Source of the DNA: Luteitalea pratensis
Lineage (GTDB): Bacteria > Acidobacteriota > Vicinamibacteria > Vicinamibacterales > Vicinamibacteraceae
Length of the DNA: 64,000 nt
NCBI RefSeq assembly: GCF_001618865.1
Contig: NZ_CP015136.1
Span: forward strand, 3,879,001 to 3,943,000
Direction: 5' to 3'
This document shows positions 1 to 64,000 of the stretch, one piece after another; position 1 is the stretch's first letter, and each line of letters starts with the position of its first letter. The position numbers were made by a program, and so were the translations under genes. The notes beneath the pieces are model-generated. The model saw nothing but the letters and a program-made list of their open reading frames with translations, was not told where the DNA came from and searched no databases.

Positions 1-1
1 G

Positions 2-331
2 GGCACCGGTGACGCGGAAGGCATCGTCGTGCCCTCACCGATAGAGCGGCGACCGATCCGCATCGGTACAGGCATGCGACCGCCGACCAAGATCCATCAC
101 GTCAGTCCGGAGTATCGGGATGCCCGCAATGCCGGTCTGTCCGGCGTGGTGATCCTGGAGGCGACGATCGACCCCGAAGGCGCCGTGTCGGACGTGCAGG
201 TCATCCGCAGCGTGACCGGACTCGACGAGGCGGCGATCGCTGCGGTACGTCAATGGCGGTACACGCCGACGATGCTCAATGGCGAACCGGTACCGGTGAT
301 CATGACCGTGACCGTCAACTTCCAGCCGTAG
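2..331 (+). CDS. TonB C-terminal-domain protein (5' end outside window)
   Basis: The reading frame is open from the first bases of the window, so this is probably the 3' end of a longer gene rather than a small gene starting at the GTG at 29. The visible part is a TonB C-terminal (energy-transducer type) domain: a PEYRDARNAGLSGVVILEATID stretch (positions about 107-172), a GAVSDVQVIRS strand, and the closing AVRQWRYTPTMLNGEPVPV segment followed by a TVTVNF beta strand. In acidobacteria such domains often end proteins with unrelated N-termini, so TonB function proper is not assured. It ends 25 bases before the TPR gene on the same strand. Confidence 0.8.
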   Translation, partial: GTGDAEGIVVPSPIERRPIRIGTGMRPPTKIHHVSPEYRDARNAGLSGVVILEATIDPEGAVSDVQVIRSVTGLDEAAIAAVRQWRYTPTMLNGEPVPVIMTVTVNFQP

Positions 332-356
332 CCGTGCTGACCATCACCTGACCGCC

Positions 357-1991
357 ATGAGTGCATCCGCAGCGCGCCGCGCGATGACCATCTTCGGGCC
401 CGCGCCTGCAGGTCGCCTTCGTGTCAGCGCGTGGCTCGCCACCGCGATGATTGTGGCGGGTGCCTCCTGCGCACCGCGCTCGGACCGGGCAGCGGTCGTC
501 GACGTGTGGCCATCGCGACTACAGGCCGCCGAGGCCTCGGTCGTTGACGGCTGCTACCGCTGCCTGGAAATCGGGTTGCGCGAATACGAGGCGGCGCTCG
601 CGGCGGGTGTCGATGCGACGGTCGCACCGCGCGCGTACCGCGTCGCGGTCCACCTGGCGGTGCGCGAGCGCCTGCTGGGGCTGTTTCCCGGCGAGTATCA
701 GGATGCGCCGGCACGTCTCGCGCAGCGCGCCCTACCGGACGATCGCGCGGCGGCAGCCGACGTCCTTGGGGTGATGCCCTGGAGGCGTGGCACACAGACG
801 CTGGGCATGGTCCCCTCCGTCCAGTCAGCCGATTTGCCGCGACTTCGTGATCGCCGCCGTGCGCTGGAGCCGTTGGCCGAGACGGATGCCTGGCACGCGA
901 TGCTGCTCCTCGCGCTTGTTGGCACGAACCCCATCCTCGGTCTCGGAGACGGTGAACGTCCGCCACGCGGTGTGCAACCCGGCCTCGACCGCGATACCTG
1001 GTGGCGCCGTCATCCTGACGATGCGGCTCTCTCGTTCACGCGGCTGACATTGCTGCGCGCGTCGCTCGACGAGTTGGCGGGGTTCCGCGAGATGCATCCA
1101 GCGTTTGTCGAAACCGACGCGATTACGGGGGAGGGCGAACTTGCGCGCGGCCGGCTGGTGTCGGCTGACGAGGCGTTCGCCCGTGCCCTCGAGGCGTTCC
1201 CCGGACTGGTACCGGCGCTGGCGCTGCGCGCCGACATCCGGCAGCGGATGGAAGATCAGGCGGTCGCGCTCGGGCTTTACGATCGCCTGCTCGAGCGCTT
1301 TCCCGAACACCGCGAGGCGCTGCTCGGTCGGGTGAAGACGCTCGGGTTCCTCGCCCGGCATGACGACGCGATCGCTGCCGTCGATCGCATGCTGGCGCTG
1401 GGCACCTGGTATCTCGGTGAGGCGCACTATTGGAAGGCGTGGAACCTGTTCAGCCTGGGCCGCCTTGACGACTCGCGAGTCTCGGTCGACGCGGCGCGCC
1501 CGCTGATGGTCAATGCCGACCTGTCATACCTCGGTGGTGCCATCGCGTTCCGACAGCAGCGATTGGACGACGCCCATCGCGATTTCGATACGGCAGTCGA
1601 ACTCGAGAGCCGCCACTGCGAAGCGCATTTCGATCGCGCCGCCGTCGATCTCACTCGCGGAGCGTGGCCGGTCGCGTCAGCCGGCTTCGACGAAGCGTTC
1701 GAGTGCCTGGATGCGCGCACGCCGACACTGGAGCGACGGATCGCTGATGCGCGCGAGGCTCGCCTTGCAGACGACGTGCGTGCCGCGCTCGTGGCACGAC
1801 GCGAGCAGGCCCTGCGTGATCATCATGCACAGCTCGGCTGGGCCCGCTACAACGCGGGCGTGGCGTATGCGAACTCGGGCAAACCCGCCGAGGCCCGCGC
1901 GCGTGCCGATGAAGCGATCACCATCGGCGGTCCCGCGGCATCGGCGGCGCAGCGCCTGCTGCCGCAATTGCCGCCGGCACAGCTCGACTGA
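357..1991 (+). CDS. TPR-repeat protein, probable lipoprotein
   Basis: A 544-residue protein. A hydrophobic N-terminal stretch (about residues 22-38) ends in an AGASC sequence that could serve as a poor lipobox, so it is probably exported and lipid-anchored. Residues about 264-450 carry degenerate tetratricopeptide helices (for example EAFARALEAFPGLVPALALRA and AHRDFDTAVELESRHCEAHFDRA-type repeats). Several Cys residues lie near the N-terminus (CYRC), which is unusual. TPR proteins act as interaction scaffolds; the partner is unknown. A second in-frame ATG at 384 would also give a usable signal sequence. It may be co-transcribed with the TonB-domain gene 25 bases upstream. Confidence 0.7.
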   Translation: MSASAARRAMTIFGPAPAGRLRVSAWLATAMIVAGASCAPRSDRAAVVDVWPSRLQAAEASVVDGCYRCLEIGLREYEAALAAGVDATVAPRAYRVAVHLAVRERLLGLFPGEYQDAPARLAQRALPDDRAAAADVLGVMPWRRGTQTLGMVPSVQSADLPRLRDRRRALEPLAETDAWHAMLLLALVGTNPILGLGDGERPPRGVQPGLDRDTWWRRHPDDAALSFTRLTLLRASLDELAGFREMHPAFVETDAITGEGELARGRLVSADEAFARALEAFPGLVPALALRADIRQRMEDQAVALGLYDRLLERFPEHREALLGRVKTLGFLARHDDAIAAVDRMLALGTWYLGEAHYWKAWNLFSLGRLDDSRVSVDAARPLMVNADLSYLGGAIAFRQQRLDDAHRDFDTAVELESRHCEAHFDRAAVDLTRGAWPVASAGFDEAFECLDARTPTLERRIADAREARLADDVRAALVARREQALRDHHAQLGWARYNAGVAYANSGKPAEARARADEAITIGGPAASAAQRLLPQLPPAQLD

Positions 1992-2012
1992 CGGCGTTAA
2001 CCGGTTAATGCT

Positions 2013-2043
2013 GGGAATGCCGGAATGCCGGGAATGTCGAGAG
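2013..2043 (+). repeat. 8-base GGAATGCC array
   Basis: Two copies of GGAATGCC (2014-2029) followed by GGGAATGTC and GAGAGC. The last unit and its GAGAGC tail recur exactly in the array at 51038-51076. It starts 21 bases after the TPR gene stop. Confidence 0.7.
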
Positions 2044-2055
2044 CCACTGACGTGA

Positions 2056-2080
2056 CCGCCGAGCAAGCTCGGCGGCTACA
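2056..2080 (-). repeat. REP-like hairpin, TGTAG head, minus orientation
   Basis: Perfect 8-base stem CCGCCGAG/CTCGGCGG around a CAAG loop, followed by CTACA. Read on the minus strand it is TGTAG, stem, CTTG loop, stem, the same architecture as the hairpin at 2148-2172. It lies between convergent genes and could also act in 3'-end formation. Confidence 0.65.
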
Positions 2081-2093
2081 CCAACGCTGGGGC

Positions 2094-2134
2094 GGCGTTC
2101 GGCGTTTGGCGTTCAGCGTTCGTCGTCAGCGTTT
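2094..2134 (+). repeat. 7-base GGCGTTC array
   Basis: Phased words GGCGTTC, GGCGTTT, GGCGTTC, AGCGTTC, then a 6-base slip and AGCGTTT. The same word family occurs at 30548-30582 and, inverted as GAACGCC, at 11399-11436 and 11583-11610. Confidence 0.75.
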
Positions 2135-2147
2135 TGACCTTCACGGA

Positions 2148-2172
2148 GGTAGGTGTCGAGCTTGCTCGACAC
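2148..2172 (+). repeat. REP-like hairpin, GGTAG head
   Basis: GGTAG followed by the perfect 8-base stem GTGTCGAG/CTCGACAC with a CTTG loop. It lies 14 bases beyond the stop of the minus-strand S9 peptidase and in inverted orientation to the hairpin at 2056-2080. Confidence 0.65.
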
Positions 2173-2186
2173 ACACCGGCTGCACG

Positions 2187-4265
2187 TCACTCAGGCGAGG
2201 TGCTGGTCGCTGCCTTGGGTGGCGCCGTGGTGAAATCCGGCGCCGCATCACCGAAGATGTAGTGATTGAACCACTGCAGGTTGTGCTGCATGGTCGCGCG
2301 CATCGACTTCGGCTTGGTGATGCCGTGGCCGAAGCCCTTGTACACGATCATCTCCACCGGCACACCACGGTCCTGCAGCCCCTGTCGCAGCTCGTAGCCA
2401 TTGGCGATCGGCACACGCCGATCCAACTCGCCATGCTGGATGAGCGTCGGTGTCTTCGCGTTCATCACGTAGGACATCGGTGACGTCTTGCGATAGATCT
2501 CCGGGTCCCTGGCCGGATCGGCATCCAGATACTGGATCGTGAACGGCGTGATGTCGGTGTTGTAGTAGTAGGTGGACCAGTTGGAGATCCCGGCACCGAC
2601 CGAGATGGCCTTGAAGCGCGTGCTCGACGTGGTCAGGAACGCCGAGATATAGCCACCCTGGCTCCAGCCCATGCACCCGAGGCGACCTGGATCGACCATG
2701 CCCTTCGCGACGAGCGCATCGATCCCGGACAACACGTCCCACGCATCGCCGACACCGAGGTTGCGGACGTTCAGCTGGCGGAATCGCTGTCCGTATCCGG
2801 CGCTGCCCCGGTAGTTCACCTTGAGCACGAGCGCGCCACGCGCGGCCCACAGGTCGGTGGGGTAGTACCGCGCGTCGATCGCCTGTGGGCGGTCGATACC
2901 GGTCGGCCCGCCGTGAATCACGCAGAGGAGTGGGTATTTCTTCGAAGAATCGTAATCGCGTGGCTTGATCAGCACGCCCTCGATCACTTCACCGTCCTGG
3001 CTCTTCCAGCTGATCACCTCACGTGTGCCGAGTGTCCAGTGCGCCAGCCGGGTCGAGCGCGTCGTCCATGCTTTCGCGACGAAGCCGGCGACGACGGCGG
3101 TGTACACCTCCGGCAGCGTGGTCACCGATCCCGCCACGTAGGCCACACGCGATCCGTCGGCGCTGAAGGATGCGCCCTGCATCGCGAGGGCGTCCGGCAT
3201 CGACACGCGAGCGACCGTGCCTGCGGCGGGGTCGATGCGGAACAGGTGCGACGCCGTCTTCTGGAGCGCCGTGACGTACAGGCCCGTCGGCGTCCAGCCC
3301 GCCAGCTGCGCATCCTCGTCGAGCCTGTCGGTCACCGACACCGGCGCACCTCCGGCGGCGGGCACGACGGCGACGCGGCCGTTGGCATGGAAGAACCGGG
3401 GTTCGCCCATGGCCGACTGGAAGGCGATGCGGGAGCCATCCGGGGACCAGCGGGGATTGGTGTCCGGGCCGGGCTGTGAAACCAACGGACTGACGACGTC
3501 GGTGCCGAGATCGAGCAGGAAGACGTCGGACGAACCGGAGTCCACCAGGTCGGGCGTCCGCGAGGCGTGGAACGCGACCCGTCGCCCGTCAGGCGCGACG
3601 TCGAATGCCCCGACGTGGCGCTCGGTGCCTCGCGTCCGCTGTTTTGCCTTGGCCGGCGCCTGCAGCGCCTCCGCGACCGTCAGCGTCCAGAGCTGCGCAT
3701 ACCGGTAGTCCTTGCGGACGACGGTGAAATCGCCGAGCGACTCCTTGCGTGCCTTCGCGGCTGCGTCCTCACCTTCAGGCGCAGCGAAGACGATGGTGGT
3801 GCCGTCCGGAGTCCACTCGTGGTTGGCGACCGACTCGTCCTGTCTGGAGAGCACGATCGCCTCGCCGCCGTCGGGACGGATCGCGTTGATCTGCCCCTTA
3901 CCGTCCACGTTGCGGAGGAAAGTGATCCAGCGGCTGTCAGGCGACCATTCGATGTCGCCCGCTGACTCCTTGCCGCGCGTGAGCTGTGTCACCGTGCCGG
4001 TGCTCGTGTCGGCCACGAACAACTGTGTCACGAAGGTGTCACGCTCCCAGTCCGTGCCGGATTCCTCGTAAGCCACCCAACGGCCGTCCGGTGAGAGGGT
4101 CGCGGCACCGACGGTGCCGAGCTCGACGAGCTCGTCGATTGTGGGCACGTGCGGCGCACCCGCTGCGGCGGACTGCGCGCGCAGGCCAGCGGGGCAGAGG
4201 ATTGTGAGCGACAGGATCGCCACAGCGACCCGGGGCAAAACAAAACGGTCGGCGGTCATGCGCAT
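2187..4265 (-). CDS. Exported S9-family serine peptidase (prolyl oligopeptidase/acylaminoacyl peptidase type)
   Basis: A 692-residue protein with a signal peptide (residues 1-31, cut near LRAQS). The first two thirds form a beta-propeller with TolB-like SPDGRW/SPDSRW blades. The C-terminal alpha/beta hydrolase domain has nucleophile Ser535 in GWSQGGY, with Asp615 (GELDRRVP) and His647 (GFGHG) completing the triad at the spacing normal for S9. It should cleave short peptides in the periplasm or outside the cell, for peptide scavenging. The start is followed directly by a classical n-region (MRMTADR). It is transcribed alone, convergent with the TPR gene, with repeat elements on both sides. The exact peptide specificity cannot be read from sequence. 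Confidence 0.92.
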   Translation of the reverse strand: MRMTADRFVLPRVAVAILSLTILCPAGLRAQSAAAGAPHVPTIDELVELGTVGAATLSPDGRWVAYEESGTDWERDTFVTQLFVADTSTGTVTQLTRGKESAGDIEWSPDSRWITFLRNVDGKGQINAIRPDGGEAIVLSRQDESVANHEWTPDGTTIVFAAPEGEDAAAKARKESLGDFTVVRKDYRYAQLWTLTVAEALQAPAKAKQRTRGTERHVGAFDVAPDGRRVAFHASRTPDLVDSGSSDVFLLDLGTDVVSPLVSQPGPDTNPRWSPDGSRIAFQSAMGEPRFFHANGRVAVVPAAGGAPVSVTDRLDEDAQLAGWTPTGLYVTALQKTASHLFRIDPAAGTVARVSMPDALAMQGASFSADGSRVAYVAGSVTTLPEVYTAVVAGFVAKAWTTRSTRLAHWTLGTREVISWKSQDGEVIEGVLIKPRDYDSSKKYPLLCVIHGGPTGIDRPQAIDARYYPTDLWAARGALVLKVNYRGSAGYGQRFRQLNVRNLGVGDAWDVLSGIDALVAKGMVDPGRLGCMGWSQGGYISAFLTTSSTRFKAISVGAGISNWSTYYYNTDITPFTIQYLDADPARDPEIYRKTSPMSYVMNAKTPTLIQHGELDRRVPIANGYELRQGLQDRGVPVEMIVYKGFGHGITKPKSMRATMQHNLQWFNHYIFGDAAPDFTTAPPKAATSTSPE

Positions 4266-4321
4266 CTCCCTGAGGGAGTTGGCATTGTATCCGCCGACCG
4301 CGTCGGTCGTGGGCGTCAGGT

Positions 4322-4385
4322 TGGACGGCCTCCCGCCTCCGCCAAGGCTTCGGCGCGCGCCAGTGGGGACAGTCCGGCCCTACCA
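4322..4385 (-). repeat. Composite ~60-base dispersed repeat
   Basis: Read on the minus strand it runs GGTAGGGCCGG, a variable part, then TGGCGCGCGCCGAAGCC, TTGGCG, AGGCGGGAGG. The same succession of blocks occurs inside mutL at 29882-29942. It lies just upstream of the S9 peptidase start, in the space between the divergent ends of that gene and ilvC. Confidence 0.6.
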
Positions 4386-4398
4386 GTCCCGATCCGCG

Positions 4399-4426
4399 AC
4401 CGTCGACCTGAAGGTCGATGGCTACG
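4399..4426 (-). repeat. REP-like hairpin, CGTAG head, minus orientation
   Basis: On the minus strand: CGTAG, then a 10-base stem (CCATCGACCT/AGGTCGACGG, one mismatch) around a TC turn. It has the same GTAG-plus-stem layout as the other hairpins in the window. Confidence 0.55.
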
Positions 4427-4444
4427 AACAAGCCCCTGCGGAGC

Positions 4445-4472
4445 ACCCGGTACCCGGTACCCGGTACCCGAC
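4445..4472 (-). repeat. 7-base ACCCGGT array next to the ilvC stop
   Basis: Three exact ACCCGGT words and ACCCGAC in perfect phase (4445-4472). It begins two bases beyond the ilvC stop codon. Confidence 0.75.
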
Positions 4473-4474
4473 CC

Positions 4475-5590
<1,116 letters not shown>

Positions 5591-5623
5591 TGAAAGGACC
5601 AGCGCCTTCGTGAGCGCCGGTGG

Positions 5624-5651
5624 GCAGGCTGCAGGCTACAGGCTGCAGGCT
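5624..5651 (-). repeat. 7-base GCAGGCT array
   Basis: Words GCAGGCT, GCAGGCT, ACAGGCT, GCAGGCT in perfect phase, 37 bases beyond the ilvN stop. The same word recurs at 7962-7989 and 19221-19255. Confidence 0.8.
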
Positions 5652-5688
5652 ACCTGGCGGTGCCACTGGTGACCAGGGCGCCGCTGTC

Positions 5689-6239
5689 TTATACCGAATG
5701 TGAAACCAGGTCTTCTTCGGCCTTGGCCGCGCCGAAGTCCTGCTCGTCTTCGGGTGGCTTGCTGGCCGTGCCGGTCCCGCGCAGCATCGCCAGGCGGCCC
5801 GTGCGCGCCATCTCGACGATCCCGTAGGGCTCGAGCACCTCGATCAGGCTGTTGACCTTGTCCTCGTTGCCCGTGATCTCGATCACGAGCGACTCGGGGG
5901 AGACGTCGATGATCCGCGCACGGTACACCGGCACGAGCTGGAAGATCTGCGCGCGCGTCTCGTGCGTGGTCTTCACCTTGAGGATGGCGAGCTCGCGGAA
6001 GATCGACGGCCGGCGGGTGACGTTGTCGACACGCAGCACCTCGATCAGCTTGTACAGGTTCGCCTCGATGCGGCGGGCGCCGAACTCGTCGGCTTCGACG
6101 GCGATCGTCATCCGCGACACGCCGGGCGTCTCGGTGTGGCCGACGGTGAGCGAATCGATGTTGAAGCCGCGGCGCCGGATCAGCCCGCTGACGCGGGTCA
6201 GGACACCAGGGTGATCTTCGACGAGCACCACGAAGGTAT

Positions 6240-6243
<4 letters not shown>
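5689..6243 (-). CDS. ilvN: Acetolactate synthase, regulatory (small) subunit
   Basis: It binds the catalytic subunit IlvB, stimulates it and confers valine feedback inhibition. The protein starts with an ACT domain (MNTFVVLVEDHPGVLTRVSGL, positions 6243-6181, with the RRRGFNIDSLTVG strand-helix), followed by the usual second domain (AILKVKTTHETRAQIFQLV onward, ending in the EPYGIVEMARTGR conserved block). The C-terminal tail of about 25 acidic residues is longer than in E. coli IlvN. The ATG overlaps the ilvB stop in an ATGA, implying translational coupling. An open frame runs on upstream through ilvB, but the ACT start and the overlap fix this start. Confidence 0.96.
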
Positions 6244-7949
<1,706 letters not shown>

Positions 7950-7961
7950 ATGAGTACTCAG

Positions 7962-7989
7962 GCAGCCTGCAGGCTGCAGGCTGCAGCCT
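7962..7989 (-). repeat. 7-base GCAGSCT array next to the ilvD stop
   Basis: Words GCAGCCT, GCAGGCT, GCAGGCT, GCAGCCT in perfect phase, ending five bases from the ilvD stop codon; the array is partly self-complementary. It fills most of the ilvD-ilvB spacer, so it would be transcribed within the operon. Confidence 0.8.
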
Positions 7990-7994
7990 ACGGA

Positions 7995-9719
7995 CTATCG
8001 GTTGACCGGCTCCCGGGCCGGAATCGTGTTGGCCAGCGTCGCCGCCGGACGCGTGATGGCGCCCTCGGAGGCCGACGACACGAGGCTGGCGTACTTGGCC
8101 ATGACCCCGGTCGTGTATCGTGGCGCCGGTGGGGCGTATGACGCGAGCCGCCGCTCGATCTCGTCGTCGCTCACCGCCATCTGGAGGCGGCGTTGCTTCA
8201 GGTCGAACGTGATGATGTCGCCGTCGCGGATCGCGGCAATCGGTCCGCCGGCCACGGCTTCGGGGGCCACGTGACCGGCCATCAGGCCGCGCGTGGCTCC
8301 GGAGAAGCGTCCGTCGGTCAGCAGGGCGACGGTGTCGCCGAGGCCGGCGCCCATGATCGCCGCGGTGACCCCGAGCATCTCGCGCATGCCCGGACCGCCC
8401 TTGGGGCCTTCATGGCGAATCACCACGACATCGCCGGCGTTGATGGCGCCAGCCTGGACGGCCGCAAACGCTGCTTCCTCGCCCTCGAAGACCCGCGCCG
8501 GCCCCTGGTGACCGGCCAGCGACGAGCCGGCGACCTTGACGACGCACCCCTGCGGCGCGATGTTGCCGTGCAGCACGAGCAGGCCGCCGGTCGGTTTCAA
8601 GGGCGCATCGAAGGGACGCACCACATCCTGTCCCGCTGTTTCGCGGACCGCCGTGGCCTCCTCGCCGATGGTCCGGCCGGTGACCGTTTGCGCGGAGCCG
8701 TCGATGAGGCCCGCGGTGACGAGCCGCTGGCACACGACGCCGGTGCCGCCGGCGGCGTGCAGGTCGGCGGCCACATAGCGGCCACCCGGCTTCAGGTCCG
8801 CGAGCAGCGGGGTGCGATCGTTGATCGCGTTGAAGTCGTCGATGCTCAACGCGACGCCGGCTTCATGGGCGATTGCGAGCAGGTGCATCACCGCGTTGGT
8901 GGAGCCGCCAGTGGCGACGACGCCGGTGATGGCGTTCTCGAGGGCGGTGCGCGTGATCAAATCGCGCGGCCGCACGCCGCGGCGCAGCAGCGACATCGCC
9001 AGGTGACCGGCCTGTTCGGCGACGGCCTCCTTCTCGGGCAGGGTCGCGGGGATGCTGACACTGCCCATCGCGGCGACGCCGAGGAACTCGGCGACCATCG
9101 CCATGGTGTTGGCCGTGAACTGGCCGCCGCACGCCCCGGCGCCCGGACACGCCTTGTCCTCGAGGTCCTTGAGTTCGACGAGCGAGATGCGCCCGGCGGC
9201 TTGCGCGCCGATGCCCTCGAACACGTCCTGGATGGTGACGTCCTTGCCCTGCCACGTGCCGGGAGCGATGGAGCCGCCGTAGAGGATCACGCCGGGGATG
9301 TTCAGGCGCGCCAGCGCCATGATCGTGCCGGGAATGGTCTTGTCACAGCCGCACAGCATGACGACGGCGTCGAGGTGGTGCCCAAAGGTCACAAGCTCGA
9401 TGGAGTCGGCAATGACCTCGCGGCTGACGAGCGAGGCACGCATCCCCTCGGCGCCCATGGTGATGCCATCGGAGACCGCGACCGTGTTGAACTCCATCGG
9501 CGTGCCGCCCGCGGCCCGCACGCCCGCCTTCACGTGCTCGGCCAGCCGCCGCAGGTGGAAGTTGCACGGACCGATTTCGGTCCAGGTGTTGGCGACCCCG
9601 ACCAGGGGCTTGGCGAGGTCCTCGTCGGTGAAGGCGCAGGCCTTGAGCATCGCGCGCGCCGCGGCCCGGCTCGGGCCATCGGTCAGCGCGGCGCTCTTGT
9701 GCTTGTTCAGGTCGCTCAT
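7995..9719 (-). CDS. ilvD: Dihydroxy-acid dehydratase
   Basis: It dehydrates dihydroxyisovalerate and dihydroxymethylvalerate to the 2-keto acids, after IlvC. The three cysteine sites of the Fe-S cluster are seen: [24 protein letters not shown] and [16 protein letters not shown]. The C-terminal beta-barrel region has the usual [20 protein letters not shown] and [19 protein letters not shown] blocks. At 574 residues the length is typical. Its ATG overlaps the stop of pheA in an ATGA, so it is translationally coupled to a phenylalanine-pathway gene. Confidence 0.97.
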
Positions 9720-10585
9720 GCGAGGTCTCCTGCCGCCACGGTGGTCGTCGCGGCCGTCGAACGGGGCAGCAGCGTAGACGCATACGACCCGAGGTTACGG
9801 AGCACGGGGGCGAACTCGGCGAGGTGTGCCAGGGCACGATCGCAACGCGCATCCTCGGCACCGACCGCGAGGTCGACATAGAACAGGTACTCCCAGGGCC
9901 GGCCTGGAATCGGCCGCGACTCAAGCTTGGTGAGGTCGATGCCGCGCAGCGCGAAGACGCTGAGGGCCCTGAACAGCGCCCCAGCCTCGTTGGCCAGGGT
10001 GAACACCACCGTCGTCTTGTTGGTCGGCGTGGTCCGTGGCCCGCTGGCCGCGGGCGCCACAACCAGGAAACGCGTGATGTTGTCGGCGAAATCCTGGATG
10101 CCCGACTCGAGGACCTTCAGTTCGAACACCGCGGCAGCGCGCTCGGAGGCAATGGCCGCCGCGCCCGCCAGCTGACGGTCCTTGATCAACTTGGCACTGC
10201 CCGCCGTGTCGTACGTGGCGACCACCTCGACGCCCGGCAGGCTCCGGAGGTATCTGTCGCACTGGGCCAGAGCCTGCGGGTGCGAGTAGATGGTCTTGAT
10301 CTGGTCGATCGCCGTGCCCGGCAGCGCGATTAGGCTGTGGACCACCCGGAGCTCGAGGTCGCCGACGATCTGGAGCGCGTGCTCGAGCAGGAGGTCGTAG
10401 TTGCGGTGGATGGTGCCGCCGATGGAGTTCTCGATCGGCAGGACGCCGAACGTGGCGGTGCCGGCTTCGACGGCGCGGAACACGTCTTCGAAGCTCGGAC
10501 AGGGCAGCAGCGAGGCATCTGGGGCGAATCGTTGCGCCGCTGCCTCACTGTAGGCCCCCAATTCGCCCTGGAACGCCACCACCAT
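9716..10585 (-). CDS. pheA: Prephenate dehydratase with ACT domain
   Basis: It converts prephenate to phenylpyruvate in phenylalanine synthesis. This is the monofunctional form (289 residues), without a fused chorismate mutase. The catalytic domain shows [14 protein letters not shown] at the start, [20 protein letters not shown], and the NITRFLVV segment containing the catalytic TRF motif (about residues 165-175). The ACT domain follows, with [13 protein letters not shown] and the ESRP phenylalanine-binding motif, so feedback inhibition is likely. It heads the operon with ilvD, ilvB and ilvN. The start is set by [14 protein letters not shown]; upstream is an AT-rich stretch suited to a promoter. 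Confidence 0.95.
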
Positions 10586-10610
10586 GCCTTGCCATGGTGC
10601 GGCCGTGTAG

Positions 10611-10660
10611 ACCCAAAGTCAAAGTTATATTCGTTAGGCAATCATGCGTTGCATTTATCA
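10611..10660 (-). promoter_or_regulatory. AT-rich probable promoter region of the pheA-ilv operon
   Basis: This is the only AT-rich tract in the area, about 25-75 bases upstream of pheA. On the minus strand it includes TATAAC, but I see no convincing -35 box at the right distance. No leader peptide or attenuator was recognised. Confidence 0.35.
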
Positions 10661-10738
10661 GACTGCGGATCGGTGGGCGATTCCCCGGGCCTTCGTGTTC
10701 CCCTCGCCGAGCCGCACGAGGCTCCAGGCGTCAGGGAC

Positions 10739-11362
10739 TCATTGGGCTTGAGCTGGTCCGAGCTGGTTGACGACCTTCCCGTCGGCGTCCAGGAACGCAA
10801 TGCTGGGCGTTCCGTCGGCGGCGACCTGCAGCAGGATTCGCTTTCGGCCGCCACGGTCCATCAGCGAGACGCTGGCCACCCCTTCCTTGTCGTGGCCGAT
10901 GAAGACACGGCGTCGATTGCCGGTGGGCTCGGTCTCGGACAGCGTCAGCCCGACGATATGGTTCCTGGCATCCTGGACGCCGGCAAGCTGTACGAATTGT
11001 GAGCTGGCCCCATAGCGATCGAACGAGAGGGACACCCCGGCATCCACCACCTCGCCATTGGCGTTGCGGTGGCCACCGAAGACGAGCCCGCCGTTCTCGG
11101 TCCCCTCGTCGTTGTAGAACAACATGCCGGCGTACGGCCGATCGACGGGCGGATTCTCCTTGCCACCGACGATGTTGCCCGGCAGGCGTGCATGGTTGGA
11201 AATCACCATGCGCAGCGTGCCGTCCGCCTCGCGAACGTTGATGCGATGCACGTCGATCTCGTCGAGGCGTTGCACCTTCGGGGCGGCGGACCCCGCCAGC
11301 GAGAACACGGCGAACAACGTCGTCAAGACGGCCGAGTAGACGGCCAGCATTCTGGTGAGCAT
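10739..11362 (-). CDS. Exported protein of unknown function
   Basis: A 207-residue protein with an N-terminal hydrophobic segment (about residues 5-27, ending SLAGSAAP), so it is secreted or anchored by one membrane segment. The rest is rich in short beta segments with repeated DRGG/GHD/GGHRNANGE turns (for example RVFIGHDKEGVASVSLMDRGG and AADGTPSIAFLDADGKVV), suggesting a beta-sandwich or beta-solenoid. No catalytic motif was recognised. It is transcribed towards pheA and divergently from the carbonic anhydrase gene. Confidence is high that it is a gene, low on function. Confidence 0.75.
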   Translation of the reverse strand: MLTRMLAVYSAVLTTLFAVFSLAGSAAPKVQRLDEIDVHRINVREADGTLRMVISNHARLPGNIVGGKENPPVDRPYAGMLFYNDEGTENGGLVFGGHRNANGEVVDAGVSLSFDRYGASSQFVQLAGVQDARNHIVGLTLSETEPTGNRRRVFIGHDKEGVASVSLMDRGGRKRILLQVAADGTPSIAFLDADGKVVNQLGPAQAQ

Positions 11363-11398
11363 GGCGTTGCCTTCCTCCGAAATGGTAGCGGCCGGGTG

Positions 11399-11436
11399 GA
11401 ACGCCGAAGAACGCGGAACGTCGAACGCCGAACGCT
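11399..11436 (+). repeat. GAACGCC array
   Basis: Words GAACGCC, GAAGAACGC, GGAACGTC, GAACGCC, GAACGCT. This is the reverse complement of the GGCGTTC family at 2094-2134 and 30548-30582. Confidence 0.7.
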
Positions 11437-11449
11437 GCCCTCAGGGCGC

Positions 11450-11490
11450 GGCCTTCGCTCGGCCTTCGCGGCATTCCGGCATTTTCGCGG
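11450..11490 (+). repeat. Mixed GGCCTTC / GGCATT array
   Basis: GGCCTTCGCTC, GGCCTTCGC, GGCATTCC, GGCATTTTC in succession. It shows two word families (GGCCTTC and inverted GAATGCC) side by side, as if one had mutated into the other. Confidence 0.6.
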
Positions 11491-11505
11491 GTCTTACCAC
11501 CTGAT

Positions 11506-11533
11506 GGTAGCGGCCCGCTGGCCCAGCGGGCCG
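11506..11533 (+). repeat. REP-like hairpin, GGTAG head
   Basis: GGTAG, then a perfect 9-base stem CGGCCCGCT/AGCGGGCCG around a GGCCC loop. It is preceded by a CTACC-like inverted half element (TTACCACC). Confidence 0.65.
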
Positions 11534-11582
11534 GACTACGTCCGCCCGAGGGACAGCCCGACGCTACGGTGTGAACACGGAC

Positions 11583-11610
11583 GAACGCCGAACGTCGAAG
11601 GCCGGACGCT
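11583..11610 (+). repeat. 7-base GAACGCC array
   Basis: Words GAACGCC, GAACGTC, GAAGGCC, GGACGCT in perfect phase. GGCATTC-type words follow at 11642-11673. Confidence 0.7.
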
Positions 11611-11641
11611 GGCCTCGGCGCACCCTTCGATCGTCAATCCC

Positions 11642-11673
11642 GGCATTCGCAGCATTTCGGCATCCCGGCATTG
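11642..11673 (+). repeat. GGCATTC array
   Basis: GGCATTC, GCAGCATTTC, GGCATCCC, GGCATTG: the inverted form of the GGAATGCC family at 2013 and 51038. Confidence 0.6.
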
Positions 11674-11701
11674 TGCGGCCCGGTACCCGGCGAGTGTCAT
11701 T

Positions 11702-11707
11702 TATAAT
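11702..11707 (+). promoter_or_regulatory. -10 box (TATAAT) giving a nearly leaderless mRNA
   Basis: A perfect TATAAT ends nine bases before the ATG of the carbonic anhydrase gene, so transcription would begin at or within about three bases of the start codon. No -35 box or Shine-Dalgarno sequence is apparent. Confidence 0.45.
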
Positions 11708-11716
11708 GTCAAGTTC

Positions 11717-12268
11717 ATGCTTCGCCCGTTCCGCGGCCAATGGCCCCAACTCGACGCGTCGGTCTACGTGGACCAGAGCGCCCAGGTCATCGGGGATGTG
11801 GTGATCGGGCCGGAGTCGAGCGTGTGGATGAACTGCGTGGTGCGGGGCGACGTCCACCAGATCCGCATCGGAGCCCGCTCCAACGTCCAGGACGGCACCG
11901 TGGTGCACGTGATGCGGGGGACACACCCGACTCACATCGGTGACCAGGTGACGATCGGTCACGGCGCGCTCGTCCACGGCTGCACGATCGAGAACCGGGT
12001 GTTGATCGGCATGGGCGCGATCGTCCTCAACGGCGCCGTGGTGGGGAGCGATTCGATCGTCGCCGCCGGGACGCTGCTGACCGAAGGGATGGTCGTCCCG
12101 TCGCGGTCGCTCGTCATGGGAGCCCCCGGCAAGGTGCGGCGCGTGCTCACCGATGCCGAGGTGGCGTCCATCCTCGACTACTCGGCGCGCTACGTAGGTT
12201 ACCGGCTCGACTACATGGGCGAGCAGCCGAGGCCCACGGGCGGGCAGGCAAGTGAGGCCCGCGGCTGA
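11717..12268 (+). CDS. Gamma-carbonic anhydrase family protein (left-handed beta-helix)
   Basis: A 183-residue protein made almost entirely of hexapeptide repeats (VIGDVV, VWMNCV, IRIGAR, VQDGTV, IGDQVT, IGHGAL, IGMGAI, IVAAGT). The metal-binding His residues are in place: HVMRGTHPTHIGD and GHGALVHGC. Members form trimers with a metal between subunits; some hydrate CO2, others (YrdA/PaaY type) have thioesterase or unknown roles. The ATG at 11717 begins the conserved N-terminus (MLRPFRGQWPQ); the frame is open far upstream but through repeat DNA. hisS follows after 14 bases. Confidence 0.9.
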   Translation: MLRPFRGQWPQLDASVYVDQSAQVIGDVVIGPESSVWMNCVVRGDVHQIRIGARSNVQDGTVVHVMRGTHPTHIGDQVTIGHGALVHGCTIENRVLIGMGAIVLNGAVVGSDSIVAAGTLLTEGMVVPSRSLVMGAPGKVRRVLTDAEVASILDYSARYVGYRLDYMGEQPRPTGGQASEARG

Positions 12269-12282
12269 CGCCGCGGCACCGC

Positions 12283-13632
12283 ATGGCTTCCAGCGCACCA
12301 GCCCGCGGCATGCGGGACTTCCTCCCGGCCGACGTCCGTCGCCGCACGTACGCGATCGGCGTGATTCGTGGTGTCTACGAGCGTTACGGCTTCGAACCGC
12401 TCGAGACCCCTGCGGTCGAGAACATCGAGACGCTGCTCGGCAAGTACGGCGACGAAGGCAATCAGCTGATCTTCAAGATCCTGAAGCGCGGCGAGCACGA
12501 GGCGTCGGGGCAGGCCGATCTCGCCCTCCGCTACGACCTCACCGTGCCGCTGTCCCGCGTCGTCGCCGAACACCGGTCGACGCTGCCGAAGTTCTTCAAG
12601 CGCTACCAGATCCAACCCGTCTGGCGTGCCGATCGCCCGGCCCGTGGCCGTTTCCGCGAGTTCTTCCAGTGCGACGTCGACGCCATGGGTTCGACCTCGC
12701 CCGTCGTCGAAGCGGAGCTCTGTGCCGCGGCCTGCGAGGCGATGCAGGCGCTTGGCTTCGGCGATGCGGTGCTGCGATTGAACCATCGGGCTGTGCTCGG
12801 CGGCGTCCTCGAGGTCGCCGGTGTGCCGACCGACAGGCATGGCGACGCCCTCGTCGCGCTCGACAAACTCGACAAGATCGGCCTCGACGGTGTGAAGGTC
12901 GAGTACGAGAAGCGGGGACTCTCACCCGCCGTCGCCGACACCGTGCTGGGCATTCTCGGCTCGGCGGCCGTCTCGGGTGCCGTCGCCGCCGACAACGCCG
13001 TCGCCCTCGATCGTGTCGAGGCCTTCGTCGCCGGGCACGAAAAGGCGGTCGCGGGCATTGCCAACATCCGCGAGGTGCTCGCGCTCGCGGCGCGGACACC
13101 GGCCGCAGCGCAGTTGCGCGTGGACCTCAGCCTGGCCCGTGGGCTCTCGTACTACACCGGCTGCATCATGGAGATGACGGTCCCGGACCTGGCGGGGAGT
13201 CTCGGTGGCGGTGGCCGCTACGACGACCTGGTCGGCATGTTCCTTGGCCAGCAGGTGCCCGCGGCCGGCTTCTCGCTCGGCCTCGAGCGCATTCTGGTGG
13301 TGATGGGGGAGCGGGCCATGTTCCCGGCCCACATCACCGCCACCGCCGCCGACGTGCTGATCGCGCAATGGAACGCCGCGACTGCCGGTGACGCACTCGC
13401 GCTGGCGCATGAACTGCGCGCCGGCCACCTGCGCGTCGAGGTGTATCCCGATGCCGACAAACTGGGCAAGCAGTTCAAGTACGCCGCGTCGACCGGCGTG
13501 CCACTGGTCGTGATCGAAGGCGACGACGAGCGCGCCGCGAGTGAACTCACGGTGAAGGACCTGCGCACCGGCGATCAGCAACGCCTGCCCCGCGCCAATG
13601 CCGCGAACCGCCTACGGGAGATGCTCGGGTGA
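12283..13632 (+). CDS. hisS: Histidyl-tRNA synthetase
   Basis: It charges tRNA-His. Class II synthetase of 449 residues: N-terminal RGMRDFLP block, motif 2 around FREFFQCDVDAMG, the histidine-specific LARGLSYYTGCIMEM segment, GGGGRYDDLVGMF, motif 3 (AAGFSLGLERIL), and a C-terminal anticodon-binding domain (from about residue 335, DVLIAQWNAATAGDALALA onward). It lies 14 bases after the carbonic anhydrase gene, so it is likely co-transcribed. A 133-base repeat-bearing spacer separates it from aspS. Confidence 0.97.
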   Translation: MASSAPARGMRDFLPADVRRRTYAIGVIRGVYERYGFEPLETPAVENIETLLGKYGDEGNQLIFKILKRGEHEASGQADLALRYDLTVPLSRVVAEHRSTLPKFFKRYQIQPVWRADRPARGRFREFFQCDVDAMGSTSPVVEAELCAAACEAMQALGFGDAVLRLNHRAVLGGVLEVAGVPTDRHGDALVALDKLDKIGLDGVKVEYEKRGLSPAVADTVLGILGSAAVSGAVAADNAVALDRVEAFVAGHEKAVAGIANIREVLALAARTPAAAQLRVDLSLARGLSYYTGCIMEMTVPDLAGSLGGGGRYDDLVGMFLGQQVPAAGFSLGLERILVVMGERAMFPAHITATAADVLIAQWNAATAGDALALAHELRAGHLRVEVYPDADKLGKQFKYAASTGVPLVVIEGDDERAASELTVKDLRTGDQQRLPRANAANRLREMLG

Positions 13633-13685
13633 ACCCGGTCACGTATTTCCAGTCACCGGGCACCGTAGTCCGGGCACCGTCTCGC

Positions 13686-13762
13686 GTAGCCCTTGTCCCT
13701 TGGCCCTTGTCTCTTGTGCCTTTTGATTTCCTTGTGACTTCTTCCCCCTCCCTTCTCCCTTG
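13686..13762 (+). repeat. 7-base CCCTTGT array upstream of aspS
   Basis: In perfect phase: GTAGCCC, TTGTCCC, TTGGCCC, TTGTCTC, TTGTGCC, then increasingly degenerate TTTTGAT, TTCCTTG, TGACTTC, TTCCCCC, TCCCTTC, TCCCTTG. It ends three bases before the aspS ATG, so the whole leader of aspS is repeat-derived. Confidence 0.7.
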
Positions 13763-13765
13763 ACG

Positions 13766-15526
13766 ATGGACTTCCTCGGCGATCTGTACCGAACCCACAC
13801 CTGCGGTGAACTCCGTGCCGACCACGTCGGCCGGGAGGTCATCCTTCTCGGCTGGGTGCACCGCGTGCGCGACATGGGCGCGGTGATCTTTCTCGACATC
13901 CGCGACCGCTACGGCGTCACGCAGGTCGTCACCGAGGCCGAGCCGCTGCTCGGCCAGGCCAAGAGGCTGAAGACCGAGATGGTGGTGGCCGTGTTCGGAC
14001 AGGTCGCGCCACGATCGCCCGAGACCGTCAACGACAAGCTCGATACGGGCCACGTCGAAGTCCGCATCGGCGAGTTGCGCGTGCTCAACGACGCGCGCCG
14101 TCCGCCGTTCGGCATCGCCGACGAGTCGTTCGTCGCCGAGGACACGCGCCTTCGCTACCGCTACCTCGACCTGCGGCGCCAGCGGATGCAGAAGAACCTG
14201 ATCCTGCGTCACAAGCTGACCATGGCGATTCGGCGCTACTTCGACGAGCGCGGGTTCCTCGAGATCGAAACGCCGATCCTGACCAAGAGCACGCCCGAGG
14301 GCGCGCGCGACTACCTCGTGCCAAGTCGGGTCCACCCGGGTGAGTTCTTCGCGCTGCCGCAATCGCCGCAAATCTTCAAGCAGATCCTGATGATCGGCGG
14401 CCTCGACCGCTACTTCCAGATCGTCAAGTGCTTCCGCGACGAGGACCTGCGCGCCGATCGGCAGCCCGAGTTCACGCAGGTCGACGTCGAGATCGCGTTC
14501 GCCTCGCAACAGCTCGTGTTCTCGATGATCGAGCCGCTGATCGCCGCGATCTTCGAGGTCGCCGGCATCCAGATCACGACGCCGTTCCGGACGATGCCGT
14601 ACAGCGAGGCGATGGCTCGCTACGGCTCCGACAAGCCGGACCTCCGGGTCGGGATGGAGATCCAGGATCTCGGGGCGGTGTTTGCCGAGACGCCGTTCGG
14701 GCCGGTGCGCGAGGCTCTTGCAAGCGGTGGCGTGCTGCGCGGCCTGGTCGTGCCGGGCGGCGCGAAGATCTCGCGTGCCGAGGTGGACAAGATCGTCGCC
14801 GAGGCGATCGAGATGGGCGCGGGTGGCCTGCTCTGGGCGCGCCAGACGGAGAAGGGCCTCGCCACGTCGGCCAAGGCGATGGGTGAGGAGGCGCTGACGC
14901 GTGCCCTGGAGGTGTCTGGCGCGGGCAACGATGGCCTGTTGCTGATGACCGCGGGCACCGAGGCTCAGGTCTCGAAGCTGCTCGGCGCATTGCGTCTCTC
15001 GCTCGCGAAGCGTTTCAACCTGGTGGATCCTTCACGCTACGAGTTCCTCTGGGTGGTCGACTTCCCGCTGTTCGACTGGGATGCCGACGACAAGCGCTGG
15101 GTTGCCATGCACCACCCGTTCACGTCGCCGTCGGACGCCGACCTCGCGCGCATGACCGAAGCGCCAGGGGAAGTCACCGCGAAGGCCTACGACCTCGTCC
15201 TCAACGGCAGCGAGATCGGCGGTGGCAGCATCCGTATCCACGATCCGGAGATCCAGCGGCAGCTCTTCCGCCTGCTCGGCATCTCGGACGAGGAGGCGAA
15301 GCTGCGTTTCGGTTTCTTCATCGACGCGCTCGAATTCGGCACGCCGCCGCATGGCGGCATTGCCCTCGGCCTCGATCGCATCGCCGCGCTGCTGGCCGGC
15401 GAGCCGTCGATTCGTGACGTGATCGCCTTCCCAAAGACCGCCGCCGCGGTCGACCTGATGTCGGATGCGCCATCGGCGGTCGATCCACGGCAGATGAAAG
15501 AACTGCACCTCAAGCCGCTTGCCTGA
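13766..15526 (+). CDS. aspS: Aspartyl-tRNA synthetase (bacterial type)
   Basis: It charges tRNA-Asp. Domain order is bacterial: N-terminal OB fold (GREVILLGWVHRVRDMGAV), class II core with motif 2 (FRDEDLRADRQPEFTQVDVE), the GAD insertion domain (about residues 285-400), and motif 3 (GGIALGLDRIAALL). I start it at the ATG at 13766 (MDFLGDLYRTHTCGEL); a TTG two codons earlier is also open. Whether it also charges tRNA-Asn cannot be decided here. No Shine-Dalgarno is evident in the repeat-derived leader. Confidence 0.96.
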   Translation: MDFLGDLYRTHTCGELRADHVGREVILLGWVHRVRDMGAVIFLDIRDRYGVTQVVTEAEPLLGQAKRLKTEMVVAVFGQVAPRSPETVNDKLDTGHVEVRIGELRVLNDARRPPFGIADESFVAEDTRLRYRYLDLRRQRMQKNLILRHKLTMAIRRYFDERGFLEIETPILTKSTPEGARDYLVPSRVHPGEFFALPQSPQIFKQILMIGGLDRYFQIVKCFRDEDLRADRQPEFTQVDVEIAFASQQLVFSMIEPLIAAIFEVAGIQITTPFRTMPYSEAMARYGSDKPDLRVGMEIQDLGAVFAETPFGPVREALASGGVLRGLVVPGGAKISRAEVDKIVAEAIEMGAGGLLWARQTEKGLATSAKAMGEEALTRALEVSGAGNDGLLLMTAGTEAQVSKLLGALRLSLAKRFNLVDPSRYEFLWVVDFPLFDWDADDKRWVAMHHPFTSPSDADLARMTEAPGEVTAKAYDLVLNGSEIGGGSIRIHDPEIQRQLFRLLGISDEEAKLRFGFFIDALEFGTPPHGGIALGLDRIAALLAGEPSIRDVIAFPKTAAAVDLMSDAPSAVDPRQMKELHLKPLA

Positions 15527-15573
15527 CCGCAGGCGGCATGCTAGCGTCAGCCCCACACGTCGGAAGAGGACTC

Positions 15574-15580
15574 AGAGGAG
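15574..15580 (+). promoter_or_regulatory. Shine-Dalgarno sequence that points to an ATC start for phoH
   Basis: AGAGGAG ends nine bases before an in-frame ATC at 15590. There is no ATG, GTG or TTG in this frame between the upstream stop (15542) and the GTG at 15728, which lies inside the conserved domain. Confidence 0.55.
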
Positions 15581-15589
15581 ACCACCAGT

Positions 15590-16606
<1,017 letters not shown>

Positions 16607-16613
16607 GCTCGCC

Positions 16614-17090
16614 ATGGACACCGACCCTGCGGCGCTGGCGATCTCCGTCTGCGATCGGAACGGTCGCCCGGCGCGCGCGCCGGGGCTGGCTCGCTGGCTG
16701 GCCGGCACCGCCCCGGCACGAGCCCGCGGCACCATCACCATCGTGTTGACCGGCGATGCCGCCATGCGCCGGCTCAATCGCGAATGGCGCGGCGTCGACC
16801 GCGCCACCGACGTCCTCTCGTTCCCGGCCGACGATGCCGGCCTGCGCGTGCGCGGCCGGGCACGCCACCTCGGCGACATCGTGATCGCGACCGGTGTCGC
16901 GCGGCGGCAGGCAGCGTCGGCACGACACGCGTACCGCACCGAGCTCAAGGTGCTCGCCCTGCACGGCCTGCTGCACCTGCTCGGGTACGACCACGAGACC
17001 GACCATGGCCAGATGAGGCGCCTCGAGTTGCGCCTGCGACGCATGGGCGGCCTGGCCGCCGGTCTGATCGAGCGGGAGACACGCGCGTGA
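16614..17090 (+). CDS. ybeY: Endoribonuclease YbeY (rRNA maturation factor)
   Basis: A zinc-dependent RNase involved in 16S rRNA 3' processing and ribosome quality control. The zinc motif HGLLHLLGYDHETDH holds the three His ligands, and the preceding NREWRGVDRATDVLSFP block is typical. 158 residues from the ATG at 16614; the open frame upstream only runs back through the phoH end. Its stop overlaps the GTG of the next gene (GTGA). Confidence 0.95.
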   Translation: MDTDPAALAISVCDRNGRPARAPGLARWLAGTAPARARGTITIVLTGDAAMRRLNREWRGVDRATDVLSFPADDAGLRVRGRARHLGDIVIATGVARRQAASARHAYRTELKVLALHGLLHLLGYDHETDHGQMRRLELRLRRMGGLAAGLIERETRA

Positions 17091-18322
17091 TTCCGCTGAT
17101 CGTGTTCCTGCTGGCCTGCGTCGCCGTCTACCTCGGCACGATCCTCGCGGCCTTCAGCGCGCTCATGCGCTTCTCGCTGCGGATGATGGCCGAGAGCGCC
17201 GCCGGCCAGCGCGATCTCCTGGGCACGTTCCTCGAGGATCCACCGGCTCTGTTCTTCCCGGCACGTGTGTTGCTCGGCGTGGTCACCGTGGTCGTGGCGG
17301 TGCTGCTGGCGCACATCGAAGGCGTCGGGCAGAACGAGCACGGCATCTGGGTGTTCCTGGCATCGATGCTCGTGTTCGTCTTCGTGTGTTTCCTGATCGT
17401 GCCGCAGATCCTCGTGCGCAGCCATCCGCAGGTCGTGCTCGCGGCATTGCTGCCGTCGTTTGCCGTGATCGCACGCGCGTTCTCACCGTTCACGCACCTG
17501 ATGGCCGGCGTCAACGGCGGCAACGATCGCCGCGGCGACGACGCACCGGCGGCCGAGGAGGTGGAAACCACGACGCAGGCCGAGGTCGACGCCGACCCGA
17601 GTGAGGACGAGGGGGAAGCTCGCGAACTGTTCCGCTCGCTGGTCGGCTTCCAGGACCGGCTGGTACGCGAGGTGATGACGCCTCGTCCCGACATCGTGGC
17701 CATCCGTGCCGACGCCTCGCTCGGCGACCTGCGGGCCCGCCTGCGCGAGTCCGAGTACTCGCGACTTCTCGTCTACCGCGAGAGCCTCGACGACGTCGTC
17801 GGCTTCGTGCACATGAAGGACGTGTTCCTGAAGGGCGCGGGACATGACGATGCCGAGCCGTTCACGGGCCTGGTTCGTACGGCGCACGTCGTGCCCGAGA
17901 CCAAACGGGCACCGGAGCTCCTCAAGGAATTGCAGCGGACGCGCAAGCAGACCGCGCTGGTCGTGGACGAATACGGCGGCACGGCGGGGCTCGTCACCGT
18001 CGAGGACCTCGTGGAGGAACTGGTCGGCGAGATTCGCGACGAGTACGACGTGGAGGCCGACCCGATTGTCGCCGAGCCGGACGACACCTGGGTCTTCAGC
18101 GCCAAGGTCGACATCGACGAACTCACCGAGCGGCTTGGCGTGGACATCGAACGCGAAGGCTTCGAGACGATTGGCGGGTACCTCATGAGCCGCCTCGGTC
18201 GTGTGCCGGCGGTGGGCGAACACGTCATCGAGGACGGTCTCGACATCGAAGTCCTCGAAGCGGAGCGCCGCCGCGTGCTCAAGGTCCGCGTGCGGAGTCT
18301 GCCCGCGGAGGGGGAGGAATGA
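17087..18322 (+). CDS. CNNM/CorC-family transporter-associated protein with CBS pair
   Basis: 411 residues from a GTG that overlaps the ybeY stop. The N-terminal part has four probable membrane segments (about residues 2-25, 60-80, 85-110, 120-140; DUF21/CNNM-like). An acidic linker leads to two CBS domains ([13 protein letters not shown] ... [12 protein letters not shown] and [27 protein letters not shown]), and a C-terminal CorC_HlyC domain (from about [14 protein letters not shown]) closes the protein. Relatives are implicated in Mg2+/Co2+ efflux; the old hemolysin name is misleading. It sits in the conserved phoH-ybeY-(corC)-era cluster and overlaps era by four bases. Confidence 0.92.
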
Positions 18323-19224
18323 CCATGCGTTCCGGCTTCGTGTCGCTCCTTGGACGCCCCAATGCGGGCAAGTCCACGCTGCTCAATCGGCTCGTGGGCG
18401 CGCACCTGGCGATCGTGTCGGACAAACCGCAGACAACGCGCACCCGCATCCTCGGCGCGAAGAACCTGCCGGAGGGGCAGATCCTGTTCCTGGATACGCC
18501 TGGCGTGCACCGGCCCATGCACCGCATGAACGTGCGGATGGTGGACGCGGCGGTCGGCGCGGCGCGGGAAGCCGATGTCGTGGCGCTGGTCATCGACGCC
18601 TCCGAGGAGGTCGGACGCGGCACCGAGTTCCTGCTCGGCCTGCTGCCGCAGCTCTCGCAGCCGGTCGTGCTCGTGCTGAACAAGATCGATCGCATGAAGA
18701 AGCACACGTTGCTGCCGGCGATCGAATGGTTCAGCGGCCGCTACGCGTTTGCCGACGTGGTGCCGGTCTCGGCCGCCACTGGCGACAACGTCGAGGTCCT
18801 CGAGCAGGTGCTCCTCTCGCACCTCCCGGAGGGGCCGCCGCTCTATCCGGACGACTACCTCTCGGATCAGTCGGCGCGATCGCTGGCCGCGGAGATGGTG
18901 CGCGAGCAGGTGCTGGCCCTCACGCGGGCCGAATTGCCGTTCACGACCGCGGTGGTGGTCGATCGCTACGAGGAACCCGAGGACGACCAGGAGGGGCCGC
19001 TCGCGATCTACTGCAGCATCCTCGTCGAGGAGCCGTCGCAGAAGCCGATCCTCGTCGGCCGCGGCGGCGAGATGATCAAGGCCATCGGCACCGCCGCGCG
19101 CAAGCAAATCGAGGCGTTCTTCGAGCGCCGGGTGTACCTCGACCTGCACGTGAAGGTCCGCGAGGACTGGCGCCAGAACGACCGGACCCTCGATGACCTC
19201 GGCCTCCAGAAGCGACGCAGGTAG
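18319..19224 (+). CDS. era: GTPase Era
   Basis: Essential GTPase of 30S ribosome assembly that binds the 3' end of 16S rRNA. Seen in order: G1 [10 protein letters not shown]2 [10 protein letters not shown]3 DTPGVH, G4 NKID, G5 SAATGDN, and the C-terminal KH domain with the [20 protein letters not shown] loop. The 301-residue length is typical. The ATG overlaps the stop of the preceding gene (ATGA); a second ATG two codons on is also possible. The stop codon TAG lies inside the first word of a 7-base repeat array. Confidence 0.97.
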
Positions 19225-19255
19225 CCTGCAGCCTGCAGGCTGTAGGCTGCATGGC
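19221..19255 (+). repeat. 7-base GYAGSCT array overlapping the era stop codon
   Basis: GTAGCCT, GCAGCCT, GCAGGCT, GTAGGCT, GCATGGC in perfect phase. The era TAG is bases 2-4 of the first word. The centre is palindromic, so it could form a short hairpin in the transcript. Confidence 0.8.
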
Positions 19256-19308
19256 GTGATACCTTGACCCGATCGGTGTGTCGCGCGACGACGTGGTGAC
19301 GTCGCCCG

Positions 19309-20697
19309 ATGCGCGCAGCTCCCTCCATGGCACAGCGCAAAATCGACGTCGTCGTCGCCTCGGTGAAGCGGCTGATCCGCGTCGGGGCCAGCGCCAACCT
19401 GCTGAACCTGCTGCAGAAGCAGCACCCGGCAGACCTTGCCGGCGTGCTCGGAGAGCTGCCGGAACGCGTTCGCCAGACCGCGTTCGACACGCTGGTGGAG
19501 CGCAGTCCGCGCCACGCCATGGAGGCCCTCAGCGAACTCGGGCCCGAGACCGGCGCCCATCTGCTCGAGGGACGGTCGGCCGAGGAGATTGCCCGCTACG
19601 TCCAGGAGCTGGAGTCCGACGACGCGGCCGCGATCGTCGAGGCGCTCCCCGAGGAGCTGTCGCGCAGCGTCCTCGACCTGATGCGCGGCAAGCAGGACAC
19701 CGGGGTCGAGGAACTCCTCGAGTACCCGGAGCACACCGCCGGTCGCATCATGAATCCCAACGTCTTCGCCCTCTCCGAGGACCTGACGGTGGGCGAGGCG
19801 ATCACGGAGCTGCAGGGAGCCCGCGACGTCGAGATGGTGTTCTACCTGTACACCATCGACGAACGGAACCACCTGGTGGGAGTGACGTCGCTGCGCCGGC
19901 TGCTGCTGGTCGCGCCGGAGACGCCGCTCAAGCGCATCGCCGGTGGCGAGGTGCTGAGCGTGCGGGTGGACACGGACCAGGAGGAAGTGGCGAGGCAGGT
20001 GGCCTCCTACAACCTGCTGGCGATTCCCGTCGTGGACCTCGAGAACAAGCTGGCCGGCGTGATCACGGTGGACGACGTGATCGACGTCATCAAGGACGAG
20101 GCCACCGAGGACATCTACCGGCTGGCCGGCGTGTCGTCGGACGACAGCGTGTTCTCGCCCCCGTTGAGTTCGCTGCGCAAGCGACTGCCGTGGCTGTACG
20201 TCAACCTGGCGACCGCCTTCATGGCCGCGGCCGTCGTCAAGCTGTTCGAGTCGACGATCAGCCAGGCGACCGCGCTGGCGGTGTTCATGCCCGTCGTCGC
20301 CGGCATGGGCGGCAATGCCGGCACGCAGACGCTGACCGTGATCGTGCGCGGCATCGCGCTCGGGGAACTCACTTTTGTCAATTCCAAGAAAGCGCTGGTG
20401 AAGGAGGCGCTGGTCGGCCTCGGCAACGGCGTCGGCATCGGCATCCTGGCGGCGCTGGCGGCGTGGCTGGTGCAGGGCGACGCATGGCTTGGATTGATCC
20501 TGGCCCTGGCCATGATCATCAACATGTTCGTGGCGGCGACGGCCGGAACCCTCGTGCCGCTGGGGCTGCGCGCCCTCAAGATCGACCCCGCGCTGGCGTC
20601 GTCGGTGTTCATCACCACGTTGACCGACGTTTTCGGGTTCTTCGCGTTCCTCGGCCTGGGGCACCTTTTCCTCAAGCACCTCCGCGTGGCGGGGTAG
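19309..20697 (+). CDS. mgtE: Magnesium transporter MgtE
   Basis: Mg2+ channel/transporter of 462 residues. The N-terminal superhelical domain (about residues 20-130, with the [12 protein letters not shown] and [10 protein letters not shown] blocks) and a CBS pair (about 135-255) act as the Mg2+ sensor. Five membrane segments follow from about residue 285, including the pore-lining [15 protein letters not shown] motif. The start is uncertain: ATG 19309 or ATG 19327 ([10 protein letters not shown]); neither has a clear Shine-Dalgarno. The gene is 84 bases from era, with a repeat array between. Confidence 0.94.
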
Positions 20698-20714
20698 AAT
20701 ACCGGACTGGCCGC

Positions 20715-21455
20715 ATGCCGCTGCACACAGGCGAGGCGCTCGTGCTGCGGACGTACCGGCTGGGGGAGACCGACCGGCTGGTCGTGCTGCTCACCCGCGA
20801 CCGCGGCAAGAAGCGCGGCGTGGCGCGGGGCGGGGCACGGTCGCGCAAACGGTTCGGCGGCGCGCTGGAGCCCTTCACCCACGTGCGGGTGGCGTACCAG
20901 GAGCGCGAGCAGCGCGACCTGGTTCGACTGGACTATGCCGACGTGCTCGGCTCGCCGCTGACGGCTGGCGGCGAGGCCTGCACCTACGCGAGCTACTTCG
21001 CGGAGTTGCTGGACGAGTGGGCACCCGAGAACGACCCCCAGGAACGGCTGTTCCGGCTGGGCGTGGCCGTCCTGGATGCGTTGCAGACGGGCGTCGGGGC
21101 CGAGCGGCTGGCACGGTACTTCGAGTACTGGCTGCTGCGGCTGCAAGGGGTGTATCCCTCGGTGCACGCGTGTCCGCAGTGTGGCGAGGCCTTGCAGGGC
21201 GGGGCGGTTCTCGAACCCCGTGGGCACTGGTTCCTCTGTCGTCAGTGCGCGCCGCACGGGCAGGGCGTGGCGATGCCGGGTAGCGCGCTGCAATTCCTGG
21301 TCGAGGCGGCGCAGGTGGCGCCGGCCGCGCTCGGCGACGTGAACGTATCGAGCGAGGCGCTCGTGCAAGTGGCGGCGGCCCATCGGCTGCTGCTCGTATG
21401 GCACCTCGATCGCGAGCCGCGGGCGGCTCGTGTGCTGCGAGAGATCAATCTGTGA
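20715..21455 (+). CDS. recO: DNA repair protein RecO
   Basis: It loads RecA on SSB-coated gaps with RecR (RecFOR pathway) and anneals strands. The N-terminal OB fold starts with [21 protein letters not shown] and continues with [11 protein letters not shown]; the C-terminal domain carries a zinc finger (CPQCGEAL ... CRQC). 246 residues from the ATG at 20715; the frame is open upstream only as a shadow of mgtE. It overlaps glyQ by four bases (GTGA), a common recO-glyQS linkage. Confidence 0.95.
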
Positions 21456-22333
21456 CCTTTCAGGACCTCATCTTCAAGCTCTCGCAGTACTGGGCCGCGC
21501 AGGGCTGCCTGCTGCAGCAACCCCTCGACCTCGAAGTCGGCGCCGGGACGATGAATCCCGAGACCTTCCTGCGGGTGCTCGGGCCCCAGCACTGGAACGT
21601 GGCCTACGTCCAGCCGTCACGCCGTCCCGCCGACGGCCGCTTCGGCGAGAACCCGATGCGCCTCTACAAGCATCACCAGTTCCAGGTGATCCTCAAGCCG
21701 GCGCCCGACGAAGTGCAGTACCTGTACCTCCAGAGCCTCGAGGCGTGCGGCATCGACACCCGCGCGCACGACATCCGGTTCGAGGAAGACAACTGGGAGT
21801 CGCCGACGCTCGGCGCCTGGGGCATCGGCTGGCAGGTGCTGTTTGACGGCATGGAGATCACGCAGTTCACGTACTTCCAGCAGGCCGGCGGGCTCGAACT
21901 GTCGCCGATTGCCGCCGAGCTGACGTATGGCCTCGAGCGGATCGCGATGGTGCTCCAGAAGGTCACCAACGTGTACGACATGGAGTGGGCGCCCGGCGTG
22001 AAGTACGGCGACGTCCGGCACCGCGACGAAGTGGAGCAGTCCAGGTATGCGTTCGGGCAGGTCGGGATGGGCGGAGAGGCCTTTGCCGCGTTCAACCGGG
22101 ACCTGTTCGACAAACATTACGCGATGGCACAGGGCCTGGTCGGCGACGGCCTCGTCCTGCCGGCCCTCGAGCACTGCCTGAAGTGCTCGCACCTGTTCAA
22201 CACCCTCGATGCCAGCGGTGGCATCGGGGTCACCGAGCGGACGGCGTACATCCTGCGCGTCCGCCAGCTGGCCGTGGCGATTGCCCGGGCGTATGCCGGC
22301 GTCGATGCCGACGCGCCGGTCGCCAGCGCCTAG
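21452..22333 (+). CDS. glyQ: Glycyl-tRNA synthetase, alpha subunit
   Basis: Catalytic subunit of the heterotetrameric bacterial glycyl-tRNA synthetase. It begins with the family N-terminus [18 protein letters not shown], then [19 protein letters not shown] and [20 protein letters not shown] (normally ENPNRL; an Asn to Met change). 293 residues from a GTG overlapping the recO stop. glyS follows after 30 bases. Confidence 0.97.
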
Positions 22334-22363
22334 GCCCTGCCAGGGAGAGGATTCGACCACCGG

Positions 22364-24595
22364 ATGGATCGCGAACTTCTGCTCGAGATCGGCTGCGAGG
22401 AACTTCCCGCGTCGTGGTTGCCGGCGCTGACCGAGCAGCTGGCGCAGCGCCTCGGGCAGCGGCTGAAGGATTTCCGCCTCACCACCGACGGCCCCGTCGA
22501 GAGCAGCGCCACTCCGCGCCGCCTCACGGCGCACGTCACGCGCGTCGCCGAGCGACAGTCGGACCTCGAGGAGAACGTCAGCGGGCCGGCCGTCTCGGCG
22601 GCCTTCGGGCCCGACGGCACCCCGACACCCGCGGCCGTCGGTTTCGCGCGCAAGTATGGTGTCGAGGTCACCGATCTGACCCGCGTGACGACGCCGAAGG
22701 GGGAGTACCTCTCCGTCGTCAAGCGTGAGCGCGGGCGTGCGGCGGTGGACATCCTCCCTGACGTGCTCGGCGCGACGCTGCGCGACCTGCCATTCCCGAA
22801 GCAGATGCGGTGGGACGCCTGGATCGACGACGGCAAGGGCGAATTCACGTTCGGCCGGCCGATTCGCTGGATGCTGTTCCTGTTCGGCGGACGGGTGGTG
22901 CCATTCGTCATCCGCCGCAGCTCAGGCGCGCAATCCAGCCTGGTGCAGGACGTGCGCTCCGGCGCCCTCACCTACGGGCATCGCTTCCTGGCGATGAGCG
23001 GGCGGCCTGGCCGGTCGGTGAAGGTCCGCAGCGTCAGCGACTACAAGCAACGCCTCGGCGAGCACTTCATCCTCCTCGAGCACTCGGAGCGGCACGACCG
23101 GCTCGTGCGCGAACTCGATGCGCACGCGCGTCGCCTGGGCGGTCGCGTGGCCTCGCAGCCGGCGTTGCTGCACGAGGTCGCCGATCTCGTCGAGTACCCG
23201 TCGGTTGTCGCAGGCGTGTTCCCGCCGGAATTCCTCACCCTGCCCGACGAGGTGCTCACGACGACGATGATTCACCACCAGCACTATTTCCCAGTGCTGG
23301 ACGAGCAGCAGAAGCTCCTCCCGGCCTTCCTCGCCGTGACCAACATCGAGGTGGAGCAACCGCAGAAGATCGCGATCAACGCCGAACGCGTGCTCACCGC
23401 GCGCCTGCGCGATGCGCGCTTCTTCTGGGATGCCGATCGGCGCACGCCGCTCGCGGCCAAGCTCGCACGCCTCGACACGGTGCTGTTGCACAAGGCCCTC
23501 GGCAGTTACGCCGCCAAGGCGGCGCGTCTCGAACGGCTGGCGCGCTGGATCGTCACCGAGGCCTTTGGTGGGACGCCGGCGCAGGCCGACGACGCTGGCA
23601 CTGCGGGACGCCTGGCCAAGGCCGACCTGACCACCGACATGGTCCGGGAGTTCACCGAGCTCCAGGGCATGATGGGTGGCATCTACGCACGCGAGGATGG
23701 TTCCAGCGAGGGTGTCTGGAAATCCATCTATTACCAGTACCAGCCGGTGGGCGTGGAGGCGCAGCAGTCGCCGACCGCGGCGCAACTCGGTGATGCCGCG
23801 CTCCCGTGGGCCGCGGTGGCCATCGCCGATCGCGTCGACACGCTGGTGGGCCTGTTTGCCGCCGGTGAGCAGCCGACCGGCACGCGCGACCCGTTCGCGT
23901 TGCGTCGCGCTGCCCAGGGGCTGGTCAAGGTGCTGGTGGACCTGCCCGATGTCGGCGGCGTCAGCCGGCAGGTGGCGCTCGAGGGGATCGTCGCCGAGGC
24001 TCGTCGCGCCTACGAAGCCCAGGGCCTGGTGACCGACGTGGCGGGCAAGACCCAGTCGCTCGGTGCCTTCGTCGTCGAGCGGCTGAAGTTCCTCTGCGAG
24101 AGGCGCGGCTACCGCCCTGATGAAATCGCGGCGGTGCTGCCAGATGGTCAGGGCCTTGCCGGGCTCGCGCCGCTCTCGGTGCGGCAGCGGCTCGACGCGT
24201 TGCGCGCGGTGCGGCCGTCGGGCGACTTCGAGCCCCTGGCCGTCCTCTTCAAGCGCGCCACCAACATCGTCAAGGATGTGCCCGCCGGGGATCCCGCCAC
24301 GCTGGATCTCGCAGCGATTCGCGCCGCACTCGCGGAGCCTGCCGAACTGGCGCTGGCCGACGCGCTCGAGGCGCGCCGGACGGCCATCACGGCGGCCGTG
24401 GGCCAGGCCGACTACAGCCGCGCCCTGCTCGAGGTCGCCGCGTTGCGGCCCGCCGTGGACCGGTTCTTCACCGAAGTTTTCGTCATGGTCGACGATGCTG
24501 CCCTGCGCCAGGCCCGCCTGTCGCTGCTGGCTGCCCTGCGCGATACGGTGCGCGGCATCGCCGATCTGTCTGCCATTGCGGGGCCACAGGCCTGA
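22364..24595 (+). CDS. glyS: Glycyl-tRNA synthetase, beta subunit
   Basis: tRNA-binding and editing-like subunit partnering GlyQ. The 743-residue protein starts [18 protein letters not shown], has the [22 protein letters not shown] block, the [12 protein letters not shown]-type motif, and a C-terminal anticodon-binding helical domain (from about residue 600). Length and domain order are normal. A good start is given by the GGAGAGG at about 22343-22349 upstream. Confidence 0.97.
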
Positions 24596-24635
24596 GTCCC
24601 GCCATCATCAACGTTCAATAGGAGTCATTCCGTTC

Positions 24636-27500
<2,865 letters not shown>

Positions 27501-27509
27501 GCCGGGCGC

Positions 27510-27539
27510 CGCGGCCCTGGGGCATCCCCCCGGGCCGCG
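27510..27539 (+). terminator. Strong GC hairpin after ppdK
   Basis: CGCGGCCC ... GGGCCGCG, extended inward by GGGG/CCCC, starting ten bases after the ppdK stop. There is no T-tract behind it, so it may protect the 3' end or pause RNA polymerase rather than terminate on its own. Confidence 0.45.
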
Positions 27540-27542
27540 TCG

Positions 27543-27640
27543 TCATGCCTCATGCTTGATGCGTCAGGTCTCAAGTCTCAAGCCTCAGGTCAAGTCTCAG
27601 GTCTCAGGGTTGCCTGAGACTTGAGTCCTGAGACTTGAGG
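27543..27640 (+). repeat. Longest 7-base array (TCAGGTC / GACTTGA)
   Basis: In phase: TCATGCC, TCATGCT, TGATGCG, TCAGGTC, TCAAGTC, TCAAGCC, TCAGG (5), TCAAGTC, TCAGGTC, TCAGGGT, then the orientation flips to TGCCTGA, GACTTGA, GTCCTGA, GACTTGA. The two halves are complementary, giving a hairpin centred near 27609. The same word family recurs at 63032-63080. Confidence 0.8.
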
Positions 27641-27669
27641 CAAGCCCCGTCCTGCTGTATTCCTGTTCA

Positions 27670-28659
27670 GTGCATTCCACCGACTCCGCGGTCGCGACTC
27701 CGTCGGTCGACGTCGTCTGTTCGCCGTCGTCCGATGATGTGCTGACGGTCTTCGTGCACGCCCACGGCCAGACGCGCCGTGCTGACGCGATCGACCCGTC
27801 GTGGCTGGCGCCCGACTCGGGGATGATCTTCTGGGCCGATCTCGGCAACGTCGATCCCGCCGCGACGCGGCACATCCTGTCGGACACCTTCCGGTTCCAC
27901 GAGCTCTCGGTCGAAGACGCGGTTGGCTCCTCGCATCACCCCAAGGTCGAACCCTACGACGGGTACCTGTACCTGATCCTGCACGGCATCGACTGGAACG
28001 CCACCCAGCAGGGCGGCTTCACGACCCACGACATCGATTTCTTCATCGGCCCGAACTACCTGGTCACCGTCCACAACGGTGCCTCGCGCTCCATTGCATC
28101 GGTGCAGGGCATCTGTCCCCGCAACGGCTTCGTGCTCGGTGACGGCCCGGAGGTGAGCGCCCTCGAGGACCGCCTCGACGCCGTCGAAGAGGCGGTCTTC
28201 AGTGCCAGCAACGAGGAAGTGGTGCGGCAGATCCTGCACATCAAGCGTGACGTCGGATCGCTGCGCCGCGTCGTGATGCCGCAGCGGGACGTGATTGCGC
28301 GGCTGGCCCGGCGCGAGTTCGCGATCATCGACGAGGCTCTCAGCTACAAGTTCCGCGACGTGCACGACCACCTCGTGCGCCTCGCCGACGAGGCGAACAC
28401 CTTCCACGATCGCGTCACCGGCGTGCTGGATGCGCATCTGTCCTTCGTCTCGAATCGGATGAACGAGGTGATGAAGGTACTGACGCTGATCGCGACGATC
28501 TTCATGCCGCTGACCGTGCTCACGAGCCTGTACGGCATGAACGTGAAGATTCCGTTGATGCCCGGCAGCGACGGCGCGCAGTTCTGGGACGTGGTGATCA
28601 TGATGGCGGTGATGACCGGCGCGATGGTCTGGTACTTCAAACGCCGGGGCTGGATCTGA
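27670..28659 (+). CDS. corA: CorA-family Mg2+/Co2+ transporter
   Basis: Pentameric divalent-cation channel. 329 residues with a large soluble N-terminal funnel (about 1-265) and two C-terminal membrane segments; the signature YGMN (about residues 287-290) sits at the end of the first, followed by the IPLMPG periplasmic loop. The start is a GTG (HSTDSAVATPS follows); there is no clear Shine-Dalgarno and the upstream region is repeat DNA. mutL starts two bases after its stop. The window also carries mgtE, so two different Mg2+ import systems are present. Confidence 0.93.
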   Translation: MHSTDSAVATPSVDVVCSPSSDDVLTVFVHAHGQTRRADAIDPSWLAPDSGMIFWADLGNVDPAATRHILSDTFRFHELSVEDAVGSSHHPKVEPYDGYLYLILHGIDWNATQQGGFTTHDIDFFIGPNYLVTVHNGASRSIASVQGICPRNGFVLGDGPEVSALEDRLDAVEEAVFSASNEEVVRQILHIKRDVGSLRRVVMPQRDVIARLARREFAIIDEALSYKFRDVHDHLVRLADEANTFHDRVTGVLDAHLSFVSNRMNEVMKVLTLIATIFMPLTVLTSLYGMNVKIPLMPGSDGAQFWDVVIMMAVMTGAMVWYFKRRGWI

Positions 28660-28660
28660 C

Positions 28661-30529
28661 GTGAAGATCCAAATCCTGCCGTCCGCGCTCGCGAACCAGA
28701 TCGCGGCCGGCGAGGTGGTCGAACGGCCGGCCTCGGTCGTCAAGGAACTCGTCGAGAACGCGCTCGATGCCGGCGCCCGACGGGTTGCCGTGAGCATCGA
28801 GCAGGGCGGCCGGGCGCTGATTCGTGTCGAGGACGACGGCGAGGGCATGGCGCCTGACGATGCGCGGCTCGCGATGCATCGCCACGCGACCAGCAAGATC
28901 CGCGTCGCGTCCGACCTCGATGGCATCCGGACGCTCGGCTTCCGTGGAGAAGCCCTCCCGAGCATTGCCTCGGTGTCGCATTTCACGCTTCGTACCCGGG
29001 CGCGTGGCTCGCTCACCGGCATCGAACTGCGCATCGATGGCGGTGAGCCGCGTGACGTGCACGACATCGGCGCGCCCGAAGGCACGACGATCGAGGTCCG
29101 CGACCTGTTCTACAACCTGCCAGCGCGGCGGAAGTTCCTGAAGGCGGACTCGGCCGAGGCCGCGCAGGTGTCGCGTCTCATGACGCAGCTTGCGCTCGGT
29201 GCGCCGATGGTCGGTTTCCAGCTGGCGAGCGGCGGACGCAAACTGCTCGACTGTCCACCGGCCAGCGACGTCGCCGAGCGCTTCTACCAGATCTACCAGG
29301 CGCGTCCCGACCTTGTCGAAGTGCGCCGCGAGGGCGGCGGGATGCGCGTTCACGGGTACATCGCGCCACTCGCCGAGCAGGGTCCGCGCCGCGGGCCACA
29401 GAACATCTACGTCAATGGGCGCATCGTTCGCGACAAGACGATCGCGCATGCGATTCAGGCCGCCTACGCCGTGGCTACCGTGAAGGAACGCAGCCCTGAA
29501 GTGCACCTGTTCATCGACATGCCGCCGGAGCGTGTCGACGTGAACGTGCACCCGACGAAGGCGGAAGTGCGGTTCCTCGAGCAGGGCCTGGTGCATGAAG
29601 TGTTGCGTCGAGCGCTGACCGACGCGCTCGGTGCCGGTCCGTCGCCGGAATTGCGGCTGCAGGCACCCGTCGCGCCGATTGCGTTGCCCGCGATGCCGAT
29701 GCTGCCGGGCGTGCTGCGACCCGACCCGTCGTTCCAGCAGGAGAGCTGGCGTCCCGTCATTGAGGGAGGTCGGGCTTCGATGGTAGGGCCGGCTGTCCCA
29801 GCCGGCCATCACCGCGAAGACACTCCCGCTCCATGGGAAGACGTCTCCATGGTCCAAGGCCCGCTCGGACGCAGCGGAGATGGCCCGCTCCCGCCTTCGC
29901 CCATGGGCTTCGGCGCGCCAGACGGAGAGCGGGCCCTGCCAACCGATGCGATCCTGCCGATGAAGCCACTCGGGCAGTTCCGGCACACGTACATTCTCGC
30001 AGTCGACCAGGACGGGCTCGCGATCGTCGACCAGCACGTGGCGCACGAGCGCGTGCTCTACGAACGAATCTACGAGCGGCTGACCAGGGGCCGTCTCCAG
30101 AGCCAACGGTTGCTCACGCCGCTGGTGTTCGAGGCCGATGCGTCGCAACTGGCTGGGATCGAGGCACATCTCGGCGACCTCGAACGGCTCGGGTTCGATG
30201 TCGAACCGTTTGGCGGCAAGTCGGTGCGCGTGACGGCGATGCCCGCGCTCATCGACCTGGGCGACGTGGAGCCGGCGCTGCGTGCGCTCGGCCAGGACCT
30301 CGAAGGTTTCGATCGCGGCGGCAGGGTAGACGATGTGCTGAAGCACATCGCGGCGACGATGGCCTGCCATGCGGCGGTGAAGGCCAACGACCCGCTGCCG
30401 CTCGAGAAGATGCAGTTCATCCTCGACGAACTGCACGCCACCGCCTATTCGACCGTGTGCCCGCACGGTCGCCCCGTGATGTTGCGCATCACGCGGCGGG
30501 AAATCGAGAAAAGCTTTCAACGGATTTGA
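28661..30529 (+). CDS. mutL: DNA mismatch repair protein MutL (endonuclease type)
   Basis: GHKL ATPase coordinating MutS with downstream repair. N-terminal ATPase: LANQIAAGEVVERPASVVKE, ELVENALDAGA, EDDGEGM, GFRGEALPSI. The C-terminal dimerisation domain carries the nicking-endonuclease motif DQHVAHERVLYE (from Asp457; A to V in the usual DQHA) and CPHGRP (about residue 600), as expected in organisms without MutH. GTG start two bases after corA. Between the domains, about residues 374-428 are encoded by dispersed repeat DNA (29782-29942) that stays in frame; this reads as a low-complexity Gly/Pro-rich linker. Confidence 0.95.
   Translation: MKIQILPSALANQIAAGEVVERPASVVKELVENALDAGARRVAVSIEQGGRALIRVEDDGEGMAPDDARLAMHRHATSKIRVASDLDGIRTLGFRGEALPSIASVSHFTLRTRARGSLTGIELRIDGGEPRDVHDIGAPEGTTIEVRDLFYNLPARRKFLKADSAEAAQVSRLMTQLALGAPMVGFQLASGGRKLLDCPPASDVAERFYQIYQARPDLVEVRREGGGMRVHGYIAPLAEQGPRRGPQNIYVNGRIVRDKTIAHAIQAAYAVATVKERSPEVHLFIDMPPERVDVNVHPTKAEVRFLEQGLVHEVLRRALTDALGAGPSPELRLQAPVAPIALPAMPMLPGVLRPDPSFQQESWRPVIEGGRASMVGPAVPAGHHREDTPAPWEDVSMVQGPLGRSGDGPLPPSPMGFGAPDGERALPTDAILPMKPLGQFRHTYILAVDQDGLAIVDQHVAHERVLYERIYERLTRGRLQSQRLLTPLVFEADASQLAGIEAHLGDLERLGFDVEPFGGKSVRVTAMPALIDLGDVEPALRALGQDLEGFDRGGRVDDVLKHIAATMACHAAVKANDPLPLEKMQFILDELHATAYSTVCPHGRPVMLRITRREIEKSFQRI
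29782..29807 (+). repeat. REP-like hairpin inside the mutL coding sequence
   Basis: GGTAG, a perfect 8-base stem GGCCGGCT/AGCCGGCC and a GTCCC loop, the same architecture as the intergenic hairpins at 11506 and 45422. It encodes VGPAVPAGH within the linker. Confidence 0.7.
29882..29942 (-). repeat. Composite ~60-base repeat inside mutL
   Basis: Read on the minus strand it has GGCAGGGCCCGCTCTCC, TGGCGCGCCGAAGCC, GGGCGAAGGCGGGAG, CGGGCC, matching block by block the intergenic element at 4322-4385. Its ends (GGCCCGCTC and GAGCGGGCC) are inverted repeats. Confidence 0.65.
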
Positions 30530-30547
30530 TCTCGACCGTCGACCTTT

Positions 30548-30582
30548 GGCCTTCTGCGTTCGGCGTTCTGCGTTCAGCGTTC
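30548..30582 (+). repeat. 7-base GGCGTTC array overlapping the rarA stop
   Basis: GGCCTTC, TGCGTTC, GGCGTTC, TGCGTTC, AGCGTTC in perfect phase. The last two words supply the final codons and the stop of the minus-strand rarA gene (stop at 30574-30576). Confidence 0.8.
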
Positions 30583-31950
30583 GTCGGTGTCCGCCCGTTC
30601 CTGCCGCTTCTTCTTGATCTCCCGCCAACCCTCCAGCCGCCGCGCGATCTCCTTCTCGAACCCGCGATCGGTCGGCCGGTAGAATCGGCGGCCCTGCAGC
30701 GCCGGCGGCAGGCAGTCCATGCCCGTCACCGCGTCGGCCGCGTCGTGGGCGTACTCATACCCCTTGCCGTACTCGAGTTGCTTCATCAGCCGCGTCGGCG
30801 CGTTGCGCAGGTGCAGGGGGACTGGATCGGCTTCGTCGCGCCTGGCCGCATCGGCGGCCTCGTTGTACGCGGCGTAGACGGCGTTGCTCTTGGGCGCGGT
30901 CGCCAGGTACACCGCCGATTGCGACAGCGCCGTGTTGGCCTCCGGCATCCCGAGAAAATGCGCGGCCTGCTGCGCGGCCATCGCGACGACGAGCGCCTGC
31001 GGATCGGCGTTGCCGATATCCTCGGACGCGAACCGCACGAGCCGCCGCGCGACGTACATCAGGTCCTCTCCGGACTCGAGCATGCGCGCCAGCCAATACA
31101 CCGCAGCGTCGGGGTCGCTGTTGCGCAGCGACTTGTGCAACGCGGAGATGAGGTTGTAGTGCTCCTCGCCGCTCTTGTCGTACCGGAGTGTCCGGCGCGC
31201 GACCAGGGGTGCGAGGTGTTCACGTGTGAGCCGTCGCGGCTCGCTGTCGGGGACGACGCTGACGGCGAGCTCGAGTAGGTTGAGTCCGGTGCGCGCGTCG
31301 CCATTGGCGTGTACAGCGATTGCCTGCAGCACACCGTCCTCGACCTCGACGGCCTGCGTGCCGAGGCCGCGCGCCTCGTCGAGCAGGGCACGTTCGAGAA
31401 TGGTGGTGACGGCGTCCGTCGTGAGGACCTGCAGCACGAACACCTTGGATCGCGAGAGCAGCGCCGCGTTCACCTCGAACGAGGGGTTCTCGGTCGTGGC
31501 GCCGATCAGCACGATGTCGCCGGCCTCGACGTGCGGGAGGAAGGCATCCTGCTGCGCGCGGTTGAAGCGATGGATCTCGTCGACGAACACGACCGTGCGG
31601 GCGCAGTCGCGCTGGCGCGCGGCGGCGGCGTCCACCATCACCTGCTTGACGTCCTTGACGCCTGACAACACGGCACTGAACGCGACATACCGTGCCGCCG
31701 TGGCCTGCGCGATCGCCCGCGCCAGTGTCGTCTTGCCCGTGCCGGGCGGACCCCAGAGGATCACGGACTGCAGCACATCCCGGTCGATGGCCTCGCGCAA
31801 GGGCCGCCCGGGCGCGAGCAGGAGGTCCTGGCCGACGATCTCGTCGATGGTTCGCGGGCGCATGCGATCGGCGAGCGGCACATGGCCGCTCACCCTCGGC
31901 GTGGCGGATGGGTCGGGCGGCGGCGGGCCGAACAGCGACGGCTCACTCAC
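30574..31950 (-). CDS. rarA: Replication-associated recombination protein A (RarA/MgsA AAA ATPase)
   Basis: AAA+ clamp-loader-like ATPase acting at stalled replication forks. Walker A GPPGTGKTT, Walker B VVFVDEIHRFNRAQQD, sensor region GATTENPSFEVNAALLSR, and the C-terminal MgsA domain (ISALHKSLRNSDPDAAVYWLARML, then EDIGNADPQA). I start at GTG 31950 (SEPSLFGPP follows), which overlaps the trmH stop; the longer frame upstream runs through the trmH end. 458 residues. Its last codons are formed by a repeat array. Confidence 0.94.
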   Translation of the reverse strand: MSEPSLFGPPPPDPSATPRVSGHVPLADRMRPRTIDEIVGQDLLLAPGRPLREAIDRDVLQSVILWGPPGTGKTTLARAIAQATAARYVAFSAVLSGVKDVKQVMVDAAAARQRDCARTVVFVDEIHRFNRAQQDAFLPHVEAGDIVLIGATTENPSFEVNAALLSRSKVFVLQVLTTDAVTTILERALLDEARGLGTQAVEVEDGVLQAIAVHANGDARTGLNLLELAVSVVPDSEPRRLTREHLAPLVARRTLRYDKSGEEHYNLISALHKSLRNSDPDAAVYWLARMLESGEDLMYVARRLVRFASEDIGNADPQALVVAMAAQQAAHFLGMPEANTALSQSAVYLATAPKSNAVYAAYNEAADAARRDEADPVPLHLRNAPTRLMKQLEYGKGYEYAHDAADAVTGMDCLPPALQGRRFYRPTDRGFEKEIARRLEGWREIKKKRQERADTDER

Positions 31951-32770
31951 TGGCCACTCCCGACTCCCGACTCCCGCGATTGCGTCGCTGCCGCGCGACC
32001 TCGAAGAGCACGAGGCTGGCGGCAACGCCGACGTTGAGCGATTCGACGGGTGGCCGCATCGGAATGCGGATCTGCAGATCCGCCATGGCCCTCACGTCGT
32101 CGGGCAGGCCGGCGCCTTCGGCTCCGGCGCACACGGCGAGCGGCCCGTGGAGATCGGCCTGATAGAGGTCGACGTCGCCGTCGGCGGCGAGCGCGACGAG
32201 GCGGAGCCCATGCGCGTGGAGTGTACGCAGGGCATCCCGCGCGTCGGCGATGCGCGCGACAGGCAGCCGCAGGGAACTCCCCATCGCACCGCGCAACGCC
32301 TTCCACCCGAACGGATGGGCCGTACCACCGGTGGCGACCAGGCCGGTGGCACCGGCCGCCTCGCTGCTGCGGATCAGCATTCCCACGTTTCCTGGATCCT
32401 GGATGCCGACGGCCACGGTCAGGAGCGCCTGTGACGTCATCGCGAAATGCGACACGTCGCGCATGGCGAGCGTCGCCAGGGCGAGGATGCCGGCCGGCGT
32501 GCGTGCAGGACTGGCAGCGTCGAAGACCGCCGGTGTGACCCGCTGGACGAGCCGGCCTTGCTGCTCGGCACGCCTCACGATCGCGGCGATGTCGGGACGG
32601 GTGTCCGCGCCCTCGGCGAGGACGATGACAGGCAGCGCGAGACCGGCGTCGATGGCATCGGCCACCAGGTGTGGCCCGTCGAGGAGCACGTCGTCGGTGT
32701 GGCCGTCGGCGGCGTCGCGACATCGTGCGACGAGCGGATGGCGGCGGCTGGTGATGGTGGTGTCGGTCAT
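31943..32770 (-). CDS. TrmH/SpoU-family RNA 2'-O-methyltransferase
   Basis: 275 residues. N-terminal L30e-like substrate-binding domain (ITSRRHPLVARCRDAADG, VLLDGPHLVADAI), then the SPOUT knot with its three motifs: DPGNVGMLIRSSEAAGATG, LAVCAGAEGAGLP and MRPPVESLNVGVAASLVLFE. The substrate is probably a rRNA or tRNA ribose, but which one cannot be told. The last ten or so residues (GSRESGVASE) are encoded by a 7-base repeat. It overlaps the start of rarA by eight bases and is divergent from greA. Confidence 0.9.
   Translation of the reverse strand: MTDTTITSRRHPLVARCRDAADGHTDDVLLDGPHLVADAIDAGLALPVIVLAEGADTRPDIAAIVRRAEQQGRLVQRVTPAVFDAASPARTPAGILALATLAMRDVSHFAMTSQALLTVAVGIQDPGNVGMLIRSSEAAGATGLVATGGTAHPFGWKALRGAMGSSLRLPVARIADARDALRTLHAHGLRLVALAADGDVDLYQADLHGPLAVCAGAEGAGLPDDVRAMADLQIRIPMRPPVESLNVGVAASLVLFEVARQRRNRGSRESGVASE
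31954..31974 (-). repeat. 7-base CGACTCC array within the trmH 3' end
   Basis: CCACTCC, CGACTCC, CGACTCC in phase, then degenerate. It lies in the last codons of trmH, directly before the rarA start. Confidence 0.65.
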
Positions 32771-32899
32771 GAGGGCAGGCGGCGGCCGCGCAAACCCCTA
32801 TATGGTAAGATTTCCGCGTCGTTGGCCCAACTGACGCGGGTTCGCAGGCACATGGGGTGCGTGCGAGACCCCGCTGTGCCATCGCCGGGAACGACGCAC

Positions 32900-33367
32900 G
32901 TGCTAGAAGTCAAAGCGCAGCTGCTCAGGAAGTTCGAGGACGAGATCTCTGCGCTGGATCGCGAGCTCAAGACGGAGCTCCCCAAGGAGATCCAGCGTGC
33001 GCGCGAACTCGGCGATCTTCGCGAGAACGCGGAGTACCAGGCCGCCAAGGAGCGGCAGACGTTCCTGCAGGCCCGCATCGGCATGCTCAAGAAGCGCATG
33101 GCCGACATCTCGCTGATCAACCTCGACAAGATACCGCAGGGGAAGGTCGCGTTCGGTTCGACGGTGACGCTTCGGGAAGAGGGCGAGCCGGTCACGTACC
33201 AGCTCGTCATGCCCGAGGATGCCGACGCCGCCAAGGGCCTGATCTCCACCGCCTCGCCGATCGGCCGCGCGCTGCTCGGCAAGGAAGTGGGTGACGAGGT
33301 CACGGTGCCCACGCCCAATGGCCAGCGATCCTTCGAGCTCATCAAGCTCGTTACCATCCACGACTAG
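32900..33367 (+). CDS. greA: Transcription elongation factor GreA
   Basis: It rescues backtracked RNA polymerase by stimulating transcript cleavage. N-terminal coiled coil (LLRKFEDEISALDREL ... LGDLRENAEYQAAKERQ, with the tip acidic residues) and C-terminal FKBP-like domain (VAFGSTVTLREEGEPVTYQLV, ISTASPIGRALLGKEVGDEV). I choose GTG 32900 (155 residues, normal length); ATG 32852 would add 16 residues not typical of the family. It has its own upstream region (AT-rich TATATGGTAAGATT at about 32800) shared with divergent trmH. Confidence 0.93.
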   Translation: MLEVKAQLLRKFEDEISALDRELKTELPKEIQRARELGDLRENAEYQAAKERQTFLQARIGMLKKRMADISLINLDKIPQGKVAFGSTVTLREEGEPVTYQLVMPEDADAAKGLISTASPIGRALLGKEVGDEVTVPTPNGQRSFELIKLVTIHD

Positions 33368-34823
33368 CGTCGCCACGCCGCCGGGCGCGCCCCTCGGGAC
33401 GCCGTACGCACCGCGGCTGCGCACCGCCCTGGTGTTCACGGGGACGGGCTCGGCCGGGGCGTATCACGCCGGCGTGATGAAGGCGCTCGCCGAGGCGGGC
33501 GTCAAGGTCGATCTCGTCGGCGGCCGCGGCATGGGCGTCGCCAGCGCGATGCTCGCCGCGCTCGACGGCGGCACGCGGCTCTGGCAGGCGTCCGGCGCCT
33601 GGAGCGGCGCACGACCCTCCCACCTGTACCGATGGCGGCTGCCGTGGCGTGTGGTGGCGTGGGCGCTCGCCGCCTGCTTCGCCGTCCTCTCGATCCCGGT
33701 GCTCGTGCAGGTCGGCGCCGCCCTGTTGTATCCGTTCGCCTACGCCGTGCAATTGAGCGGGCTGGATCGTGATGGCCGCGTCGCGCGCCTCTTCGTCGGC
33801 ACCATCGCCGCGACCTTCAACCACACGCTGTTCGCACAAGTGATTCCTCGCGTCGCCGTGCTCTCGATGCTCGGAGCCGCGTTGTTCCTCGCCGGCGAGT
33901 ACGTGTTGCGCACCCGCAGTCAGGGGCGGCGGCGAGTGGCTGGGCGGCCATGGTGGGTGGCGCTCGGCTCTCCGCTCGACGCGCGCCAGGCCGTCGCGCA
34001 TTTCGCCCAGGCGTTGTGGAGCGGGCCGGCCGCCGGCGGCGCGCACACGACCGATCGTCGCGAGCTGAGTCGACGCTACGTCGAGATGATCGGCGAGGGG
34101 CTCGGCCAGCCCGGGTCGGCCGAGCTGATGTTCGTCGTCCACGACCTCGACACGCGACGGGACCTGGTGTTTGCCGCGCTCCAGGACGCCTGGCGCCGGC
34201 GCTTCTTCATCGAAGACGCCGAGGGCGTGCGCGCGGGCGAGGTGATCGATCTGCTCGGGGCCGGACGCGATCTGGCAATGGATGGCCTCGCTGCGGCGCT
34301 GGCGGTGCCGATCGCGGCCGAACCGCATCCGATGACGTTCCCGCTCGACGGCGCCTGGCACGGCGAAACGCACCTGCTCGCCGATCGACCCGAGGGCCTC
34401 GTCCGGTTGCTCGAGGAAGTCTCAGCCGCCGGCGCCGAACAGGTCATCCTCGTGAGTGCGGCGTCGCCGCTGCAGGGACCGCACGGCCTGGCACCCCGTC
34501 GCGCCGATCCGCGCGCCTGGCTCGGGCAGGCGATCGCCGGGCACGAGAGTGCCAGCGTCCGCGACGCCTCGACGGCCTTCTTCGATCGCTTCACGAACGT
34601 CTACCACGTGCAGCCCAGGCACAACCCGCTCGGTCCGTTCGACCTGGCCGGCGTACATGACACGCGCTCGGACCGTCATGCCGCGCTCGACGAGCTCCTG
34701 CGCCGCGGCTACGACGATGCGTATGCGCAGTTCATCGTGCCGGTGGTGGGCGGCAGCGCGGAAGGACTCGAGCAGCCTGCGCCGGTCGCCGTGGCGGCCG
34801 TGGACGACCTGCCGCTCACCTGA
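33318..34823 (+). CDS. Patatin-like membrane protein lacking the catalytic serine
   Basis: The N-terminal part aligns with patatin phospholipases: FTGTGSAGAYHAGVMKALAEAG corresponds to the oxyanion loop and first helix, but where GXSXG should follow the sequence reads GRGMG, so the nucleophile Ser is replaced by Gly. Two or three hydrophobic segments (about residues 115-150 and 175-200) follow, then a soluble C-terminal part. It is therefore probably a membrane protein without lipase activity, perhaps lipid binding. No standard start lies between the greA stop and the conserved core, so the gene must begin inside greA (ATG 33318, or GTG 33291). Function unknown. Confidence 0.75.
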   Translation: MASDPSSSSSSLPSTTSVATPPGAPLGTPYAPRLRTALVFTGTGSAGAYHAGVMKALAEAGVKVDLVGGRGMGVASAMLAALDGGTRLWQASGAWSGARPSHLYRWRLPWRVVAWALAACFAVLSIPVLVQVGAALLYPFAYAVQLSGLDRDGRVARLFVGTIAATFNHTLFAQVIPRVAVLSMLGAALFLAGEYVLRTRSQGRRRVAGRPWWVALGSPLDARQAVAHFAQALWSGPAAGGAHTTDRRELSRRYVEMIGEGLGQPGSAELMFVVHDLDTRRDLVFAALQDAWRRRFFIEDAEGVRAGEVIDLLGAGRDLAMDGLAAALAVPIAAEPHPMTFPLDGAWHGETHLLADRPEGLVRLLEEVSAAGAEQVILVSAASPLQGPHGLAPRRADPRAWLGQAIAGHESASVRDASTAFFDRFTNVYHVQPRHNPLGPFDLAGVHDTRSDRHAALDELLRRGYDDAYAQFIVPVVGGSAEGLEQPAPVAVAAVDDLPLT

Positions 34824-34830
34824 GGACATT

Positions 34831-34865
34831 GTCAATTGCAGGATTTCAGAATTGCAGACTTTCAG
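34831..34865 (+). repeat. AT-rich 7/8-base array after the patatin-like gene
   Basis: GTCAATT, GCAGGAT, TTCAGAA, TTGCAGA, CTTTCAG, seven bases after a stop codon. It belongs to the same AT-rich word family as 34899-34930 and 36116-36147. Confidence 0.6.
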
Positions 34866-34898
34866 TGCGGATACCAACCTTCGAGCTCGTCGAGATCG

Positions 34899-34930
34899 TG
34901 AACTTCTGAAATTGTGAAATTTTGACATTT
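34899..34930 (+). repeat. AT-rich 8-base array before the PLP enzyme gene
   Basis: TGAACTTC, TGAAATTG, TGAAATTT, TGACATTT in perfect 8-base phase, ending nine bases before the ATG at 34940. It is inverted relative to the array directly after the same gene. Confidence 0.7.
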
Positions 34931-34939
34931 GCTGCAGCC

Positions 34940-36115
34940 ATGAACACGACACGCAAGGGACTGGCCACGCGCCTGATCCACACGGCCGAGGGCCACCAGC
35001 CCGGAGCCGTGCCGCTCACAACGCCGATCTACGAGACCACCACGTTCGTCTTCGATTCGACCGCGCAACTGCAGGCCTATATCGAGGGCGGCTCGGACAG
35101 CTACTTCTACTCGCGCTACGACAACCCGTCGCTGCACGCGCTTGAAGCCAAGCTCGCCGAAGCCGAGGATGCCGAGGCCGCGATGGTGTTCGCCTCGGGG
35201 ATGGGCGCCATCGCGAGCACGATGCTGAGCCTGCTGTCGGCAGGCGACGAGGTGGTGTGCAGTGCCGCGATCTACGGCGGCACGTTGCACCTGCTGCAGT
35301 CGTTCCTCGCGCGGTTCGGGGTGACGACCCGCTTCGTCGAACTCGATCAACTGCGCGATCCGACGTTCGTCATCGGACCGGCGACGAAGGTGGTGTGGTT
35401 CGAGTCGCCGATCAATCCGACGCTGCGGTGCCTGGACATCGCCCGCGTGGCCGGGGCGTGCCGTACCGCCGGTGTCCTCTCGGTGATGGACAACACCTTC
35501 GCGACGCCCTTCAACCAGCGTCCACTGCCGCTCGGCGTCGACCTGGTCATGCACAGCGTCACCAAGTACCTCAACGGGCACAGCGACGTCACCGCGGGAG
35601 CGATCATGGGATCGCGCGAGCTCGTCGAGCGGCTCATCCCGGCCCGCAAGCTGATTGGCGCCCTGCTGGACCCGGCCGCAGCCGGTCTCGTGGCGCGCGG
35701 GCTGAAGACGCTGGAGGTGCGCATGGAGCGCCACAACGCCAACGCGCTGGGATTGGCGCGCGCCTTCGAGGGCGACCGGCGCATGAGCGCGGTGCTGTAT
35801 CCGGGCCTGGCCAGCCACCCCGATCACGCCATCGCGGCGGCCCAGATGCGCGGGTTCGGCGGCATGGTGACGTTGGATCTGCCGGGTGGCTTCGACGCCG
35901 CGGCGCGCTTCTTCGATCGCATCGCCGTGTTCAAGCGCGCCACCAGCCTGGGCGGTGTCGAGAGTCTGTGCAGCCTGCCGGTGCTGACATCGCAATATGG
36001 CTGGACCGACGATCAGCTCGCCAGCGCCCAGGTCACGCGCGGCATGGTGCGGCTGTCGGTCGGGATCGAGTCGCTCGAGGACTTGATCGCGGACGTCGAC
36101 CAGGCGTTGGGCTGA
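34940..36115 (+). CDS. Trans-sulfuration PLP-dependent enzyme (cystathionine gamma-synthase / methionine gamma-lyase type)
   Basis: 391 residues. Family blocks: TRLIHTAEGHQPGAVPLTTP, YFYSRYDNPSLHALEAKLAE, FASGMGAIASTMLSLL, and the PLP Lys in HSVTKYLNGHSDV. The C-terminal SLGGVESLCSLPVLTSQY block is the usual SLGGVESL. These enzymes handle cystathionine, homocysteine, methionine or O-acylhomoserine sulfhydrylation; the sequence alone does not separate these activities. It is a single gene bracketed by AT-rich octamer arrays in opposite orientation, while its coding sequence has the normal GC-rich composition of its neighbours. Confidence 0.88.
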   Translation: MNTTRKGLATRLIHTAEGHQPGAVPLTTPIYETTTFVFDSTAQLQAYIEGGSDSYFYSRYDNPSLHALEAKLAEAEDAEAAMVFASGMGAIASTMLSLLSAGDEVVCSAAIYGGTLHLLQSFLARFGVTTRFVELDQLRDPTFVIGPATKVVWFESPINPTLRCLDIARVAGACRTAGVLSVMDNTFATPFNQRPLPLGVDLVMHSVTKYLNGHSDVTAGAIMGSRELVERLIPARKLIGALLDPAAAGLVARGLKTLEVRMERHNANALGLARAFEGDRRMSAVLYPGLASHPDHAIAAAQMRGFGGMVTLDLPGGFDAAARFFDRIAVFKRATSLGGVESLCSLPVLTSQYGWTDDQLASAQVTRGMVRLSVGIESLEDLIADVDQALG

Positions 36116-36147
36116 TTTCAGAATTTCACGGCTTCACAATTGCACCC
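36116..36147 (+). repeat. AT-rich 8-base array directly after a stop codon
   Basis: TTTCAGAA, TTTCACGG, CTTCACAA, TTGCACCC in perfect phase, starting immediately after the stop of the PLP enzyme gene. Confidence 0.7.
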
Positions 36148-36182
36148 CCACCTCAGCGCTTCGACGGGCTGGCGATGCGGGT

Positions 36183-36214
36183 GAACTTCTGAACTTCTGA
36201 ACTTCTGAACTTCT
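36183..36214 (-). repeat. Exact 8-base GAACTTCT x4 array
   Basis: Four identical GAACTTCT words, ending four bases from the stop codon (36219-36221) of the minus-strand DHH gene. This is the most homogeneous array in the window. Confidence 0.85.
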
Positions 36215-36218
36215 GCAA

Positions 36219-37661
36219 TTACGTGCTGGTGGTGACGAGCGCGGTCGATTTCTCGTCCTTCTTCGCGCCGTTGCCATCGTGCACGAACTGCTCGGCCATG
36301 ACGGCGATCGCGGCGTTGATCTGGCCTGGCGTGCGCGCGCCGAACTTCTCGGCGAACGCCTGCAGCGGCACGACCGCCTTGGCCATCGCGCGGTGCCCGC
36401 CGGCGCTGCCGATCTCGCCGAAGTACTTGCGCACGAATTCGCCAGCGTTGCGCGAATAGCCAAGGTTGCGCACCGACAGCACCAGCGCGTCATTGACGAC
36501 GCCCGTGACGAAGGTCCACCTGGTCTCCTCGAGCTGCAGGAAGAAGTCCGCGGTGTAGGTGATGAAGTCTTCGCGCGGGACGACACCGAGGCTCGCGAAG
36601 AAGAGGTCGCCGCGCAGTTCGCTGTCGGCGAGTCCCTGGACCACCGTCTGGAGGCGTTCGAGCGTGATGTCGGCGCCCTCCATCTTGCGGATCAGCGCGG
36701 CATCGGCCAGTGGATAGAGGTACGTGAAGGCATCCAGATCCTGGCGGTTGGTGTGCCTGGCGAAGAACAACGTGTCCGACTTGATCGCGTACAGCATGGC
36801 CGTGGCCACGCGTTCGGAGACGTTCATGTCCACGGCGCGGAGATGCTCGGTGAGGATCGTGCTCGTGGAGCCGTAGTCGGCGCGGATGTCCTTGAAGACG
36901 GCGCTGTAGCCCGGTTGCTCCGGGTGGTGGTCGACGACCAGGTCGACATGCGGCAACTGGCTGCCGAAGTAGTGCGGTTGCACGTCCACGGTCGCGACGC
37001 GGTCGAAGCTCGCGAACTGATCGGGCGACACCTTCTCGACCTGGATGTCGAGCAGGTGAGCCATGCGGACGTTCTCCGGCCGGCTGACGCCATGGACTGC
37101 GCCGATGATGGCCGTGGTCTTCGTGCGCCGCAGCAGGTTGCGCAGCGCGAGACCGCTGGCCATCGCGTCGGGATCCGGCTCATTGTGGAGCAGGATGAGG
37201 ACGCGATCGGCGTCGGCGAAGTACCGTTGGTACTGGAGGACGCGAGCGCGAGTGACGCTGCGCTCGAGTTCGGCGTGCAGCTGCGGCGCGAGGAGCTCGG
37301 CCAGGGTCAGGGTGAAGATGTCAGGGAAGGCGGTCTTGGCCTCGTCGGCGCGCCGGATGCTGGGGCCGGTGGACACCACATAGGTCAGGGTGCCGCCAGC
37401 GTCGCGCACCGCGCCGATCAACCGCTTGAGACTTCGCTTGCCGATGTCCTCGATGATGACGCAGGTGCTCGGCGTCAGGTCGACCTTGACGTAGGAGTCA
37501 CAGCGGGAACAATCGGTGACCGTGACCTTGAGCCCTTCCTCGATGAGCCTCCGGGCCAGAGGGCGGCTCTCGACGAGGAACTCGACGTCGAAGGTTGGAC
37601 TCAGCACCCCGTGGAGGGTGCGCATCACGAGTTCGTTCTGACAAACAGCCAGGCACTTCAT
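36219..37661 (-). CDS. DHH-family phosphoesterase with N-terminal RCK-like domain
   Basis: 480 residues. The N-terminal ~130 (CLAVCQNELVMRTLHGVL, VTVTDCSRCDSYVKVDLTPS, VVSTGPSIRRADEAKTAFPD) look like a degenerate Rossmann fold of the RCK/TrkA-N type; this assignment is tentative. Then comes a DHH domain (LLHNEPDPDAMASGLALRNL, VATVDVQPHYF, VVDHHPEQPGYS) and a DHHA1 domain ending with GSAGGHRAMAKAVVPL. DHH/DHHA1 proteins hydrolyse cyclic di-AMP, oligoribonucleotides or pAp using Mn2+. A tie to K+/cyclic di-AMP physiology is possible but unproven. The start MKCLAVCQNE is followed upstream by an AT-rich TATAAT-like stretch. Confidence 0.85.
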   Translation of the reverse strand: MKCLAVCQNELVMRTLHGVLSPTFDVEFLVESRPLARRLIEEGLKVTVTDCSRCDSYVKVDLTPSTCVIIEDIGKRSLKRLIGAVRDAGGTLTYVVSTGPSIRRADEAKTAFPDIFTLTLAELLAPQLHAELERSVTRARVLQYQRYFADADRVLILLHNEPDPDAMASGLALRNLLRRTKTTAIIGAVHGVSRPENVRMAHLLDIQVEKVSPDQFASFDRVATVDVQPHYFGSQLPHVDLVVDHHPEQPGYSAVFKDIRADYGSTSTILTEHLRAVDMNVSERVATAMLYAIKSDTLFFARHTNRQDLDAFTYLYPLADAALIRKMEGADITLERLQTVVQGLADSELRGDLFFASLGVVPREDFITYTADFFLQLEETRWTFVTGVVNDALVLSVRNLGYSRNAGEFVRKYFGEIGSAGGHRAMAKAVVPLQAFAEKFGARTPGQINAAIAVMAEQFVHDGNGAKKDEKSTALVTTST

Positions 37662-37704
37662 GGGACGTGGGCGGGGGCTGCCTCGAGGCCGCTCCCCGCA
37701 GCCA

Positions 37705-37722
37705 AACCATAATTATACTCTT
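37705..37722. promoter_or_regulatory. AT-rich divergent promoter region
   Basis: The tract CATAATTATACTC contains TATAAT on the minus strand (about 50 bases before the DHH gene) and TATACT on the plus strand. It lies between the divergent DHH and VWFA genes. No good -35 box was found on either strand. Confidence 0.35.
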
Positions 37723-37837
37723 CAGACGATCGGCACATGGGCCCCGGTTCTTGAAGGTGTATGCTGACCGGCATCAAGGACTGTTCGCAGGGCTGGGGCA
37801 ACGCGCCTCGGGCGTGCGACTTGGCAAGGGGGATGGC

Positions 37838-38773
37838 ATGACGCGTCTCGTCACTGCGGCAGCACTCTCGGCCTGTATGTGCGCCGCGCCGGCGTGGGCC
37901 CAGCAAGTGTTCCGCAGCGGTGTCGAAACGGTCAGGCTCGGCGTCGCCGTCGTCGACAAGGGTGGGCAGCCGCTCGGCGCGCTCGCCCAGGAAGACTTCA
38001 CCATCCTCGAGGATGGTGAACCGCAGCAGGTCCAGCTGTTCGCGACGGGTGATCTCGCCGACGCCGACCGCCCGCCGTTGCACATCGGACTGCTGTTCGA
38101 CACGTCCGGCAGCATGTCGGCCGACCTCGGCATGGCGCGCAGCGCGGCGGTCAAGTTCTGCAACCTGCTGCAGCGCGCCGAGGACATCACCCTGGTCGAC
38201 TTCGACACCGAGGTGCGGGTCGCCCGGTTCGGACAGGCCGACTTTCCGCGTTTCGTGGAGCGGCTCCGCAACCGCAAGCCGGACGGCTGGACGGCCCTGT
38301 ACGACGCGCTCGGCGTGTACCTGGACGGCACCGCCTACCAGCCCGGCGAGAAGATCATGGTCGCCTACACCGATGGGGGCGACACCCGCAGCGTGATGTC
38401 GTTCGGCGACGCGTTGACCGCCCTCAAGGCCTCCGACGTCACCGTCTACATCGTCGGCTTCCTCGAGAACCAGGGCGCGCGCGAAAAGCTGGAGCAGCGC
38501 ATTCGGCTGACCCAGATCGCCGAGGCCACCGGAGGGCTCGCGTTCTTCCCGGCCACGAAGAAGGACATCGACCTCGCCTACGAACAGGTCACGGGCGACG
38601 TCAAGAGCCGCTATCTCATCGGCTATGTCTCGAGCAACCAGGCCAACGACGGGCGCTGGCGGAAACTGGATGTCCGCCTCAATCGCCCGGATCTGAAGTC
38701 GGCCAGGATCCGATCGCGCAAGGGCTACTACGCGCTGATGCGTCCCGAGCCCGTCGCCGCACGACAGCAGTAA
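37838..38773 (+). CDS. Exported VWFA-domain protein
   Basis: 311 residues with a signal peptide (residues 1-22, APAWAQQ). A short N-terminal beta domain (VRLGVAVVDKGGQPLGALAQEDFTILEDGEP) precedes a von Willebrand A domain with an intact metal-binding site: DTSGSMS (about residue 88), a Thr in DGWTALYDAL, and Asp in AYTDGGD. The pattern is that of the VWFA proteins expanded in acidobacteria, of unknown function, probably protein binding outside the cytoplasm. The ATG at 37838 follows an AAGGGGG Shine-Dalgarno at 37825-37831. Confidence 0.88.
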   Translation: MTRLVTAAALSACMCAAPAWAQQVFRSGVETVRLGVAVVDKGGQPLGALAQEDFTILEDGEPQQVQLFATGDLADADRPPLHIGLLFDTSGSMSADLGMARSAAVKFCNLLQRAEDITLVDFDTEVRVARFGQADFPRFVERLRNRKPDGWTALYDALGVYLDGTAYQPGEKIMVAYTDGGDTRSVMSFGDALTALKASDVTVYIVGFLENQGAREKLEQRIRLTQIAEATGGLAFFPATKKDIDLAYEQVTGDVKSRYLIGYVSSNQANDGRWRKLDVRLNRPDLKSARIRSRKGYYALMRPEPVAARQQ

Positions 38774-38898
38774 GCGGCACTTGCCGGTGATCGCCGAAGC
38801 GGGAGGGGCTGCCGCCTCGGCCGCATGGCACGCTCGGATGTGTCAAGGCAGGGCCACGGATGGTACGATCCGCGGGATTCGATCCTCCTTCGCCCCCC

Positions 38899-40923
<2,025 letters not shown>

Positions 40924-40951
40924 GGGGCCTTCGCCTCGGCACCGCCAACTC

Positions 40952-41725
40952 ATGCAACTGATTCTGATCGGCTGGGCCAAGAAGGCTGTCTTCGAGGTCC
41001 AGGAGTACGTGAAGATGTGCACCGCCCTCGGGCGGGCCGCGACCAGCCGGCCGTTCTACTACCGCGACGCGATCGAACAGCTCGATGCCATCGGCGTCGG
41101 CTCGCTCACCGTCGTGTTGCTCACGGGCGGTTTCACGGGCGCGGTGCTTGCGTTGCAGTCCGGCATGACGCTCGATCAGTTCGGCGCCCGGTCGGTCGTC
41201 GGCCGGCTGATCAGCGCGTCGATGATCAAGGAACTCGGCCCGGTGCTGACGGCGCTGATGGTCACCGGGCGCGTGGGCTCGGGCATCGCCGCCGAACTCG
41301 GCTCGATGGCCGTGACCGATCAGCTCAACGCGTTGCGTGCGCTCGGCACCGATCCCGTGCGCAAGCTCGCGCTGCCGCGGGTGATTGCCGGCGTCGTGAT
41401 GGTGCCGATCCTGACGGTCATCTCCGACTTTGTCGGCATCGTCGGCGCCTGGGTGACGACGGTGACGCAACTGCGCGTAGCCTCGAGCGTGTACTGGAAC
41501 TCGGTGGTGATGGGGCTCTGGATCCAGGACATCTGGATGGGGCTCATCAAGCCGGTGTTCCTCGGGTTCGCGCTCGTGAGCATCGCCTGCTTCGTGGGCA
41601 TGCGGACGACGGGGGGCACGCAGGGGGTGGGCCGCAGCACCACACAGGCGGTCGTCGCCGGCTCGGTCGCCGTGCTCGTGCTCGACTTCATCATCACCAA
41701 GCTGCTGATCAGCTTGCTCTACTGA
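40952..41725 (+). CDS. mlaE: MlaE-family lipid ABC transporter permease
   Basis: Inner-membrane permease of an MCE-type phospholipid transporter, 257 residues, about five membrane segments. Family blocks: AIEQLDAIGVGSLTVVLLTGGFTG, SMIKELGPVLTALMVTGRVGSGIAAELGSM, and QLNALRALGTDPVR. It starts 28 bases after uvrB. Genes for the ATPase and the MCE protein follow with spacings of 2 and 4 bases, so the three form one operon. Confidence 0.94.
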   Translation: MQLILIGWAKKAVFEVQEYVKMCTALGRAATSRPFYYRDAIEQLDAIGVGSLTVVLLTGGFTGAVLALQSGMTLDQFGARSVVGRLISASMIKELGPVLTALMVTGRVGSGIAAELGSMAVTDQLNALRALGTDPVRKLALPRVIAGVVMVPILTVISDFVGIVGAWVTTVTQLRVASSVYWNSVVMGLWIQDIWMGLIKPVFLGFALVSIACFVGMRTTGGTQGVGRSTTQAVVAGSVAVLVLDFIITKLLISLLY

Positions 41726-41727
41726 AT

Positions 41728-42576
41728 ATGGGGACGCCGACACCACTGGAGACCCGCCTGTCGCGGGTGAAGACGCCGGGGGAGCCCGTCATCGTCTTCG
41801 AACGCGTATTCCTCGCGTTCGGTGACAACGTGATCCTCAAGGACATCAGCTTCGAGTTGCGCGCCGGCTACTCCAAGATCTTCCTCGGCGCGAGCGGCGC
41901 CGGCAAGAGCACGATCCTGAAGCTGATTCTCGGGCTGCTCAAGCCGCAGGCGGGCAAGATCTGGGTCAACGGCGTCCGCGTCGACACGCTCGGCGAGTCC
42001 GACATGATGAAGGTCCGCGACGATGTCGGGATGGTGTTCCAGGAGGGCGCGCTCTTCGACTCGCTGTCGGTGCGCGAGAACGTCGGCTACAAGCTGTACG
42101 AGGAGAGCGACACGCCCCTCGAAGACGTGCACAGGCGCGTCGAGGAAGTGCTCGGGTGGGTGGAACTCGAAGAGCACATCGACAAGATGCCGTCGGAGCT
42201 GTCGGGTGGGCAGCGGCGGCGCGTGGCCATTGCCCGTGCGATGACGTTCCAGCCGCGCATCCTGCTCTACGACGAGCCGACCACCGGGCTCGATCCGATC
42301 ACGTCGATCACCATCGACGACGAGATCGTGAAGCTGCGCGACATCGAGGGCGTGAGTTCCCTGGTCGTCACACACCAGTTGCGCGACGCGTTCTATGTGG
42401 CGGAGAGGATGGCTTTTCGCGGCAACGACGGCCGGATCCAGTTCGTGCCGGCCACGCCCGAGAAGCTCGCGCAGACCGAGTTCGTCATGCTCCGCGATGG
42501 GCTCATCCACTTCGAGGGCACGGCGAAAGAGCTGCGTGCCACCAACGACCCGTACCTCGCGCTCTTCCTGAGTTGA
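41728..42576 (+). CDS. mlaF: MlaF-family lipid ABC transporter ATPase
   Basis: ATPase driving the MlaE/MlaD transporter. 282 residues with Walker A GASGAGKST, signature LSGGQRRRVAIARA and Walker B ILLYDEPTTGLDP, then a switch His in VVTHQLRDAF. The MLA-type FQEGALFDSLSVRENVGY block distinguishes it from other ABC ATPases. It starts two bases after mlaE. Confidence 0.95.
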   Translation: MGTPTPLETRLSRVKTPGEPVIVFERVFLAFGDNVILKDISFELRAGYSKIFLGASGAGKSTILKLILGLLKPQAGKIWVNGVRVDTLGESDMMKVRDDVGMVFQEGALFDSLSVRENVGYKLYEESDTPLEDVHRRVEEVLGWVELEEHIDKMPSELSGGQRRRVAIARAMTFQPRILLYDEPTTGLDPITSITIDDEIVKLRDIEGVSSLVVTHQLRDAFYVAERMAFRGNDGRIQFVPATPEKLAQTEFVMLRDGLIHFEGTAKELRATNDPYLALFLS

Positions 42577-42580
42577 TCCG

Positions 42581-43621
42581 ATGCCACGTACACGCACTCT
42601 CGCCTGGTCCCAGCTCAAGATCGGCATCCTCGCCGTTGCAGCGTTCACGCTCGCGACGATGCTCATCTTTGCCGTCGGCGGTGATGCCGGCCTGTTCTCG
42701 GGCCGCTACCACCTCAAGACGCGATTCCCCAACGCCGGCGGCTTGCAGTCGGGGTCGGTCGTGCGGCTCGCCGGGGTCAACGTCGGCGCGGTCGACGATG
42801 TCTATCTCGATGGCGCCGTCGTCGAGGTCGTGTTGCGGGTCCGGCCCGACGTGCAGAACAAGATCACGGAGCACTCGATCGCGCAGGTCGGGTCGGTCAG
42901 CCTGCTCGGCGAGGGAGCCGTCGACATCACCGCCTCGACGCACGGTACGCCGCTGAAGGACTGGTCCTATATCCGCTCGGGGAAGACCCCGGGGCAGATC
43001 GCCGACGTCGCCGAGAACGCGACCCAGACCCTCTCGCAGGCCTCGGCACTGATCGCGGAACTCCGCGCCGGCAAGGGGACCGTGGGCAAGCTGGTCACCG
43101 AGGATGACCTGTACGTGCAGCTCAATGGCGTCGCGAAGGCAACCGAGGAAGTGATCCGGGCCATCAAACAGGGGAAGGGGCCGGCCGGCACGTTGATCAA
43201 CAACGAGGCGGCCGCCAGGAACCTGGAACGCGCGCTCGCGAACCTCGATCAGGTCACGGGCAACATCGCGGCGGGCAAGGGCTCGATCGGTACGCTGATC
43301 AACGACGACGCGCTCGCGAAGTCGCTGAGCGCCACCACCGACAACCTGCGGGCGGTGTCGGCGGGCCTGAAGAATGGCGATGGAACGGCCGGCAAGCTGC
43401 TGACCGACAACGGGCTCTATAATCGGCTCGACTCCGTGGTGCAGCGTCTGGACACGCTCGTCGCGACCCTGAACAAGGGCGAGGGCACGGCCGGCAGGCT
43501 GCTGCAGGACAAGCAGCTGTACGACAACATGAATGGCGCGGTGCTGGAACTGCGGAGCCTGCTTGCCGAGATCAAGAAGGACCCCAAGAAGTATCTGAAT
43601 GTGAAAGTCACCATCTTCTAG
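42581..43621 (+). CDS. mlaD: MCE-domain protein (MlaD-like) with C-terminal GxGTxGxL repeats
   Basis: Periplasmic lipid-shuttling subunit, anchored by an N-terminal membrane segment (about residues 10-32). The MCE domain follows (RFPNAGGLQSGSVVRLAGVNVG). After residue 155 come about five repeats of a G-K/E-G-T-x-G-x-L motif (GKGTVGKL, GKGPAGTL, GKGSIGTL, GDGTAGKL, GEGTAGRL), each followed by an acidic turn and a helix, giving a long helical tail. 346 residues. The stop is followed within two bases by a 7-base repeat array. Confidence 0.92.
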   Translation: MPRTRTLAWSQLKIGILAVAAFTLATMLIFAVGGDAGLFSGRYHLKTRFPNAGGLQSGSVVRLAGVNVGAVDDVYLDGAVVEVVLRVRPDVQNKITEHSIAQVGSVSLLGEGAVDITASTHGTPLKDWSYIRSGKTPGQIADVAENATQTLSQASALIAELRAGKGTVGKLVTEDDLYVQLNGVAKATEEVIRAIKQGKGPAGTLINNEAAARNLERALANLDQVTGNIAAGKGSIGTLINDDALAKSLSATTDNLRAVSAGLKNGDGTAGKLLTDNGLYNRLDSVVQRLDTLVATLNKGEGTAGRLLQDKQLYDNMNGAVLELRSLLAEIKKDPKKYLNVKVTIF

Positions 43622-43623
43622 GC

Positions 43624-43665
43624 GGCCTTCGTCACGCGGCCTTCGGCCTTCGATGCATGCCTCGA
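43624..43665 (+). repeat. 7-base GGCCTTC array after mlaD
   Basis: GGCCTTC, GTCACGC, GGCCTTC, GGCCTTC, GATGCAT, GCCTCGA in phase, two bases after the mlaD stop. It shares its word with 5528-5568 and 11450. Confidence 0.75.
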
Positions 43666-43689
43666 AGCGCTTGGCCAATAGAGGTTTTC

Positions 43690-43720
43690 CGACGGCCGAC
43701 GGCCGAATGCCGACGGCCGG
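43690..43720 (+). repeat. 7-base CGACGGC array
   Basis: CGACGGC, CGACGGC, CGAATGC, CGACGGC in phase, shortly before the next gene. GCCGACGGCC also occurs in the ilvC upstream spacer (5543-5551). Confidence 0.7.
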
Positions 43721-43733
43721 CTATGGCTAAGTT

Positions 43734-44174
43734 ATGAACGATTCCTCCAATATCTGGCTCGCGATCATTGCCATCTCGACCCTCGTGATGGCCCTCGTGC
43801 AGGTCGGCGCAATCATTGCCGGCGCGATGGCGGCACGGAAGCTCGGCGCCCGCATGGGGAGGCTGGAGGCGCAGGTGCAGGGGCAGTTGCAGCCGCTCGT
43901 CGACCGCCTGAACGTCATCGGCGCCGACGCCGCCCGAATCTCCGCATTGGCCGTCAAGCAGGCCGAAAAGGCCGACGCCGCCTTCACGTCCGCCGCCCAT
44001 CGTGTGGATCAGACGCTCGCCGTGGTGCAGAATGCGGTCGTCGCGCCAGCTCGAGAGGGGATGGCGCTGGCCTCGGCGCTGCGTGCCGCGGTCGGGTCGA
44101 TCAGGAAGGGCAGTGTCACGCGTCGTCGCCCGAAGGGGAGTGGCGACGAGGACGATGCGCTCTTCATCGGCTGA
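43734..44174 (+). CDS. Small membrane-anchored coiled-coil protein
   Basis: 146 residues: one N-terminal membrane segment (about residues 8-34) followed by a long amphipathic helical region without Pro, then a basic and acidic tail (RRRPKGSGDEDDALF). The layout resembles DUF948-type proteins, but I do not recognise the family with certainty. Function unknown; its position after mlaEFD suggests an envelope role. The ATG at 43734 is preceded by repeat DNA with no clear Shine-Dalgarno. Confidence 0.7.
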   Translation: MNDSSNIWLAIIAISTLVMALVQVGAIIAGAMAARKLGARMGRLEAQVQGQLQPLVDRLNVIGADAARISALAVKQAEKADAAFTSAAHRVDQTLAVVQNAVVAPAREGMALASALRAAVGSIRKGSVTRRRPKGSGDEDDALFIG

Positions 44175-44223
44175 CGCTGGTCTCCGGCGCGAGTCACGCG
44201 CCCACCTCGGAGGATGGCGGTCG

Positions 44224-44787
44224 ATGGATCAGTGGGGCACTCGCGTAGCGGCAGCGTTTCTCGCGGCAGGGCTCGCGCAGGCGGGCATCGCCGCGGCGCA
44301 GCCAGCGACATCGAATACCGCAGCACCGGTGAAGGAACTGGCCAGCCTGCTGGCAAAGAAGGGCGGAGGCACGGGAGCGCAGTTCGTGGCGGCCGAGGAT
44401 CCGAAGGACCACAACCGCTTCGTCGCCGCGATGTTGTTGCCCGACCTGCAGCTGCTGCTGGTGTCGGCCGCCTACAAGGCGCCCGTGCTGCTGCGTGAGC
44501 GGGTCCTCACCAAGAAGTACCAGGATGCCTACCAGGACCTGCAGGCCGCGTCGCAGGCGGAAGGCAAGCTGGTCATCGAAGACCTCCTCGCCAACGGTCT
44601 GGCAGTGAAGCCGGCCAAGAATCAGGCCCCCGACGCCGCGACGATCGCCGGCCGGACCATCACTTTCGATGGTCAGTGGCGCAAGGCGAAGGTCTCCGAA
44701 GCCGAGTACACGTCGGCCTTCACGACCGCGGAGCAGGAGTACACGCGCCTGCTCGGGCTCCTCATCGCGCAGGCGAAGGTGCCGTAG
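44224..44787 (+). CDS. Exported protein of unknown function
   Basis: 187 residues with a probable signal peptide (residues 1-27, ending GIAAAQP). The mature part is mainly helical (VKELASLLAKKGGGTGAQFVAA, LRERVLTKKYQDAYQDLQAAS). No motif recognised. Its TAG stop is followed immediately, in the same frame, by the coding sequence of the HAD phosphatase, which has no standard start. Confidence 0.65.
   Translation: MDQWGTRVAAAFLAAGLAQAGIAAAQPATSNTAAPVKELASLLAKKGGGTGAQFVAAEDPKDHNRFVAAMLLPDLQLLLVSAAYKAPVLLRERVLTKKYQDAYQDLQAASQAEGKLVIEDLLANGLAVKPAKNQAPDAATIAGRTITFDGQWRKAKVSEAEYTSAFTTAEQEYTRLLGLLIAQAKVP
44776..44781 (+). promoter_or_regulatory. Shine-Dalgarno sequence for a CTG start
   Basis: AAGGTG lies six bases before CTG 44788, inside the end of the upstream gene. 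With no ATG/GTG/TTG available before the conserved HAD motif, it is the best initiation signal. Confidence 0.45.
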
Positions 44788-45426
44788 CTGCCTCCTCCGT
44801 ATCGACTTGCGATCTTCGACTTCGACGGCACGCTGGCCGACAGCTGGCGGCTGATGGGAAGCGCGATCGTCGAGGCCGCCGGGCAGTTCGGCTATCGGCG
44901 TCTCTCGGCGGCGGAGGCCGAGGCTCTGCGTGGGCAGGACAACCGCGCGGTGATGGCCGCGATGGGCGTCAAGATGTGGCAACTGCCCCGGATCGCGATC
45001 CACATGCGGCAGGTGGCGTCCGACAGGGCGGACGAGATCACGCTCTTTGCGGCGGTCGGCGCCATGCTCGAGTCCGTGGCGGCGGCGGGTGTCCGCGTGG
45101 CGGTGGTCAGCTCGAACCGGGAGGACGTGATCCGCCGTGTGCTGGGCGTTGACCTGTCAGCGGCGGTGACCGACTTCGACTGCGGGGCGGCGATCTTCGG
45201 CAAGGCCACGAAATTCCGCCGCGTGGTGCGGCGCGCCGAGGTGGACCCGGAGCAGGCCGTCGGCGTCGGCGACGAAGCCCGTGACATCGACGCCGCGCGG
45301 GCGGCCGGCATCGCATCGGCCGCCGTGACCTGGGGCTATGCGACACCGGCCCTGCTCGCGAGCCGCTCGCCCACGCACGTGGTCACGAGCGTCGGCGAAC
45401 TGGAGTCCTTGCTGACGGGACGGTAG
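44788..45426 (+). CDS. HAD-superfamily phosphatase, probable CTG start
   Basis: The HAD motif I AIFDFDGTLADSW sits at 44812-44850 and is required for catalysis. The first ATG in frame (44854) comes after it, so the gene must start earlier; the only codons available after the upstream TAG are CTG CCT CCT CCG TAT CGA CTT. I start it at CTG 44788 (212 residues), which adjoins the stop (TAGCTG). The alternative is read-through of the TAG, giving a fusion with the upstream protein. Motif II (VSSNRED), motif III Lys (KATKFRRV) and motif IV (GVGDEARDIDAARAAG) are intact; phosphoglycolate phosphatase-like. Substrate unknown. Confidence 0.82.
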   Translation: MPPPYRLAIFDFDGTLADSWRLMGSAIVEAAGQFGYRRLSAAEAEALRGQDNRAVMAAMGVKMWQLPRIAIHMRQVASDRADEITLFAAVGAMLESVAAAGVRVAVVSSNREDVIRRVLGVDLSAAVTDFDCGAAIFGKATKFRRVVRRAEVDPEQAVGVGDEARDIDAARAAGIASAAVTWGYATPALLASRSPTHVVTSVGELESLLTGR

Positions 45427-45447
45427 GGACCGCTCTCCGAGCGGTCC
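45422..45447 (+). repeat. REP-like hairpin, left arm of an inverted pair
   Basis: GGTAG, stem GGACCGCT/AGCGGTCC, loop CTCCG. It overlaps the stop codon of the HAD gene and forms an inverted pair with 45475-45500, between convergent genes. Confidence 0.75.
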
Positions 45448-45474
45448 ATCCCTCTGGGCCGGGGTCGTGGAGAT

Positions 45475-45500
45475 GGACGCCTCGGAGAGGCGTCCCTACC
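45475..45500 (-). repeat. REP-like hairpin, right arm of an inverted pair
   Basis: On the minus strand GGTAG, stem GGACGCCT/AGGCGTCC, loop CTCCG. Compared with the left arm three stem bases differ on each side, and each change is compensated on the other side, so pairing is preserved. Confidence 0.75.
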
Positions 45501-45505
45501 AACGC

Positions 45506-47176
45506 CTACTGGCCCGCCGTCGTCTTCTGCGGGGCCGGACGTACCGTCGGGTACGTGATCCCCAACTGCTCGAGGTACGTCTTGTACTTCGTCGGGTCGT
45601 AGTAGTACTTCTGCAGCTCCGGCTTGTATTTCTGCATGATCGCCGTATTCAGTTCCACGGCCGGCTTGTCGGTCTCGCGGATCAGCGGCGTGTACTTGCG
45701 GTTCTTCGTCTGGACGTTGGTGAAGTAGTCCTTCGCGGCCGCGATCACGTCGGGCCGCAGCAACGCGTCCATCACGGTCATCGCGATCACCTGTGCGCCA
45801 GCGTTGACGCCCTTGTGCGCGATCGGCGTGGCCATCGGAATCGCGTTGGCCCAGTTGTGGCCGGGCCCCGCCTGGAAGTTGGCGGGGAAACGCAGGGACA
45901 CCGTCGGCACGGTCCACGAGATGTCGCCGATGTCGTCCGACCCGCCGCCGCGCCTCTCGTCGTCCGGAATCTCTTCCTGCCCTTTCAGATCGGCAATCTT
46001 GGTCGCGAGTCCGACGACCGGCACGCCGAGCTCGGCCTGCGTCGCCTTGGCCAGCGTGACATCGGCCTCGGTCCACGTCGGCAGTCCCACCGCCTTGATG
46101 TTGTCGTGCATCGTCAGCGCCAGGGGCTTGTTCATGTGGATCGGCCAGGCCGAGCCGAGGAGCCGCGAGGTGAACGTGGTGTCGGTCATCAGCGCGGCAC
46201 CCTGCGCCATCTTGTCGCCGATCTCCCAGAGCTTCTTGATCTGCTCGTAGTTGGTTTCGCGGAAGTAGTACCAGACGCTGGCGTTGCGCGGCACGACATT
46301 GGGCTGGTCGCCGCCGTTGGTGATGACGTAGTGCGAGCGCTGCTGCAGCCGCAGGTGCTCACGGCGCGCATTCCAGCCGGCGTTCATCAGTTCCACGGCG
46401 TCGAGGGCCGACCTGCCGCGCCACGGGGCGCCGGCACTGTGCGCCGACTCGCCGAGAAACGTGTACTCGATCGACACGAGGCCGTTCATCTGGCCCTCGC
46501 CCCAGGACGTCACGAGGTCGGTGCCGACGTGGTTGTAGAGGACCACGTCGACGTCCTTGAACAGGCCCGCGCGCACGTAGTAGGCCTTGGTGCCCACCAA
46601 CTCCTCGGCGATGCCCGGCCAGATGACCAGCGTGCCGGGAATCTTTGCCTTCTGCATCTGCCGCTTGGCCGCGATCGCCGCGACGATGTTGAGCGGCGTG
46701 CCCGAGTTGTGACCCTCGCCGTGGCCGGGCGCGCCCTCGATGATCGGGTCGTGATACGCGACGCCGGGCTTCTGCGAGGCCTGCGGAATGCAGTCGACGT
46801 CGGAGCCAAGGGCGATCACCGGCGAACCCGACCCCCAGCGCGCCACCCACATCGTGGGGATGCCGGCATAGCCGCGTTCGATGGTGAAGCCTTCCTTCTC
46901 GAGGATGCCGGTCAGGTACCTGCTGGTCTCGAACTCCTGGAAGCCGAGTTCCGAGAAACTGAAGACCATGTCGACCATCTGCTGACCGAGGTCGAACAGG
47001 GCTTGCGACTTCACGTCGGCGGCCACGGCCGCCTTGAGCGCCGCGAGCCTGGGGTCGACGGGTGCCGGCGTCGCGTCGGGCGCGGCGGTGGTCGCGGAGG
47101 ACTGCGCTCGCAGCGGCGCACCCGACAGCGATGCCACGGCGATGGCGGCGAAAAGGGAGAGCAATGGTCTCTTCAT
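45506..47176 (-). CDS. Exported M20-family amidohydrolase (AbgB-like)
   Basis: 556 residues with a signal peptide (1-24, LRAQS). Metal-site motifs of the M20 peptidase/aminoacylase family are seen: ALGSDVDCIPQASQKPG, GHGEGHNSG, the catalytic Glu in GIAEELVGTKA, and a dimerisation domain with SAHSAGAPWRGRSALDAVELMN. The closest described type is the B subunit of p-aminobenzoyl-glutamate hydrolase, although this form is exported. It probably cleaves an amide-linked amino acid from a small molecule outside the cytoplasm. The start at 47176 gives a clean signal peptide (MKRPLLSLFAA); the longer open frame is a shadow. Confidence 0.88.
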   Translation of the reverse strand: MKRPLLSLFAAIAVASLSGAPLRAQSSATTAAPDATPAPVDPRLAALKAAVAADVKSQALFDLGQQMVDMVFSFSELGFQEFETSRYLTGILEKEGFTIERGYAGIPTMWVARWGSGSPVIALGSDVDCIPQASQKPGVAYHDPIIEGAPGHGEGHNSGTPLNIVAAIAAKRQMQKAKIPGTLVIWPGIAEELVGTKAYYVRAGLFKDVDVVLYNHVGTDLVTSWGEGQMNGLVSIEYTFLGESAHSAGAPWRGRSALDAVELMNAGWNARREHLRLQQRSHYVITNGGDQPNVVPRNASVWYYFRETNYEQIKKLWEIGDKMAQGAALMTDTTFTSRLLGSAWPIHMNKPLALTMHDNIKAVGLPTWTEADVTLAKATQAELGVPVVGLATKIADLKGQEEIPDDERRGGGSDDIGDISWTVPTVSLRFPANFQAGPGHNWANAIPMATPIAHKGVNAGAQVIAMTVMDALLRPDVIAAAKDYFTNVQTKNRKYTPLIRETDKPAVELNTAIMQKYKPELQKYYYDPTKYKTYLEQLGITYPTVRPAPQKTTAGQ

Positions 47177-47320
47177 GCGATGAGTCCTGTGGGTCATGTC
47201 GGGGCGGCCGCTTTTGTGGCCCGGTGGATCACCATCTTCGTGCAGGAAGACGCAGGCCCGGGACGGGGTGCGTGTCATATCGCCCCGCCGCGGGGCATTA
47301 CGGCCCGAGGGCCGGACGGC

Positions 47321-47326
47321 TACAAT
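47321..47326 (+). promoter_or_regulatory. -10 box (TACAAT) placed for a leaderless prfC mRNA
   Basis: TACAAT ends six bases before the prfC ATG at 47333, so a transcript would start at or near the start codon. The -35 region (TTACGG at 47298, 17-base spacing) is poor. Confidence 0.4.
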
Positions 47327-47332
47327 GATCGG

Positions 47333-48928
<1,596 letters not shown>

Positions 48929-49006
48929 CGCCGATTTTAGTCGTCGGGATCCTCTGGCGCGTTTTGGCGTCCAAGCGGGCAGAAGACCTTATCTCCCCGA
49001 GGCCCG

Positions 49007-50053
49007 ATGCGACTCCAGACCCTGTTCCTCGCTGCCACCCTCGTGGCGTCGTCCACACCCGCGTTTGCGGGGCCTTTCACCAAGCTGTTCGTCCTCGGCG
49101 ACAGCGTGTCGGACAACGGCAACCTGTCGGTCATCGTGGATATCAGCGTTCCGGGCCCAGGACCGATGGTTCCGGCGCCGCCTTACGCGCCCGGGCGCGC
49201 CAGCGACGGCCTCGTTGCGGCGGAGTACCTCAGCCTGGCGCTCGGTCTCGGGCCCCTCGTACCCGCGGCTGTCGGCGGAACCAACTTCGCCGTGATTGGT
49301 GCGGCGACAGGCAATGTGCCACTGATGGGCGGAGGCACAGCCGACAATGTTGCCGCGACCCTCAACAATCTGCCGCCGGGTCTCGTGTTGCCAGCGACGG
49401 GCATGCTGAATGCGCAGCTGGGTCAGTATTTTTTCATGAACCCTGGGCCCATCGACCCCAACGCGCTGTTCTTGATCTGGGGTGGACCCAACGATCTGCT
49501 CATCAACCCCAGCGCGGGTGTCGCGGGGGCGGCCGCAGCGAATATCGGCACGATGGTCGACCTGCTCTACGGAGCAGGCGCGCGGAACTTCCTCATACCG
49601 AACATGGCCAATCTCGCCTTGACGCCTGGCATTGCTGGCTCGCCCCTGGCGCCCCTGGTGTCAGGCCTGAGCGGCGGTTTCAACACGGCGCTGACCGGGC
49701 AGCTCAATTCGCGGTCGGCGCTCCCGGGCATCTCCATCACCCGTTTCAGTACCTTCAACTTCTTCAACATGGTGGTCGCTTCGCCTGGGGCATACGGATT
49801 CACCAACGTGAATAGCGCGTGTTACACCGGGTCGATCCTCGGCCTCGGGCCAGACGACGAGTTCTGCACGACGTCGGATTCGCACCTGTTCTGGGACCAG
49901 AGCCATCCGACGACCAGGGCACACGCGCTGCTGGGCGCGGCATTTGCCGACGCCGTCCAGCCCGCCGCCGTCCCCGAACCGGCGATGACGGCCCTCACCG
50001 CCCTGGGCCTCGGCATTGCAGGTGTGAGGGTACGGCGCCGTCGCGCCGCCTAA
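49007..50053 (+). CDS. Exported SGNH/GDSL esterase with PEP-CTERM anchor
   Basis: 348 residues. Signal peptide (1-22, ending AFAGP). GDSVSDNGN holds the catalytic Ser33; the oxyanion block is GGTNFAVIGAA, the third block IWGGPNDLL, and the Asp/His pair is in WDQSHPTTRAHALLG. The C-terminus VPEPAMTALTALGLGIAGVRVRRRRAA is a typical PEP-CTERM sorting signal (VPEP motif, membrane segment, Arg cluster), so the enzyme is probably processed by an exosortase and released to the surface or matrix. Substrate: an ester of unknown kind, perhaps on a polysaccharide. Confidence 0.9.
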   Translation: MRLQTLFLAATLVASSTPAFAGPFTKLFVLGDSVSDNGNLSVIVDISVPGPGPMVPAPPYAPGRASDGLVAAEYLSLALGLGPLVPAAVGGTNFAVIGAATGNVPLMGGGTADNVAATLNNLPPGLVLPATGMLNAQLGQYFFMNPGPIDPNALFLIWGGPNDLLINPSAGVAGAAAANIGTMVDLLYGAGARNFLIPNMANLALTPGIAGSPLAPLVSGLSGGFNTALTGQLNSRSALPGISITRFSTFNFFNMVVASPGAYGFTNVNSACYTGSILGLGPDDEFCTTSDSHLFWDQSHPTTRAHALLGAAFADAVQPAAVPEPAMTALTALGLGIAGVRVRRRRAA

Positions 50054-50071
50054 TCGCGCAGCGGTAGTAGG

Positions 50072-51040
50072 ATGCGAGCCATGCGCGCTCGCATCCTGCT
50101 GCTGGCCGCCCTGTTCGCGTCGCCCTGCGTCGTGTCAGGGCAAGCACCTCCGGCGGGATCAGCCCCTGCAGCCGTTGTAGCCCCTCCCGCTCCCCAGCCG
50201 CCGCCACCGCTGTACGAAAGCCGGCTCGAAATCGTCGACGTCAGCAGTGGCGCCCGGACGGTCGTGCATCGGAGCCCGGTGCGCTTCGAAGCACCCAACT
50301 GGTCGCGCGACGGCCGTCACTTGCTGATCAACCAGCAGGGGAGCCTCTACCGCATTCCGGCCGAAGGTGGCTCTCCGGTGAAGCTCGACATCGGCGATGT
50401 CGAGGGCTGTAACAACGACCACGGCTACTCGCCTGACGGCACGCTCGTCGCCATCAGTTGCCGTCCCTCGTCCTCCGTGTACGTCGTCGCGGCCGGCGGC
50501 GGGGCGCCGCGCCTGCTGACGCCGCTCACGCCGTCGTATTGGCATGGCTGGTCGCCCGACGGCCGGACCCTGGCCTACGTGGGCAGCCGCGACGGTGAAT
50601 TCGACATCTACACGATGCCGATCGACGGTGGCCCCGAGACGCGCCTGACGCAGGCGAAGGGGCTCGACGACGGGCCGGACTACACGCCGGACGGGCAGTG
50701 GATCTATTTCAACTCGGTGCGCACCGGGACGATGCGGATCTGGCGCATGCGACCCGACGGCAGCGCCCAGCAGCAGGTAACCTTCGACCAGCGATATGCC
50801 GACTGGTTCCCGCATCCCTCGCCCGACGGCAAGTGGCTGGTATTCGTGTCCTTCGACGCGGCGGTGGAGGGGCATCCGCCGTACAAGGACGTGGCATTGC
50901 GGCTGATGGCGCTGGACACCCCCGGGGCCGCCCCGCGGGTACTGCTCGAACTGTTCGGGGGGCAGGGCACGATCAACGTGCCGTCGTGGTCCCCGGACAG
51001 CCGCCGCTTTGCCTTCGTGTCGTGGGGGAAGGCGCCATGA
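50072..51040 (+). CDS. Exported TolB-like beta-propeller protein
   Basis: 322 residues with a signal peptide (about residues 1-24, VVSGQAPP). The rest is WD40-like/PD40 repeats: [62 protein letters not shown] and [13 protein letters not shown], enough for a propeller. Such proteins bind partners or peptides; no enzyme domain follows. A second ATG three codons on is possible. The stop TGA forms the first bases of an octamer array. Confidence 0.85.
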
Positions 51041-51076
51041 ATGCCGGGAATGCTGGAATGCTGGAATGTCGAGAGC
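51038..51076 (+). repeat. 8-base GGAATGCT array overlapping a stop codon
   Basis: TGAATGCC (TGA is the gene stop), GGAATGCT, GGAATGCT, GGAATGTC, then GAGAGC. The last unit and tail are identical to those at 2031-2044. Inverted GGCATT words follow at 51101-51116. Confidence 0.8.
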
Positions 51077-51153
51077 TTGGGACCTCGACACTTCCGCGTT
51101 CGGCATTTCGGCATTGAACGCGTGCCGGCCCGAGGGGCGGCTCGCGGTGTGTC

Positions 51154-52458
51154 ATGTCTTTGACAACTGCCGCGAGGCCGAGCGACGATCCTCGGATGGC
51201 CGTGGCCCCTGCCTCGTCGCAAGTCTCGTTCGACAAGTCCCTCATCAAGGTGGTCCTGCTGGAGTCGGTCCACAGGAGCGCGGTCGAGGCGCTGCAGGCC
51301 GACGGCTACACGAACATCCAGCAGCATGCGCGGGCGCTCGAAGGCCAGGCCCTCAAGGAGGCCATCGGCGACGCGCACGTCGTTGGTATCCGATCCCGCA
51401 CCCAGCTTACCGCCGACGTGCTGGCCGCCGCGCCGAAGCTCATCGCGGTCGGCGCCTTCTGCATTGGCACCAACCAGATCGACCTGCAGGCGGCCGAGAG
51501 CCTGGGCGTGCCGGTCTTCAACGCGCCGTTCTCCAATACCCGCAGCGTCGCCGAACTCGTCATCGCCGAGGCGGTCATGCTGCTGCGTGGCGTCCCACGT
51601 CGCAATGCGCGGGCGCACCGGGGTGGGTGGGACAAGTCCCCGAGTGGATCGTACGAAGTGCGCGGCAAGACGCTCGGCATCGTCGGGTACGGGCACATCG
51701 GCACACAGGTCGGGGTACTTGCCGAAGCCCTCGGGATGCGCGTGGTCTATTACGACGTCGTGACCAGGCTCGCGCTCGGCAACGCCCAGGCGATGCGTTC
51801 GCTTGACGCGGTGCTGGGAGGCGCGGATGTCGTGACGTTGCACGTGCCGGAGACGCCCCAGACGCAAAACCTGATTGCCGTCGATCAGCTGCGGATGATG
51901 AAGCCGGGCGCACACCTGATCAACGCATCGCGCGGCACGGTGGTGGATATCGAAGCGCTGGCAAAGGCGCTCGAGAGCGGTCATCTCGGTGGCGCAGCCG
52001 TGGACGTGTTCCCGCAGGAGCCCGAGTCGAACAGCGACGAGTTCCAGTCGGCGCTCCGTGGCCTCGACAACGTGCTGTTGACGCCGCACATCGGTGGCAG
52101 CACGGCGGAGGCGCAGGAGGCGATTGGCACAGAGGTCGCCGAGAAGTTGCTCACGTACAGCAACAACGGCTCGACCCTCTCGGCAGTGAACTTCCCGGAA
52201 GTGGCGCTGCCGGGGCACCCTGGCAAGCACCGCGTGCTGCACATCCATCACAACCGGCCGGGGATGCTGTCGCACGTCAACGAAGTGTTCTCCGCGCGGC
52301 GCATCAACGTCGCGGCCCAGTACCTGCAAACCAGTCCGCGCATCGGATATGTCGTCATCGACATCGACCCGGATCCGGACACCGATGCGGACTCGATGGC
52401 CGTGCGCCGCGAACTCGCGTCGCTGGACGGCACGATCAAGGCGCGCCTGCTGTATTGA
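51154..52458 (+). CDS. serA: D-3-phosphoglycerate dehydrogenase
   Basis: First step of serine synthesis (3-phosphoglycerate to phosphohydroxypyruvate). E. coli-like form: two-part substrate domain with GAFCIGTNQID and NAPFSNTRSVAELVI, nucleotide domain with GYGHIGTQVGVLAEALGM, catalytic Arg/Glu/His in NASRGTVVD, VDVFPQEP and LTPHIGGSTAEAQEAIG, and a C-terminal ACT domain (HRVLHIHHNRPGMLSHVNEVF) for serine inhibition. 434 residues; ATG 51196 (MAVAPASSQVSF) is an alternative start closer to family length. Confidence 0.95.
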   Translation: MSLTTAARPSDDPRMAVAPASSQVSFDKSLIKVVLLESVHRSAVEALQADGYTNIQQHARALEGQALKEAIGDAHVVGIRSRTQLTADVLAAAPKLIAVGAFCIGTNQIDLQAAESLGVPVFNAPFSNTRSVAELVIAEAVMLLRGVPRRNARAHRGGWDKSPSGSYEVRGKTLGIVGYGHIGTQVGVLAEALGMRVVYYDVVTRLALGNAQAMRSLDAVLGGADVVTLHVPETPQTQNLIAVDQLRMMKPGAHLINASRGTVVDIEALAKALESGHLGGAAVDVFPQEPESNSDEFQSALRGLDNVLLTPHIGGSTAEAQEAIGTEVAEKLLTYSNNGSTLSAVNFPEVALPGHPGKHRVLHIHHNRPGMLSHVNEVFSARRINVAAQYLQTSPRIGYVVIDIDPDPDTDADSMAVRRELASLDGTIKARLLY

Positions 52459-52481
52459 GACGGGTGCCCGGACGGGGCGCC

Positions 52482-53519
52482 CTACTGGCCGCGCGCGCGC
52501 CGCGGCAGGAGTCCCCATATCCCGAGTGCGAGCAGCGGCATCGGTATCAGGGCCAAGATGTAGGCGCCCCCATAGCCGCGTTCGACGTAGGCGTACCGTG
52601 GGTCCTGCGAGTCCACCGCGCACGGTACCTCTGCACCCACGGCATACCGCGAGAGCAGTGCCTCGGCGCGCGCCGCACTCGCCCCCGACAGCCGGCTGCC
52701 GGTCCCGAACCCCTGGCTCACGCCCGCGTGTTCGCCGTCGCCGTGCCGAAGGGCGAGCCGCGGGGCGTACACCGTGTTGGGGCCAGACGGCCGTGACGTC
52801 GACGAAGACGACGTGCGGGTGTCGATGACGCGATCGACGACGGTACACGTCGTTTCGGCCAGGCCGAGGATGCGGGCGTCTTCACGTGCCAGCGCGGCGA
52901 AATACAGCAGGAACCCTGCCGGCATCATGATCAGGATCGGCGCCCAGAAGGCCGCGCCAGGGCGGATCACGCGCATCGCAACCCAGAACAGGACCGACGC
53001 CGCGATCCAGGCAAGGACGGCGACGCCCGCGGCAGTGACGCCCAGGCCACCCAGGCGGAATGCGGCGGGCGCGGGCACCGTGTCGACCGCCGCGCTGTGA
53101 ACCAGGTAGGTCGCTTCGCCCTGCCACGGCCGGGCGGTCACGTGGAGCGACGCCGTGTGGCCGCCCGTGTCCGTGCCGGCCAGGAACGCGAGTGTTCCGG
53201 TGAATGACTGTCCCGGTCCCAGCGTGCCTTCCCATCGCACCATGCGTGCTTCGTGATCGATCGACGCGGCATCGAGTCCTCCCAGGCCAGCGACCATCGT
53301 GTCTGAAGGCACGTGAATCTCGATCACGCCACCGGCGGTCCCGCCAGTATTGCGGACGATCAGCGTGTAGGTGAATACGCGGCCCTCCGCGGGAGCCGGA
53401 CCCGTGGGGGTGAGTGTCGACGTCTCGAACGGAGACGCGGCGCGGGCCTGGCCAGCGAGTGCCAGCCAGGCTGACGCACAGAGACACACGCAGCGAAGGG
53501 GCGCCAGGCGGCGGATCAC
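52482..53519 (-). CDS. Membrane protein with signal peptide and DUF3592-like C-terminal part
   Basis: 345 residues: signal peptide (1-28, QARAAS), an extracytoplasmic beta domain that resembles DUF11-type adhesion modules (PAEGRVFTYTLIVRNTGGTAGG), two membrane segments (about residues 158-180 and 185-210), a soluble part with CTVVDRVIDTR resembling DUF3592, and a last membrane segment near the C-terminus. Function unknown. It is convergent with serA and lies 44 bases downstream of the diheme cytochrome gene, possibly in the same transcript. Confidence 0.7.
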   Translation of the reverse strand: MIRRLAPLRCVCLCASAWLALAGQARAASPFETSTLTPTGPAPAEGRVFTYTLIVRNTGGTAGGVIEIHVPSDTMVAGLGGLDAASIDHEARMVRWEGTLGPGQSFTGTLAFLAGTDTGGHTASLHVTARPWQGEATYLVHSAAVDTVPAPAAFRLGGLGVTAAGVAVLAWIAASVLFWVAMRVIRPGAAFWAPILIMMPAGFLLYFAALAREDARILGLAETTCTVVDRVIDTRTSSSSTSRPSGPNTVYAPRLALRHGDGEHAGVSQGFGTGSRLSGASAARAEALLSRYAVGAEVPCAVDSQDPRYAYVERGYGGAYILALIPMPLLALGIWGLLPRRARGQ

Positions 53520-53563
53520 GGCGCGAAGGTATCACCCGGAAGGCTGCCGCGCCATGTCGGTCG

Positions 53564-54304
53564 TCAGTGCCGATCGGGACCGGCGAATTTGCCGTGGGTG
53601 CGGTGGCAGTTACCGCAGGTGGCAATCACCTGCCCGTAGACGTCCACGCGGTCGCGCGTCCGCTGCGCGGGCGCGGCATGGCCTGCCAGCACGGCCAGCT
53701 CGGTCTCGCCGCTGTCGATCGCCTTGCGCATCTTCCCCGGCGCGTCGTGCGGGTCGAGCTTCGGGCTGGCGAAGATCCGGACGCCCTCGACCCACTGCGT
53801 GTCGGACGGCGAGACCAGGCCTTCGAGCAGGTCGTCGACGCCCTTCTGGTGAAGGAGCATGTGGCCGACGAGCCCGCCGACCTGGGTGTCCTTGCCGACC
53901 GGAACGGCCGCCCGGATCTGGTTGGCCTTGTGGCACTGCCCACACGTGCCGAGCAGCGTCGCCGTCGCGTGCGCCGCGTCTTCCAGCGTGGTGGCGTCGG
54001 CAGCGGCGCGAGCGGCCTGCGTGAGTGCACCCTGGAACGCCTCGGAGCCCGCGGGCATCGGCACCGTCGGGGTGACGTCGACGAGGACGGCCGCTTCGGC
54101 CCTGGCCCTGGGCAGGTCGCCACGCGCGACGGCGTCGTGCAGCAGCAGGGCCTGGTGGAAGTGGGCGCGCATGTAAGCGGCGCGTAACTGATTGTAACGG
54201 CTCGTGGTCTGCGCGTGGCCTGGCAACACCGGCAGGCCACCGAGCAGCACCGCGCCAAGGATGGACAGCATCAGCAGTCGTCGGCCGGTCGGGTGTCGGC
54301 GCAT
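53564..54304 (-). CDS. Diheme cytochrome c family protein
   Basis: 246 residues with a signal peptide (about 1-33, PVLPGHAQT). Two covalent heme sites CGQCH and CGNCH, one in each half (near 53940 and 53615), so it looks like a tandem duplication of a helical cytochrome domain. Exported electron-transfer protein, partner unknown. The ATG at 54304 (MRRHPTGRRLLMLS) gives a normal basic n-region; the longer open frame upstream is a shadow. Confidence 0.85.
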   Translation of the reverse strand: MRRHPTGRRLLMLSILGAVLLGGLPVLPGHAQTTSRYNQLRAAYMRAHFHQALLLHDAVARGDLPRARAEAAVLVDVTPTVPMPAGSEAFQGALTQAARAAADATTLEDAAHATATLLGTCGQCHKANQIRAAVPVGKDTQVGGLVGHMLLHQKGVDDLLEGLVSPSDTQWVEGVRIFASPKLDPHDAPGKMRKAIDSGETELAVLAGHAAPAQRTRDRVDVYGQVIATCGNCHRTHGKFAGPDRH

Positions 54305-54495
54305 GGGGATCGCTCCTGCCAACCACCGCTTGCAGGGCATGTGCCGTCTGCCCATGCCACGCTGTGCGCGCGACAGCGCCGATTCCGGCCAGATTGTGTG
54401 GATTCTGGGCCACCGGCGACACGCCGAACGCGCTGCCGCTGGCGTGTATTTCCCCAGCGCCGCGAAATATCGCACGGCGCCACGTTGCGCGAATC

Positions 54496-55167
54496 CTATG
54501 CGCGGGGAACGCCGCGGAAGATGAAGTGCCTCGCCCCGCGACGTCCGTGGCTGCGGACCCGATCCAGCGTCACGGCGAAACCCAGCGACTCCAGGCGCCG
54601 CGCGAACCGGCGATCGTCCCAGGCCGACCAGACCGCCAGGATGCCCCTGGGCCGCAGCGCCCTCCGGATCGAATAGAGGCCCGCACGGCCGTACAGCGCG
54701 TCGTTGCCTTCGGCCGCGAACTCCGCGGGGCCGTTGTCGACGTCCAGCAGGATCGCGTCGAAACCGTCGGGGTCTTCGCGCAGCACGCGCAGGACGTCGC
54801 CGATCGCGACGTGCACGCGTGGATCGCGCAACGGGTACTCGGCGAGGTGCCCGAGCCATTGCTCGTTCCAGTCCCGCACTTCGGGTACCAGTTCGGCGAC
54901 GACAACGGTGGCATCGGCGGGCAGCACGTCGAGCGCGGCCCGCACGCTGAAGCCCATGCCAAGCCCGCCGATCAGCACGCGCGCGCCGCGGACGCTGGCG
55001 AGATGGCGACAGCCCACCGTCGCCAGCGCCTCTTCGGAGCCGGTGATCGTGCTTGGCATCAGGCTGCGGCCGTCGGCCAGCAACAGGAATTCATGGCCGC
55101 GACGCCGCAGCGTGATGCGGGTGCCGTCAGGCGTGCTGGCGTCGCCGAGCGTTTCCCAGGGAACCAT
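54496..55167 (-). CDS. Spermidine-synthase-like methyltransferase-fold protein
   Basis: 223 residues of the spermidine synthase/Rossmann methyltransferase fold: VLIGGLGMGFSVRAAL (dinucleotide-type loop), VVVAELVPEVRDWNEQWLG, VAIGDVLRVL, AILLDVDNGPAEF, and GILAVWSAWDDRRFARRL. The usual Asp that acts in aminopropyl transfer is not clearly in place, so it may be a polyamine-synthase relative of other function. It ends a pair with the lipoprotein gene four bases upstream. Confidence 0.78.
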   Translation of the reverse strand: MVPWETLGDASTPDGTRITLRRRGHEFLLLADGRSLMPSTITGSEEALATVGCRHLASVRGARVLIGGLGMGFSVRAALDVLPADATVVVAELVPEVRDWNEQWLGHLAEYPLRDPRVHVAIGDVLRVLREDPDGFDAILLDVDNGPAEFAAEGNDALYGRAGLYSIRRALRPRGILAVWSAWDDRRFARRLESLGFAVTLDRVRSHGRRGARHFIFRGVPRA

Positions 55168-55171
55168 CGCG

Positions 55172-55696
55172 CTACTTGGTCTCCCAGCTCACGTTGCCGT
55201 TGCCATCGGCCACGGTGACGCCGATCGGGATCGGCGTGCCGTCGGGGGCCGTCGCCTGGCAGTCGAACTTGTCGCCCTTGCCGGCGGCCTTCCACTTGCC
55301 GCCGCACGAGACCTTCGCCTCCACGTGGGCCTGGGTCCTCAGGCCGGTGACGATCGAGCCTTCCACCTTGGCGAGGTCGAGCAGGCCGTCCGTGCTGGCG
55401 ACCTTCCACGTGATGTTGCCGGTGTCGTCGGTCTGTGTGACGGCGATCGTGAGCGAGCCGCCGCCGACGACGGCGCCGGTGCAGTTGAACGTATCGTTGG
55501 CAACGAGCGGCCGCGGGCCGCTCGGACAGGTGACGCTGGCGAGCCTGAGGCCCACCTGATCGGAGACGCCCTGGGTGATCGCCGGAGCCACCGCGTCGAC
55601 GTTCAGGTTCTTCGTGCAGCCGACCAGAGCCGCGAGGGCGAGCATGGCAAGGACCCCAATTGCGCGGTGAGGGGCGGGGGAGACGACAGGACGCAT
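55172..55696 (-). CDS. Lipoprotein with two DUF4333-like repeats
   Basis: 174 residues. Lipobox LVGC at about residue 27 marks an export signal and lipid anchor. The mature protein is a tandem duplication: VSDQVGLRLASVTCPSGP ... DTFNCTGAV ... GNITWKVAS and IVTGLRTQAHVEAKVSCGGKW ... DKFDCQATA ... GNVSWETK, each with two Cys likely paired. This fits DUF4333, of unknown function. I start at the Met at 55696; an upstream in-frame Met at 55735 would add 13 residues before the n-region. Four bases separate it from the next gene. Confidence 0.8.
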   Translation of the reverse strand: MRPVVSPAPHRAIGVLAMLALAALVGCTKNLNVDAVAPAITQGVSDQVGLRLASVTCPSGPRPLVANDTFNCTGAVVGGGSLTIAVTQTDDTGNITWKVASTDGLLDLAKVEGSIVTGLRTQAHVEAKVSCGGKWKAAGKGDKFDCQATAPDGTPIPIGVTVADGNGNVSWETK

Positions 55697-55770
55697 TGAC
55701 ACCCTTTCAGGATGGACCTCGGCGAACCTCAGCACCGCGTGGTTCCAGACTCGTCAAACGTGGCGACGTA

Positions 55771-55799
55771 TTCCCACCGTCGTGACATTGGGTTAGGAT
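55771..55799 (+). promoter_or_regulatory. Possible promoter of the response regulator gene
   Basis: TTCCCA and TAGGAT with a 17-base spacer (4 of 6 matches each to the sigma-70 consensus). The predicted start falls near the second in-frame ATG (55810), so the mRNA may be leaderless. Confidence 0.4.
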
Positions 55800-56451
55800 G
55801 CCTCCACTCATGGGACCCGTGGCCACCGTCTTCGCCGTGGACGATGACGAGCGTTTTCTCACGGCGATCGGCCGCGTTTTGCAGCTCGGCGGGTACGACG
55901 TGGAGAAGGTGCCGTCGGCCGCGTCGTTCCTCCAGCGCCAGCCCAGTCCGGCCCTGGGATGCCTGCTGGTGGACCTGCAGATGCCGGAGATGACCGGGCT
56001 GGAGTTCCACGAGCGGTTGCGTCAGACGGGGTGGACCCAGCCGGTCGTCTTCCTCAGCGGACAGGGCACGATTCCGGCCTCGACCCAAGCCCTGAAGGCG
56101 GGCGCGATCGATTTCCTGACCAAGCCGGTCAGGTCCGAGGACCTCCTGGCCTCGGTCGGCGAGGCGGTCGAGCGTCACCGCACCATTCTCGCCGCAGCCC
56201 ATGACCTGGCGCTGTTGCAGAGCAAGTACGCCTCCCTGACGCCGCGCGAACGGGAAGTTTGCGTTGGCGTGGCCCGTGGGCAGCTGAACAAGCAGATCGC
56301 CTACGACCTCGACCTGACGCTCGCGACGATCAAGTTCCACAGGGCGCGCGGCCTGATCAAGCTGGGCGTCAACTCGGTGCCGGAACTCGTCCTCCTGCTC
56401 GACAAGCTCGGCGTGCTCGAGGCCCCGATCGGACCGGTGTCGCAGCGCTGA
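55798..56451 (+). CDS. FixJ-like response regulator
   Basis: 217 residues. Receiver domain with the acidic pair VDDDE, phospho-acceptor Asp59 in LLVDLQMPEMTG, and Lys in LTKPVRSEDL; then a LuxR-type HTH (LTPREREVCVGVARGQLNKQIAYDLDL ... IKFHRARGLIKLG). It should activate or repress target genes when phosphorylated. ATG 55798, or 55810 if the promoter proposed above is right. It is convergent with the sensor kinase gene, five bases apart. Confidence 0.93.
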   Translation: MPPLMGPVATVFAVDDDERFLTAIGRVLQLGGYDVEKVPSAASFLQRQPSPALGCLLVDLQMPEMTGLEFHERLRQTGWTQPVVFLSGQGTIPASTQALKAGAIDFLTKPVRSEDLLASVGEAVERHRTILAAAHDLALLQSKYASLTPREREVCVGVARGQLNKQIAYDLDLTLATIKFHRARGLIKLGVNSVPELVLLLDKLGVLEAPIGPVSQR

Positions 56452-56456
56452 GCCCC

Positions 56457-58862
56457 TCAGGCCGGTGGCCGTAGCGCCAGGTCGTCCTCGGACTCGGCCG
56501 CGGCAATACGTGACGCCGGCAACCACACCAGGAATCGGGCTCCGCCTTCCGCGGCATTCTCCGCGCGGATCCGTCCGCCCGCCGCCTCGAGGATCGAACG
56601 GCTGATCGCGAGGCCGACTCCCAGTCCTTCCGGCTTGGTGGTGAAGAAGGGTTCGAACAGGCGAGGCAGGACGTCAGGCGCGATGCCAGGGCCGTGATCC
56701 CGGACCTCGATCGTGACGCCGCCGTCGGTCGCCATCGTCCGCACGCTCACGGCTCGCCGTACGCGCATGGCGGCCATCGCGTCGACGGCATTGACGACCA
56801 GGTTGAGCATCACCTGCGTCAACTGCGTCGCATCGACGGTGACCGTCGGCAGGTTCTTACCGAGTTCGACCTTGAGGGACCCTCCCCGAAGCTGAGCGTC
56901 GTGGGTCAACAGGCGCGTGATCGCCGTCGCCACGGCGTTGACGTCGACCGGCACCGCGTCGGTATCGACCTTGCGCAGCATCGACCGCATGTTGCGGATG
57001 ATCTCGCCCGCGCGCTCGTCGTCGGTGATCACGTCGCCGACGATCTCGCGCAGTTCGTGCAACGGCGGCTCGGGCAGGGCCAGCAACTGCTGCGCGACTT
57101 CCGCGTTGCTCAGGATGGCGGCGAGGGGCTGGTTCAACTCGTGCGCGATCGATGCAGCCAGTTCGCCCAGGCTGGCGACACGATTGACGTGGGCCAGGGT
57201 TTCGAGTTGCCGGCGCATCGACGCATCGGTCCGCTTGCGCACCGATGCAGTGGCGATGATCTCGCCGATCGTGCGCAGGTCGCCGAGGACATGGGCGGAC
57301 CAGTCCGGCGAGAACGCGTGGCTCAGTGCGAGCACGCCGATCACTTCGCCGTCTACCCGCAAGGGGAGTAGCAGGAACGAGGCACTGGAGTCGTCCGGCG
57401 CGGTGCGCGAGCGGATCGGCCTGTCGGTGATGTCGCTGATCTGCACCTCCTCGCCATGGTCGAGCCGGGGACGTGCCCACGTGAGTAGCGATTCCTCGAG
57501 CAGCGACCCTTCGCTCGCGCCGTCGATCTTCTCTGGCCAGCCGAACATCCGGCGGGGGCGGCCGTCGGGGCCCCGCAGCACCCAGATCGCGCAGTCCTCC
57601 GTGTCGAGCGCCCGCCCAAGCCGCTCGAGGCTGCTGACGATCTGCGCATCCAGCCGATCCCCGGAGAGGTTGGCGAACCCGGTCGAGATGTCGGCAACCA
57701 GGGCCTGCACGCCGAGTCGCTCGGCAAGCTGCCGCTGCGACGCCAGGCGGCGTCGACGCTCGGCGAGCAGGCCGGCAATCAGGGCCGTCTGCAGCAGCAC
57801 CAGGGTCAGCGCGGCGAGAATCCACCCGCGGTACTCCTCCCAGATGCCGAGATCGCGCCAGAGCAGCGTCGTGCCGGGCGGCACGCGGCTGACTGGCAGC
57901 CCTAGCCGGCCGAGTTCCCTGGCGTCAATGAACGCGCGCGCCGCCAGCCGCTGCACCGGGATCGTGTCGGCCGGTGCCCCATCGAGGACACGGATGGTCG
58001 TGCGTCCGACCTGCGCGCCGACCTCTTCGATACGGTACAGCGAACCTCCGAGCACGCCCTGTCCGAGCAGCGCGTCATTGCTGACGAGCGTCGGCACCTG
58101 CAGCACCGGCTTGATCGCCGACAGCACGCCCTGCGACGTGATCGGGCGCCCGTGGCGGTCGGCCACGGTGCTGTCGAGCAGCACGACCGCGTCACGCGGC
58201 AGGGCGGCGACGCGGTCCGGCATCTCCTCGAGCGCCAGGTTCGTGAGGTCGATGACGCGCGAATAGCCGATGGACTGGCGCAGGGTGTTGATGGTCCGAC
58301 CCGACAGCTGCCGATCGGCCGGCGCGCTGCCTCCGAGGACCGCGACCCGATGATGCGCGGCGAACAAGGGACGCATGTACGCCCACGAGTCCACCAGCGT
58401 CTCCGCGACGTCGATCACGACGGTATTCATCGGTCGGGGGTGCTGCGCGGCGTGCTCGGCGATGAAAATCAACGGCACGTCCGGCGACACTCCGAGACGC
58501 TCGCGGACCTGCAGGTATCGCGGATGCGCCATGGCGATGATGGCGGCGATGGGCTGACCGTGGTATTTGGCCTTGACGAACTCGATCTGCCGTTGCGTCA
58601 CGGCATCGGAATCCGTGACGCCGTAGAGCTGTTCGAACGACAGCGCGACGTTGAGTGAGGGACGCCGCATAATCTCCGCGGCAACGCCACGCGCGAAGAG
58701 ATCGAAGATCGGACGCCCCGGCTGGACCGGGATCAGCACCAGAACCGTGCCGCGCGCCGCGCCTGGTGACTCCTCCTGTGCTGCCGATGTCCTCGCGCCG
58801 GCGGCCTGGAGGCAGGCGACGCTCAAGAGGGCCGCCAGCAGGCGACCACCGTACGACCCCAT
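56457..58862 (-). CDS. Sensor histidine kinase with periplasmic ABC-substrate-binding-like sensor
   Basis: 801 residues. Signal peptide (1-30, RTSAAQ), then a periplasmic domain of about 300 residues (VLVLIPVQPGRPIFDLFARG ... AAIIAMAHPRYLQVRERLG) of the kind found in ABC solute-binding proteins, one membrane segment (about 346-365), a GAF-like domain (LGRALDTEDCAIWVL), HisKA with phospho-acceptor His574 in SIAHELNQPLAA, and HATPase_c (EVRDHGPGIAPDVLPRLFEP). It should sense an extracellular ligand and phosphorylate one or both flanking regulators. The start is the Met at 58862 (MGSYGGRLLAAL); the longer frame upstream is a shadow. Confidence 0.9.
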   Translation of the reverse strand: MGSYGGRLLAALLSVACLQAAGARTSAAQEESPGAARGTVLVLIPVQPGRPIFDLFARGVAAEIMRRPSLNVALSFEQLYGVTDSDAVTQRQIEFVKAKYHGQPIAAIIAMAHPRYLQVRERLGVSPDVPLIFIAEHAAQHPRPMNTVVIDVAETLVDSWAYMRPLFAAHHRVAVLGGSAPADRQLSGRTINTLRQSIGYSRVIDLTNLALEEMPDRVAALPRDAVVLLDSTVADRHGRPITSQGVLSAIKPVLQVPTLVSNDALLGQGVLGGSLYRIEEVGAQVGRTTIRVLDGAPADTIPVQRLAARAFIDARELGRLGLPVSRVPPGTTLLWRDLGIWEEYRGWILAALTLVLLQTALIAGLLAERRRRLASQRQLAERLGVQALVADISTGFANLSGDRLDAQIVSSLERLGRALDTEDCAIWVLRGPDGRPRRMFGWPEKIDGASEGSLLEESLLTWARPRLDHGEEVQISDITDRPIRSRTAPDDSSASFLLLPLRVDGEVIGVLALSHAFSPDWSAHVLGDLRTIGEIIATASVRKRTDASMRRQLETLAHVNRVASLGELAASIAHELNQPLAAILSNAEVAQQLLALPEPPLHELREIVGDVITDDERAGEIIRNMRSMLRKVDTDAVPVDVNAVATAITRLLTHDAQLRGGSLKVELGKNLPTVTVDATQLTQVMLNLVVNAVDAMAAMRVRRAVSVRTMATDGGVTIEVRDHGPGIAPDVLPRLFEPFFTTKPEGLGVGLAISRSILEAAGGRIRAENAAEGGARFLVWLPASRIAAAESEDDLALRPPA

Positions 58863-58969
58863 GGGTTGGCAGTGTAGCGCGCCTTGCACGCGATGGCGCA
58901 ACCATGCCCCACCCGGCGCTGCCAGGCGATTGGGGTCACACCAAATGGGACAGCAGTGACGGACGGGGC

Positions 58970-59362
58970 CTACCGGGACAAGGCCGGGTTGTGAGACCCG
59001 GTACTCAGCGCGGTGCGTATGGCCTCGAGCAATTGCTGGCCACGGAATGGCTTGCGCAAACAGAGCGCAGGGGCGACCCGTTGCAGCATTTCCTGTGTTT
59101 CGCTGGCGTCGTGCGCGGTGATGAACACCGCTGGCGGCGCCGCACCGCGCGCCCGCATCCCGCCGTAGCACTCGGGCCCGCTGACCCCGGGCAGGTGAAT
59201 GTCGAGGACCAGGCAATCGAACGCCTCGCCGGCGTCGTCGGCAAGGAGGTCCTCCGCCGATCCGAAGGTGGTGACGCGCAGGCCGCTCAATTCCAGCATG
59301 CGCGCCACACCGCGTCGGATGGACGGGTCGTCATCCACGAGGGCGATACGGGCGGCGGTCAT
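58970..59362 (-). CDS. Single-domain response regulator (receiver only)
   Basis: 130 residues: receiver domain with VDDDPSIRRG, phospho-acceptor Asp54 in LVLDIHLPGVSG, Thr in FITAHD, and Lys in CLRKPFRGQQLLEAI. No output domain. It probably acts as a phosphate relay or by binding a partner. Upstream of the kinase gene by 107 bases in the same direction, so it is likely part of the same system. ATG 59362; ATG 59371 is an alternative. Confidence 0.88.
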   Translation of the reverse strand: MTAARIALVDDDPSIRRGVARMLELSGLRVTTFGSAEDLLADDAGEAFDCLVLDIHLPGVSGPECYGGMRARGAAPPAVFITAHDASETQEMLQRVAPALCLRKPFRGQQLLEAIRTALSTGSHNPALSR

Positions 59363-59464
59363 CGACAGCAAACCAGCAAGGACGATTGCTTCACGATAGA
59401 AGCGTTCAGGTTCAGCTACAACTAACCATTGGTCACGTGGGGCTTACTGCATCATTTCCGTGTG

Positions 59465-59493
59465 GCGTGCACCTGCGAAAAACGCAGGCACGC
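59465..59493 (+). other. Isolated strong hairpin
   Basis: GCGTG-CA-CCTGCG, AAAAA loop, CGCAGG-CACGC. It stands 195 bases before the DUF1080 gene and does not match the GGTAG hairpin family. It could be regulatory RNA structure or a terminator remnant. Confidence 0.4.
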
Positions 59494-59668
59494 GAAGCGG
59501 TGCACGATCGCCACGCTGCGCTGCACGGACCTGCAAAGACGCGGAAGTTCGCTCAACGATAGCGCTCCGCCACGATCGCGACCGTCTCCCAGGTGACATC
59601 AGGCCGCGATCCCGTTCGAAGACACGCAAGTCCCGCACCCGGCTCGCGGTGGCTGTGTCTCTCTTTGA

Positions 59669-59674
59669 TATATT
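59669..59674 (+). promoter_or_regulatory. Possible -10 box (TATATT) before the DUF1080 gene
   Basis: TATATT ends 13 bases before the ATG at 59688, which implies a leader of about seven bases or none. No -35 match. Confidence 0.35.
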
Positions 59675-59687
59675 TCGACGCACTGCC

Positions 59688-60488
59688 ATGCCCAAGCGAT
59701 TCCCCGTCCCCGCCGCGTGCCTGCTGGCGATGCTGCTCGTTGCTCCCCTGGCTGCGCAGCAGGCGCAGGCCCCGACCGCTCCCAAGCCGAGCCCCAAGGA
59801 AACCGAGGTCTGGGAACCCGAACCCACGGTCGTCACGCCAGGTGCGACGACCGATGCGGCGCCGTCGGACGCCATTGTCCTGTTCGGCGGAAAGAATCTC
59901 GACGAGTGGGTGAACGCGAAGGGCGGCGGCCCGGCTGGCTGGACGGTGGCCGACGGGGTCCTCACGGTCAACAAGCCAGTCGGCAACATCCAGACGAAGC
60001 GCTCATTCTCCAATTACCAGTTGCACATCGAGTGGCGCGTCCCGGCCAACATCACCGGCAAAGACCAGGGGCGCGGCAACAGCGGACTGTTCCTCGGGTC
60101 GACCGGCGGTGGCGACGCCGGCTACGAATTGCAGATCCTCGATTCGTACAACAACCGCACGTACTCCAACGGCCAGGCCGGCAGCATCTACAAGCAGGCG
60201 ATCCCGCTTGCCAACGCGATGCGCAAGCCGGGGGAGTGGAACGTCTACGACGTGATCTGGACCGCCCCGGTGTTCAATGGCGACGGCTCGGTGAAGTCTG
60301 CCGCGCGCGTCACCGTGCTGCACAACGGGGTGCTCGTCCAGAACAGCTACGAGTTGAAGGGCGAGACGCTCTACATCGGCACGCCCGCCTACAAGGCGCA
60401 CGGGGCCACTCCGATCAAGCTTCAGGCGCACGGCGACCCCAGTGAGCCATTGAGCTTCCGGAACATCTGGGTGCGCGAACTGAAGTAG
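59688..60488 (+). CDS. Exported DUF1080 (3-keto-disaccharide hydrolase fold) protein
   Basis: 266 residues with a signal peptide (1-23, APLAAQQ). Then a Pro/Thr-rich linker and a DUF1080 concanavalin-like domain: IVLFGGKNLDEWV, GWTVADGVLTV, NSGLFLGSTGGGDAGYELQILD, PGEWNVYDVIWTAP, and the end SFRNIWVREL. Family members bind or hydrolyse (3-keto) disaccharides; specificity cannot be judged. The ATG at 59688 gives a clean signal peptide. Confidence 0.88.
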   Translation: MPKRFPVPAACLLAMLLVAPLAAQQAQAPTAPKPSPKETEVWEPEPTVVTPGATTDAAPSDAIVLFGGKNLDEWVNAKGGGPAGWTVADGVLTVNKPVGNIQTKRSFSNYQLHIEWRVPANITGKDQGRGNSGLFLGSTGGGDAGYELQILDSYNNRTYSNGQAGSIYKQAIPLANAMRKPGEWNVYDVIWTAPVFNGDGSVKSAARVTVLHNGVLVQNSYELKGETLYIGTPAYKAHGATPIKLQAHGDPSEPLSFRNIWVRELK

Positions 60489-60532
60489 TTCGACCTTCGG
60501 CCCATTGACGTCACCCTCGCTGGCCCGGTTGA

Positions 60533-62938
60533 ATGACCGGGCCAGCCGTGTCTGAACCCTCCCCGTCAGTTACCCAATCCGGCGCTCCGGCCGCGCGGCG
60601 CCATGTCCGTGGCGTCGGCATCGCCCTGTTCGTCCTGGCTGCGGTCGCGCTCGTCACGCCGATCGCCAGCGAATCGGCGATGGCGCGCGTCGGCATGCTC
60701 CTGCTCGCCGCCGGCCTCCTCGAGGTCTACGACGGCTGCCGGCGGGCCCGCGACGCCGATGCCCGCGCCGCCTGGTACAACGGTGCCAGTACCCTCCTCA
60801 TCGGCATCGTCGTCCTCAACAGCACTACGATCGTCGCCGGGGTCGTCATCGGCCTGTTGGCGGCGTGGTTCCTGTTCGACGCCGGACGTTATGGCTGGCG
60901 TGGCGTGGCCGCGATACGTCGCGGGACGCCCCTGCCGCTGCGGGCCTGGCTGCTGCCGCTGGTCGGCAACCTCGGCGTGGCCATCGTCGTCCTCGTGCTT
61001 CGGGAACGGGTGCTGCCGCTGACGATCGCGATCACGGCGTCACTGCGCATCCTCGGATCTGCGTGGAACGTGCTCGCCTCCCCGGTGCTCGCCTCGAATG
61101 ACGCCGGCGATAGGGCGCTGGTTGATCTCGGCCTCGGCGACCGCCCCGAGATGCTGGTGATGGCCAATCGCCTCGAGGACGAGGAAATCGCTCGCGGCGG
61201 TTTCGATCGCGAGTGGATCTTCGGCTTCACCGCGACGCTGTTCGCCCTGCATGCCGGCCGCATGGGGTTCGAGGCATCCCTGCTCGGCATGCTGTCGCCG
61301 TTGCTGGCGGTCATCGGTGACTGGTTCATCGCTGTGCTGATCGCGTCGTTCGTCGTCGTGCCGGCGCGCCTCACGTTCCGGAAGGTGACCCGGCCGCTCG
61401 AGCGGCGCGCGTGGGCGTTGACCGAGGGGAACCCGGTGAGCCGCGTGACACGACTGGCCACGCGGACGGCACGCTGGTGGCTGGAGGCCCGATTGCGCTT
61501 CGCGATCCGGCTCCGCCAGGCGCGCTATTCGCCTCGCCTGGCGCTACGCCGCGGCCTGCGCACAGGCCTGCCAGCCGCAGCCGTCATCGCGGCGACGGTG
61601 CCCGTGTGGGGCATGAACTGGTATTTCGACACCGAGAACTGGGCAGCCGGCGTCTGGAACTCCTGGGCCGAGGCACGCACCGATACGTGGCGCGAGGCGA
61701 TGGTACGCAGCGTGCTGGCGTCGCAGCAGGTCGGCGATGGCGCCGACGCGTTTGCGGTGACGCCCGCCGGAGTACCAGCCGACGGTGACTTCGCGTTCAT
61801 CGTCATCGGCGACACCGGCGAAGGGGACGCATCGCAGCAGGTGTTGCGTGACTCACTCTGGCAGGCGGCAGAGCAGCCCGACGTCAAGTTCGTCGTGATC
61901 TCGTCCGATGTGGTCTATCCGACAGGCGCGATGCGCAATTACGAGACGAACTTCTGGTTGCCATTCAAGGGCGTCCGCGTGCCCTTGTATGCGATTCCGG
62001 GCAATCACGATTGGTACGACGCCCTGGAAGCGTTTGTCGCGACCTTCCTCGAGCCGCAAGCAGCCAGGCTCGCGATGCGCGCGCGCGTCGAAGCCGACGA
62101 GCGCATCACGAGCACGACAGATGCCCACATCGACGCACTCATCGCCCGAGCCGCGAGTTATGGTGGGGAGTACGGCGTGTCGGTCGCGCATCAACGGGCG
62201 CCGTTCTTCCAGGTCCAGACCGATCGCTTCGCGCTCGTTGCCGTCGACACTGGCGTGGCCCGACGCGTCGACGATGCCGAGTGGGCATGGCTGGAGTCAG
62301 CCCTCGAGGCTGCCCGTGGCAAGTTCGTCATGGCGATACTGGGTCATCCGCTGTATGCGGGCGGCGCCTACCTGGCCGACCCGGCCGACGACGACCCACG
62401 AGGGTTCGCGGCGATTCACGCGCTGTTGCGCCGGCACGGCGCCACCATCGTCATGGCCGGCGACACGCACGATCTCGAGTACTACGCGGAGCGTCCCGGG
62501 CCTGGGGCCGCGCCGACCATGCACCACTGGGTCAATGGCGGCGGTGGGGCGTACCTCAGTTTCGGCACGGCACTCGCGTGGCCACGACAGCCGGCCGCGA
62601 CCACCTGGGCGCACTATCCCGGACATGCCGACGTGGCCCGGAAGATCGACGCGTCGACGCCCTGGTGGAAACGTCCGGCCTGGTGGTGGACACGCGATCT
62701 CGGGGGATGGCCGTTCACCGCCGAATGGCTGTCGGCGCTGTTCGACTCCAACGAGGCCCCGTTCTTCCAGAGCTTCGTCGAGGTTCGCGTCGAGCCGTCG
62801 GTGCACCGCGTCCGGGTACTGCCCTGGGGCGTACACGGCCGACTCCGATGGCGCGATCTCGATACTTCAGGCGACTTACGTGACGCAGGCGCGAATCCGA
62901 ATGACCTGGTCGAGTGGGTGGTGCCCTGGGCGCAGTGA
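60533..62938 (+). CDS. Membrane protein fused to a calcineurin-like metallophosphoesterase
   Basis: 801 residues. Residues about 25-340 carry seven or so membrane segments, the first four resembling HdeD/DUF308 proteins. After about residue 420 there is a metallophosphoesterase: GDTGEGD (residue 426), a second block SSDVVYPTG (normally GDxxY), GNHDW (about 491), GHPLYAGG, and AGDTHD (about 643) in place of the usual GHxH. Phosphatase or phosphodiesterase on the membrane; side of the membrane and substrate unknown. The ATG at 60533 lies 44 bases after the DUF1080 gene. Confidence 0.82.
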   Translation: MTGPAVSEPSPSVTQSGAPAARRHVRGVGIALFVLAAVALVTPIASESAMARVGMLLLAAGLLEVYDGCRRARDADARAAWYNGASTLLIGIVVLNSTTIVAGVVIGLLAAWFLFDAGRYGWRGVAAIRRGTPLPLRAWLLPLVGNLGVAIVVLVLRERVLPLTIAITASLRILGSAWNVLASPVLASNDAGDRALVDLGLGDRPEMLVMANRLEDEEIARGGFDREWIFGFTATLFALHAGRMGFEASLLGMLSPLLAVIGDWFIAVLIASFVVVPARLTFRKVTRPLERRAWALTEGNPVSRVTRLATRTARWWLEARLRFAIRLRQARYSPRLALRRGLRTGLPAAAVIAATVPVWGMNWYFDTENWAAGVWNSWAEARTDTWREAMVRSVLASQQVGDGADAFAVTPAGVPADGDFAFIVIGDTGEGDASQQVLRDSLWQAAEQPDVKFVVISSDVVYPTGAMRNYETNFWLPFKGVRVPLYAIPGNHDWYDALEAFVATFLEPQAARLAMRARVEADERITSTTDAHIDALIARAASYGGEYGVSVAHQRAPFFQVQTDRFALVAVDTGVARRVDDAEWAWLESALEAARGKFVMAILGHPLYAGGAYLADPADDDPRGFAAIHALLRRHGATIVMAGDTHDLEYYAERPGPGAAPTMHHWVNGGGGAYLSFGTALAWPRQPAATTWAHYPGHADVARKIDASTPWWKRPAWWWTRDLGGWPFTAEWLSALFDSNEAPFFQSFVEVRVEPSVHRVRVLPWGVHGRLRWRDLDTSGDLRDAGANPNDLVEWVVPWAQ

Positions 62939-63031
62939 GTCGCGGTCGCGCAGGGCTCGCAGCGAGGCCGCGTTCGGAGAACCCGCCGCGCGCCGCAGGC
63001 GCACATCGGCGGATCTATACCGCGCCTTACC

Positions 63032-63080
63032 TAAGACTTGAGACCTGAGACCTGAGACCTGAGACTCTAGAAGTGAGAAC
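63032..63080 (+). repeat. 7-base TGAGACC array
   Basis: TAAGACT, TGAGACC, TGAGACC, TGAGACC, TGAGACT, CTAGAAG, TGAGAAC in perfect phase. The same words, inverted, make up the array at 27543-27640, more than 35 kb away. Confidence 0.8.
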
Positions 63081-63117
63081 CGTCGTCGCACTCGCGCTGT
63101 CCTGGATGGCGCCTGGA

Positions 63118-63858
63118 TCACTCCCAGCGAAAGACGCGCGAGGAAATGAACGTGGCCACGACGAACAGCGCCGTCAGCGCCGCGACGTCGGCGCCGTGTG
63201 CGAGCCATCCCTCGCCCTTCCAGATCCCCCGCAACAGCGACACGGCATGCGACATCGGCAGCACGCGGGCGACCACCTGCATCGCTGGGGGCAGCCGATC
63301 GACGGCCACGAAGAGCCCGGAGAATCCCAGCATCGTGTAGACGATCAGCGTCGCGAGTGGCTGCGCGAATCGCGCCGTCGGCACGACGCTCGCGATGATG
63401 AAGCCGATCGACAGCAGGCACAGCGTCGTGAACAGGAGGGCGGCGGCGAACGAGACGACCGGGACGCTGCCGGCCGGACCGAACGAGCGCGCTCCAACGA
63501 GAATGAGCGCCGCAAGCGACAACGCGGTGAAGCCGAGCTTCACGATGACGTGGGCCAGCAGGATGGTGATCGGTTGCAGCGGCGTGGCCCGCAGGCGCTT
63601 CAGGATGCCGCCTTCGCGGTAGATCGCGATGATGGCCACCAGTGACACCACCGCGCTGACGGCCACCATCACGGCAGCAAGGATCGGCAAGTCGATGGCC
63701 AGTAGCGGCGGCAACGCCGCCCGTGGCGCGCCGCGACCGATCCGCCGCAGCAGCACGAACAGCAGGATCGGAAAGCCGATGGTGCCGATCACGCCCAGCG
63801 GTTCGCGCAGGAAGATCTTCGTCTCGAGCCAGGTGAGTTTCCAGAGTCCGCGCAGCAT
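63118..63858 (-). CDS. ABC-2 type transporter permease
   Basis: 246 residues with about six membrane segments and the ABC-2 family pattern (YREGGILKRLRATPLQPITILLAHV, YTMLGFSGLFVAVDRLPPAMQVVARVLPMSHAVSLLRG). Exporter permease, probably for a drug, lipid or polysaccharide. It starts seven bases downstream of the stop of an ATPase gene that continues past the window end. Confidence 0.92.
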   Translation of the reverse strand: MLRGLWKLTWLETKIFLREPLGVIGTIGFPILLFVLLRRIGRGAPRAALPPLLAIDLPILAAVMVAVSAVVSLVAIIAIYREGGILKRLRATPLQPITILLAHVIVKLGFTALSLAALILVGARSFGPAGSVPVVSFAAALLFTTLCLLSIGFIIASVVPTARFAQPLATLIVYTMLGFSGLFVAVDRLPPAMQVVARVLPMSHAVSLLRGIWKGEGWLAHGADVAALTALFVVATFISSRVFRWE

Positions 63859-63864
63859 GGTCCT

Positions 63865-64000
63865 AGTTCCGGACGGAATGGCCGGTGAGACGGAGGAACA
63901 CGTCCTCGAGCGTCGACGCCTGCGACTGTACGCCGGTGACGTGTACGCGATTCGTCGACAGGCACTCGAGCACGTCGTCGAGCACGCCCTCGCCGCTACC
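63865..64000 (-). CDS. ABC transporter ATP-binding protein, C-terminal end (partial)
   Basis: Only the last 45 codons are in the window. They read GEGVLDDVLECLSTNRVHV and end SQASTLEDVFLRLTGHSVRN, the usual C-terminus of ABC-2 exporter ATPases (TLEDVFLxLTG). Partner of the permease downstream. Confidence 0.85.

Follow-up and report, generated by a model that had tools for sequence, protein, structure and literature searches.

Downstream of a probably exported protein, Luteitalea pratensis carries a gene for a phosphatase of the HAD superfamily that has no canonical start codon in front of its catalytic motif. By the window we mean the whole stretch of 64,000 nucleotides that was analysed; the window copy is the HAD gene of L. 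pratensis at 44788-45426. The features at and around the junction of the two genes are as follows:

44224..44787, forward strand: upstream gene of 187 aa, from ATG 44224 to TAG 44787, in the same frame as the HAD gene
44776..44781, forward strand: AAGGTG, a Shine-Dalgarno-like site within the final codons of the upstream gene, duplex energy -7.8
44785..44787, forward strand: TAG stop of the upstream gene, abutting the CTG; three congeners have a stop at the equivalent place
44788..45426, forward strand: frame of the HAD-superfamily phosphatase, 212 aa, with stop TAG at 45424-45426, assigned with Pfam, AlphaFold2 and Foldseek
44788..44790, forward strand: CTG, candidate start codon, aligned with the ATG of congeners G001 and G003
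44815..44832, forward strand: catalytic motif I FDFDGT, residues 10-15, lying 5' of the first ATG and invariant in a 27-sequence alignment
44854..44856, forward strand: first in-frame ATG (codon 23), which opens the ORF 44854..45426 of 190 aa
45427..45447, forward strand: REP-like palindrome GGACCGCTCTCCGAGCGGTCC, directly 3' of the HAD stop

The upstream gene, itself contained in a longer ORF (44002..44787), ends in GCG AAG GTG CCG TAG, and the HAD frame continues with CTG CCT CCT CCG TAT CGA CTT. The next codons, GCG ATC TTC GAC TTC GAC GGC ACG, contain motif I. There are 0 nt between TAG and CTG 44788, and both genes share a frame. Three points of a preliminary description of this DNA are thereby confirmed: the FDFDGT motif precedes the first in-frame ATG, the upstream gene lies in frame with a TAG alone in between, and AAGGTG stands six bases before CTG 44788. 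The 22-codon stretch 44788-44853 lacks ATG, GTG and TTG altogether; ahead of motif I, the sole NTG codon after the TAG is CTG 44788. The frame runs for 212 codons without an internal stop; the N-terminal peptide predicted for a CTG-initiated product is Met-PPPYRLAIFDFDGTLADSW.

The gene encodes an ordinary HAD-IA-type phosphatase. Pfam HAD_2 (PF13419) matches residues 9-180 at 6.8e-26, with 91.9 bits against a gathering score of 23.8, and the NCBIfam models HAD-SF-IA-v3 (29.8 bits, cut-off 29.4) and HAD-SF-IA-v1 (24, cut-off 23.3) are passed narrowly. On the NCBIfam equivalogs for phosphoglycolate phosphatase the protein stays far short of the cut-offs (78.6 vs 368 and 62.6 vs 180). Its AlphaFold2 model, built from the 27-sequence alignment, has a mean pLDDT of 93.4 and a pTM of 0.89. 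Foldseek returned 368 matches at E <= 0.001, of which the 50 listed look HAD-type from their titles; the best solved structure is 2ah5 (E 1.1e-13, TM-score 0.83). Motif I of HAD enzymes reads DxDGT/V, and the later motifs consist of S/T, K and GDxxxD. The window protein has FDFDGT at residues 10-15, provided that translation starts 5' of 44815, followed by VVSSN (106-110), GK (138-139) and GDEARDI (161-167); G138, K139, G161, D162 and D166 are invariant in the 27-sequence alignment. In family, fold and catalytic motifs it is like subfamily IA of the superfamily (PF13419; PDB 2ah5, 2nyv). A start at ATG 44854 would, judging from the model, drop the strand formed by residues 7-10 together with both aspartates of motif I.

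A search of seven genomes of the family, the window's own included, gave close HAD relatives in three congeners, to which the window copy is 70% (G001), 73% (G004) and 76% (G003, over residues 2-95) identical. In G002 and the two genomes of the other genus, the best HAD matches have 29% identity or less. The CTG CCT CCT CCG TAT of the window aligns with ATG ACG CCA CCG TAC in G001, and the codons at the same site in G003 are ATG TCC CCT CCC TAT. G004 starts with ATG GTT CGA TAC, one codon shorter, so that its ATG is displaced by one codon. In both G001 and G003 the aligned ATG is the sole ATG, GTG or TTG after the preceding in-frame stop. The G004 frame stays open for 185 codons 5' of the aligned ATG and holds eight other such codons, the nearest 20 codons off, which makes this start the least certain of the three. 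The window copy has a CTG at the orthologous ATG position and lacks a canonical start; as the congeners have ATG, this codon was probably ancestral and disappeared on the branch leading to the window copy. The suggestion in the preliminary description that CTG 44788 is used as a start gains support from this alignment with the ATG of G001 and G003, and from its being the only NTG before motif I.

The HAD gene of G003 is truncated at about codon 80. By eye, this copy (L004, on contig C107) runs into ribbon-helix-helix antitoxin-like sequence; insertion, deletion and misassembly are candidate causes of the break. With one congener copy truncated and no close copy in G002, loss of the gene appears to be tolerated in the genus.

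More distant relatives were surveyed as the best 80 of 197 confirmed ones, at 35-55% identity in named genomes, drawn from at least 592 stretches. All 80 have a canonical start 5' of motif I, the nearest being ATG in 62, GTG in 14 and TTG in 4, and in 43 of the 80 this nearest start lies seven codons before the motif. In four rows (L064, L087, L106 and L116) the motif register is off by one to five codons, which makes their distances inexact; the start is present in these as well.

The codons before ATG 44854 bear the marks of coding sequence. Over codons 2-22, differences at codon positions 1, 2 and 3 number 3, 2 and 8 against G001 and 1, 0 and 8 against G003; over codons 5-22, they number 2, 2 and 7 against G004. 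The corresponding dN/dS values, from few sites, are 0.141 (G001), 0.030 (G003) and 0.054 (G004), and the mean codon-usage score of codons 2-22 (0.32) is close to that of the remainder of the gene (0.36). As most changes fall on third positions, the stretch is translated now or was until recently. Over 208 codons, dN/dS is 0.249 between the window and G001, 0.218 between the window and G004 and 0.230 between G001 and G004, and residues unique to a single copy number 20, 22 and 16 in the window, G001 and G004, respectively. The window's rates being like those between G001 and G004, no relaxation of selection is visible. Of the columns that do not vary among the other 26 aligned sequences, the window copy keeps 20/20, and of those conserved in 24-25 of the 26, 14/14.

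The upstream protein is probably exported, to judge by eye from its hydrophobic N-terminus; neither Pfam nor NCBIfam gave a match at E 0.001 for its 187 aa, and it is matched in six of the seven family genomes, its own included. Its gene comes after genes at 41017-43621 that, by eye, resemble an Mla-type lipid transport operon. In four of four genomes the upstream protein ends in LLGLL(I/V)AQAK plus two residues, and the stop that follows is TAG in the window, TGA in G001, TAG in G004 and TAG in G003. The distance to the HAD gene varies: it begins 31 nt after the upstream gene and out of frame in G003, the two are separated by 1,260 bases in G001, and in G004 the two sit on separate contigs. 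In-frame adjacency is thus found in none of the three congeners.

The Shine-Dalgarno-like energies favour CTG 44788 (-7.8) over ATC 44812 (0.4) and ATG 44854 (-4.2), all computed against an assumed canonical anti-Shine-Dalgarno sequence; the tail of the genome's own 16S rRNA was sought by DNA pattern and with the Rfam SSU family, with 0 matches from either. In the window, an energy of -7.8 or better occurs at 378 of 8000 random positions and at 110 of 2390 CTG triplets. Three other gene starts in the window have energies of -3.2, -2.8 and -10.2, a spread which indicates that strong sites of this kind are no rule here. AAGGTG is kept at the equivalent place in G001, although the HAD gene is not adjacent there; since it also codes for the upstream protein, its presence does not have to reflect ribosome binding. 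We take it as modest support for the CTG start.

Several accounts of this junction were weighed. That the genes share one frame and the TAG touches the CTG had suggested read-through of TAG 44785-44787, giving an exported fusion of upstream protein and phosphatase. The comparison contradicts this: the upstream protein terminates at one conserved place in four genomes, by TAG or TGA, and the congeners have the HAD gene out of frame, 1,260 bases away or on a separate contig. Such a fusion is thus not shared with the congeners, and we discarded it as exceedingly improbable. The preliminary description also held that orthologs with an ATG at this point would indicate a simple sequence error. The congeners do have the ATG, and it is one substitution away from CTG; the conclusion that base 44788 is wrong does not follow. 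The sequenced strain, HEG_-6_39, is presumably the L. pratensis of the window. Its genome of 7,480,314 bp is a single contig (GenBank CP015136) assembled from PacBio data; the announcement gives QV60 and states that Illumina reads were mapped to improve the quality (PMC4882960). At that quality the ATG has more probably been lost in the organism than misread; moreover, the 31-nt spacer of G003 is missing too, so the junction was remodelled regardless, and we give an error hardly any credence. Scarcely more plausible is initiation elsewhere, at ATC 44812 (codon 9) or at ATG 44854, the latter yielding 190 aa without motif I. ATG 44854 is indeed the first canonical start, but its Shine-Dalgarno-like energy is weaker than that of the CTG, ATC 44812 has no such site, and the ATG would delete the modelled strand 7-10 along with the motif; codons 4-9 differ from G003 by synonymous changes only.

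We consider it probable that the gene has a derived CTG start, used through reinitiation after the abutting TAG, and yields the 212-aa enzyme at a low level. In the window's lineage, the ancestral ATG would have been replaced by CTG and the spacer to the upstream gene lost. Ribosomes terminating at TAG 44785-44787 could then restart at CTG 44788, perhaps helped by AAGGTG at the end of the upstream gene; the product would be cytoplasmic, scarce and coupled to the upstream gene. According to PMC10666635, reinitiation requires that genes overlap or lie very close together and is nearly lost at a distance of about 20 nt; overlaps of 4 and 1 nt are named as common in coupled pairs. Given so steep a fall with distance, a gap of 0 suits reinitiation. 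With translationally coupled pairs of this kind the window pair has in common the zero-length gap from stop to candidate start; it differs from them in having no overlap, a non-canonical start and a spacing not found in the three congeners. As regards the codon itself, CUG makes up 0.024% of bacterial start codons and has 0.86% of the efficiency of AUG, figures that PMC11497404 quotes from other work, its reference 22. Rare bacterial CUG-start genes share with the window an NTG where congeners have ATG and a Shine-Dalgarno-like site upstream. The window CTG is unlike other CUG-start genes in that here we infer initiation, and in that the start abuts an upstream stop.

CUG being reported as so weak a start (PMC11497404), expression of the HAD gene may be negligible, and the main rival to a reinitiated CTG start is a pseudogene by start loss: ATG and spacer were lost recently, the frame is hardly translated and decay is pending. 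The ATG of the congeners agrees with this, as does the tolerated loss of the gene, with the G003 copy ending near codon 80 and the best G002 match being 29% identical. Whole-gene measures average over long branches, so that a very recent loss of function would escape them, and an ATG lost too recently to leave marks would look identical. Against it, the 212 codons are free of stops, 20/20 invariant columns are kept, substitution rates are not elevated and a Shine-Dalgarno-like site stands at a workable distance. On balance we think a pseudogene rather unlikely, though well ahead of the three accounts above. If the reinitiated CTG start holds, the abutment of TAG and CTG might even offset the loss of ATG, the enzyme being made in fixed proportion to its neighbour; this we put forward as a tentative and somewhat doubtful idea.

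A gene finder confined to ATG, GTG and TTG would miss this gene, or call it 22 codons short and without its motif. If the CTG is used, the locus would be a naturally occurring example, with close relatives behind it, on which to ask if a poor start can be rescued by ribosomes reinitiating right beside a stop.

A codon-usage scan for similar cases covered 464 kb (the window plus 400 kb) and 322 ORFs of at least 150 codons, chosen greedily for little overlap. In 172 of them, at least 15 codons precede the first ATG, GTG or TTG; the scan keeps antisense and shadow frames, shorter mis-starts escape it, and the window HAD gene is not among the 172 printed. The three candidates inspected out of these 172 gave no second clear CTG-start case, a weak negative. 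The top candidate (window 5704-6372) is, by eye, antisense to acetolactate synthase-like frames. The second, a glycosyltransferase at genome position 6084720, has a plausible ATG by eye, after which its Pfam matches begin, and the sixth, at genome position 1029434, had no Pfam match.

The palindrome directly behind the HAD stop is one copy of a dispersed repeat and no part of the start problem. Allowing up to two mismatches, it has 159 matches genome-wide, 95 in forward and 64 in reverse orientation; the reversed pattern has none in either. Part of the copies stand in regular arrays, for example six at a spacing of 177 at genome positions 4605358-4606263.
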